Origin: Cristatella mucedo
Taxonomy: Eukaryota; Bryozoa; Phylactolaemata; Cristatellidae
Length of the DNA stretch: 64,000 nt
NCBI GenBank assembly: GCA_009760855.2
Contig: WPIO01000030.1
Location: 124,001-188,000, forward strand
Direction of reading: 5' to 3'
Made by a program: the position numbers and the translations under genes. Every line of letters starts with the position of its first letter. Position 1 is the first letter of the stretch. This document shows, in pieces, positions 1-64,000 of the stretch. The notes beneath the pieces were generated by a model that saw only the letters and a program-made list of their open reading frames with translations, was not told the origin of the DNA and searched no databases.

Positions 1-1750
1 CCTGAGGGGGAGAACAGGCTGAAACTGATGCAGCAGTTCAGCTAGGTACGAAGGAGCCAAGCCAGGCCTTGTGTGTCAGCGTAAGAACTTTGCTCTGTAT
101 TCTTTGCTCAACCGGCAACCATCCTAGCTCCTTCAGCAAACGAGACACGTGTTCAAACCGCTGGGGCTTGAAGACCAGCCTTGCAGCCATATTCATTGTC
201 CGCTGTAGTGGCATAATAGCTTTCTTTGGCAGCCCAGCCAAAAGGGAATTACAATAATCAAGCCGAGACAGAACTAGAGAGCTAGTTAAATTTTTTACAA
301 GCCACTGTGGGAGACAGCTCCTAATCTTGGACAGGGATTGGATGTGATGGCCAGCTGTAGAGGCAGTCTTCTGAATGAAGCTTTTGAAATTGAGGCAGCT
401 ATCGAACACGACACCTAAATTTCGAGCACGTGGTGATGACCGCACAATAGCATCACCTATTAGAATGGCAAAACCTTTTAATCCACCCACACGCTTAGGG
501 TATCCTATGAGAAGCAGTTCGGTTTTATCATCATTTAATTTCAGGAAGTTTTCCGACACCCAGGATCGAATATCGGCAAGGCAAGCATTCAGTTACTCGG
601 TTGCCGCAGCAGATTCCGACGGTTTGAATGACAAATGCAGCTGAGTATCGTCAGCATAGAAGTGATATCCTATTCCATGTGCCTTAATCACTTTTCCGAG
701 AGGTTTTGTATAAATGGAGAACAGCAAGGGACCAAGTACAGACCTTTGAGAGACTCCACAGGTGACCCTTCTCGTGTCTGAGACCTGACCTTAACACGAC
801 ACGGATTGAACACGATCAGACAAGTATGATTTAAACCACGCCATTGCTTCGTCTGCCAGACCGATCGTTGTTCTCAATCATTCAAGCAGAACTTCGTGAT
901 CAATGGTGTCGAAGGCAGCAGACTGATCTAGTAGAGCTAGGGCAGTGACATTCCCGTCGTCGTTGCCACGTAGAATGTCATTGTTAACACGGAGGAGAGC
1001 AGTTTCAGTAGAGTACTGCCTCTTGAACCCCGATCGTAATGTTTCTGACATTCCATTTTTTTCAATTTGTTCAACCAGCTGCTTAGCAACAATTTTTTCA
1101 AGAATCTTTGATAAGAACGGAAGAAGGGAAACTGGACGATAGTTTGCTAGGACCCCTGTGTCTAATCCAGGCTTTTTAAGAATAGGTCTAACGTTTGCCG
1201 ATTTGAAGGACTTGGGGACGACCCCTCTTTCCAAAGAAGCATTAAAAATCTTGGTTATGGCAGGGCTAAGTTGGTCTGCTAGTGAAGACCACAGAGATGA
1301 AGGTATGGGGTCTTCAGGAGAGGAGCTCTTTTTGCTAGACCTTATTAAGGCAGCCACATCGCTTGCAGAAACGTCGGAGAACCTTTTAAGGAAGGTCACA
1401 GGTTGAGGAATGGCGATTGCTTTGGTCGGAGGGGGCTTAATGGAGGCACGAATGTGCGCAATTTTTTCAGCAAAGAAGGCTGAAAACTTTTCGGCTGAGC
1501 CCTTAATATCTGGGGAGTCAGACCTCACAGCATCGGCCAGTAAATGGTTTACTGTCTTATAAATCTGTTTAGTGTCCGACCAGCAGGAATTCAGCTTTCT
1601 AATGAAAAAAGAAGCCCTGGTTTTTTTAAGCTTTCGGGTGTAAACTCGAAAGAAGTCTTTAAAATTGACTAGATCTGCCTCAGACCCCGTTTTTTTGGGC
1701 CTCAGTGTCCCGCGATGTAGCTGTTGAGCCCTCCCTTCTGATGGCAATCT
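1..1750 (-). mobile_element. CR1/L2-like LINE reverse transcriptase, decayed and cut by the window edge
   Basis: The minus strand reads through a linker and RT domain. ANYRPVSLLPFLSKILEK lies near 1090-1170, STETALLRVNNDIL near 970-1020, LLDQSAAFDTIDHEVLLE near 880-945, SVLGPLLFSIYT near 710-740, YADDTQ at about 641-658, NFLKLNDDKTELLL near 520-550, and a C-terminal DYCNSLLAGLPKKAI near 225-260. In-frame stops sit at 878-880 (TGA), 791-793 (TAA) and 593-595 (TAA), and the frame shifts near 45-70, so it is dead. The 3' end lies left of the window. Insertion is antisense to MCRS1, in the intron before exon a. The CR1/L2 assignment rests on motif style only. Confidence 0.9.
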
Positions 1751-1913
1751 TGCAGTTTGTTCTTAGTGGAGTAACATCTTTGTTGTTTTTACATTTGCGA
1801 TATTTTTATACTAGATTGTGTGCCAGCTGCTGTGGGCACTCAAAATATATGTGCGCTGTCCTGACATGTTTTGCAACTCGGATTTGATATCATGCCGTGG
1901 AAACGTTTTCCAG

Positions 1914-15826
<13,913 letters not shown>

Positions 15827-17399
15827 AAATGTCGCGTGACATTTATGCTTGCTTTCACATTGACTCATCAATCAGCACAAGGCTTACCAACCGATACGTG
15901 CATGTCTGTGGCTCTAATGCCGGCGCGCATCAACCGGGTTCGGGATGCAGCCTGCCGTTCTTTGCAGCTAAGTATGTAAACTCTGCTTGTTAATGTGCAA
16001 ACCCGGCTGGTTGATGTTGAAACATCAAAGATACGTTGGCTTGTCAGTAACTTCAAGTCGTGTTGCCTCAGCAATTGGCCTCAGTGATTCGCTCCAATCT
16101 TAATTGCTTAGACTGCTGCCGTGGTTGAGTGAGGACTTATAGCCGAGCTGGTCAAACCAAGCACCGTAGGTGGTGCTTCTTCCCAAATTTACAGCTGATC
16201 GTCCTTTCGGTCCAGTCCTTTCAGTCCAGTTCTTTTCCCAGTCCTTATGTGTTGCTTACTGTGACAGCGACGGACGAGTGTTCCATACCTTGGCTGCTGC
16301 GATTGTCCCGGCATCCGATTCCCGAGCTGCTGCCGCCGCTGTGCCCAACGTTGCTGCAAAGTGAGGCTGCGCTGCTCTTTGTCATCGTAGGGACATCGCA
16401 TTGCCCCCTATTGCAATCTGTTGCTTGGCGTCCTGCGACCTTTAGTAGAGTGACGGCCATCTCTCTGGAATGTAGTACAGGTCATGCCGTGTGCTGGTGA
16501 TTTGCTGATCTGTCCTCTGCGGCCTTCACATTCGTGGCCCCGTGGAGCCAGCACTTATCTGGCAGTTTTGTAAACGCATCGAACGAGCAGTGCTAAGTGT
16601 ACCGAAGAAACGGCAATTTAAAGCAAGGAGTTCATCATCTCAGACACAGTTTGCCAGAATAGAGCTGTAGCAGCACTTGAACCCAAGCCCATCCACAAGC
16701 ATAGCGCTTAAATTGAGATGAAGTCCTGACGGCATACTGGTGAAGCTCTTGGCGAGTCATAGAAGACGCTATGACACACAGTTATGGTGAAAGCAAAGAG
16801 CACGGTAATCTTGACCTTAATCATTAGTCCACATGCTTAACGTTGAGTTGTGTATTCCACGGCCAAGAGTGCCTTATGTGTCCACAAGGAGGTATGATTG
16901 ACGAGTGCCGAATCGTCATTTCGGGTGGCATTTTGTAGGTTCTAAGGCGTTGGCTATGGTATAGCGAGCACCTAATAATTATAACTGGTTGCACGTTAAT
17001 AATCTCTTGCAACTGTTTTAACGTGACTGATTTAGCATTTTAGTTTTTACCATTTCCAAGTTTTTCAGTAAAATGACGCCAACAATGTAGAATGATTCAA
17101 CTCCATTGAAAGAAAACGTCGGTACACAGAAAGCAAAGGAGTTCTTTAGACCTATCGATGATGGGTAAGAGTCTCGGGAAAAGCAGACCGGTGGTAAAGT
17201 AACACGATTTAGCCAAAAACTATGTCAGTAGGCATGCAGGTTATAATTATCTCTAGGCGGAACTGTGTTAGGGTGCCGAAGTAGGTCTAGTCAATTTTGC
17301 AACGAGTTAAGTAGAGAGCAGCTTATTTAACAGCCTTATTTCTCTGGCGGTAAAAGAGTCCAAGTGACTTTCATCCCAGCTCCAGGGAGAATAAAGATT

Positions 17400-17470
17400 C
17401 ACGTACTTGCTACATGAATCGAACCTGAGACGTGAAGGGCTAGCACCTTACCCGTCTGCACGACGCAGCC
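17400..17470 (-). mobile_element. tRNA-like SINE head relic
   Basis: On the minus strand a ggtaaggtgctagccc-like A-box side is followed by caggttcgattca, a canonical B box, over about 65 bp. No body is recognised. Confidence 0.4.
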
Positions 17471-17689
17471 AAATAATTGCGTGTTCAAAGCATTTTCCTT
17501 AAACTGATGGGTTGTTTGCCATCTGCATGGGGACTGAACATTACAAATTTCGACCGAGGAAGGAAAAACCCCACAACTTAGTAATATGTACCGGTGCCAC
17601 TTGAGCTATCGAAACTACTGCATTACGGCCGCTCTACACAGGGCTAAAACCTTGGGCTTTAATGTTAACTTTGGATGATGTTATGGTGG

Positions 17690-17835
17690 CAGCTGGGAAG
17701 CCGATCTGCATTCATTACTTTTGCTCGAGTCTGCGGTGCAGCAGCTTATCATTCGGCGCTCGACCGACAAGCGAAAGTGGTCCGTTGTAGGTTCGACGCC
17801 CCACCCGAAGGGCTGATTGTAAGCATGGCTTCTAG
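17690..17835 (+). mobile_element. tRNA-like SINE relic
   Basis: It has an attcggcgctcgacc segment and then taggttcgacgcc (B box) at about 17787-17799. The downstream part shares aagactgctgc/gagactgctgc and neighbouring text with 15205-15345. Confidence 0.4.
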
Positions 17836-18959
17836 AGACTGCTGCAACTGATGCTCCAGGAATCATACTTCCAATCTGGATAGTGAAGTACTTGCATGCA
17901 ATAGCTGGGCTAAGGCAGAGGTTAGCAAATAACCGCTACTAAGAAGCCTGTCAAACAGAATTGCCTTTATAACCGAAAAATCTACCAACGCCTGGCCTGA
18001 GCTGCCTTGTTTACTACATGCTTCCAGGCTGCACGTTGTTACCGCGAAACGGCAGGAGCAGTTTAAATATGCATATCCGTCTTAGGACAAGAGGGCCTAT
18101 TGAGTTGGATCTGCTACTGAATAACAGTTTGCCGAATGAACATAATAGGGGTCATCGATCAATGAGTAGAGGCCCTTGGTAAATAAGGTTTGCTTTTGTT
18201 TTATCGTCGCTCAAGTATCCGAACCGCTGGTGGCATTCTTGCCGACGTTTACCAACTTGCTATATTGGAGTGACCCAAATTCATTATCTCTAGTTGGAAT
18301 GTATGTAGACCTGCACGTGCTAGGTGTTGGTAGATATTGACACGCTATTAGCAAAGCTGTCAGTTAATAGCACGTCAGCCCAGACCGAGCAGACGTTCTT
18401 CGAACAGGCCCTAAAAAAGAAATACATTCTACGGAACTTGAAAGACTTAGCGATCCATAGTAGCACCGCTTTGTATGCACCCCATCCGTATGTATTTAGC
18501 TCTGCCTGTAACTCCACAAAGCAACGAGACTATGGGAAGTGTTATGTTGGGTAGTTTTTCATAGCGAACTCAAAGCCTAAGCTGCATTCGTTACGCATAC
18601 CATCAGTAGCTACCATCTCCGCGGATGTTCAGAAATTTCAAAATATGGCAAAATATGGCTGTCATTTGTAAACGTGCTGGACCATCTCTAACGCATGCGT
18701 ACATAACTTCTCCAGTCTAGCTTACCAAATGCATCTAACCATGAATTGGTCAAAGTGCTGTTAAAGCAACCGTTCATTCAATCGGGGTGCAATAGCCTTG
18801 TGAACATGTTCTTGCTAAAGTGAAACTGTGACAAAAAGCTAGTGCATATACCAAAGCGCCTCCTCTCATTCCCTGTGTATGATGTTCGAAGTGAATACAG
18901 TTAGGAGCAACTGATTCAGCAGCGTCATTTGTAAAGTAGTCGAAGAGCGGCGGTGGCTT

Positions 18960-19060
18960 TCACGCCCGTGTAGCTAGCAAAAAAGAATGGCTTGTTGTAG
19001 GGACTCGAACCCACTAAGGCCATCCAACGCTTGTCCAAGGTGCCAACAGACTCAGCTTGT
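18960..19060 (-). mobile_element. tRNA-like SINE head relic
   Basis: On the minus strand it reads ttggcaccttggacaagcg, then tggatgg, then gtgggttcgagtccc (B box). The head resembles SINE family B but the body is lost. Confidence 0.45.
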
Positions 19061-19514
19061 GCTAAATATTCGCGATGTAGGACGTATGTTTTAGCAACCG
19101 GGCAGAGGCTCGTCAAGAGAGTATATTCCTGGTATCCGTAATGCACTGGGCACCTTCTTTTGGACAGGGTCTCAATACAAGAGAGACGTTATATTGACCG
19201 CATCTCTACTCAACCTAAAGCCAGAGAGTCGATCTGAAAGACTGGCATGAAGTTTCAATATGCAGTTTATGCTGTTTCGCTATGGTGTCTCCTTGCGGCA
19301 AGGCAGGCATATGAGCTGTCTGCTGGCTGGAAAATGTAGCCAGGACCACGGACAAACTGCCTACGACATTATCGCGGTCTACTACCGGCGCATTTTGTTT
19401 TTGATGCAAAAACCTATTTCGCTCAACTTTCCAGCATAACGTCTAACGCCAGCTTTCAAGCACGAGTGTGAATTTTGAAATCTAGTGAGGCTGCACCATT
19501 ACATATGCCGAGCT

Positions 19515-19655
19515 GATTTGGCCCAGTGGTTAACGTTCTCGCCCCGACCAAGTTCGTGGGCTTGAGCCCCGGGGCATATGCGAAGCGCCTGAATAAGTTC
19601 TCTAAAAAGTTCTCTTAAGGCGTTATACAAGTGAATTATATTATATGACATCGAC
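19515..19655 (+). mobile_element. tRNA-derived SINE family A, copy 1, with LINE-like 3' tail
   Basis: It shows tggcccagtggttaacg (A box) and gttcgtgggcttgagcc (B-box region), followed by a body with ggcatatgcgaagcgcctgaa, gttctcttaa and then ggcgttatacaagtg plus an AT-rich tail. The last motif is the same as the 3' end of the LINE at 38810-38850 and the SINE copy at 37484-37640. Confidence 0.78.
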
Positions 19656-19659
19656 CTGC

Positions 19660-20100
19660 AGATTTGAATCATCCAACACGGCCGTGTACGCTCGGAGCAC
19701 GTATGGTCTCACGCTTGGTCTCCGTACGAGATTAGAGTTACAGAAGTTCCAGCTTGACTTTAAGAGATTGGAACTTCAAAACTAAAAGTTTCAGCCACAC
19801 GCGCGAGCTGAATGCATCATAGTTTGAACTATGTAAGAGTACAGCAAGAACTATACAGCGAGCTATTCAATGAGCTACACGTGACGTATGGACGTCATTT
19901 TTTAGCTCTGCGTTGATCGTCGTCTCCATTGCTCTACCTCAGACCACACCAGTGGCTCGGCCGAAGCTAATAATAATAGTAATGAAACATTTTATAGCAC
20001 CCTGCCGGGCCTAGATCGATTTCCATGCCAAATCCGGCACACCCTTTCTTTCGCCGCCGTCGGTTTGCCAGCCTGATCTGTGGGCTATGAGATCGCCCAG
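19660..20100. other. Intergenic, nothing recognised
   Basis: No ORF with a recognisable domain, no repeat pattern and no strong CpG enrichment. Confidence 0.4.
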
Positions 20101-20900
20101 CAGGCGATCCTAGGCCGCTCTATGAACCTCCGAAACAACACAGCCCTCGGTAGGCGCGGAACTTATTCGAAGCACATCTCTACACATCAAACGTACTAGG
20201 CAGACACGCCTCGAAAGCCAAGCCCGCAGGGAGCAGCTCGGTAGGGAGGTACCGGATGTGCGTGCTCGCACAGAGCTGACCGCTCGAGCGCTGCTCATCA
20301 CTCGATCGCTGAGCGCGGTCACGTCGGCAGCCGCGGTGGGCGTGGCTTCGTCATCTGAACCCCGTGCAAACGGGCCGAAGGTAGGTACCTGTACCTCTGA
20401 CAGCCGGACCGTAGTGAGCTGCACGCCTGGGATCCGACGCTTTCACAGGTCAGCAACCGGAGTGAGATATACAAAGCCGCCGGAGCGAAACGTGCCCGTC
20501 CCTCGTCTCGGTTCCCTTCTCCTAATCCAACCCTCCCTCCCGCGACGCTGAGAGAACCGGCCTACAGTCGGACTGGTGGCGGCTGAACGCGAAGACGACA
20601 ACTCAAATCGTACAACGCCGGCTCGTTTAGCAGGCGTCGGCGCTCGAGTCTTGGACGGACGCCAACCAAGTGACCGAGTGCCCGTCGATTGTGGCTTGGA
20701 CCTCTTGATTCGATGTTCTGCGGACAATGGTGGGAGCGCCTGCAGTGGGGCAAGAGCCGGCGACTGAGGCGCAATCCGCAACCGGAGGACGGTGGAAGAC
20801 AGTTCGTGGTAACACGAGAGATTCGCCTGTTGCTCCTTGGTCTTACCGCGTTCGAGGTCTGGCTCGTCAGTTTCACAATCAGGGGAAAGAGGAGATCTTG
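20100..20900. promoter_or_regulatory. CpG-rich island, no recognised gene
   Basis: Dense CG dinucleotides occur between AT-rich flanks, with open frames on both strands (minus 20110-20424 and 20443-20964; plus 20258-20551). None shows a domain. A promoter or first exon is possible but not shown. Confidence 0.4.
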
Positions 20901-20925
20901 AAAGGAGAGAAAAAATGAGCGAACT

Positions 20926-20952
20926 AATATATATATATATATATATATATAT
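20926..20952. repeat. (TA)n microsatellite
   Basis: A run of about 13 TA dinucleotides. Confidence 0.9.
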
Positions 20953-21105
20953 GCTAGAACTCACTGCATCTGGATTCGCTTCGCAGAGTCAAAGTAGAAC
21001 ATAAATTTACGCTTCTTTTACATGTCACTCCCGGAAAGTACTGGTTGCCATTTTGCTTCGCGACGGAAAGACGGACTTCATGAATTCAATTAATAGGGAT
21101 ACATA

Positions 21106-21300
21106 CAGTCAGCCCGACTTACGATGGTTCAACGTATGAAAATTCGGAGAACGAACTCGGCAACGGTCACGAAAATAAATCGAAAATCAAAATCTATCAA
21201 AAAGAACTTTCTAAATCCGCGCTCGAACGGTAGATTTGACAAATCCTCCAACAGTAGGCAGGAAGCGATGTCTCACAGCTATGCATAGTGGATACTGAGG
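21106..21300 (+). mobile_element. TA-flanked MITE family M, truncated copy
   Basis: It begins after TA with cagtcagcccgacttacga, then tggttcaacgtatgaaaattcg and gaactcggc. It matches the left half of the complete element at 59801-60054. The right terminus is not found, so this copy is truncated or diverged. Confidence 0.55.
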
Positions 21301-21428
21301 GCTCTCTCTTGCTTGCGTGACTTGCTAGAGGTAAGACATGTTCAGAGCGATCTCTCGCGTTTCCATGTTTTGTGTTGTGACTTTACTGTTCGCCACTTTA
21401 TTACTTTATTTAAAAAGTAGCACCTGTC

Positions 21429-21431
<3 letters not shown>

Positions 21432-21465
<34 letters not shown>

Positions 21466-21790
21466 TACTGTATGCGTGTAGTTATATACACTTACCCAGG
21501 GACGGTAAAGAGCGACGTGAGAGAGAGAGAGACGTCTGCAGGTGCGCGTATAAGTGTGTGTGTGCGTGCGTGTGTGTGTGTGTGTGTGTGCGTGTGTGCG
21601 TGTGTGTGTGTCGGTGTGTCGGTGTGTGTGTGTGTGTACGCGCGCGCTCGCAGGTGTACGTGGTGTGTGCGTTTTTTTGCAGATGTGTATGCGAGTATGT
21701 GCGCGCGTATGTACGTGTGTGCGTGTGTGTGTGTGTGTGTATGTGTGTGTGTTGGCGTGTGGTGTGTGCGTGTGCTCGTGCATGCGTACG
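21432..21790. repeat. (TA)n and (GT)n-rich microsatellite cluster
   Basis: (TA)n at about 21432-21460 is followed by short (AC)n, then about 230 bp of GT with gcgt and cgt interruptions (21552-21785). Long Val/Cys and His/Thr frames over it are artefacts. Confidence 0.95.
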
Positions 21791-21834
21791 TATTAGTGTG
21801 GGTGTGCCTTAGAGAGAATCTGCAGAAGCACCGG

Positions 21835-23130
21835 ATGCTTTTACGCGTGCCACGGCTCGATGCCGGCGTCACGGCGCGACGCCGCCCGAACCTGCCGCTC
21901 GCCTCGGCACCGCGCCGCCGCGGTTTACAATGCTTTTACAGCCGAGCAGCGGACGATTCCCTCGTGCGAAGGAGGAGGGCTGCGGAACGCAGCCTCGCGC
22001 TTGCGTACGATTGATCGCCATTCCTAAAGCGCCTAAGCGGCGCAGTTCGCCGCACCGAGTAAGGTCGGAATGCAGTTACAGCGAGCCAGGGGTCGCCCTC
22101 CGAGCTCGCAGACGCCTGCGCACCCTCGCTCCGCGGGGTTGCGGCGCCCGTTGGGCGGCAAGCTCGAGCCGAGAGTCGGCCTAGCTCTGGCGGCCGACGC
22201 CTTTGAAACGGCTTCGGCCGTCTGGCCGCGGCGAGAGTAACATTTCCAGAGCCATTCGCGGTGCGCGAGCGCTGCGTCTATTCATAGCTCGGTACTCCGT
22301 TTAGCCTTTGCTGCCACCTCGGCTCGAAGCCGCCGCCGGAGATTCTCGACCCCGCTGCGCTCCGACCCGCCTTGCCTCGCCCTGCCTGGCTTCGTCCCCC
22401 GAGCGTTCAGCCAGCGCCCTCCAAGTTGGCAAGCGATAGCTAACGCGACAGGCGCGAGTGTGCAAGCGATGTAGATTCTCTTAAAGCGTCTGCAACCATA
22501 CGGCGCGCCAGACTCGACTAGCAGTGGCGCTCTTTCGCGTCGTTGCATTTTTAGTTTGCCGTCGGCTTCGTAGCCTGGGCGCAGCTAGCATCGAGACAAA
22601 TAGGAGGAAGCTTAGCCTCGACTTGGCCAGAGATTGCGGCCAAACGCCGCCGCTGGGTCCGCTCCAAGGTTTTGGCCGCGCAGGGCTAGAAACCGGAGTG
22701 GCGCGCGAGCTTCCGGTCGGCTCTCGAGAGCGCAAGCAGCCCCGCATAACGGTTTCGTTCCGCGAGCTCAAGTCTGCCCTCTGGGCGCCGACATCTAGGG
22801 CTGCTGCTCCCACGGCGCTGAAGCGGGCGGAAGCCTCCAGCCGCTCTGAGGACGAGCGAAGCCGACTCCAAAACGCGCCTTTCTCTTCACAGGTCCTTAA
22901 TAAATAGAATTCTAGCCGGCGAGCTTTCGTCGTCGTCTCATTGATTAAGAGTGTGAATTAAAGCGTGCGTTCTAAATTGCTGTCGTGGAGGTGTAGCTTG
23001 CGGAGCAAGTGGTGCGCAGAGAGCCCGAGCCAATCGCGGGCACGCGCTTGAAGGGAGGCTAGCGTCCGATCGGGACGCATCGCGAACGCTCAGTCAGCGA
23101 TGCCGACCGCTTAGCGAAGTAACTCGCGTA
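21835..23130. promoter_or_regulatory. CpG-rich island of about 1.3 kb, no recognised gene
   Basis: The stretch is very CG-rich with frequent cgc/gcg triplets on both strands and short open frames in all six frames. No domain is recognised and no clear splice-compatible ORF wins. Confidence 0.45.
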
Positions 23131-23324
23131 TGCGACGCTGAATTACGCAGGCAGTGATTCTTTTGAATGTGGTAGTTGGCGACCGTTAATCGCTAGCTTT
23201 TCGCATTCTTCATGCAGCGCTGGTCAGCAGCAGGCTGTGCAAAAACAGCCTCAGTTTCGCTCGCGTGCTAGCGGTGGCGAAAGTCACCCGACCTGTCGAA
23301 ATAGTCACTAAGCTTCGCGAATAT

Positions 23325-23341
23325 ATATAATATATAGAACT

Positions 23342-23402
<61 letters not shown>
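23325..23402. repeat. (CA)n-(TA)n compound microsatellite
   Basis: An AT-rich lead is followed by (CA) at about 23341-23360 and (TA) at about 23359-23400. Confidence 0.95.
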
Positions 23403-23403
<1 letters not shown>

Positions 23404-23584
23404 TGTACATAAATTTAAGTAGCGGCGTCGCATAATCCTGCTTCATCGAAATACACGCGTCACCAAGCGCGTTGCGGGTCGGCGTTTTTCTGGCGCGCTC
23501 CAGCCCGATCCTTACACCGCCGCCTGCTATTAACCCAGGCAGCCTCTGCAGCTCCGTAGCTCTTTGTTGCAGCTAGCTTCAGGT

Positions 23585-23585
23585 A

Positions 23586-23666
<81 letters not shown>

Positions 23667-23695
23667 CGCGCACGTGCGTGTGTGTGTGTATGTGG
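23585..23695. repeat. (TA)n-(TG)n-(CG)n compound microsatellite
   Basis: TA, then TG, then CG, then TG runs in succession. The CG run is a possible Z-DNA former. Confidence 0.95.
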
Positions 23696-24419
23696 GCGTG
23701 AAAGTAGCGGCGTCTCATAATTTTTTTCCCTACGGCTGCCCTAAACTGCTCCGTTCTTAGTAGCGCATACAAAGGCGATTTAAATTTGTTCTTCTCCGCC
23801 TGCCGCACGACCTCATCGCGCGACCAATCGCTTCCTGCGATCGGGGGCCAACGGACAGCTTTCGCCGAGGACGACCGCTACGGAATTAATGGTGGCCGCC
23901 TTCTGCCACCGCAAATGTATGTTTTTTGGTCGGTGCAGATATTCCGCATGCTTATTCGTGTGAGTGCACGAATTTGTTAAATTATTTACTGTAAGCTTGT
24001 CTAGAGATACAAGGAAATCCACGTCGAAACTGATGGCAACTAAACGCTGCCCATAGTGCGAATCTAGAGGCTTGGCAAGGCGTGGCAGCGCCATGCTGTT
24101 CCCATGGCAGGGTACGCATTCTGCCCAAAGCACCGCCGCCGGTGGATTACTGTTTTGCATATCTAATTGGAGTGGTGCCTTCACTTGCGAGTTTAATTCA
24201 ACCCGCGGAGGAGCCTCTAACTCAAATTACTCGTATGCCAAATAAATTTCCCCATTAAAAAGAATTGAAATGCCATAATTCCGTTCGGGACTCCAAAAGA
24301 GCCTTGATTTTGTGTCATTTGCTCTTAAAATTAAAAGAAATGTACTTATAATGATTACTATATGAAACATGATACAATATAATTTGCTGTAATAAATTGG
24401 CTTTATTAGGCATAATGTA

Positions 24420-25617
24420 CAGTATTTACCTTGGAGTTCAGATGACTTTAAGATGCTGACGGGGTTGGAGGAGAAAGGCTGAAATAAATGGCTGAATCGT
24501 ATTCGCTGATTTTTGCACTTTTCGCTACGCTTTCCTCACTTTAATCTGCAGGGGTTTTCGATGGAAATCTGACCAGTGAGGTCTGTTTCATCCTCCCTTT
24601 CATAATATTTCTGAAATGAGTTAGGTAAGCGTGATTAAATAGCTCCGTCGCACTCTCAGTTGCAACTTTTTCTGGGTGTTTCTTTTGAATTAAGTCTGAA
24701 AGCTTCTTCCACATTCCCAACGTTTCCCTGGTACTGTCTCGTCACAGTTGAAGGGTACTGTCTCGTCACAGTTGAAGTCTTTCTGGAGGATGTATCCTTC
24801 TGCTGCCTTCTAATTCCAGCAAAAGTTTCGCGGTAATCCTCAGCGGCATCCTTCATATCCGCGCTCGCTCGCTGCCTCACCGTGCCTGAAAAAAGGAGTG
24901 AATGCCGGTCCTCTTTTTAAATTCTCGATCCAGACTCGACTGGTTTTAAAGGGTTTGTCCAGTGCCTCGTCCTTGGAAGTGCCTGCGGTCTGCGGCAGCC
25001 AATCAGCGTAAATAGCGGGCCTTCTCGCAGATTATAGCCTCCGTAAGAGTATCTCATACGAGCTGCTTTTCCGCAAGCTACACCATCAGCAGCTTCTCCA
25101 TATTTTCATGGTTATATGTCCACTGTTTAAAAAATTGTATATCTACTCCTGCTGCTTCAGTGCACGGTGCAGATCGTAGGAGCCCTATGGTCGTACTGCT
25201 TCGCCAAGTCAACTGCAAGCACGCCTTAGTCATGTTTTTTGATAATTTCTATTTTATTTCAATGCACACCGTCCGCTTCTTTTCTCAGAACTGTCCTCAG
25301 TACTCACTTTCTTCGGATCCATGGCTAGAAAAACTAAGTTTTTCAAAATAAATGTCAGCAAACATGCGAGCCCAGCACTGATGGTTCAATTGAGAGCTAT
25401 CGCTTAAAGTTAACGAGTGAGACACTGGAGACACGCTGAGAGGATGTTTTTGCGTTCACTGAGGCGTTCGCTGCGCCAACTAGCGGGGTGGTATCTGAAG
25501 CTGAAGGCTCATAACCCGAATTTTAGCTCTCAACTCATAGCAAAAGATCAGCCGAGCGATGGCTTATATCTAAACAAAATTCGTTAGTTGAGACACTCAT
25601 AAGTCAAGGTAACACCG
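24420..25617 (-). mobile_element. pogo/Tigger-type DNA transposon, internally deleted
   Basis: The termini are inverted and flanked by TA. The left reads cagtatttaccttgg (24420 on) and the right, on the minus strand, cggtgttaccttgactta (from 25617). The minus strand carries remnants of a Tigger/CENPB-like transposase: a start at 25322-25320 (MDPKKVSTEDSSEK), an ENMEKLLMV block, FKKRTGIHSFFRHGEAAS and ADMKDAAEDY, the first catalytic Asp motif (NCDET) near 24735-24775, then directly a C-terminal part with TELFNHAYLTHFRNIMKGRM and a stop near 24543. The rest of the DDE catalytic core is missing, and several stops and frameshifts break what remains. Confidence 0.85.
24731..24777. repeat. 24-bp tandem duplication at the Tigger catalytic motif
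   Basis: The 23-base unit gtactgtctcgtcacagttgaag occurs at 24731-24753 and again at 24755-24777. It encodes, on the minus strand, the FNCDET box of the transposase and sits exactly at the internal deletion joint. Confidence 0.9.
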
Positions 25618-25619
25618 TA

Positions 25620-26450
25620 TAGCTTATTCATTCACTTTAAAGTCGTCTCAATTTAATTTCGTAGGCAAAGACTATCGGGCTGACATTTGTAGCGTAAAGA
25701 CATTGCACTGCGATTGTGTTACGAAGCGAATGGCGCCCATCCGTATACAGCGTATACAAAATGATACGATAGAAAGGCAATATTCCTGCTGCAGCACTTA
25801 CAGCACGCGAACCATTCGCAGTCATCCAGTCTGTAAGCGATCATTAAATAGAGTGCTTTTTCTTTATTCAAGGTCTACGATGAAACCTGTGAACTCTTTC
25901 AACTATGTTAGTGACAAAACGTGAGCATACTTGGAAAGAAATAGCATTGCGTCCGGTCTCGGTGTGCCTTATTGAAGGCTTCGACAAGCGTGCGATGTTA
26001 AGGTATGGCGAATTTGACAGCATTACTGAATGAGTCAGGTCAAGGGCGTGCTTTGCGTCGCTAGAAGTGCACGTTCTTGCAGCTGCAGCATAATACCTGC
26101 GCCGCATAGGAATCGGACTTTCAAGAGCTGTCGCGTGTGCTAATGCGTAGTACTTTTCTTTTTTAGCGCCGTCAGCGAGATTGAGCAGCAGCACTGCGAA
26201 ATTGACAAAAAGCTGTAGCTTGATCACGGCAAACTGACTTTACCATCCACCTGAAAAAGTCGCCCCAACAATAGGAGGATTTCGCTGTTCTCGAGAAACT
26301 CCCGGACGCCCCCAAAACGCGGTCAGTGCTCAGGGCGAGGACCTACGCTACGAGAGTGAGGGCTACACTACACCGGGGCTCTAATTATACGGAATTGTGC
26401 GAGAAAAGGCCGTTCATTAATCAACCTTCATTTATCAATTTACTTCAATT
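25620..26450. other. Intergenic, no gene recognised
   Basis: An open frame at 25868-26227 (-) looks secretory at its start but has no ATG (it begins with GTG) and no domain. Nothing else is seen. Confidence 0.4.
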
Positions 26451-26454
26451 TGTT

Positions 26455-26800
26455 AGCGCGCGCGCCGTCCAGACGCGCGGCGAGGCGCTCGCCGAGCGGC
26501 GCCCACCGCATGACCCGCAGCCGAGCGCCTCTCGGCGCCGAGCTAGTCGACCACAACCGCCGCCGCCCCCCCCCCCCCGCGCAGTCGGGAGTCTTGCACT
26601 GCGGCTGCCTGCGGGCTCGCGCGAGCGCTAGACGCGGCTCGACGCCGCTTACGCAGCATCGGTGGGATGCGGGCGGTGGTCAAAGAGGCGCAGCGCGGCG
26701 CTCGACACACGAGCGAGCGCTAAGCCGCGCTCGCTCGCGTGTCGCAAAGGGGCTTGCCCCCACAGCCGCCACAGCCTCGAGCTCGCGTGTCTGTAAATAC
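26455..26800. promoter_or_regulatory. CpG-rich island, no recognised gene
   Basis: It contains dense CG, a poly-C run at about 26567-26579 and many gcgc/cgcg tracts. Open frames exist in several registers, as expected from GC richness. No promoter element can be proven. Confidence 0.4.
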
Positions 26801-27545
26801 GCAACCATATCTGCTAATACGCAACCGGCGCTTAAGGTTAATGTAAAGAGGTAGAAGATATGCCTCTAGAAACCTTAGAAATCTATGAAATCTAAATCTC
26901 TAGAAATCTATGAACCAGCAACGGCAACCCCGAGAGACCACTTCCGCTTCGATTGCTACCCAGTTGCAGCGCTACTGCTGCCGTCCTGTTTCTGCCGGTG
27001 GCGCGCTTAGGTGGAACATGCAAAGCAAAAGCGGTAGCAAAACCTCAGCTTCTCGGAGTCTCTGGGAAAAGGGAAACCACCGTAAAGCAGCAGCATAGCG
27101 ACACTGCGATTGATAATAGAGCATTTTTTTAAACATGTTCGTATAGCTAATTATCTATTAGGTTTAAGACAATTTGAGGCACTTTTGATTGGATGACGAG
27201 TATACCACATTTGAAACCAGACGCACCGGTACTGGTTATCACATCGTGATCCTTCAAAAGAGGGTATCATGTTTTTTTCTGGCATCAGTGGTGAACGAGA
27301 AAGATATGAGGGATTCTATGAGAAAGCTTTGGGTACATTTCTGAATTCTGGTTATGACGAGGTGCAACATTATTGGGGTTCTCCATTATGACCAGTTACC
27401 TCTATGCTTTTGTTTCTATTGAAGTGGTGAGGTCCCGCGCTTATGTCTTTCAAGCCTCCGAATGCATATCTACTTCTTGTAGATCAATTTCTGTTTCTGG
27501 CTACTCTTCGTGAACTGATCTAGTTGCTTTTGTGTGTAGCCATGT

Positions 27546-28172
27546 CTAGTTCCATCCATGGCCACTCATTGGAGACAGCGTCTCTAATTCAAGCGTTCGA
27601 AGGCCAACGCACTTGCAATTAGTTGACTCGGCACGCTGTGTCGCTTTCGTTGCTGAGCGTTCCGACAGTCTATACGGTGTGCTAGGGAGCTTCCAGCCGA
27701 TATCACAACTGAGCACGCACCCACTAGCAGAAGCTCGAAGCGCAGCGACCGTCACTGCAAATCGGAATAGGAAATCGAATTCATTAGCTTTTACTGCGTG
27801 CCGATTGAGCTGCTGCTTCTTCAGTTCTTCCTCCGCAGGCGGCGAGCGAGCGCCGTAAGCCTCCGTGGCGGCTTTGGGGGGCGGGGCATGACTAGAGTGA
27901 GGAGCGTGGGCGCAGCAACTGTTTGTCGTCGGCCGCATCATCATCTTTGAGCTTTTTCGTGGCTTATTGGCCTTTTTCGGCGGCACCGGCTGCGCGTTGG
28001 CTTCTCGCGTTGATCGATCTCGGCTGCTCGGTTTATTGCCAGTTACCTTGCCACCTTGAGCGCGGTGGACAGCGATGCGACAATCGACAGCAGACGGCTG
28101 TCGGTTGCCGCATTGCCGCATCGCGACGTATCCGCCTTTTTCTGATTCTCTCGAGACCACTGCCGTGGTCAT
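27546..28172 (-). CDS. Uncharacterised open frame of 208 codons, doubtful
   Basis: An ATG-led frame has a Lys/Pro/Arg-rich middle and a hydrophobic patch near residues 130-150. I recognise no domain. It overlaps a moderately CpG-rich stretch, and the complementary strand also holds open frames, which lowers its weight. Reported only because of its length. Confidence 0.15.
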   Translation of the reverse strand: MTTAVVSRESEKGGYVAMRQCGNRQPSAVDCRIAVHRAQGGKVTGNKPSSRDRSTREANAQPVPPKKANKPRKSSKMMMRPTTNSCCAHAPHSSHAPPPKAATEAYGARSPPAEEELKKQQLNRHAVKANEFDFLFRFAVTVAALRASASGCVLSCDIGWKLPSTPYRLSERSATKATQRAESTNCKCVGLRTLELETLSPMSGHGWN

Positions 28173-28615
28173 TGCTCGATCCGTCGCTCCGCTTCCCCGC
28201 CTTTTCTCTCTGTGCTAAGTCTAATCTTTCGCTAGTTTTTCCAGTCGTCCTACCGTTACGAACCGCTTCTTTCTTGAGTTCTACCTGCAGCGGAAATCGT
28301 CAACGCAAATCGTCTGCTTGTCGCAGTGCAAGCGTTGACAGGATCTCCCGGCACTGGTAACCCATCGTTCGTATACGATGACGTGGTGAACAAGCTTCAG
28401 GTGTGATAAAGCTCCCATCTTTGCGAGAGTACTTTGTAAGTGCTGCCGTCTGTGAGACCGGGCAAGCCAAAGTTTTCGCAGCGTGTCTGTGGCTAATCGG
28501 AGAGAGTTCGAATTGAATCGTATCGCTAGCTGCCGAACCTTCACCGACAGTAGCAAAACCGCAGTCAGTAGAAAGCTGTATGTACCAACGTAAGGAGTGG
28601 TTATCCTGAGTTCAT

Positions 28616-29045
28616 GGGCGGAGAGAGACAGACAGACAGACATGCGGAGAAACAGGGACACGGATAGAAACACTCACGGCATTTAAATATGGAAGACATG
28701 CAGAAACAGACACTTAGAGACATACAGTCGGACAAAATGACGGACAGAGAGACAAAGAAAGAGAGAGAGAGAGAGTGAGCGAGAGTGAGAGAGTGAGCGA
28801 GAGAGAGCGAGAGAGAGAGAGAGAGAGAGAGAACTAGCGAGCGAGCGAGCAAGAGAGAGAGAGAACTCATGAGCACAAAGACTGATAGATATAGAAGCAG
28901 AGACAAGAGACAAAGAACAAAAGGCCAATATGGTTCTGTGAAAGACTGTAAGAGACTTAAGAGCGACAGTGACAGAGACAAACAACAGAGATAGAAGAGA
29001 GAGAGTGACAGGAGGAGAACATGAGAGAGAGGCAGACAAAGCGAT
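28616..29045. repeat. Purine-rich GA/GACA tract
   Basis: About 430 bp consists of GAGA, GACA, GAGC and GACAGAGA runs with few interruptions, densest at 28740-28865. The complementary strand gives Ser/Leu-rich pseudo-ORFs. A shorter (GACA)n recurs at about 29698-29720. Confidence 0.92.
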
Positions 29046-29349
29046 AACGAAACAGAGAGCAGCAGCTTCGGTCCAGTAATTTTAGCAACAGATCGCACGG
29101 ATTGCTACCTGTGCAATTGCCATGGGAGTAAATAAACACAGTGCGAGAATGGTAAGAAAATGCAGATGTTATAACCGCCAGAGACTGCTTAGTTTTGAAC
29201 GTAGACGTATTGTATGCCTCGTACCCATATTTCTCAGGCAGCTAAGCGGTCGAAATTAACTGTCGTATCAAGGCTAAGCCCGCAATAAAGCTCAGTGTTC
29301 AGTGACAAGTTCACGGAGCGAATGCTAGCCGAACTTTAGAGCCATCTTC

Positions 29350-29690
29350 AATCGGCTTGCTGCTTTACGGTCGCACGGGCACTCCGAGCAAGCCCTGGGT
29401 CAGGTCATGTCACTCCAAACCTTTCGTGGCTGCACCGGAAATTGCAAGCCGTTGCATGCTGCAATCTCCCGAACTCGCGGTTACGATCACCTCCCCCTGA
29501 CGCCTTCAATTCGGTTGCAGTCGGACATGCATCGCGCGTGGAGATGGGCCGCTGTTTGAAGAGCTGCTCGCACTGACAGGTCAGTCGGTTCCTCGAGCTC
29601 GCCGCTTTTGGCTTTAGGCCGATCGCCAGCTGCCGCAGCGGCTCGAGTCCCAGCGGCCGCCGCAGCGCTGGCAACGATGCTATTTCAAGT
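29350..29690. promoter_or_regulatory. Small CpG-enriched patch
   Basis: The patch is moderately CG-rich with a minus-strand open frame (29405-29674), and nothing in it is recognised. Confidence 0.25.
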
Positions 29691-30333
29691 CGACACGAAA
29701 CAGACAGACAGATAGACAGCGGTGCCTACTGTGGCTAGTGCCCTGTGGGTGCAGCACCAATGCAATCAGGTGCACTACGTAAAAGGGCGCCAATGAAGAG
29801 GGCCCGAACGTTGAGGCGACACAACGCGCGGATCCATAGCATGGAGAGTTCTGTTTGACAGCGACACGGAGGGTAGCAGGTGTCCAGCATCGGTCGTGGC
29901 GATAAAAACTATCTCGCACGGGTGCCCAGGGCACCGCTGAAGTGCCGACCGGTGCAACTATCGCAAGGCTCAAATGCGATGGCGTCACTCACTGCCTATT
30001 ACGAAACTTAGGCTTTTACAGTGCCTTACCAAGGATTATGACCTAACTCGTTGGAGTCGTATAACTCGGTATCCTCAAATAGTGAATTCGCAGTCATATT
30101 AAAACGTCGCCTCTGAAGCGCAGATACATGCGGGGTGGAGAAGCTCCCCTTTGTACCCTCTCTTGGTACCTTTCTCGCACCCGCAGTGTCGCCCCACATC
30201 TCGGTAACTTTTGTCTTTCCTCCACTCTCCTTCCTTCGCTGTTTACATCCATTCCCGCCCTCTCTAGGTCTCCTCTCACTTGCTCTCTAGGTCTCCTGAC
30301 ACACTTTTCTTTTCCTTCTCAATTTCTCAAGGT

Positions 30334-30334
<1 letters not shown>

Positions 30335-30370
<36 letters not shown>
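30335..30370. repeat. (CT)n microsatellite
   Basis: A pure CT run of about 17 dinucleotides. Confidence 0.95.
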
Positions 30371-30376
<6 letters not shown>

Positions 30377-30539
30377 TATCTCATTAGCTCGTTCTATTTC
30401 GTGCAGATCGACCGACGGCGACGCCGCCTACGATGTCAGCAGTGACCGACGGCCGGCTGTGCAGGACCGCTCGGCAAGACTCCTAATTACTGCCAGCCGA
30501 GTGCACGCGAAGGGTTCGATCTCCGATCGTGCAAGCAGC

Positions 30540-33415
30540 GCACTTTGAAGGCGTCGGCTACAGAGAGACCAGCGAAATTCGTAACCGCTCAGCGGGGCCT
30601 CGACCGAGGAGGAACTAGGTCGGAGCGCTCGCCGATTGGGTCGATCGTCACGTGACCGAAGCAGCCGCCCAGGCCTTGCGTCGCTCCGCCGGTGCGCCCG
30701 ACATTCGCAGCCTGCCCTCGAGGCCGTTGCGTTCGGCCGTTGCGTTCGGCCGTCGATTCGGCTCGTCCATTCGACGGCGCATTTACGTTGGCTTCATCGG
30801 CCCAAGTGGGCGCCTGCCTCACCCTAAGTGAGGCCCACAGCTGACTATTGATTTGCGTGCGGCTTATCTGTAGCGGTCACCGGAGCTGCTGCCGCCTCCG
30901 CCGCCGTTGGCTCACGCCGTTGGCTTCGGGCGCCTTAACAGGCCGCCCAGGATAGTCCGCACGCCTACGACTAGGATGCACGGACGACGAGCGTAACGCT
31001 GCTGACGAATCTCGCTGCCTCCAGGCTGCCTTCCGGCACACAGTAAGGCGTCGGCTTGCCACTCGCGTCGGCGGCGGCTCGTTCGCGCAGCGCCGGCGGC
31101 TGCTGAGCGGTGCGCCGGTATTTAAACGCGAAAGGAAAATTGTTTCGCGGCGGCGGCGGCGGCGGCTCGTCCGAGGCAGCAGCGCCGCCGGAGCTCGCGC
31201 GAGCGCGGCGGTCTCGGACGAGCCGCTTGCTCCCGCTGACGGGCAGCCGAAGTTTGCTGAACCCGGCGAAGTTTTGAGCGGCTGCGAGCGAGCGCCTCGC
31301 GGTTCGCACCACGTCGTGGTGGAAGCCCTAATCCTAAGCGTAGCGGCGCCGGCCGCGGGGTTGTGTGCGGCGGCGGCGTCGGCGTCGGCGAGCGAGCGGG
31401 ATGCTCGAGATTCCGCAGCGCTGCGATCGAACGTTTAGCGACCGCTCGTCGGACGGCGGCGGTCGCTAAGTGATGTCGCTCAGCGAGCCAGGCAGCGCCG
31501 AGCCGCTAGTTTTTTGCCGAGTACTACGCGGGCAGGGCGAGCCACGTGGAGGCCAGGGGAGGCGTCGACGCTTCCGTTGCCTCTCGCTCGGACGGTGCAC
31601 GCTTCGAACTCGCGGTGACGGGGCACTGCGAGCGGCACATCTGGCAGCTTTTCAGTTGGCTTGCCCGACGGCTAGAAGTGACGGAGCCCGCCGACAAAGG
31701 TCGACGCCGGCAGGCGCGAGGCCGCACCGGACCGCCGTACGTGGCGCGATGCGTCTCGAGCACGAAACGCGCTCTTCTCTGGGGCGGGCGTCGACGATGG
31801 GAGTAGAGCGGCCCCCAGTGGCTCTCCCTTAATGGGGCGCCGGCGGCAGCGCGAGCACCTCATTACGCTGCCGCCAGCAGCCGCTCGCCCAGAGCGCCGA
31901 ATCGTCTCAGCCGCCCCGCCGTCTTGCGGACGCCGCACTCGCGGGATAGCAGCTGCTCGCGCTCAGCTCGACAGGAGTCGCGCAGTTAGCGAACCCGGAC
32001 GGATAGGGCGAGCTAGACGGCGTCCGGCTGACATTTAGACGGCGACTTCGCCCCGCGAGCGAGCGAGAGCGATCGACCGGCGGACGCCGCCGCCACTGTG
32101 GCGAAGGCGGTTGCGAGGCCGACCGAATTTGCAGCGGCTGCGGCGTCAGCCGCGCCGCAGCGCGATGGCAGAGTTCGGCGCTGGTGACGTGGGCAGCGAT
32201 GGATGCAGCGCCGGACTGGTGGGCCGGACTGGTCCTCTGGGGAGCCGGTCGACTGCGCCCCGGAAGGCGGCGGCAGGTCGAATAGGAGCCCGCTTACTCC
32301 CGCTGTACTTTCGGCCCGGCCGGCGGGCGCCGTGCACAGTCGGAAACCGAAAGCCGTGCCGCGAGACCCGCGTCGCACGCGTGGCCGGCGCGCTCGCGAC
32401 AGCGTGACAAAGTCGGCGAAGCAGCGAGTGCCTCTGCAATCCGGCTTCTTTGTGGTCGCGGTAGCTGGCGATCGTCGGCCGGACGTCCTCGCGGCTTGGC
32501 AATGAACTGCCATTGAGAGCGTCTTCGTCGGCGCTGGATCGCTATCCGACGTGGCGCCGCAGACGCGCATCGCGATTTGCCCGGGGCGACGCTACGATGA
32601 TCCAGAGCCGACGTCCTGCGAACTTTCGCAGACTAAAACGTACACTTGCGATCGCCTGCTCGACTGGCATGGCACACTGGTCTCCTTTCTACTTCCGCCC
32701 TTCTCCCTCTCTCTTTTTTTCTTCTCTAACAATGGCACCGCACACGATGACATTGCAATCTTTAACAATTGCATCGCACTCCATTCTTCCTCCTTCCCTT
32801 TATGCCCTTCTTTTATTTCTCTCTCACGTTCCGTATTCTCAACAGCTCTCTCTTGCTCTAGCGCCAGGCGAGCGCTCGCGGGCACTCGTGTCGCCGCGGC
32901 GGCGCATCGCTAGTCACTCGGCCGCCGTGGCGTCGGCGCGGAGCCGACGCCACGGCGGACCCCTCCAACGGCTGGCGCTCCCGAGGACGGCGCCGGGCGC
33001 AGCTCCCCACCTCTGCCCGCCGCTCGCAGAGCCACTTGGCGCGAGACGCGTCGCTACGGTGATTAGCAGCGGAAGGAAACCCACGGTAGCGCGTCTTTGA
33101 AACCGGCTCCGAATCGATCCGGTATTTAGGGCTCCGCTAAAACGTTTCCGCTACGCGCAGCGCCAGCCGACCGTTCGACTGCCGGCGGCGGCGACGACAG
33201 GAAAGTCGTTCTTGCACCGGTTCGAGCACAGAGGTCGCTCTCTCTATCTCTCTCTCACTCTCTCTTCCTTTCTCGGCGGCAGGTACATGCAGCCGTCAGC
33301 CTCAAGCGGCGCACTCGCGCAGCGCCGTCGCGCCGCTTCGCCACTCCTCTCGTTATTTGCTCACGCGCCGCACGTCCGCGTTTGCTCGCTCTTGCCGCAA
33401 GGTGAGGAGGGAGCC
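30540..33415 (+). promoter_or_regulatory. Large CpG island upstream of the GPCR; probable promoter and 5' UTR region
   Basis: About 2.9 kb of very CG-rich DNA leads directly into the GPCR coding region, with (CGG)n patches near 31146-31170 and 31365-31390. A tatttaaa box lies near 31119. Just before the coding region, 33238-33281 is a strong pyrimidine tract ending in cggcggcag, a good splice acceptor, which implies that a 5' UTR exon lies further upstream in the island. Open frames here run in all registers and I assign none. Confidence 0.6.
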
Positions 33416-34993
33416 ATGTCGACAGTCGCTGCCACCGAGCCCGAGACGGGCATGCCGACGACCGAGCCGCTACTGCTGCTGCCGCCGCTGCCGGGAACGC
33501 CGAACGCGTCGTCGTTCGGCGCGTTCGACGACTCGCAGGTGTGCGAGACGGCGCTGCGCGCGTGGCTGCTCATGTACGAGCAGCAGCGCGAGAGGATCAC
33601 GCGCGAGACGACCTTCTGGGTGTTCACCGCCCTGTACGGGCCGGCCGGGCTCGTCGGCGTGCTCGGCAACGCGCTCACCGTCTACATTTTCGCCACCAAG
33701 ATGAAGAGCACTCCGACGAGCGCGTTCGTCATTGCGCTCGCCGTCGTCGACCTGTGCGTGTGCCTGACGGTCATCCCCTCGCGCTTCGCCTCCATACTGC
33801 TGCTCAACTTCGGCTTCGACGCCCTGTGCAAGGGCAGCGAGTTCGTCTTCTTCGCGGCGCTGCCCACGTCCGGCCTGCTGCTCGTCGCCATCGCCGTCGA
33901 CCGGTTCGTGCTCATCTGCCTCGCCCGCTCCGACCTGATCACGCCGCGCGCGGTTCGCGTCGCGCTCGCGCTGACCGCGCTCGCCGGCGCCGCCATTGGC
34001 CTGCCGTCGCTGTTCACCGTGTCCGTGTACCACGACACGCCCAACGCGTACGAGAACGTCACGCGGCCGTGCCTGCTCGGCCTGTGCAAGCCAACACAGA
34101 AGTACATCGGCCAGGCCGACGCCTGGATCTACTGGATCGTCATAGCGGCTCTCTACTTCGCCATGGTGCTCGTGCTAACCTCCATGTACCTGATGATCTT
34201 CCTGCGCGTGCTCAAGACGCGAAAGAAAGTGGGCAAGTGGGCGCACGGCAGCGGCGGTAGCGGCGGGCGGCCGTCGAGCGTCGACCTGAGGCCGGCAGCC
34301 GGCGGCTGTGCCGCCGCCGCCGGGACGCACAATGGTGCCAAACTGCGGCCGCCGCAAGCTCGGGCGGCGGCGGCCGCCTCGAACGAGCCGCCGCCGCCAC
34401 CGCCGCCCGATGGCGGCTCCAACCCAGCGGCATCGCTGCTCAGCGTGCCGTGTTGTGCGGCGGCAGCGGCGACGCTGCGGGGCAGCAGCGGTGGCGACGG
34501 CGGCGCCGTTGGCCTGGCTCGATCGGCTGCGGCTGCGTACAATTCGTCGTCGCTGAGCAACGCTCCGTCGGCCGCGGGCGAGCAGGACGGAGCAGCCGAG
34601 ACGACGGCCGCGCTCGTTAACGGCCCGTCGAGGCGCGCTCGCAAGAAGCGTCTGCCGCACGTCAACACCGCGGTCACGCTGTGCCTCGTGACGGGCACGT
34701 TCGTCGTTGCCTACCTTCCCGTCTTTGCGATCACGCTGTCTGGCGCTTGCTCGGCGTCCAGCGTCGGCTGCGAGGCGCACGAAGTGTACGGCGTGCTGTG
34801 GCACTTCTTCTTGTTCAACCACGTCGTGAACCCAATCATCTACGCCTTCATGAACCCGCGCTTCAAGGAAGCCCTGTGCGCCATGCTGCCTCACCGTGGC
34901 CGTCGCCGCAGCCGCCCCGTGTTCTTCACCAACGGACAGGCCAGCGACACGAAACGCTCGTCCATTGACTTGCACAGCGCCACCGCACAGTAG
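33416..34993 (+). CDS. Class A (rhodopsin-like) G-protein-coupled receptor, orphan
   Basis: A single uninterrupted frame gives about 525 residues. The N-terminus has an N-glycosylation site (N30-A-S). TM1 holds the GN motif (N85), TM2 has LAVVD (D112), and C138 before TM3 can pair with a Cys in loop 2 (C219 or C224); loop 2 also has N214-V-T. TM3 ends in DRF (162-164) in place of DRY. TM5 is at about 237-266. The third intracellular loop (about 270-412) is Ala/Gly/Ser/Pro low complexity. TM6 has AYLP (432-435) in place of CWxP. TM7 has NPIIY (472-476). A basic tail and C488, a possible palmitoyl site, follow. It resembles peptide-type receptors, but I cannot name the ligand. The ATG at 33416 has a good context (gagccATG); an in-frame ATG at 33287, just after a likely acceptor, could add 43 residues. 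Codon third positions are strongly G/C. Confidence 0.93.
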   Translation: MSTVAATEPETGMPTTEPLLLLPPLPGTPNASSFGAFDDSQVCETALRAWLLMYEQQRERITRETTFWVFTALYGPAGLVGVLGNALTVYIFATKMKSTPTSAFVIALAVVDLCVCLTVIPSRFASILLLNFGFDALCKGSEFVFFAALPTSGLLLVAIAVDRFVLICLARSDLITPRAVRVALALTALAGAAIGLPSLFTVSVYHDTPNAYENVTRPCLLGLCKPTQKYIGQADAWIYWIVIAALYFAMVLVLTSMYLMIFLRVLKTRKKVGKWAHGSGGSGGRPSSVDLRPAAGGCAAAAGTHNGAKLRPPQARAAAAASNEPPPPPPPDGGSNPAASLLSVPCCAAAAATLRGSSGGDGGAVGLARSAAAAYNSSSLSNAPSAAGEQDGAAETTAALVNGPSRRARKKRLPHVNTAVTLCLVTGTFVVAYLPVFAITLSGACSASSVGCEAHEVYGVLWHFFLFNHVVNPIIYAFMNPRFKEALCAMLPHRGRRRSRPVFFTNGQASDTKRSSIDLHSATAQ

Positions 34994-35083
34994 TTTAAAG
35001 CGAGCGAAGATGTTATTACAAACAGTTGTTATTTATGATACTGATGCTAGGCAAGGTGACTTGCTGCTAACCTGGAGAAGTCG

Positions 35084-35089
35084 AATAAA
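35084..35089 (+). terminator. Polyadenylation signal of the GPCR gene
   Basis: AATAAA lies 90 bp after the stop codon and is followed by a G/T-rich stretch (tgctgttgg), as expected for a cleavage site near 35105. It implies a 3' UTR of only about 110 bp. Confidence 0.75.
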
Positions 35090-35109
35090 TGCTGTTGGCC
35101 GTGCCGACC

Positions 35110-36120
35110 TCGGCTCCGGCCGCAGCACCATTGCAAACTAGTCGATAGCTGCAGCGTCAGAAAGTGGCATCCCTGTGGCGATTATGACAGCTGCCCGCCC
35201 GCCCTTAGAGCCGGCAAGCGTCCGCTGAGAACGATTCTTTTGCTTTTCATCTGACGATGAAGTTTCGGCAGAGCCGTCGGGCAGAAATGTGGCTCGCGGC
35301 TAGCTGAAAAAGTTTCGGCTTGTGAATCCTACTCTACCCATGGTGGCTCGGCGTGTGGTTCCCGGATCGGCATAAAGGAGACGGCCCCTAGTCAGGAAAG
35401 ATTTGGGAAAAGCGGCGGTCAGTGAACAATCTCGCCCGATTCTGGCGCGGCTCCGTGCTTGCATGCACTCCAGTTTGCACTGCAGAGGTAGCTAGCGAAA
35501 AACTTCGAAATAGGTTAACGCTATCATCCTAAGCTAATTCGAGGGGTTTCTTTGGCGCAATGGTTAGTTGAGTAATAACAGGGATAAGTTATGGCCGCCG
35601 CTGGCTTACAGTCTTTTCAGGGAACCCTTGCCAGAGGGCGTGTCAATTTTACAGGTCAGTAGTCGGCCCGCGAGTCCTTCCAGCAGATCAGACTAAAAGG
35701 GGCTAAATGTACCTCTTTAGCTGTAACGTCCAGCAACTCGATGAGTGAGTTTGAGTCGCTCCATCGAGCTGCCAATGTCGCGTTTGGTCGAAGGCCGGGG
35801 ATTTCCTGAGCACACTGTGCACGTCCTCTCTGCTCAATGTCAGCGTGGCAGCTCGACCTCTCAGGAGTCAGATCTAGCGTTAAGTAATGGTCAAGGTTGG
35901 CTAACCAATCGGCCTCATTTACACAGCGGCAGAGCAGCCTTAGCGGCGATCGCCTCTGCTTGCATCCAGAAATATTGAATCGTCTGCTGCGGCACTAGCA
36001 CCTACGACTAGGACTGTGAAGTGTGACCACCTGGCAGAAGTCTGACTCAAGAGGTCAAGCAAAAAAGATCCAGTGGTACGAATGCTGCTCCTATTGTAAA
36101 CGTAAAAGCTTACTATCGGC
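35110..36120. other. Intergenic, nothing recognised
   Basis: A tggcgcaatggtta stretch at about 35552 looks like a Pol III A box but no B box follows at the right distance. No coding signal is seen. Confidence 0.4.
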
Positions 36121-36124
36121 CGAT

Positions 36125-36300
36125 CAAATAACTCCATTTATATAGCAGCAGCAGAAGAGCCAGAACGGTTATCTCTATGGCTCGCAGTAGGCAAATAAGC
36201 TTACGAGCTTCAAAAATCGAACCCACGACCTCATAAATAGTTGGGGCTTGTCCGCTAACTGGAGACGCTTAAAGCCACTTACTTAACCATACAATGCCTC
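36125..36300 (-). mobile_element. tRNA-derived SINE family B, relic 2
   Basis: On the minus strand the head gives gaggtcgtgggttcgattt (B box). The body ends in gataaccgttctggctcttctgctgctgctatataaatgg-like sequence, matching 43240-43445 and 50565-50735. Confidence 0.65.
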
Positions 36301-36819
36301 CCGTGGCAATTGAGCTCCCGGAGATTAATAGGTAGCCGCCGCTGGATCGCGAGAGGCGGCGTATAAAAAAGAAAGTGAATGAGTAGGCAGCGTAAAAAGC
36401 TAGGCGAGTTTCTAATTTTTACGGCTCACAGAGCCAGAGCTTCTGTAACCTGCAGACGTTTTAGGCGAATACAAGGTACCATGCAATTCTTTTTTTCACA
36501 GGACCTGATGCCACGATGCAGGTGAACGCGATAGCAGTTAGTATAGGAGAGCTTAGAATCGGCAGAGCTGTTGCCGAATCAAACTTGTGATTTCAAACGG
36601 CGGCTGACTTGGTGCTGTGAGCTTTTACTCATCCAAGCTCTTGAACAAGGCGACATTGCACGGACTTCGAGTCAGCTTCGGGCTTTGTGGAGGCCGCCGG
36701 TCATTGTCTGAGACGCTGGATCGGCTGTTCGCATGCACGAAATCGCTAGAAGCTAGCTAGAGTTGCATCTGATAGTAGTCCTTCGCTGTTAAGAGTATCG
36801 CGCTGTCAGCTGCATGCCA

Positions 36820-37300
36820 ATATTTTGACTCAGAAGTTCGAATTAAAAACAAATGCACAATACGCGGCGAACGGGGAGATGGGCGAGGCTTTGCACATCG
36901 GCGGTGCACGTCGGCACCACCACCGTTGCTGCCACCGCCACCGCAGCTCTCCGGATGCGGACTCGCCTTTGTGATCTGGTCCCGCCAGCCTGCCTAAAAC
37001 CGCCGTATCTATTATTGCTGCGACCGCAAGCCGCACCATCTCCAGCGACTCGCACGGCACGCGTAGGAAAAAGGCCCGCCGCCCCGATCTCCAGATCGGT
37101 CCATTACGAAATTGGCCCGCGGGCGCACCGGGATCCTCGCGTCCTGCGCCCCATCTTCTCGAGTTTCCGGCGGCGGCGGGGGAGGCTGAGGTGCTGCTCA
37201 TCGTTGCCTTTTGCTCAGAAGCTGCAATGGGGGTTGATCGATTGTGCTGAATCTGTGTTTGGCACCGCCGACCTGATGTCTGCCACTGATGTCTCACATC
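36820..37300. promoter_or_regulatory. CpG-rich patch with open frames on both strands
   Basis: Frames at 36830-37297 (-) and 36853-37377 (+) overlap almost completely. Neither shows a domain, so this is best read as GC-driven openness; a short CpG island is possible. Confidence 0.3.
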
Positions 37301-37483
37301 ATTTCCTCTTGGCCACCCACTCAGTCGTAGACTTCATACCTCTCAGCTTAACGAACACTTCCTGGCCCACCACATAGTCGATCCTTGACTGAGTACCTCG
37401 GAAAAAGTGTCGGCTTTTTTGAAGCCAAGCAGGTACCGCTATTCGTACAATATCGGCTCAGCTGTAGAACAGATCCATTTTTT

Positions 37484-37640
37484 TATTATAAAAAAATTCA
37501 AAAAAAATTCATTTGTATAGCGCCCCAAGAGAACTTAATCTCTATTCAGGCCCTTCACGTATGCCTTCGGGCTCGAGCCCGCGACCTCAGCCAGACCTTT
37601 GTCCCGGGACGAGCACCTTAAACGCTGGATTACCACCTTT
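37484..37640 (-). mobile_element. tRNA-derived SINE family A, copy 2, with LINE-like 3' tail
   Basis: On the minus strand it reads ggtggtaatccagcg (A-box side), then ctgaggtcgcgggctcgagcc (B-box region), a ggcatacgtgaagggcctgaa body, gttctcttgg and the tail ggcgctatacaaatg followed by an A/T-rich run. It is co-linear with copy 1 at 19515-19655. Confidence 0.78.
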
Positions 37641-37649
37641 GTGTTAAGA

Positions 37650-38330
37650 CCTCACGCGGCAAAGAAGCCACCATGCTGAATGGTTTATTTACAGCAGCAA
37701 GTCCACTTTAAGCGAGCCGCGCCAGATCATTGCATGAGTTGGCTCACCTAGATCTGCCTCATTTGCAACAAAAACAAATGCAATGTATATTCATAGCACA
37801 GACCCCGAAAGCATGCAGCGTTAATAGACAGCCTACTCAGAATAACAGCTCAAGGTGGCAAGGCCGCCTCAAGATCCGACCACTTCTTGCGGTTGCACTG
37901 TTCGACGATGAATAAGCTAATGAACAGGCAACGGGTTGAAGCTCGCCAGGACTAGCCGGTAATTGAAAGGGTATATCCCTAGCGTTATTTCCAGCGTCAA
38001 CAGCAGCTTGACCGTTTATCTTGACAGCCCGTCCCACCCATGTATGGAGGTGATGAAGTTGGCCCACCCGAAGTGACCGGAAGATTAACGGACATCGGAG
38101 ATGTAGGAGCTGAACTATTGGTCATTGCTTACGGCCTTGGGTCGGAAGGTTGCAAAATTCAGCTTTCGGCAGTCTCATTGATGGCCGTTCAATTTCGTCC
38201 GATTACTTGTCCGCTTGCTAATCTCAATAGGTAAGATCTTGGTGAGTTGAGGTGGGTAACGGCTTCACCTGGGATCTATTTCTTTCCCGAACGGACGCAT
38301 ACCTTTTTGCTAACGAATAAGTATTGAATT
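37650..38330. other. Intergenic, nothing recognised
   Basis: No domain-bearing frame and no repeat match. Confidence 0.4.
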
Positions 38331-38334
38331 GTCT

Positions 38335-38860
38335 CTTCGTGCCACATCACACCACTTCTCTCCAACTTGCACTGGTTCCCAGTCAAGCAATGCATCGACT
38401 TCAAGGCTCTGTCACTTACTTCTAGGTCCTTTTATTCTCTGGCTCTAGCCTAGCTATCAGAAATACTCCCCTACTAGGCGAAGAATCGTTCAACCCACTA
38501 CTCTGACTCGAATCATTTAGCCATACCTCATACGAACCAAAAAACCGTTGGACACAATTTCTTTAGTTCGTATGCTTCTAAAGCCTGGAACTCATAACCG
38601 ACGCACGTCACAGCGTCCCCTGACATGACGAATGTAAAAAAGCTTAAAACGAACCCTTTTATTACAGTATTTGGTAGGTCTTTTTTATTTATCCTTCGTG
38701 TGCATGTACCTGCTTACGCTGTGCCTGCTGCTTGCAGATGTTACCACCAAACATTTGATAATGGCTTATATGCAGCATCTGTAAAGTGCCTAGAGAGAGA
38801 TTCAGTTCTATGAGGGCGCTATACAAATGTATTATTATTAGTATTATTATTGATATTATT
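38335..38860 (+). mobile_element. LINE 3' end (RT C-terminus, 3' UTR and ATT tail)
   Basis: The plus strand reads LHWFPVKQCIDFKALSLTSR, then SYASKAWNS, the C-terminal part of the LINE ORF. This is followed by a 3' UTR and the terminal motif tgagggcgctatacaaatg with an (ATT)n tail at about 38828-38858. The frame is broken by stops. The tail is typical of CR1/L2-type LINEs. Confidence 0.8.
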
Positions 38861-38879
38861 CGTGGGCCACCCAGCCTAG

Positions 38880-39790
38880 CAGCTAGTTTCTGGTGAACCA
38901 ATGATGGTGTTGACAAGCAAAGCACCAATGCTTGCTTACAAAGAGGCAATAGGCTGCGCAACTGGCGAGCCTAGAATACAGTGGACGGCTCAGCAAGTCC
39001 ACCCCAATGAGAAAGTTCCCCATGGTGCAAAGGACTGCACTCAGGGATTTACCCTCACTGAATATTTTTTTCATAGATGCCTTTGCTGCCTGAATAAATC
39101 GATCCATCAGCCTGTTGTTCCGAGGATATTGTGAAAAGGTCAACTAGAAAAATTCCTGGTACGAATTTTTCTGGACTGAATTTACAATAGAGGTCATAGG
39201 TGGGGTGGCACGATGTCCTTGTCGATGTCAGTAACGTATCCAGACCAGTAAAACAAAGTTTAGGCAAGCGCATGATGGCTTTGGCAATGCCAAATTGATT
39301 ATCACTGATGAGCTGCAATGCCTATCTGGCCACTTTGTCGCAAGGAGTGAATACAATGCTTACAGTGTTGTATCGGCTGTTGTTCTTGGCGTGTATCGCA
39401 TCTCGGTAGGGTCAGGTTAAGAATAGCTGAATCTGCTCCTCTTCTAGCCACACATGGCCTGTGTACAGAGATTTAGGTGTAGCCTGCTGAGTGCATCTGC
39501 TACGAGAAACTCATTCCCAGGCTTATGGATTAAGGTGACGTGTTAGGGAAGGCAACGAAGTCTTATCCGCTGCAATCGTGGTCAGACCTCAGCGATAGGC
39601 GTTTTGAAGATGCCAATTAGTGGTTTACGGTCGCTTTCCACTAGGAGACTGCGTCCAAAGACACGGGAGAACACGTCCAAGGCTAAATTTGAGAGCCACT
39701 GTCTCTTCTCCTCTTAGATTATATCACCGTTAAACTGAAGTTAATGCTCGAGCAGCATAATCGACAGGTCGGTGGTTTGCAGCAATACTA
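38880..39790 (-). mobile_element. Ty3/gypsy-like pol relic (RNase H to integrase), broken
   Basis: Read on the minus strand from 39790 down: NHRPVDYAARALTS and FGRSLLVESDRKPLIGIFKTP (RNase H), RLQRIRLRCLP and HKPGNEFLVADALSRL (the end of RNase H), then an integrase zinc-finger-like HLxSDNQFGIAKAI segment near 39270-39310, then the integrase C-terminal part (YPRNNRLMDRFIQAAK near 39070-39130). The integrase catalytic core between these last two is missing, and stops and frameshifts occur throughout. I see no LTRs. It is a dead LTR-retrotransposon fragment. Confidence 0.78.
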
Positions 39791-39842
39791 GGCTTTAGGG
39801 TTTACAGTTTAGGGTTTACGGTTTATGGTTTACGGTTAACGC
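39789..39842 (+). repeat. Short run of telomere-like 7-bp repeats
   Basis: Six to seven degenerate heptamers follow one another (TTTAGGG, TTTACAG, TTTAGGG, TTTACGG, TTTATGG, TTTACGG), in an otherwise non-repetitive stretch. Confidence 0.75.
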
Positions 39843-40024
39843 GATTGATCTGATTGATCTATCACTAGCTCATTGAGCAAAAAATCAAAATACAATTTCT
39901 GTGATTAGACTACTCAAATAGACTGTGCAGTGCAAGGATAACCAGTGAATATGTCATATGGAATTAACAAAACATCCAAGTATGCTGGTTTGATTTTATT
40001 TCCATAGAGTGTGAACTTCATTTG

Positions 40025-40145
<121 letters not shown>

Positions 40146-40167
40146 GTAGTCATACATTCATCAACAT

Positions 40168-40245
40168 AGGGGGAAATGTCCTACTCCGGGGTGAAATGTC
40201 CGTGGAGAAATGTCCTAGGGACCACCAGGGGGGGAAATATCCTAC
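40168..40245 (+). repeat. Four-copy short tandem repeat (GAAATGTCC motif)
   Basis: GAAATGTCC occurs at 40173, 40193 and 40207, and GAAATATCC at 40234, each after a G-rich run. The repeat lies at the 3' side of the adjoining minus-strand LINE. Confidence 0.8.
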
Positions 40246-41475
40246 GTTCTGTAATACACAGGTGCATTTTATGCTTCATTTTAAATTTCATCCTGTCAGG
40301 GGATGTCGTGACGTCAGTCGGGAGTGAGTTCCAGGCTTTAAGAGCATACGAACTAAAGGCACGGTCTCCAAAGGATTTGAGGTTCGTACTAAGTATACTA
40401 GGTAGGTAAACTGTTTGATTCCTAAAAGCGCGTGATACTATGTTTAGCCTGGTAGGGGAGTAGATCTGAGGGTTAGGCTGGAGCAAAAAAATGAAGGGAC
40501 CTAAAAGTGAGTGATACAATCTTGAAGTTGATGCGTTGCTTGACTGGGAGCCAGTGCAGGTCGGCGAGAAGTGGTTTGCATCCACTGTAAGCGCCTGATG
40601 GCAACAGCCAGTAGACCAGCGAGCAGTGAGTTACTTAAGTCGAAGCGTGATGTTACTATTGCATCTAATTAGATGCAGTATCCCTGTCTAAACAAGCCAG
40701 AATTTTAGCAATATTATGCAACTGAAAGAAGGTACACTTGACTGTGGAGCTGATGTGTTTGAAAGGTCCCCTTGAAGCAGGGCATATAGATCGCTTGCAG
40801 ATGCAACAGGAAATGTGCTGGCGGGGCCAATTTTGAGCGATAATATTTCCAATGTTGAGTCACACTTGGTTTTTCCGTAACTAGCAAGTTGGTTTTGTCG
40901 TCGTTTGATGTGAAAAGTTTGGCTGCCATCCACGTTCGGATGTGAGCAATAAAGGAAGCAAGATTGTGCAGAGAATTCGATGGGCTCTAGGCCTGGGAGG
41001 AATCAAAGCAAAGGTACAACCGAGTTTCATCTGCATGCATAGATGTAAAAGCCTGGATTGTACCTTGGCAATCACATCGGCAAGAAGGAGAGTATAAACT
41101 GTGAAAAGAACGGGACCAAGCACAGATCCTTGAGGTACCCCATATTTCAGAGGTTTCTCGGATGATCTTTGTCCATTCACATGAATATTCTGTAGTCTCT
41201 CACTAAAATAGGACCTGAATTATTGCAATATAGTCATAGTGATGCCCAGGCGAGTTGAGAGGTGCTCAAGGACTTGGTGATCGATTGTATCATAAGCGGC
41301 CGAAAGATCGAGAAGAACAAGCAGAGAGACTCTACCTAGTCTGCATTCCTAAGTAGGTCGTTCTTAAGTAGAAGCAATGCTGAGTGATTATCTCTGTTGA
41401 GTGATTATCTCTAAATACAGACTGGAATAAACTTGCTAGGTCTCAATGCTGGTCTGACGGTCTGCCACAACTCAT
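40175..41475 (-). mobile_element. LINE RT relic, second long copy
   Basis: The minus strand shows LLVLLDLSAAYDTIDHQVLEHLS near 41250-41320, [20 protein letters not shown] near 41080-41150, [14 protein letters not shown] near 40870-40925, and a C-terminal [18 protein letters not shown] near 40320-40390 preceded by a HSLLGPFIFLLQPNPQ stretch. The YADD box region is altered (near 41030) and the frame is broken. It is the same family type as the LINE at the window start. Confidence 0.88.
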
Positions 41476-41479
41476 TCCA

Positions 41480-42780
41480 TCGTCTTTAAGCAGTAAAAGT
41501 AGAAAGGAAACGCTCGAAAGAAAGGCAAAAGCTGCTCAACTTCCAGCTCGTCTAGTTTCTCTTTCTTAGTTAGACCTAGCAGCAGTCTTTTGAAAAGGTA
41601 TAAGGGAATTACCTGCGGTTACGTACACATTTATTATGCAAGTTATGCTTGGCAGCAACAAGTCCATGCATTGTAGAAGTAGGACAGTGGGAATGCGGTC
41701 CAGAGGACTAGTTGTCTTCTTTGAATAGGAGATGAATTGCAGAATAAGGTCTCGCTGGTCTCGATCTCGTCTTCGTCGCGGCCTCGTTGAATGAAAACAT
41801 TAAGGTAGTGCACGAAATTGAAAGACACGAGTCCTGTGTTGATGGTTTTGAGAGGCTGGAGGCAAGAGTCCAGCTGCAACCTTAGGCATGTTTATGATAG
41901 TGAATTCCAGGGTCGGAATCTCAGTTCGCTACACAACAGCCATCATTAGGCGGCATCTTAGCGATAGGCTAACTGTGCTTATGGAACCGCACGCAGTGCG
42001 ACCTCCGTTCATCGCAGAGATGCTTTGACTCGCGGACTGCAATTTGCGAAACGATGCACACAAAGACGCCAGAGCTGAACGTAAGCATACAGTGTCAAAG
42101 AGAGCGATCGCTCGCCTACCATTCAATTTGACATTCTGTTGAAGGTACTTTCGTCTAGGTCGGAGCGGAATGCGCTGGCTCAGATGCGGCCCCAATCGAT
42201 CGTTTTTACCGGTTGGAATGCTCGGCGAACTATTAGGCTCTCGCCGCCGCCGCCAGTAGATGTCGATCGAAGCAGATCTAACACAGCCGCGAGCGGCTAA
42301 GTGGGTGGACCTCGAAAAGGTCACTAATCATCGCGGGTCAAGTACAGGGTAACGTGTTTTGACAAGCGTGCAAACCCGACGAGTACCGTGCTCAGACCAG
42401 CTTTCAAAAGCGCGCAAGAAGACACTCGAGCCGCCACTTAGCAGGGAACCTGTGCGGCGCAGACTCGCGCGAAGTGAGCTCGAAAAGCGCGCTTAAAGCA
42501 AACGCACGTTCACTAGGGCGCTGAGAAGGCTAAGCGGAATAGACGCCTCTTGGGATTTTAGATTTAAATGGTGCAGAACTAGTGGGCAACTCAGTGGCCA
42601 GCTCTTGGCATTCGATGCATATGAACCAATAGATTTCAATTTAGCGCTTCGATTAAGTTCGGAGCTCCATATTGCCAGGTCACCCAAATGGCATTTAGGG
42701 TTCCGCTAATAGGCGAACGAGCGCTTGCCGCTGGCGGATCGTCGGCTCGCCTCTGGAAGCGTTTAAATCTTCTCCGGTAG
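41480..42780. other. Intergenic, no gene recognised
   Basis: Minus-strand frames at 41643-41879 and 41929-42324 have no domain. The 41400-41440 stretch repeats gagtgattatctct twice in tandem. Confidence 0.4.
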
Positions 42781-42829
42781 GCAGTCCGGGCGCCACCGAG
42801 ATGAGAATTATTTGTATACGCAATTTAAA

Positions 42830-43200
42830 AAGACAAGTTACAGCTCGCTACCGGATCAAATTTCGCCGACCGTCAGGACGGCGGCCGATGATGCATTCGC
42901 CCGGCCAAGCGGTTTTCGCTCGTCCCTCGGCAATGGCCGCGCTAACGGGAGTCGGACGACGCACTGCACGGATGCTCACGTGACTGAGCTAACTGTATAC
43001 GTGGGCCGGCTCGGGCGCGGCGGAAAGGAGCGGCGCGAGGGGCGGGAAACGGGCGGTCGCTCGCGGCGCTGCGTTCCGGCGACCGCCGTGCATCGCCGGC
43101 CAGCAGGTCCGCAGTCTGATCCTGCGTGTCGCAGGCGCCGACTTGCGCCACACTGAGCCGGCTGCTATGGCGAAGCGCGGCGCGAAGCGACTGAGGGGCG
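42830..43200. promoter_or_regulatory. CpG-rich island, no recognised gene
   Basis: Dense CG between 42860 and 43195, with frames on both strands and no domain. Confidence 0.4.
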
Positions 43201-43239
43201 AGGTTCTGCTCCTCTCTTGAAAAGGTGCAACAAATTAAT

Positions 43240-43445
43240 ATGTATATATATATATATATATACATATCGCTTAGTTGATTTGACAGTCTCATTTAAATAG
43301 CGGCAGAAGAAACCTTACGGTTATCACCACCTCTTGCAGCAGGCGATAAAGACTCGCCCACTGCAGGACTCGAACCCACGACCTGAGTCGTGTAGAGCGA
43401 GTGCCTTACCTCCTGAGCAAAGTCCCAGGAACAGTGAAAGTCTTT
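43240..43445 (-). mobile_element. tRNA-derived SINE family B, best copy, with (TA)n tail
   Basis: Read on the minus strand: a gctcaggaggtaaggcactcg A-box side, aggtcgtgggttcgagtcc (B box), then a body with tataaccg-like and cttctgccgctatttaaatgag text, ending in a (TA)n run at about 43240-43262. The head is tRNA-like over about 70 bp, but no fully paired cloverleaf with a discriminator end is present, so it is a SINE and not a tRNA gene. Confidence 0.78.
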
Positions 43446-43754
43446 CGGCAGGGTATCGAAGTTCTCGTGTTGTGATTACGCAGCCGCGTTGGCTAGAGCA
43501 AAAATTCACGGCGGCCGGATCTTTTTCGAATGAGACTCGGAATTTTCCCTCTCAGGTTCGCTGAACGCCGTGCGCACGCCATCTATGTGGTCGCCATGGG
43601 TTCTCGCTGCCAGTATCGCGGGCAATGCTTGACGAAGCCGTAGGAAGAGGCGAGCGGAAGTGCTGCCATTCTTCTCAAGTTGCTTCGCTCTCGGCTGCGC
43701 TGCCGTGAGTGTTTCGTTGCCGAGACCGCTACGCCGCGCTTTGGCCTTTTCATT

Positions 43755-43805
43755 GTGCATGTGCATTTGTGCATTGTGCATGTGCATGCATTGTGCATTG
43801 TGCCC
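43755..43805. repeat. Short ATTGTGCATGTGC-type repeat
   Basis: The phrases gtgcatgtgcat and gtgcattgtgcat alternate about five times. Confidence 0.85.
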
Positions 43806-44449
43806 AATGAAGGGGCGGACGCCGGTTTTTGAGCTCAAGAATAACCTGGAGAATATAAAATTTCACGATGCATATTTATCATCTAGCTCTTTTTGGCCCT
43901 CTTGCCAGGAAACACTACGTACCGATCGTAGACGCGATTTTGGAGAATCGGAAATTGCTAGTGACCAAGCAGTTTCTACTGCGGTAGGATTTTCAAGATG
44001 AGAGCACTCAGCCTATCAGCCGTTTCTCTGTTTGGGCGCGTAAATGATAGCGTATATGGTAGGTAGCAGGTAGCATACACGACTTTTGCATCGCTAGCGG
44101 GAGAGCCAAAGGATGAGATTAATGAGAAATGGCGACCATCGTTTCAAACTGTGCCCCGAGTAACGTCCCACTTAAAGTCGCCATAGAATGCTGGAGTCAC
44201 GATAAATGTCACTGAGAAATTTGGTCGAAGTCATTAGTAGCTAGCGAATTTATAAACTTAGTTTAATATTGGAGACCTTACGCGGCGTGCTGGGTACATA
44301 AGCTCTTTTTTACGACTCGAGGACTGTATCTGAACGAGCGACACATTTATAAGCCAGAGTTCGCACAACTCTACCGGAGGTCAGTGAAATTCGGATTTTT
44401 ATGGGCTTGGTTGCTAGAAAGAGGCGAGATTAAGGCGAAGAAATACTAT

Positions 44450-44560
44450 CTACCACTAACCATTTGATCGCGCTTCCTTTGTAGCAAATGCAAGGTGCCT
44501 AGAAAGAGACTGATTTCTCTGAGGGTGCTATATCAAACGTATTAATATTATTATTGTTAC
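44450..44560 (+). mobile_element. LINE/SINE 3' tail fragment
   Basis: It reads aggtgcctagaaagagactg, then ctctgagggtgctatatcaaa and an AT/ATT tail. It matches the terminal 100 bp of the LINE at 38735-38860 without any coding part. Confidence 0.7.
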
Positions 44561-45765
44561 ACGATCGCTGAAAACTGCTTGCCTCATTAACATCGTGAGT
44601 TACATAAAGCTCGCAAGTCTTGTGGCAGAAAATTAGTGACTTCAGCTGCCCGCTATAAGTCTGCAATCGCCTCTGCTTGACTCTTCTCGAAGAGGAGCGA
44701 ACACGCTCAGTATATTAAGCGCATTCTTTAGGGATTAATTGCAGTAAGACGTCGGTAGCGTCGTAAGAGAACTAAATCTCATTCTATGTACCTGACATGC
44801 GCTGCAAAAGAAGAACATCCTTGACAGCCTGTAGTCACACGGAGGTCACATGACCATGCCAGTCATGAGATCGTTTCTCATACGATGTGGAATCTCAGTG
44901 TCTGCATGCACTGACTGTCGCGCGGTGAGAGCCTCGGCAGCTACGTTTCGGTCGCTCGCCATTGCTTGCTCATATTTATGGACTACTATCCTCATTAATG
45001 CATATTGCGCAAGTGGCACGGTGTACAACCGAGTTTCCATTGCGGCTTTTTGGCGCCATAAAAATACTCTGCACTTCCTAGTTCACCAAGCCGCCAGGCG
45101 GCCATCGGGTCATGTGGCGCTACACCAGATTCCTTAACTCTCTCTCTCTCATTTATTCCGATCAAATATTAATAGTTGAGCTCAAATTTTTGAAGCATTC
45201 CCAATACTTTCACCGGTCATCAAATTTGAGCAAAAAGCCGTAATCACGTGCTCAAGTAGCAGCAAGACCGCACTAGGGATTATTCAGCCGCTAGCAGACG
45301 CAGCCGCTGGGATAGAGGAGCATCTGCGAAATCGTTTGACCTACGATTTATGCTACGACGGCCCCACGCCTTACATGGGGGTGCATTAAGGCAGGCAAGC
45401 GCTACTTTGTTCTGCTTTGCCCTTTCGTGAGTGGGCACACATACCTGTAGCACAGTTCGTTCGGCCATGCTCTTTCAGCCCACACAGTTTTGCTTTAGAA
45501 CGGCTTTCAGGAGGTGGTGAACTACCAACCCAACTGCTGCTGCCCGTGCAGAATGAACTTTTCCTTCCTTCATTCGATTTGTGTCGCTGAACAATTTGCT
45601 TTTGCCTTCACTGATTGATCGATTCGCTAATTGCCTATAGAATTGTTTTGCTGGCAGTTTTCGCCGCAGGCGCCAAAGGTGTAGGTATCCACAAAATAGT
45701 TCCTTATTTTTTAAAGGACGCACGAGATAGATAAAGGCGGCTGCTCCCTTCGAATTTCAAGCGTG
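44561..45765. other. Intergenic, no gene recognised
   Basis: Overlapping frames at 44846-45137 on both strands have no domain. A short (CT)n lies near 45138-45150. Confidence 0.4.
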
Positions 45766-45767
45766 GC

Positions 45768-45823
45768 GAGCTCTGGCGGGCAGCTCTGGCGGGCAGCTCT
45801 GGCGGGCAGCTCTGGCGGGCAGC
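45768..45823 (+). repeat. 13-bp tandem repeat, four copies
   Basis: The unit cagctctggcggg (13 bp) repeats four times without change. Confidence 0.93.
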
Positions 45824-46955
45824 GGAAGCGGAACACCATCCAGCGATTCTGTGGAAGAGAAGAAAGGGTCTAATTTATTTTCAGATGCAGGATAACTCAG
45901 CGCCAGTGTCTGGGATTTTGACCGGTACCCTGCACGGGTCCACTTGCACAATTTTCTGATCTGCACGTATAGATAAACCGCGGGTACTTCCGCTTTAGAC
46001 CGCTTATATGATCAATGTCGCATTGGCTCAACGATTTCGGCTCGATATTCGCAGCTTAGGCATCATCCCCCGTCCCTGATTTCGAGAAGAAACCCACTTT
46101 GAGCAAATCTTCTCTTCAGCTGTAGCATTGGTGCTGGTGGTGCTGCTGATAACTGGTTTTATGCCGGGCAGTGGATAATGTAACGAAAGGTGTCACAGCC
46201 GTTAAGCAATGGCCAGCGAGAGTCTGATCCTAACGCCGCTTATTGCTAGCGGCGTATGCGCACAACTCATTCCACCTGCATCGGCTACGACGGTGTACCG
46301 CCCGCCAGCCGCGATGCGTCTTGGTTTGACCCACGATATTAAGATGGTGAAGGAAGAGCTACCAGGGTGGAATGAGGGCAGGTGATTGAATCAGTAGCAG
46401 GTTGTGGCTACTGCCGTCATCGTTCCTTGACTGCTGCCACACATTCTCCACGGGGTTCCAGACAGGGACAACCTACGCACGTTGGTCTTTTCTATGTTAG
46501 TCCATAAAGTGTTAGCAGGGTGGATAGCAGAGTTGACGAATGTACCTGGTGACGCCCGGATGCCAGATACGATTTGAGGGTGACCTCCTCACTGGCTTCG
46601 AAACCAATTGCTCAGAGTCGCCGGTTAGTAAGACCCGTGTTATATAGGTAGCATGCACTGAATCATGCATAGGTAAGCAATTCAAGCACCTTGGAATGGA
46701 AAAGGACAAGCTAGCCTGGGGGCAGAGACAGCTGAGTGGAGCTGATGTGTGCCTTCGGCTCAGACTTCAATGATGCAAAGTCATTGCTAGCGGTGACAGA
46801 AGCGAGTTACATAATGTTGCTGCACGAGAAATGAAGGTTATAAACACTATAAAGTACGTTCAATTTAGTGCTTGGCACGTTGAAACGACTGGAAGGAAGC
46901 CGAGGATCGGTGGTGCGAGAGCACAGTTGAGGAGCAAGGAGGTCGGATGTTTAAC
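45824..46955. other. Intergenic, no gene recognised
   Basis: No domain-bearing frame. The last part may already belong to the LINE relic that follows. Confidence 0.35.
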
Positions 46956-46959
46956 CGGG

Positions 46960-47560
46960 AAGAGTCTGGCACGAGAGAGTGAAACAACCCGTGAGCCAGA
47001 GATGTAATCTTGAAATCGATTTGATGTTGATTGAGAGCCAGTGAAGCTCAGACGGAAGGGTTTTGATGTGGCAGCAACAACACTGCCGAAGGCAGCCTAG
47101 ACGATAAGCAGAGTGAGTCTTGCAACGGTTGCATTAGATTAGGATCACTGACCAGGAGATTTAAATAAAGGAAACATGTGTGACCTACATGTGACGTCCC
47201 AAACATGTGAATTAGCTTGGCTGCGATAATCATACATAAACAGTCCCTGATTATGGAAAGTCGTTTTGGAACAGCACGCTTAGATTAAGCACACGTCACA
47301 GGAGAAATTCCAGAAGAACGAAATTCAAGAGTAAGGTGTTTCAACTTGAGGCTGAAACTAGGTTTGCAAAAAATGTTAGGTCATTTTATCGTAGTTAAGC
47401 TTTAGAAAGCTAGTGTCCCACAAAGTACGAATGCCGTCGATGACGGATACAAGGCAATCGAGTACCGTCTCCAGGCACGAGCTCGGTCAAAAGAGTTAGT
47501 CAGAGGTAGTCAGTAGTAAGAAGAATTTGTATTCCAAACAAGGAGGTAGACAAAACAGCA
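46960..47560 (-). mobile_element. LINE relic
   Basis: The stretch aligns loosely with other minus-strand copies. Around 47000-47060 (aatcttgaaatcgatttgatgttgattgagagcc) it parallels 40520-40560; around 47380-47470 it parallels the LND-K/W segment at 520-600. All frames are broken. Confidence 0.6.
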
Positions 47561-49260
47561 GTTCATCCAGAAATGTGCGACTGAAACCAACAGGAAGGCT
47601 GGCATGTGCAACACACAGATTTTCACTTAGTTCACTAAAAATCCCACCGCAATCGCTGTGCACTGCAATGTTTCCGTTAATGCTTGATGCCAACGTGTGC
47701 AGCGCCATAGCATTCAACTACAAAGAGTAATCTTCTAGACCTGAATTTGATGATACCTTCAATGTATTTACTAAAACGATTTGATATCACTCAAACATAC
47801 TCAGCCTGTACACTATTAATGAGATGTTCCCCAGCGTAAAAATGCTCCTGAAGTACTCGTAGGCTTTCGGGCTACAGTGATAGAGTACGTACGCTAAGTA
47901 GCAGCTTAAAAGTGGATACTTGCTTAATCCTTCCCAACAACCAGCTAAAGCAACGAAACGCTCAGCCTAGAGCTGGAGATTGAGCAAGTGCATGCCCTGA
48001 TAGCATTTAATGATCACACAGAGTCGCGACCGCATAAGTTATATGGACTGCTTGGACATAAATGTCATTTCGTCATAAACAGATCGCAGGATGGGATGGT
48101 CCAGTCCTATCTCCAGACGCTGCTTGCAAGCTCTGGCGAGCGATGGTCAGGCGCGGGTCAGACAGGTACGACGGGTGGCTGAAGTAGCTGGTCGTCGGGT
48201 GATGCCCATGTAAGGAGCAGCCACCTGCCTGTGCAGAGCGAAGCCCTTAGTCACAAGCACAGCGCCCAGCTCATAGCGGTGCTATTTCCGTAAGCTCATT
48301 CTCACGAAAGGTTCGCAGAACTTTCTCGAGATGCCGCTGAGCTGCGGAAACTGCTTTGTCAATATTTGGTACGAAGACTTCTTCGTGATTTGCTCGATTT
48401 CAGCAGAAGACTGCTCCGCAGTTCGTTTAAGTTCAATAGAGCACTGTATCTTAATTTGCTCAAGTTCAGGGGTATTTTTCAGAATCCCCAAAATTGGCAG
48501 AGCAAGAAGCTTCTCCAGCTTTCAGGTACTCAATAGCTAAACCATAGCTTTTTTAATCAAGATAAAATAGAAAGCCATGTTTCGGGTGCAATGCTCCCCA
48601 CTGAATTTGATGGTAAAGTGACTAGCAAAAGGTAAATGCTAAATTTTCTTATCTATTATCCAACACTTTAGTCACCAAATATATTGTAAACGTACAGCAG
48701 CGGCATTGTGCACTAATGTCCATAGGTTGCAAATACAGCGCTCGGATCTGTGCTGGTCCTTGATGACGCGCGATCGCCGACGTATCGGCAAAATTTGTCA
48801 CTTTTGATCAATGAATTTCCCGCACTACAGTAGTTACCGTTGCCGAAATATGAAGATATATCGCAGCAGCCAGAAAAATTATCATAGTGCGTCGGTCGCA
48901 CCCACTAAAGATGAATTCCATTAACAAAACGGCCGTCTGAAGCTTTAAACGGATTGACATAGAACGGCGGAATTAGCGCTGTAGCGTAATTCTATCGGCG
49001 AACGACTCCACTTTAGAAATGAAACCGCGATCATCATCTACGGCTGCTGAGACGCGATTCATCTCATAAGCACTTGTACATTATAACGGCCGAAAGCTTT
49101 GCTATTCCATTCGAAAGATGGCCAAAGCAGGCGAGCAGCCTGTTTAAATGTTTAAATCTCAAGTCTGAATAGAAGAATCCTGATTAAAGGTTTGATCGTT
49201 TTCTAAGAAATGCTCAATTTCCAGTGAGGCAGGAAATCTAACCAAAATTAGTGAGCCGCG
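47561..49260. other. Intergenic, no gene recognised
   Basis: A minus-strand frame at 48282-48491 would form an amphipathic helix (LEQIKIQCSIELKRTAEQS), but it starts with TTG and has no recognised relatives. Otherwise nothing is seen. Confidence 0.35.
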
Positions 49261-50560
49261 TTTTCAGTGTATTTTAGAGCGAACGGGAGCCTGGCGAAGC
49301 GGCAACTAAACACACCCGACGGAACGCTCCGGCGCGGGAATCTGCGCGAGTCCAAGAAGGCCTCGTGGAAGTGTATTTCGAATGCACCCTCACTCGGTCC
49401 ACCACGCTATAGCCAACTGCCTGAGCTGCCTAAGCCCTCATATACGTTTTCCCTATCAAAGGATGCAGCCATACATGCGCATCAAAGGGCAAGGCCATAA
49501 AAAGACATAAAGGAGTCGTCTCTCAAACCATCAAAGGCTTTCAGCATTCAGCATTTTACTTCTATGCAGTTCGAGGCCTCCTCTCCGTGGCTCGCCCGCA
49601 AGCAGACATCAAAGGGCCGTGAAGTGGTCAAAGCACGAACATATGCAACCCCGTGATGCCTAAGCGTTCGCATAGGTTGTGCCTTACAAGCGAACGCCCG
49701 TTACGAGTGGCTGCTTAAGCACTCGAGTCTTTACTAAGCAATTGCTCACTCAACGGCGCTCGCCCTTACAGAAGCGGTCACTGCGTGACCTCTTCTGCGA
49801 AGCTAGCGCCTCAGAACGCAGCGAGTGTGTCGAGTCGCCGCCGCAGCAGCAGCACTGTTGTATAAGGATAGTATAGGGACTCCGGCGGCGGCGGCGGCAG
49901 GTCTTGTGGTAGACTCACGGAGACACAGCGGGCGAACGTGCGAGGTAAACGAGACTCTTTTTCTGTATAACTCTCAGCGAGTACGTATACGAGAGTTCGA
50001 TTCGATTAATCGGAGCAGATGACACAAAGTAAAACATACATTAGTGGCATGGCGCTGCGTTGCGTCAACGGCTTAACTATTGGCCACAGGTGAGGCATGT
50101 ACATTAGTGTCAGGGCGCTTCGCTAATTACAACAGCAGCAGCAGCAATACAAACAGGTAATGTGCCGCGACGATAGTCGAGCAATTAACATAAAGATTTA
50201 AATGTAGCTGGACACGCTTGTCTGTATCATACATTTTGTTCAAGACGAGGTACAAAGTAAAACTGACCAACCATCACTCGTTGCTACACTTTCATTATAC
50301 AAATTTAGCCCAACCTGCCTGAATTGTCGTAAGTTTGGCGGGTGATGACGTCTCAGGTCACCGACCGCATCCACCGAGAGGTCACAGCCGTTGCAGCTCT
50401 GCACCCGATTGCACTTCATGTCAAACGTGTAGGCCTTGCGCTGGGATCAGCAGAACAAAGTCGCAGTCGCTTATTCGGTGTAAATAGGCGGCGTGCCTCC
50501 GCCGTACTTCTAGCAAGGACCGCCACGTTAAGATGCCACCGCCGCCCGGCTCGTCTGAAA
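49261..50560. other. Intergenic, no gene recognised
   Basis: A small CpG-enriched part with a (GGC)n run lies near 49884-49900. Plus-strand frames at 49267-49500, 49679-50022 and 50342-50572 have no domain. Confidence 0.35.
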
Positions 50561-50564
50561 AAAG

Positions 50565-50735
50565 TTGGCTGATTCAACAGTCCCGTGTAAATGGCAGCAG
50601 GAGAGCCTTAATGGCCATCATCACCACTGTAACTGGGAAATATAGGGTTGCCGACTATAGGATTTGAACCCACAACCTGGCTTGAGGAGAGCGAGCAACA
50701 AGCCAACCCCCTAGTCTACGACTCAGGGGTAGTAT
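50565..50735 (-). mobile_element. tRNA-derived SINE family B, relic 3
   Basis: The minus strand gives caggttgtgggttcaaatcc (B box), then a body with gtggtgatgatggcc and aaggctctcctgctgccattta, co-linear with 43240-43445. Confidence 0.7.
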
Positions 50736-51704
50736 GGTTGGGTTAGGTCTTTTCAAGTCTTTCAGCCGAAAGTTTTATTTTATTTTGTAGCGAAACAACA
50801 CTAATTTTAAGCTCTTCATTTTCCAGATAGAGATGCTCAAGCTTAGTATCGTGTGCCACGCAATTGTACTGTCTAGAATTATGTGGGTGATCTCGTTTGA
50901 CTAATCTGTCTTAAATGAGCTGTATATCGGTCGTTTCCGTCTTGCCTTTCGAGGTTATATTATGAGGACACGTGTGCAGTAAAGCAGAGAACTGAAGTGA
51001 AAAGTGCGCATTTAGTGAAAGATGGGCTGCAAGGACAGGTCGCTTCACGCCATCGGTGAACATCTTCGGTGCGACAAAGCCAGCTGACGCTAATAATTGA
51101 TGACTAATCGCCATCATGCATTATTTTACGGCAACTCATGCAAAGACTTTGAAGAGTTCAGTCTCAGCATTGGGACGCGTTCACATTCATTTCAACTGAG
51201 GGATTAAGAAAATTGTGATAATTGCATAAAGCATCGCAGTACTCTTTGAGAAAGCCGCTACCCATGCGAACGTTAGCGGTGCAACCAATCTTATATTTTT
51301 TTATTCTTATTCTCCTGCCCAAACCCATCAACCGCGGTGAAGCTGCTAGGCTGGCAGGTTACTGACTGTTTGCCCGCTGTTTCATACTTTTGTACCCAGG
51401 CTGGGTTCGGTTGGCTGGGACCGGACGGCTATAGTGAGGGTTAGGGTCACCGGCTAGGACGGGGTCAGACCTATGCATTGCCGGATGTGTGGTGACGAGA
51501 GGTCACCGGGGCTCTTGGGTACGGGAAGTTGGCCAAGTAAGTCGTGGTGTTGGAGGCTCCCGGTCTCGCCGAGTGATGCACCTGGATTCGTGCAGGCGTG
51601 CTCCGGCGATGCTGCCACGCACGCAAGGCAACGAGTACCCAAGGCCCAAGCGGAGCTGGATAGCTCGCTCGTTGTTGACTTGTTTATACCGCGTTCCCCC
51701 CCCG

Positions 51705-52118
51705 TGTAGTGTGTTCGTGACCCCCCCCCGTGTGTTGGCGTCTTTCGGTGGAAGCTTACGACTGTGGCAGTTGTCGACTCGGACTAGCCAGCAGTTACTC
51801 AGCGAGCCGGGTTTTGGACGGCGTACGCTCGTACTGTTGGACTCGGAGTCGGTACAACGACAGGACTGCGGAAGCCGACTGACTCCAACTAACACGTTTG
51901 TTCGCGCTTGCTGTGTCATCTCGCGCTCCCATAGTGTATAATGTATAGGATCCTCCCTGTAGATCTGTTTAGTTACCCTGTTGTTGTTGGCGCATGCGTT
52001 ATTATAAAGATGTTTAACCTGACGGCCGCTCGTCTTACCCTAGCTCGGCGGCATGGCGAGCGGCAGCGTGGCCGGAGTATGGCGGGAATTAGCCTCTGAC
52101 CCCTGGAACCCGGTTACA
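51705..52118 (+). mobile_element. Possible solo LTR
   Basis: The stretch starts TGTAG and ends with a ctggaacccggttaca-type terminus, has an internal ttattataaag TATA-like box near 51990, and is followed by a sequence weakly like a primer-binding site. No 5-bp target duplication is visible (ccccg versus ctttt) and no second LTR was found, so this is tentative. Confidence 0.3.
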
Positions 52119-52194
52119 CTTTTATTGCTGCACTAATCGCCTGATTATGGAACGGCACGAAATAAAGCTGGCAGAAAAGAAGTGTAGCCCCAGC

Positions 52195-52375
52195 CTCTAG
52201 TGCACCGGTTCTCAACCTGTTGATCGCGAACCCTTTGGGGGTCGACCGCCTTTTTCACAGGGGTCGCCTAAGACCATTTTGCACTCAATAATTTTATGTT
52301 TTGGGTTCGCCACAACATAAGGAACTGTATAAAAGGGTCGCGGCATTAGGAAGGTTGAGAACCACTGCTCCAGTG
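52195..52375. mobile_element. SPIN-like hAT MITE with 8-bp target duplication
   Basis: The element is 52203-52367 (165 bp). It starts caccggttctcaacctgttg and ends ggaaggttgagaaccactg, which are inverted repeats. The inner left part contains ccctttgggggtcg and cacaggggtcgcctaagacc; the inner right part contains ggaactgtat and gggtcgcggcattagg. Recalled from memory, these are the terminal sequences of the SPIN (Space Invaders) hAT family. Flanks are CTCTAGTG (52195-52202) and CTCCAGTG (52368-52375), an 8-bp duplication with one change, as hAT insertion makes. There is no coding capacity. Confidence 0.88.
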
Positions 52376-53180
52376 AGACTCAGCGTTCTGCATTGGCACA
52401 TCGCGAGCCCTAAATCCCCAGTTGGTCCGCTAGTAACTAGTAAAACGAAGCCGTCGTAACTTTCTTCTGAGACCTTTTAATGGACACTTCGGGCAGGATT
52501 AGGACGGCGTAATTTCTTAATGACTCGATGTACGCATCACAACCGCGATACAGCATGAGCTTTGGCGGCCATATTTTTCGCACGCTATCTCCTTCGAATT
52601 GAGAGTGTGCGGCCTCTCTGGGGCCTGGCAAGTATGATTCCACGCTCGGCGCTTTCTTACGCTACTGCCGCGCGCAGCGATGCAGGCATTACATCGCGAC
52701 GGTGCAGCTATTGAGCGACATCATTTGTCGTCTGCTTTACTCGTTGTCACCTCCTATCGGAGAGTTCGTTGCCTTCTCCATTCAGCACTTGCTATTCCCA
52801 CTAGCACCAGCGGTCGCATGACAGCGACTATTCAGCTGCTTCCTTACTTACGTGTGAGCGCACGTATTCCAGTGCTCTAAAGCCTAGCGCCCGTTTTCGC
52901 GACGGTAGAGCGCTAACACTACCTCGACTGCATGTAGTCTGGATAGAGTCTGGAGGACATTCGTGAAAGCAAGTGGCAGAGACGTAGCCGGCTCGACAGG
53001 AAAGTGCCCGAATGGGCAGCCGAGGACTAATTGACTTCAGAAGCCGCTTGCAAGAAAGACAAACATACGATAGTAAAGGAATGAATTGGTCCGTTGTGAC
53101 GACGCGTTGGTTTTTTAGCATTGAAGCTGGCATTCTTGAGGCGAGAGAAAACATGGTCGCACCATCTTGACACGCCAACG
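52376..53180. other. Intergenic, no gene recognised
   Basis: Frames on both strands (52680-52880 +, 52828-53178 -) have no domain. Confidence 0.35.
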
Positions 53181-53189
53181 GAACAACGG

Positions 53190-53600
53190 ACAGGATGGGG
53201 GAAACGAAGGTTTGTCGGCTGGAAGGCGAGGAGCAGCAGCGGCTCCGGCAAGCTCAAGTGCCTCGGTCCTTCGAGCGACGCTGCACGACCGCACGAATGC
53301 GGCGGCGGCGGCGGCGGCCCGGAACGGCCGCGAGAGGTCTAGCTTGGTATGGGCGCTGCGCTTGCGGCGAGGATTGGCCAATGTCTGCGCCGCCGCGCAC
53401 GCGGGTGAAACGACTGCTAGCGGCGACCACAGAAAACCAACAAGCGGTGAGCCAGCAAAGTTGCCGCCAGCACCGACGACGCTACGTTAGCGCCGAGAAT
53501 GCAGTCGGCCAAGCGGTAGGCCACGTCATAGCCAGACGGGGGGGGGAGACCGCACGACTGATGGAAGAGGAATTGCTAAGGTTAAAAGTTTACGCGTGAG
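53190..53600 (+). promoter_or_regulatory. CpG-rich island with (CGG)n; doubtful 134-codon open frame
   Basis: It is dense in CG with a (CGG)n run at 53299-53317. An ATG-led plus-strand frame at 53195-53599 is Arg/Ala-rich and has no recognised domain; two other frames overlap it. A promoter or first exon is possible. Confidence 0.35.
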
Positions 53601-53984
53601 GTATCCTAAAAACACGAAATTATCATACCTACGAGAGAGGCCTAAGCGGTCGGTGGAGCAACGCCTTAGTAGAGGAACTCCAGACGTGGCGCTGTGCGAA
53701 AATTTCGGTCCGATGATTATTCGTCGCACTTATTTCGCCCGCCAGCGTCTGGTGTGAATAGTGTCGTGTGTGTATTACTCATTTCCGCCCTCTTCAAATT
53801 TTTATGCGAATCCTAGAGAGTCTAGCGCATCGCACGCGTAACACCTCTTTTCCTTGCCATCTAGATATTTCAGGCCAATTCCTGTTGGACGGTGCACGTG
53901 CTGAATGACTGACTCGTCGGCTTCTCAGCAATCCAAGTTCCCTTCCGGTAAACCAGTCGCGGCAATGTCGCTACGAATAATCTC
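53601..53984. other. Intergenic, nothing recognised
   Basis: No coding signal or repeat match. Confidence 0.35.
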
Positions 53985-54085
53985 TCGTGACCGAGGTCGT
54001 GGGCAAGAGACCTGCGGCACATGTGAAGCGCCTGGACAGAAAATAAATTCGCTTAGGGCGCTAGCGCTCACATAAATTTTGTAAA
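53985..54085 (+). mobile_element. tRNA-derived SINE family A, partial copy 3
   Basis: It shares cgaggtcgtgggcaagag, then ggcacatgtgaagcgcctgga, then the tail gggcgctagcgctcac with 19515-19655. The A-box half is not recognisable. Confidence 0.6.
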
Positions 54086-54890
54086 ATCTCACTGCCTCGC
54101 AGCTTGGGGCTCCAAGTCGCCGCTGCTAGCCAGGTCGGTGCTACATGCGTTCGCCCCAAGCTCACGTGTGACGTGAAATTTTCGAGCGCCGATGCGAGCA
54201 GCTCCCTGTAAGTATGCTTATTTCGAGGCTAGGTTTCATTGGAATGGCTCTGATAGGAAGACTTTCATCTTTGGTCTGCACGTCTTCGGGATATCATATG
54301 CTTACCGGTAGTCTCACCCAGCCGCATAGGTAGCGCCTTTCGTCATTTCCGGCGGAGACTGCTGTATCGCAGTACCGCTGGCACGTGCCTGATCGGCCGG
54401 CAGTGCTTCCGAGGCAGCTTTTGCGAGCGAAATTTCTTCGTGACCTTGAGCTTCGGCCGGTCGACAGTCGTCAAGAATAGGAGCCGAGATCGGGTTTCGC
54501 TCCTGCGCTCAAGCTCTTAGCTTAGTTCGACGGTTCGAGGCGAAAGCTCAGCCCAATTTTAGTTATTCGACATTTGGCCAGTGCCTTTCCTTGCCGCCAC
54601 TCGAACATTCACCTGCTTTTTCTCTCGCGAAGTAGCTCCTTCCGTGTCTGCCACATTCAAGTAGCAGCATACGTATGGCATATCGACCACTATTGCAACT
54701 ACAGCCGTAAAACCCGCCGCGAATTGACTTCTGTCGCTTGACCCTCGCCGGTGGACACTTTTTTCGGCGAACAACGCCGATAAATTGATAAAATAGAACT
54801 CGACTCGTTGACCGGCGATATCTGACAGCTTTGGACTGAATAGATGAAGAAGACGTAGCGTAGCCGTGGCGATCCCTACCTACAACCTGC
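54086..54890. other. Intergenic, no gene recognised
   Basis: A minus-strand frame of 139 codons (54563-54982) reads through the hairpin that follows and has no domain. Confidence 0.35.
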
Positions 54891-54896
54891 GAAGAA

Positions 54897-54959
54897 CCTT
54901 TCGAAGGAGCCAAGGAGGCCTCACTCCTGGGTGAGGCCTCCTTCAGACCCTTTGAAAGG
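54897..54959. repeat. Two-level inverted repeat (63-bp hairpin)
   Basis: The inner arms aaggaggcctcac (54912-54924) and gtgaggcctcctt (54931-54943) are a perfect 13-bp match around a 6-base loop. The outer arms cctttcgaagg (54897-54907) and cctttgaaagg (54949-54959) pair with one mismatch. It lies 0.74 kb beyond the USP32 stop on that gene's downstream side. Confidence 0.88.
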
Positions 54960-55701
54960 ACCAGGTTGATACGATGACTCACGCAAAGTCGGCAGCAGCA
55001 ACCAGATGCGGGTCATTTAGAAAAGTTTACTTTTAACAACAAAGCAAAATAAAGTAATTAACCATGCCTCAGCAATCAAGAAGAAACAACGATCCGCCGC
55101 CTGGAGCAGAACTCGCAAATGCAACGCTTCTCTTCAGTAATTATTAAGAGCATACCCCCACCGTAATTGCTGCAACAAAGAGCATGCAAGGAAACTCATT
55201 GAATTTTTCATAAACGAGTGCCGACGACCGTACTGCAGCACGCGCCCACTCCTCAAGATTGGCTGTTCTTCTGAGGGTTCAAATCACAACCCCGAATCAT
55301 TGTTCACTCTCGGTCAAGCATACGCCAGCACAAACGGTCGAACCCGACGCAAGCTGGGCGAAGCAGTCTCTTAAGATCGGAATGCTAACAGATCCTCCGC
55401 GGAGTAGTAGCCTCCTTCGAGGGGGACTCCTCTTTGAGGCATGCGGCCCGACGAGCCAGCCCGTCAGAGTACGGCCTGCTACCTGCGGCCCGACGGCTAA
55501 AAATCATCAAGCGAGCTCACAGGCTTGAGCCCGCAGTGAGTGTGCACAAGACACGGGCATAACCAGCGTCAGCTCCATAACTTCGCCACTTGCGATGATA
55601 AAAAACACACCGGCGGCAAGCAGACCACGCAGCCGAAGAAGCAGGCTGCTCCACATCATGTTCGGAGCAGAGAGAGAAGAAAGACCCAAGCACGGAATCG
55701 C
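54960..55701. other. Downstream flank of USP32
   Basis: Presumably 3' UTR and beyond on the minus strand. I see no AATAAA on the minus strand between 55000 and 55700. Confidence 0.4.
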
Positions 55702-55884
55702 TCATTGAACGCTACACGTCCGCTCGACCGTACTCTTGAACTCCCTGTTATAATCTTCATTGTAGTCAGATACATCAGGGTTGCGATCTCGGATGTCGGG
55801 AATAACCTGACCGTAGTCGAAGTCGTGCCTCTCGTAGAAGAGAATGTAGGCACTCTTGCTGTCCACATGATTTACGGCAGCTTC
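55702..55884 (-). CDS. USP32: USP32 last coding exon (CaaX-like end)
   Basis: The exon is 183 bp: 60 codons and a TGA stop. It reads DSKSAYILFYERHDFDYGQ and finishes RTCSVQ. The terminal CSVQ fits a farnesylation motif and corresponds to the CVLQ end of human USP32. The acceptor is cgcttggttgcag. Confidence 0.94.
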   Translation of the reverse strand, partial: EAAVNHVDSKSAYILFYERHDFDYGQVIPDIRDRNPDVSDYNEDYNREFKSTVERTCSVQ

Positions 55885-58800
55885 CTGCAACCAAGCGAAG
55901 GTTGCAAACACGACAGAAGCTTCGAGAATCAATACAAATGAAGCATATCCCCTTGAGTTCCTTGCTAAGAAGAGAGCCGGGTGTCAATCAAAACGAAAAG
56001 GACAGCAAGCTAACGACGATAGCGGCAATACAACTGCTGCAAGCACCAGTATTTGCACTTAGCAGCATTGTTTTTATCTTAGATGTCAGAGCTTTGCCGG
56101 CTGTCTGTACTTTTCTGACCGCTTGGCACGTCTCTTGTAAATGAGAGATTGCACAATGTGTAAGAGCATGTTTTTCAAAGAAAAGATTACAGCAGAAAGA
56201 TTTTCTCCATCTACTCGATTAGTGGGTAAACAATACGGTAGTACTGCTGCACAATAATTGAGGACACGAGTTCGACAGTCCATGAACCAGTCCAGCAAAC
56301 AAAAGCACTTGCTGCCGATGGCCTTTAGGCTAAAGAAAGGGGCCAATAACTTATTGTCTGAAAAGCCGGCCCAAAGGTGCAAGGAAGAGGACAGCACGTG
56401 CTCTAGCAGCTCAGCAAGGTATGAAGGCAAGAATCTATGCAGGGCCTTGCAGAACCTAGCGATAGCGTTGGTTGGAAACTGCCCGCTGTTCCATCATAAG
56501 AGCCAGTCAATAAAAAAAGTGATGACCATATGACAGAAAGTAAGTAGATAAAACAGAGAACGGCGGAGAGCACGTAAAGAAATGAGGCATACTGGAGCAT
56601 TTCACGTAGCCACATGCGGTAGCACAAGAGACAGGCAGCACTACACTTGCACGAACGGCAACGAGAAGGTGAGCTTGTATATACGGCTATGCCACTCTGC
56701 TGTAAGACGGCGCTATGGCGACGAGTGCTTTCGAATACACACTGACCTTGACCATGCTATCGTTGAACTCGTACCACTTGTCGTTCGGATTCTTAGCATA
56801 GGCAACGTAGTGCCCACCGCCGAGCTGACCTCGGTGACACTGTAGGACACGAAGACGGACAGGAGACACGAGCACACGATGAACGACTCACTCACGGGCA
56901 CTGACGGTCAACCAGGTGGTCAAGCAACAAAAAAAAGTCATGTGAACAGCAGATGCTGCTGCTGCTGTCATCGCGAAGGCGAAAGAAAGCATTGTTTTTT
57001 TTCTTCCAGTCAGCACTAGAGATCAATCTAAACGGTATTTCCCGACACTGCAGAGTGTGACCCAGGTGCCGACCCGGTGCCCTCGGACTTACACGCCGGA
57101 AAGCCTGCAGCGGGGTCGATATGTACAAAATGCCGTACACATGCTGAAACGACATCATCAGCCAAATGCCCCAGCCTCACAAGCTTGGCTAGTTGGAAAC
57201 AGGAAACACCTAATGAAATGTAGGTGGTGAGCACTAAATCTTAGAAGTCGTGAGCAATAATGAAGGGCCGTGTCACCAAACACCAGTCACCTGCTGTACA
57301 CAAACTAGACCCAATCGTCCCCCCTCGAAGGGACAGGCATGGCAACGTTCAGCTAAACGCAGAGTGAGGTTGCTCGGCATCCACTCATGAATTAGGCTAT
57401 GCAGCCAGCCATTTTGCAACGACTTGAAGATGTTAGCAGGTCACACACATGCCAATTTTAGAGTCGAGGTACACACAGACATGCGATTTTGATTTCACAG
57501 TAAAGAGAACTGTGTAAGAAAAAAAGTGCTCCTACTACTCGACAGAGAGACATGCTCGGACGAGGGAGTGCGTGCAGACACAGGCCCAATTGCACATGCA
57601 CACAGGCACAAATGCTCACTCACACACGCACACTAGAGACAGGGTGCAGACATGCAGGCGACACCATAGGTAGAACAGAAGAAGGAGCTAGTGACATGAC
57701 AACAGAAGCAGAGCAAACCACTAGATGGTGGTCCATGTCATGAAGCACAGCTTGACAGGTCTCGAGACGACACAGTGGTGATGGCAACACCTGGCCACAG
57801 GGTCCAACAGCCTTACTAATATTTTTCACTAGTCCTCTCAGGCCACCGAACTCTGTAGCAGATCTAGCATATCATCAGGGCCTTGCGAGGGACACAGTGG
57901 CCGGGCAAACCAAAACGCTTTTTTCTCTTCACTGCACTAAGTTCCAAAGCAGTGTTCGGGAAGGCAGACAGTGCTAGATAGCCCTGACGTACGTTGGGCT
58001 GATTTCCAGTAAGCTGCCTGTGGTACACACGGGCATGTGGCAATTAGCCGGACTGCTTGCTCTGCAACCAGCTCACATGCCCTGCTGTGCCAGAGGCCTA
58101 GAGAAATGAGCAGGGGGATGACAGTCATTCAAGAGTGACCGAGCAGCACTAGGTCAGGCAGAACTCATCTTGGGATGGCTAGCAGCTGCACAATCAAGTA
58201 GTTGGCTGACGAGCTATGGAGAGCCCCCTCGGGGAAGTAAGGGCCGAACGCACAAATTTGCTCATACCAAAAGTGCAGATCGGTCGCTTGCATTAGACAC
58301 CGGCTGATGCATTGTGTTGGTGCCCTGGGAGATCAAACATTCAGCAGCAGACAGTAGCCCGCGGAAATGGATTCTAGAATTAATTATGGCAACGATTCTC
58401 CCGAGAGGTGTGCACAGAATAACTGAGCACTTAATACTAGTAGCCTAGACCTGTCTGACACCGGATGGACACATACAGTAGCATTTCATAATGAAATACA
58501 GCAAATACTATTTCACAACCTATCAAAAGTACCGTTTCACAGCCATTGACTGGATGTACTAAGCAATCACGTTGAGCAATGCTTTTGGGGAAATTCAGAG
58601 GCTACAACAATGCCCGTCTGAGACACATAATAAGGAGGCAAACGGATGTGTGCTATCATGCACAAACACATATACAGATGTATGCATATCCAGGTTTAAG
58701 TGCACAATGCACTTGCTAACATATTACCAAAATCAAAACATCAACCATAAAGGTCGAAGTCAGTAGGCCATTAATTTGTATTGCAGCATAACAGCCTCAA

Positions 58801-61800
58801 ACTACGTTTACATAGGTCGGTCTTGCTTTGATCTCCCTTCATGAAGAAGAAATTACACGTTCAGTTGGCCTTCCATCTTGCTTCCTTCAAGCTACTTAAT
58901 AGCTCCACCCTTACAGCAGTCAAGAGAGATTACTTTGGTTAAGGGAGGTAGGAAATGGCTCTTCGCGATGCACCTCCCGGTGAATATAAACCTTTCTGCG
59001 TTTGTTTGTATCGCCTGCTGCCTCATGATCTGATACCTACATGAAGAGCTCTTAGTATCCCATAAGCAGCAACTCGCGTGGAAAGCATGGATGATTTTGC
59101 CAATCACGTAGTCCTCAATGCATTTCAGAGCGATGAAGAAGGCGTGCCCTTGATGGCATTAAAAGGTGGTCTTTGTGACGAATGCACTAAAGACCGCGGG
59201 GACCAAAGCAAGATCGACCGTGCAAATGCAGCTTTAGCGGTTCTCACCCCGTCTGCCCACTTGCAGTGGGCAATAGAGGATTGCCTGCTGAAGGTTTCGA
59301 ATCAATGACCGGGGTTGTGAAGTACAAGCACCTTACCTCTAGGTAAGATACAAGGGCATATATCCTGCGTTCAGTCTTATAACAGCTTTATTAACCTCTG
59401 CTGTCAAGCGCTGACTTGTTCAAGGTCCTTTAAGTGCAGCCTGCTATTTTGCATCATCATCAGCATTACTAGTAAAGAGTTTGTACTGCAAGAGCCGTGC
59501 TTCGAATATGCACGGATCTCACGAGATGGGCCTGGAGAGTTAACTAATTTAATGTGACTCACATGATCACACTAGCCTCTCTGAAATTCAACAATGACTG
59601 CCTTTGGACAAAGCTGAGATCTTGCTGATGACAAAATAGAGGGCCAACAATTCAGTCACAACTAAGTGTAACATACTGTAACAGCAGTTTAATAAAAAGG
59701 TAGCACATAATTGGTCAATAAATAGCATAACAATCTTGTCCCGACTTCTGCATCCTTTATCGATGCTTAGGGAGATGCTCAGATATTAACAATAACAATA
59801 CTGTCAGCCTCCGACTTACGACGATTCAACTTACGAAAATTCGAAGATACGAACTCGGCCACGGAAAAACTCAAAAATCAAAATTTGTCTGAGAAAACGT
59901 TCAAAATTTGCGCCCGGTCAGCAGACCGGACATCTAAATAAAAAGTAGGGAGGAAATGATAACTGACTGCATCAGAACATATCACATACCATTCTCGACC
60001 GACGAGAAATTTTTCCCGCAATCCTAATCTATTTCGTAAGTCGTCGTCCAACTGTACTCAATAGTGTAGCGCTCAATGAGAACTAAATCTCTTTGTCGGC
60101 ACTTTACATATACTGGAGGAGAAAGAGGACTTAAGCATATGCTGGCCACGACCGTCGTGCAACTCACAAAGCAAACAATTTCAAGAGATAGACTGAATTT
60201 GTATTGTAGATGGAGCCAATGCTTTTAGGTAGGCTTTAGTCGGTTAAATCACCCTTCGACACAGTCTTGGCACTTCTTCCACATAGGAAAAGTGTCTGCA
60301 TGCATGCAAAAGTGCATAGCACGGGAAGACATATAGGCAGGCAGGAAAGTTTTCACGAGCATGTTGGGACATCGACTTCCCTGCTGCCGACTGTAGCATG
60401 TCCTTCCCAACCACCCTGAACATATATTCTACTTACTTCCTTGACTGCCCTCCTCACTTAGCTATGCTCTCACTTTCTTTTTGTTGCATAAGATGAATTC
60501 TGTTGGCTACCATATTCGCACTGAAAGCTGCTTAGACTCTGAGCACGCTATAGAAAACACTCCTGCTCAACACTAGCATAGTCTTTGTAGTTTTGTGGAG
60601 TCACAGAAAAACAGACAACACATTAAATTTCATTATAGGTAGACAAGAGCATTAAGTGATAGGCAGATCCATCACAGGGTGCTCGGTGGGTTAGCATGCA
60701 TGGCAAGCTACCGACCGATAGTTGGCAGACTCACCGACACGGCATACAGCCGGTACTTCGTGTTCCAGCCTCCGCTGGCAATGTCAGATGCAGTGAGTGC
60801 GAAAGGTGGATGCTTAGTCTTTGAGACTCTACTTCCTCTGTACCCACTGGGACCCTGCTTTGTGCCAAAGCTCGTAGGGCCACTGCCCTCACCGAGGTCG
60901 CATTCACCAATGTCACCTTGCTGTTGCTGGGAGGTCGACTCCTCACTGTGTATTCCTGACGATGGTATATAACCATTAAGCTGGCCATTTCCATTGACAA
61001 ATGATGGCCGTGGCATGTAGTGCCCAGGATCAAAATCGTCGAACGGAAATGTTACCATTTTGTGGGACTTGATCCAGCGGCCATTGTGCAGCTGGAATCG
61101 TTTCAGATGGACAATCTGTAAATCAAGTCCAATTGAAAAAGCAATCAGGTGGCCAAGTTTGATGACCAGATGTAGATGCTGAATGCCTGCTAGCTAGGCC
61201 AATAGTAACTGCTCAAGAACTAAAAGGGGGCAAACTACATACAAGTGCACTGTCATCTCAACAAGTGGCTGTAGCCGGTACAGCCATCTTGGTTGTGAGG
61301 TGCAGTTTGAGAAAGATGTACGTTCGAAAGCCATGGCAAAATTATCAGCAGTATTTCTCTCTTACTTTGCTATGTCATCAAATAATGCAGTTGGTCAAGA
61401 GGCAGTAACATCAATACAGAGGAAAAATGAGTGAACTAGCAGCATCAAGACTCAGCCCTCATGAGCAAGCAATAAATGCTTTGCAGCTAAATTTCGGATG
61501 GCTCACAGTGACAGCACAATCAGTATACCACGTAGCATAGCTCAGGAAAATTTTGATGCAAACAGATAATAATCAACATTTTTTCTGAATCAGGACAACA
61601 GTGGTCAACAAGAAAGGCGACAACCATGTCTTAACTCTCACCACTTACTTAGTACACTACAACCTTCGGATGGGATGGGGAGGAAGGTCTTCACTACCGT
61701 CTATCCTACGACAAGCTCTACAATCATCACAGTCAAACCCAATTAATTTTTATGTAGGCATCACGAAAATGCAGAAACTAGCGCTCAGCTCCCAGCTCGA

Positions 61801-63746
61801 CGACGACGTCTGTTTACTATACCGGTCTAAACTCTATATTTGCGATGCCAAATAAGAGCCACTTGCACCTCCACACCAGCTGCGTGCATGGCGACGATTT
61901 ATCTGACATTCTTAGAACATCGAGCCTTCGAACGAAATGCAGTCAGGTTATTTAGCTGAAGGAAGTATTCTCTGCTCATCCGAAAAAATGCCCAGCCAAG
62001 GTCTTGCAAGCAAATCGTCCTATGTGTAGCATTACTGCGCAGGATCCGAGGCTTCGAGAGTGCCAAGGAATGCTCCCTAGAGTCAAGAGCAGTCGTGCAA
62101 GCAGTCGCACCAAGCAGAGACCCTCAATGTCAGATGGAGCCAACGCTCACCCAAAAGCAGAAGCACAAGACAAACAGGACTTACCAGGATTGGTGGCAGC
62201 CGCCAGATTTGAAGGCGCTTCGAGGCGAGCCGGTGCTGCTTGCACTTGGAACAGTAGTAGAGCTCTTCAGCACCTAGCTGCTCCTCCTGCGTGAAAGCTT
62301 GCAGGCAAGCATCCAGGCTGATTGGTTGAGCATGGGCAGCCTGAGCTTCGGCTACGCTCGGGTCCACCTTCACTTCCTGCGAGGAAAAAACGGAAACGTG
62401 AAGGTCAAGAATGTCACTTGGGACAGGATGGCACGATTTTACCAATCTGACCGAACTGAACATCGGTGGTAGCAGACCGATTCCATCGCCAGCGACTCAG
62501 GCCAACAGGCAGAAAACCACGGTAGAGCGAAGCCAAGCACTGATTTGTCTAGCCACACTGAAAACTCGAATGGTCTCTCACACGCTGTGGCCAACTGCAT
62601 ATGAATGCCAAGCAGTGGCAGGGCCAGCTCCATCCGCCAGTAGACACTGCCAATGTAGCCAGAAGCTGCTCGTGTTTACATAATGGTACCAGTAGTTTGA
62701 AGGGGTTGCAAGTGTGGTAGGCTACTTATCCAGCTACATTTTTCCACTTCTAATATCAAAAGTTGCAATCAGGCAAAGCAGCGTGTGCATCTATGAAACC
62801 CTAAACTGCTCACGAATGCTTCAATTTGGGCCAGCGATGATGCCAGCACCAGCCATGCTCGGCATCGACAGAGGGAAGGACTGTCGTACGGCTGGCCGAT
62901 CACCATCGTGACATGCAATGGCTAGTTTCTCGAGCACAGGCTCATCTCAATCCAGCGCTACACGAAACAGCCTAATGTCACATGAGTGGCTCTCTAGGTA
63001 CCTGAGTGTCGAAGTCCCGAATGCTGGAAACTCAGTTAATTAGTGGTGGCAACTAGCTTTGCTTTTTAAGACAATGACATGCTGCGATACACAGGGCGAC
63101 CTAACTAGGCGTCCGTTCATCACCGACCGACAGTAGAGCATGATCAAGCTGCTGGTGACAGACACAGGAGGAGACCAGGCCAAGACGTGTCTGCTAACAG
63201 CAGCAAGCCCTGACACTCATCGGGAGTGAAATGTGACCCATGAATGCAGTGGAGAAGTGCTGAGGCTCAATTCAGACACGCGACTGTACTCTGCACCTTG
63301 TGCTAAAGGTAGTTTAGTGGCACTGGTCACAACTGCACCCATGCAAGCAGCTGCAGCCAACCGACAAACCCTAAGAGACCATGCGATGAGGCAGAACTGC
63401 AGGTGAACGAGCAGGCGGCACAGAGTGATGCACCACAAACAGAGCCGCCACCAAAGTCAGCCGCCTATAGCACATTTCGGCCACGCGTAATAGTCCCCCG
63501 GAGATCCATGAAGCGTCAAGGCTGCCCACGTGGGCTGATCGATGCTTGTTGTTAGCGAGGCGCCCAGAGACTTATCAAAGCGGTCGATCTGGCGAAAGCT
63601 CTCTGCCACCGCCTCTTACCACTTCCGACGTGTGCTGGTAACGCAAATGAAGGGCCGTCGGCTCCCAGTCGATGGCCACGTAACCGCCAAGAGCACGACA
63701 GTCAAAAAGGTCGTCATTGCACTCGATACGGCATCCTCGACAGAAC
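55702..63746 (-). CDS. USP32: USP32-type ubiquitin-specific protease, last five coding exons (5' part outside window)
   Basis: Coding segments in transcript order are 63746-63620, 62376-62185, 61115-60735, 56839-56747 and 55884-55702 (stop TGA 55704-55702). They join in one frame and, from memory, match the C-terminal part of USP32. USP32 is a deubiquitinase that cleaves ubiquitin from proteins and acts at Golgi/endosomal membranes. The first exon carries FCRGC and the second YYCSKC, the two CxxC halves of the USP zinc ribbon. The third carries HLKRFQLHNGRWIKS plus a Gly/Ser/Gln-rich insertion. The fourth carries the catalytic-His box LGGGHYVAYAKNP. The fifth has SAYILFYER and ends in CSVQ, a CaaX-like prenylation motif as in USP32. 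Introns are 1,243, 1,069, 3,895 and 862 bp, all GT/AG. The Cys box, EF-hands and DUSP domain lie to the right of the window. Confidence 0.95.
56140..56480 (-). mobile_element. LINE relic in the last USP32 intron
   Basis: The minus strand reads LPSYLAELLEHV, then SDNKLLAPFFSLKA, the post-RT segment seen near 1-70 of this window. It lies in the 862-bp intron between USP32 exons 4 and 5, in the gene's own orientation. Confidence 0.7.
56747..56839 (-). CDS. USP32: USP32 exon 4 of 5 in window (catalytic His)
   Basis: The exon is 93 bp (31 codons), phase 0: CHRGQLGGGHYVAYAKNP, then NDKWYEFNDSMVK. The His in GGHY and the Asn/Asp in FND are the catalytic His box residues of USPs. The acceptor is gtgtcctacag and the donor AAG|gtcagt. 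Confidence 0.95.
58860..58985 (+). repeat. Dispersed repeat shared with 2380-2530
   Basis: It shares the cttgctt, tagctccaccctta, gattacttt, gcacctcccggtgaat order with 2380-2530, in the same orientation. It lies in USP32 intron 3. Confidence 0.6.
59270..59345 (-). mobile_element. tRNA-like SINE head relic
   Basis: On the minus strand it reads aggtaaggtgcttgtac (A-box side), then ggtcattgattcgaaacc (B box), about 60 bp apart. No body is recognised. Confidence 0.45.
59801..60054. mobile_element. TA-flanked MITE family M, complete copy
   Basis: The left end reads ctgtcagcctccgacttacga and the right end, on the minus strand, cagttggacgacgacttacga. Both are flanked by TA. At 254 bp it has no ORF, which fits a non-autonomous Tc1/mariner- or pogo-type element. 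It lies in USP32 intron 3, and its left half is repeated at 21106-21300. Confidence 0.72.
60735..61115 (-). CDS. USP32: USP32 exon 3 of 5 in window (HLKRF box and variable linker)
   Basis: The exon is 381 bp (127 codons), phase 0. It opens IVHLKRFQLHNGRWIKSHK, the strand leading into the USP palm, then a low-complexity linker (poly-Q of four, Gly/Ser-rich) and ends KYRLYAVS. The linker is much shorter than the one in vertebrate USP32. The acceptor is gatttacag and the donor TCG|gtgagt. Confidence 0.95.
62185..62376 (-). CDS. USP32: USP32 exon 2 of 5 in window (second CxxC)
   Basis: The exon is 192 bp (64 codons), phase 0. It encodes ISLDACLQAFTQEEQLGAEE, then YYCSKCKQHRLASKRLQIWR and LPPIL. 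The acceptor is ttttttcctcgcag and the donor CTG|gtaagt. Confidence 0.95.
62377..63619. other. USP32 intron between the first two exons in the window
   Basis: No coding match to USP32 or other genes is seen; minus-strand frames at 62439-62633 and 63217-63438 have no domain. Confidence 0.55.
63620..63746 (-). CDS. USP32: USP32 exon 1 of 5 in window (first CxxC and AIDWEPTALHLRYQ)
   Basis: The exon is 127 bp: one base that completes an Arg codon, then 42 codons. It encodes FCRGCRIECNDD and then GYVAIDWEPTALHLRYQ, closely matching the FCRGCKIDC and AVDWDPTALHLRYQ stretches of known USP32. The acceptor is gttgtggacag and the donor GTG|gtaagagg. Confidence 0.92.
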
Positions 63747-64000
63747 CTGTCCACAACACAGGAGGCGATCAGCAGTAGAAACCAAAACCAAGCAGCAGCC
63801 GAAGGGATGGGCAGGATCGGTCGCAGAGAGAGGGGGGGGGGTCATGCATGCAAGAGTAGCATGCTGGGTCACGAGTACTGAAAGCACGACAGAAACGACT
63901 AGTTAGCCACGATCTTGCCGACACAGCAGCAAAAGGCCGGCAGCTCGGTACTAGTGGCAACAGCAGTAGCAGCCCTCTGGCAGCAGCAGCAGCAGCTGTG

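Follow-up and report, generated by a model that had tools for sequence, protein, structure and literature searches.

Transfer of DNA transposons between phyla has a textbook example in SPIN, whose vectors and bridges are unsettled. Its full-length form measures about 2.9 kb. An extract of PMC3499496 places SPIN in the Buster family of hAT transposons and gives nnnTAnnn as the Buster-group duplication motif, as does an extract of PMC3517528. In the extracted text of PMC5857283, murine rodents are said to carry SPIN and the mammalian SPIN invasions are dated to 15-46 My. SPIN is also named in Rhodnius (extract of PMC11614815), and a SPIN-like hAT of about 1,000 copies, with no intact transposases detected in that assembly, is described from the snail Biomphalaria glabrata (extract of PMC5440852). 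The extracts of PMC5331948, PMC3513734, PMC5791352 and PMC3621081 mention SPIN in their reference lists only.

We analysed a 64-kb stretch of DNA (the window) from a 572-Mb assembly (572,011,866 bases in 688 contigs), in which it occupies C233:124001-188000, and found a SPIN-type hAT MITE with imperfect terminal inverted repeats (TIRs). The element and its relatives resemble SPIN of tetrapods and Rhodnius prolixus in their hAT/Buster-type TIRs and TA-centred 8-bp duplications, in having a full-length form of ~3 kb accompanied by short internal-deletion derivatives, and in ends near-identical to a provisional mouse-type sequence. Unlike those hosts, the present one is no tetrapod, and its mitochondrial gene order sets it apart from insects. 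The 185-bp derivative differs as well, being joined at an internal junction of its own; SPIN is used here as a provisional name. With the SPIN-like hAT of Biomphalaria, likened by description only, the family shares an invertebrate host (a lophotrochozoan in the snail, probably one here) and about 1,000 copies, and no intact transposase was detected in either, here among three full-length copies. Drosophila Mar MITEs (extract of PMC3517528) are likewise of the Buster group, arose by internal deletion of a full-length element and have nnnTAnnn duplications, whereas the Mar terminal sequence reads CAG(G/A)GGTAGGC.

The element occupies positions 52203-52367 (165 bp), with the minus strand as its family orientation. 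A 22-nt inverted pair (52197-52218 and 52352-52373, 82% complementary) includes both termini. The flanking 8-mers, CTCTAGTG (52195-52202) and CTCCAGTG (52368-52375), are mismatched at one of eight positions and pair as the left and right copies of a target-site duplication, the left copy having TA at positions 4-5 like the rest of the family. Thus, the 165-bp element with paired inverted ends and an 8-bp duplication with one mismatch, as reported in the preliminary description, was confirmed. Comparison of the inverted pair with the family assigned the left TIR, CAGTGGTTCTCAACCT, to 52352-52367 on the minus strand, and the right TIR, which reads CACCGGTTCTCAACCT on the plus strand and has two differences from the left, to 52203-52218. 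An 81-bp left-end block (52287-52367, minus strand) is common to the 321-bp subfamily and full-length copies described below. The 75-bp right-end block (52203-52277, minus strand) holds the stretch matched at 18 of 20 positions by the mouse primer Ate1 R2. Alignment with the family consensus identified GAGTGCAAA (52278-52286, minus strand) as an internal filler remnant, 20 bp of the consensus being absent here. The copy had been called well preserved, which holds relatively; however, it agrees with the 185-bp consensus at 151 of 165 aligned positions (8.5% divergence), lacks the 20 internal bp and ranks 22nd of 34 copies from closest to farthest.

Within the window, the exact TIR core GGTTCTCAACC was present at the two element ends only. 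With up to one mismatch there were three window matches against 0.80 expected, and three of 100 shuffles reached three; it is the copy number in the genome that argues against a chance origin of the window element. Single-strand folding of the element beat shuffled sequences (z -4.34; 0 of 200 shuffles), but strong folding is expected of any paired-end MITE and was therefore not counted as evidence. Neither Rfam, at its gathering scores, nor a tRNA scan matched anything in the window.

Other features of the window were recorded alongside. A class A GPCR of 593 aa lies in a single frame at 33212-34993 on the plus strand (7tm_1, E 2.4e-32), its nearest solved relatives being the cholecystokinin and adrenergic receptors. 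Minus-strand frames at 60711-62496 resemble what we take to be USP32 exons, with a UCH match below the cut-off at 60711-61193 (E 0.0065) and no Pfam match at 62086-62496. An FHA exon at 4349-4591 on the plus strand (FHA, E 9.8e-7) is presumably MCRS1-like. Decayed LINE fragments, L2/CR1-like by eye, were seen at 38-1762 (minus strand) and 38348-41219; reverse transcriptase was matched in them at 878-1747 (E 1.1e-9) and, below the cut-off, at 40884-41219 (E 0.0012).

A genome search with 181 bases returned the window itself and at least 40 further matches, partial ones among them, with identities of 75-93%; the count is a minimum, since the best 40 of 2,047 first-look candidates were scored. 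The 40 further matches fetched represent 39 loci (one locus had two matches, of which one was used), making 40 loci on 33 contigs with the window copy. A TIR pair 100-260 bp apart was found in 34 of the 40; the six loci lacking a recognisable pair were excluded from the duplication and consensus counts. Genome-wide, the left-end pattern was present with up to two mismatches at 1,466 sites (740 + 726), compared with none for the reversed control pattern.

The flanks of 29 of the 34 two-ended copies matched with at most two mismatches, nine of them being identical, while the other five failed. In 24 of 34 copies the flanks differ at one position at most; 2,000 shuffled pairings averaged 1.0 such copies and never exceeded 5. 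The duplication is, as a class, real. Among the 29, TA stands at positions 4-5 of at least one flank in 27 and of both flanks in 22. The family thus shows two features of hAT elements, namely 8-bp duplications (29 of 34 at that threshold) and short TIRs beginning CA(G) (34 of 40 loci).

From the 34 two-ended copies a 185-bp consensus was derived, to which the copies stand at a mean K2P distance of 0.084 (range 0.033-0.149), an approximate figure because the sample was picked by similarity to the window copy. The ratio of pairwise to consensus distance is 1.80 and star-like, which fits one burst. On the assumption that neutral sites change at 1-3.5e-9 per site and year, a K2P of 0.084 corresponds to roughly 24-84 million years.

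A longer class was located using 225 letters of a provisional mouse SPIN-type sequence as the query (two of them put to the local CpG form), with the best 40 of 2,294 candidates scored. Of 20 loci fetched, 16 possessed the TIR pair, with lengths of 212-498 bp, and yielded a 321-bp consensus at K2P distances of 0.073-0.279; duplications with at most two mismatches flank 15 of these 16 copies. Near the right end of this consensus, at about 215-257, lies an internal palindrome, CCTAAGACCATCGGAAA...TTTTCCGATGGTCTTAGG, of which the 185-bp consensus has the right arm only.

A genome search with an internal part of a still longer copy found 23 matches, its own place being one of them, and at three of these the 5' and 3' parts lie ~2.3-2.9 kb apart. 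Three full-length copies (L125-L127) possess both TIRs: one of 3,288 bp with flanks GCTTAATC/GCTTAAAC (one of eight positions mismatched), one of 3,110 bp with the identical duplication ATTTAGAT/ATTTAGAT and one of 2,956 bp (L127) with no recognisable duplication. The 321-bp form consists of the first ~209 and last ~111 bp of these copies, and the 185-bp form of the first ~81 and last ~91 bp, joined at its own internal junction; the two are deletion derivatives of an element with the same ends. Pairwise K2P among the full-length copies is 0.164-0.174, about twice the MITE value, so that the full-length copies appear to be of much the same age as the MITEs. Together these distances make the family mid-aged. 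The invasion had been called fairly recent, a view that stands solely relative to the more decayed LINE pieces, two of which (L2-like by eye, in the window) share 74% identity.

The likeness to the mouse repeat was assessed with the provisional mouse SPIN-type sequence and with printed sequences. Six strings that we took to belong to the mouse element were set down before the consensus was derived: the 185-bp consensus contains five of them unchanged and the sixth with a single mismatch. To each string the window copy, the sole copy then seen, has 1-3 mismatches, indicating that the strings were not copied from it. The whole provisional mouse sequence agrees with the 185-bp consensus at 79 of 81 and 81 of 81 positions of the two ends. 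It agrees with the 321-bp consensus at 219 of 222 aligned positions, ~99 bp and the ~3-kb interior lying outside the comparison and the choice of copies with that sequence as query favouring agreement with it. The window copy itself matches the provisional letters at 147 of 165 positions (89%), compared with the 70% that the preliminary description had taken as its lower limit.

Two nested mouse Ate1 reverse primers, printed in the extract of PMC2767504, match the consensus on the same strand and in the same order, one at 18 of 19 positions at the outermost end (its first base lying outside the element) and the other at 18 of 20 about 55-75 bp inside, against shuffled maxima of 14 and 15. The matches of two rows from a mouse Pqbp1 table (extract of PMC3713010) were marginal (23 against a shuffled maximum of 22, and 22 against 20). 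The family consensus thus appears near-identical to a mouse repeat; the name SPIN is provisional, in the preliminary description as here. We take the printed repeat to be the one so named. The identification as a SPIN-like hAT MITE is therefore supported by the Buster-group target site and by near-identity to the mouse repeat, the family name being provisional.

The horizontal transfer proposed in the preliminary description is probable on the same grounds, since vertical descent would not be expected to leave the non-coding ends of a mouse and an invertebrate element ~99% identical; the likeness to mouse is the one line of evidence used here. We infer the horizontal entry from this likeness, and its direction and date are likewise inferences. 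Patterns of the element or of mammal-type SPIN had no match in collections of viral contigs and genome contigs, as expected there, and searches of phage, plasmid and E. coli sequences gave nothing beyond one 32-base plasmid match at chance level (E 0.5).

It is improbable that the element belongs instead to another vertically inherited hAT family (Buster/Charlie) with short termini that are merely SPIN-like. Ends of the CAGNGGTTCTCAA type are common to many hAT families, and hAT-type matches abound in this genome, with at least 138 to Dimer_Tnp_hAT (best 150 of 766 scored) and at least 145 to zf-C2H2_12 (best 150 of 327). However, the match to the provisional mouse letters reaches beyond the termini, taking in both ends and whatever of the 321-bp form could be aligned; the printed oligo lying inside the end also matches the consensus. 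DNA that looks unconstrained would not stay so similar between invertebrate and mouse by descent.

The minus-strand frames of all three full-length copies are broken, the longest printed stop-free stretch being 192 aa; by eye they resemble what we take to be a ZBED5-type hAT transposase. Pfam found no hAT family in 10 distinct stop-free pieces of these copies, where unrelated sub-threshold matches only were returned, and a PDB search with one piece gave no match. BLASTP of one piece against a zf-C2H2_12-matching remnant of the same genome produced a weak alignment (E 8e-4 as a single comparison; 26% of 46); three pieces compared with ten hAT loci by tblastn produced no alignment at 1e-3 (best 0.016). 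Three shorter copies of 612, 642 and 919 bp are too short to hold a transposase gene. No SPIN-type end was present within four mismatches near an old hAT remnant (L086) or at four zf-C2H2_12 loci (L110-L113). In longer stretches read around two of these loci and a further one (L114-L116), the only matches had five mismatches and were chance-like; the zf-C2H2_12 loci inspected for such ends were five of the 145 matches, and some bases of L111 and L115 were withheld. Thus, the intact hAT transposase source sought in the preliminary description was not found, each full-length copy examined being broken. A ~3-kb element would have encoded the transposase that moved all forms, and the genome probably holds no working copy elsewhere.

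Besides these remnants, a different and apparently young hAT family was observed (L057-L085; for example C62:104187-104423 and C67:727153-727389), with 63 Dimer_Tnp_hAT matches at E <= 1.1e-16 among those listed, 55 of the same score. Matches to hAT-domain and zf-C2H2_12 models at C44:3588049 and C343:2202098 lie inside open frames 1,947 and 1,941 aa long; the score at C44:3588049 equals that of the young family, so it may be a young copy joined to another frame.

The young family was considered as the MITE source. Were the MITEs recent and still mobile under its control, its 55 equal-score matches among those listed and its several open frames of 635-642 aa would supply the activity. None of the 30 loci fetched, however, has a SPIN-type end (up to two mismatches) within about 1.5 kb on each side, the 3' end of the young element in L061 is by eye a different terminus, and the MITE copies have diverged from their consensus over the range given above. 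With these 30 loci read, the young family was rejected as the source, and we regard recent mobility of this kind as very unlikely.

The nature of the host was examined through a 21-kb contig (C688) that is mitochondrial (COX1, E 2.1e-132). At conserved COX1 positions ATA reads as Met, AGA/AGG as Ser, AAA as Lys and TGA as Trp, which sets the code apart from those of vertebrates, echinoderms, flatworms and tunicates. With the remaining genes named by eye, and a tRNA scan that lists 40 including false ones, the contig was found to contain the blocks nad1-nad6-cob-S2-(T opposite)-nad4L-nad4-H-nad5-F and cox3-K-A-N, other genes being rearranged. These blocks match what we take to be the chiton-type lophotrochozoan ground plan. 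Together with the code, this gene order suggests that the host is a lophotrochozoan. The contig (L054/L055) is unusual in having a repeated region with several tRNA-like copies on both strands, and frames identified by eye as ND2 and COX2 lie on the strand opposite to the other named genes.

That vertebrate DNA contaminates the assembly, or that the window is chimeric, merits hardly any credence despite the similarity of the element to a mouse repeat, for the 40 loci lie on 33 contigs with their own duplications, 241 of 330 consensus CpG cells across copies are still CG though transitions at CpG sites are doubled (9.8% against 4.9% at other C/G sites), CpG observed/expected is 0.96 in the window (~50% GC, with 45-46% in samples of other loci) and 0.77 in a flank sample, and the mitochondrial contig uses an invertebrate code.

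We conclude that the window element is very probably a dead, non-autonomous MITE of a SPIN-type hAT of the Buster group, left by an old horizontal invasion of an autonomous SPIN followed by internal deletion. An autonomous SPIN of ~3 kb would have entered the germ line of an invertebrate ancestor, probably a lophotrochozoan, by horizontal transfer. Its transposase would then have mobilised, by cut and paste, full-length copies as well as two or more internally deleted derivatives, the 185-bp form retaining about 81 + 91 bp and the 321-bp form about 209 + 111 bp, with insertions producing 8-bp duplications at YTAR-type sites. Movement would subsequently have ceased, with copies decaying to about 8% from the consensus. 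The remainder of the proposed mechanism is standard cut-and-paste hAT biology and MITE formation by internal deletion.

More tentatively, SPIN may have reached a lophotrochozoan phylum or class from which it is not so far known, where a complete autonomous element left full-length corpses and two home-made MITE families over a time span roughly that of the tetrapod invasions. What SPIN is and how it works are unchanged by the present find. A further invertebrate host with more than 1,000 ends and several full-length corpses offers new material that can be dated and whose consensus can be positioned relative to the tetrapod, bug and snail SPINs. If the wider reading is true, setting these copies beside tetrapod and snail SPIN could supply a date and a root for the cross-phylum wave, and could show whether aquatic invertebrates were the bridge.
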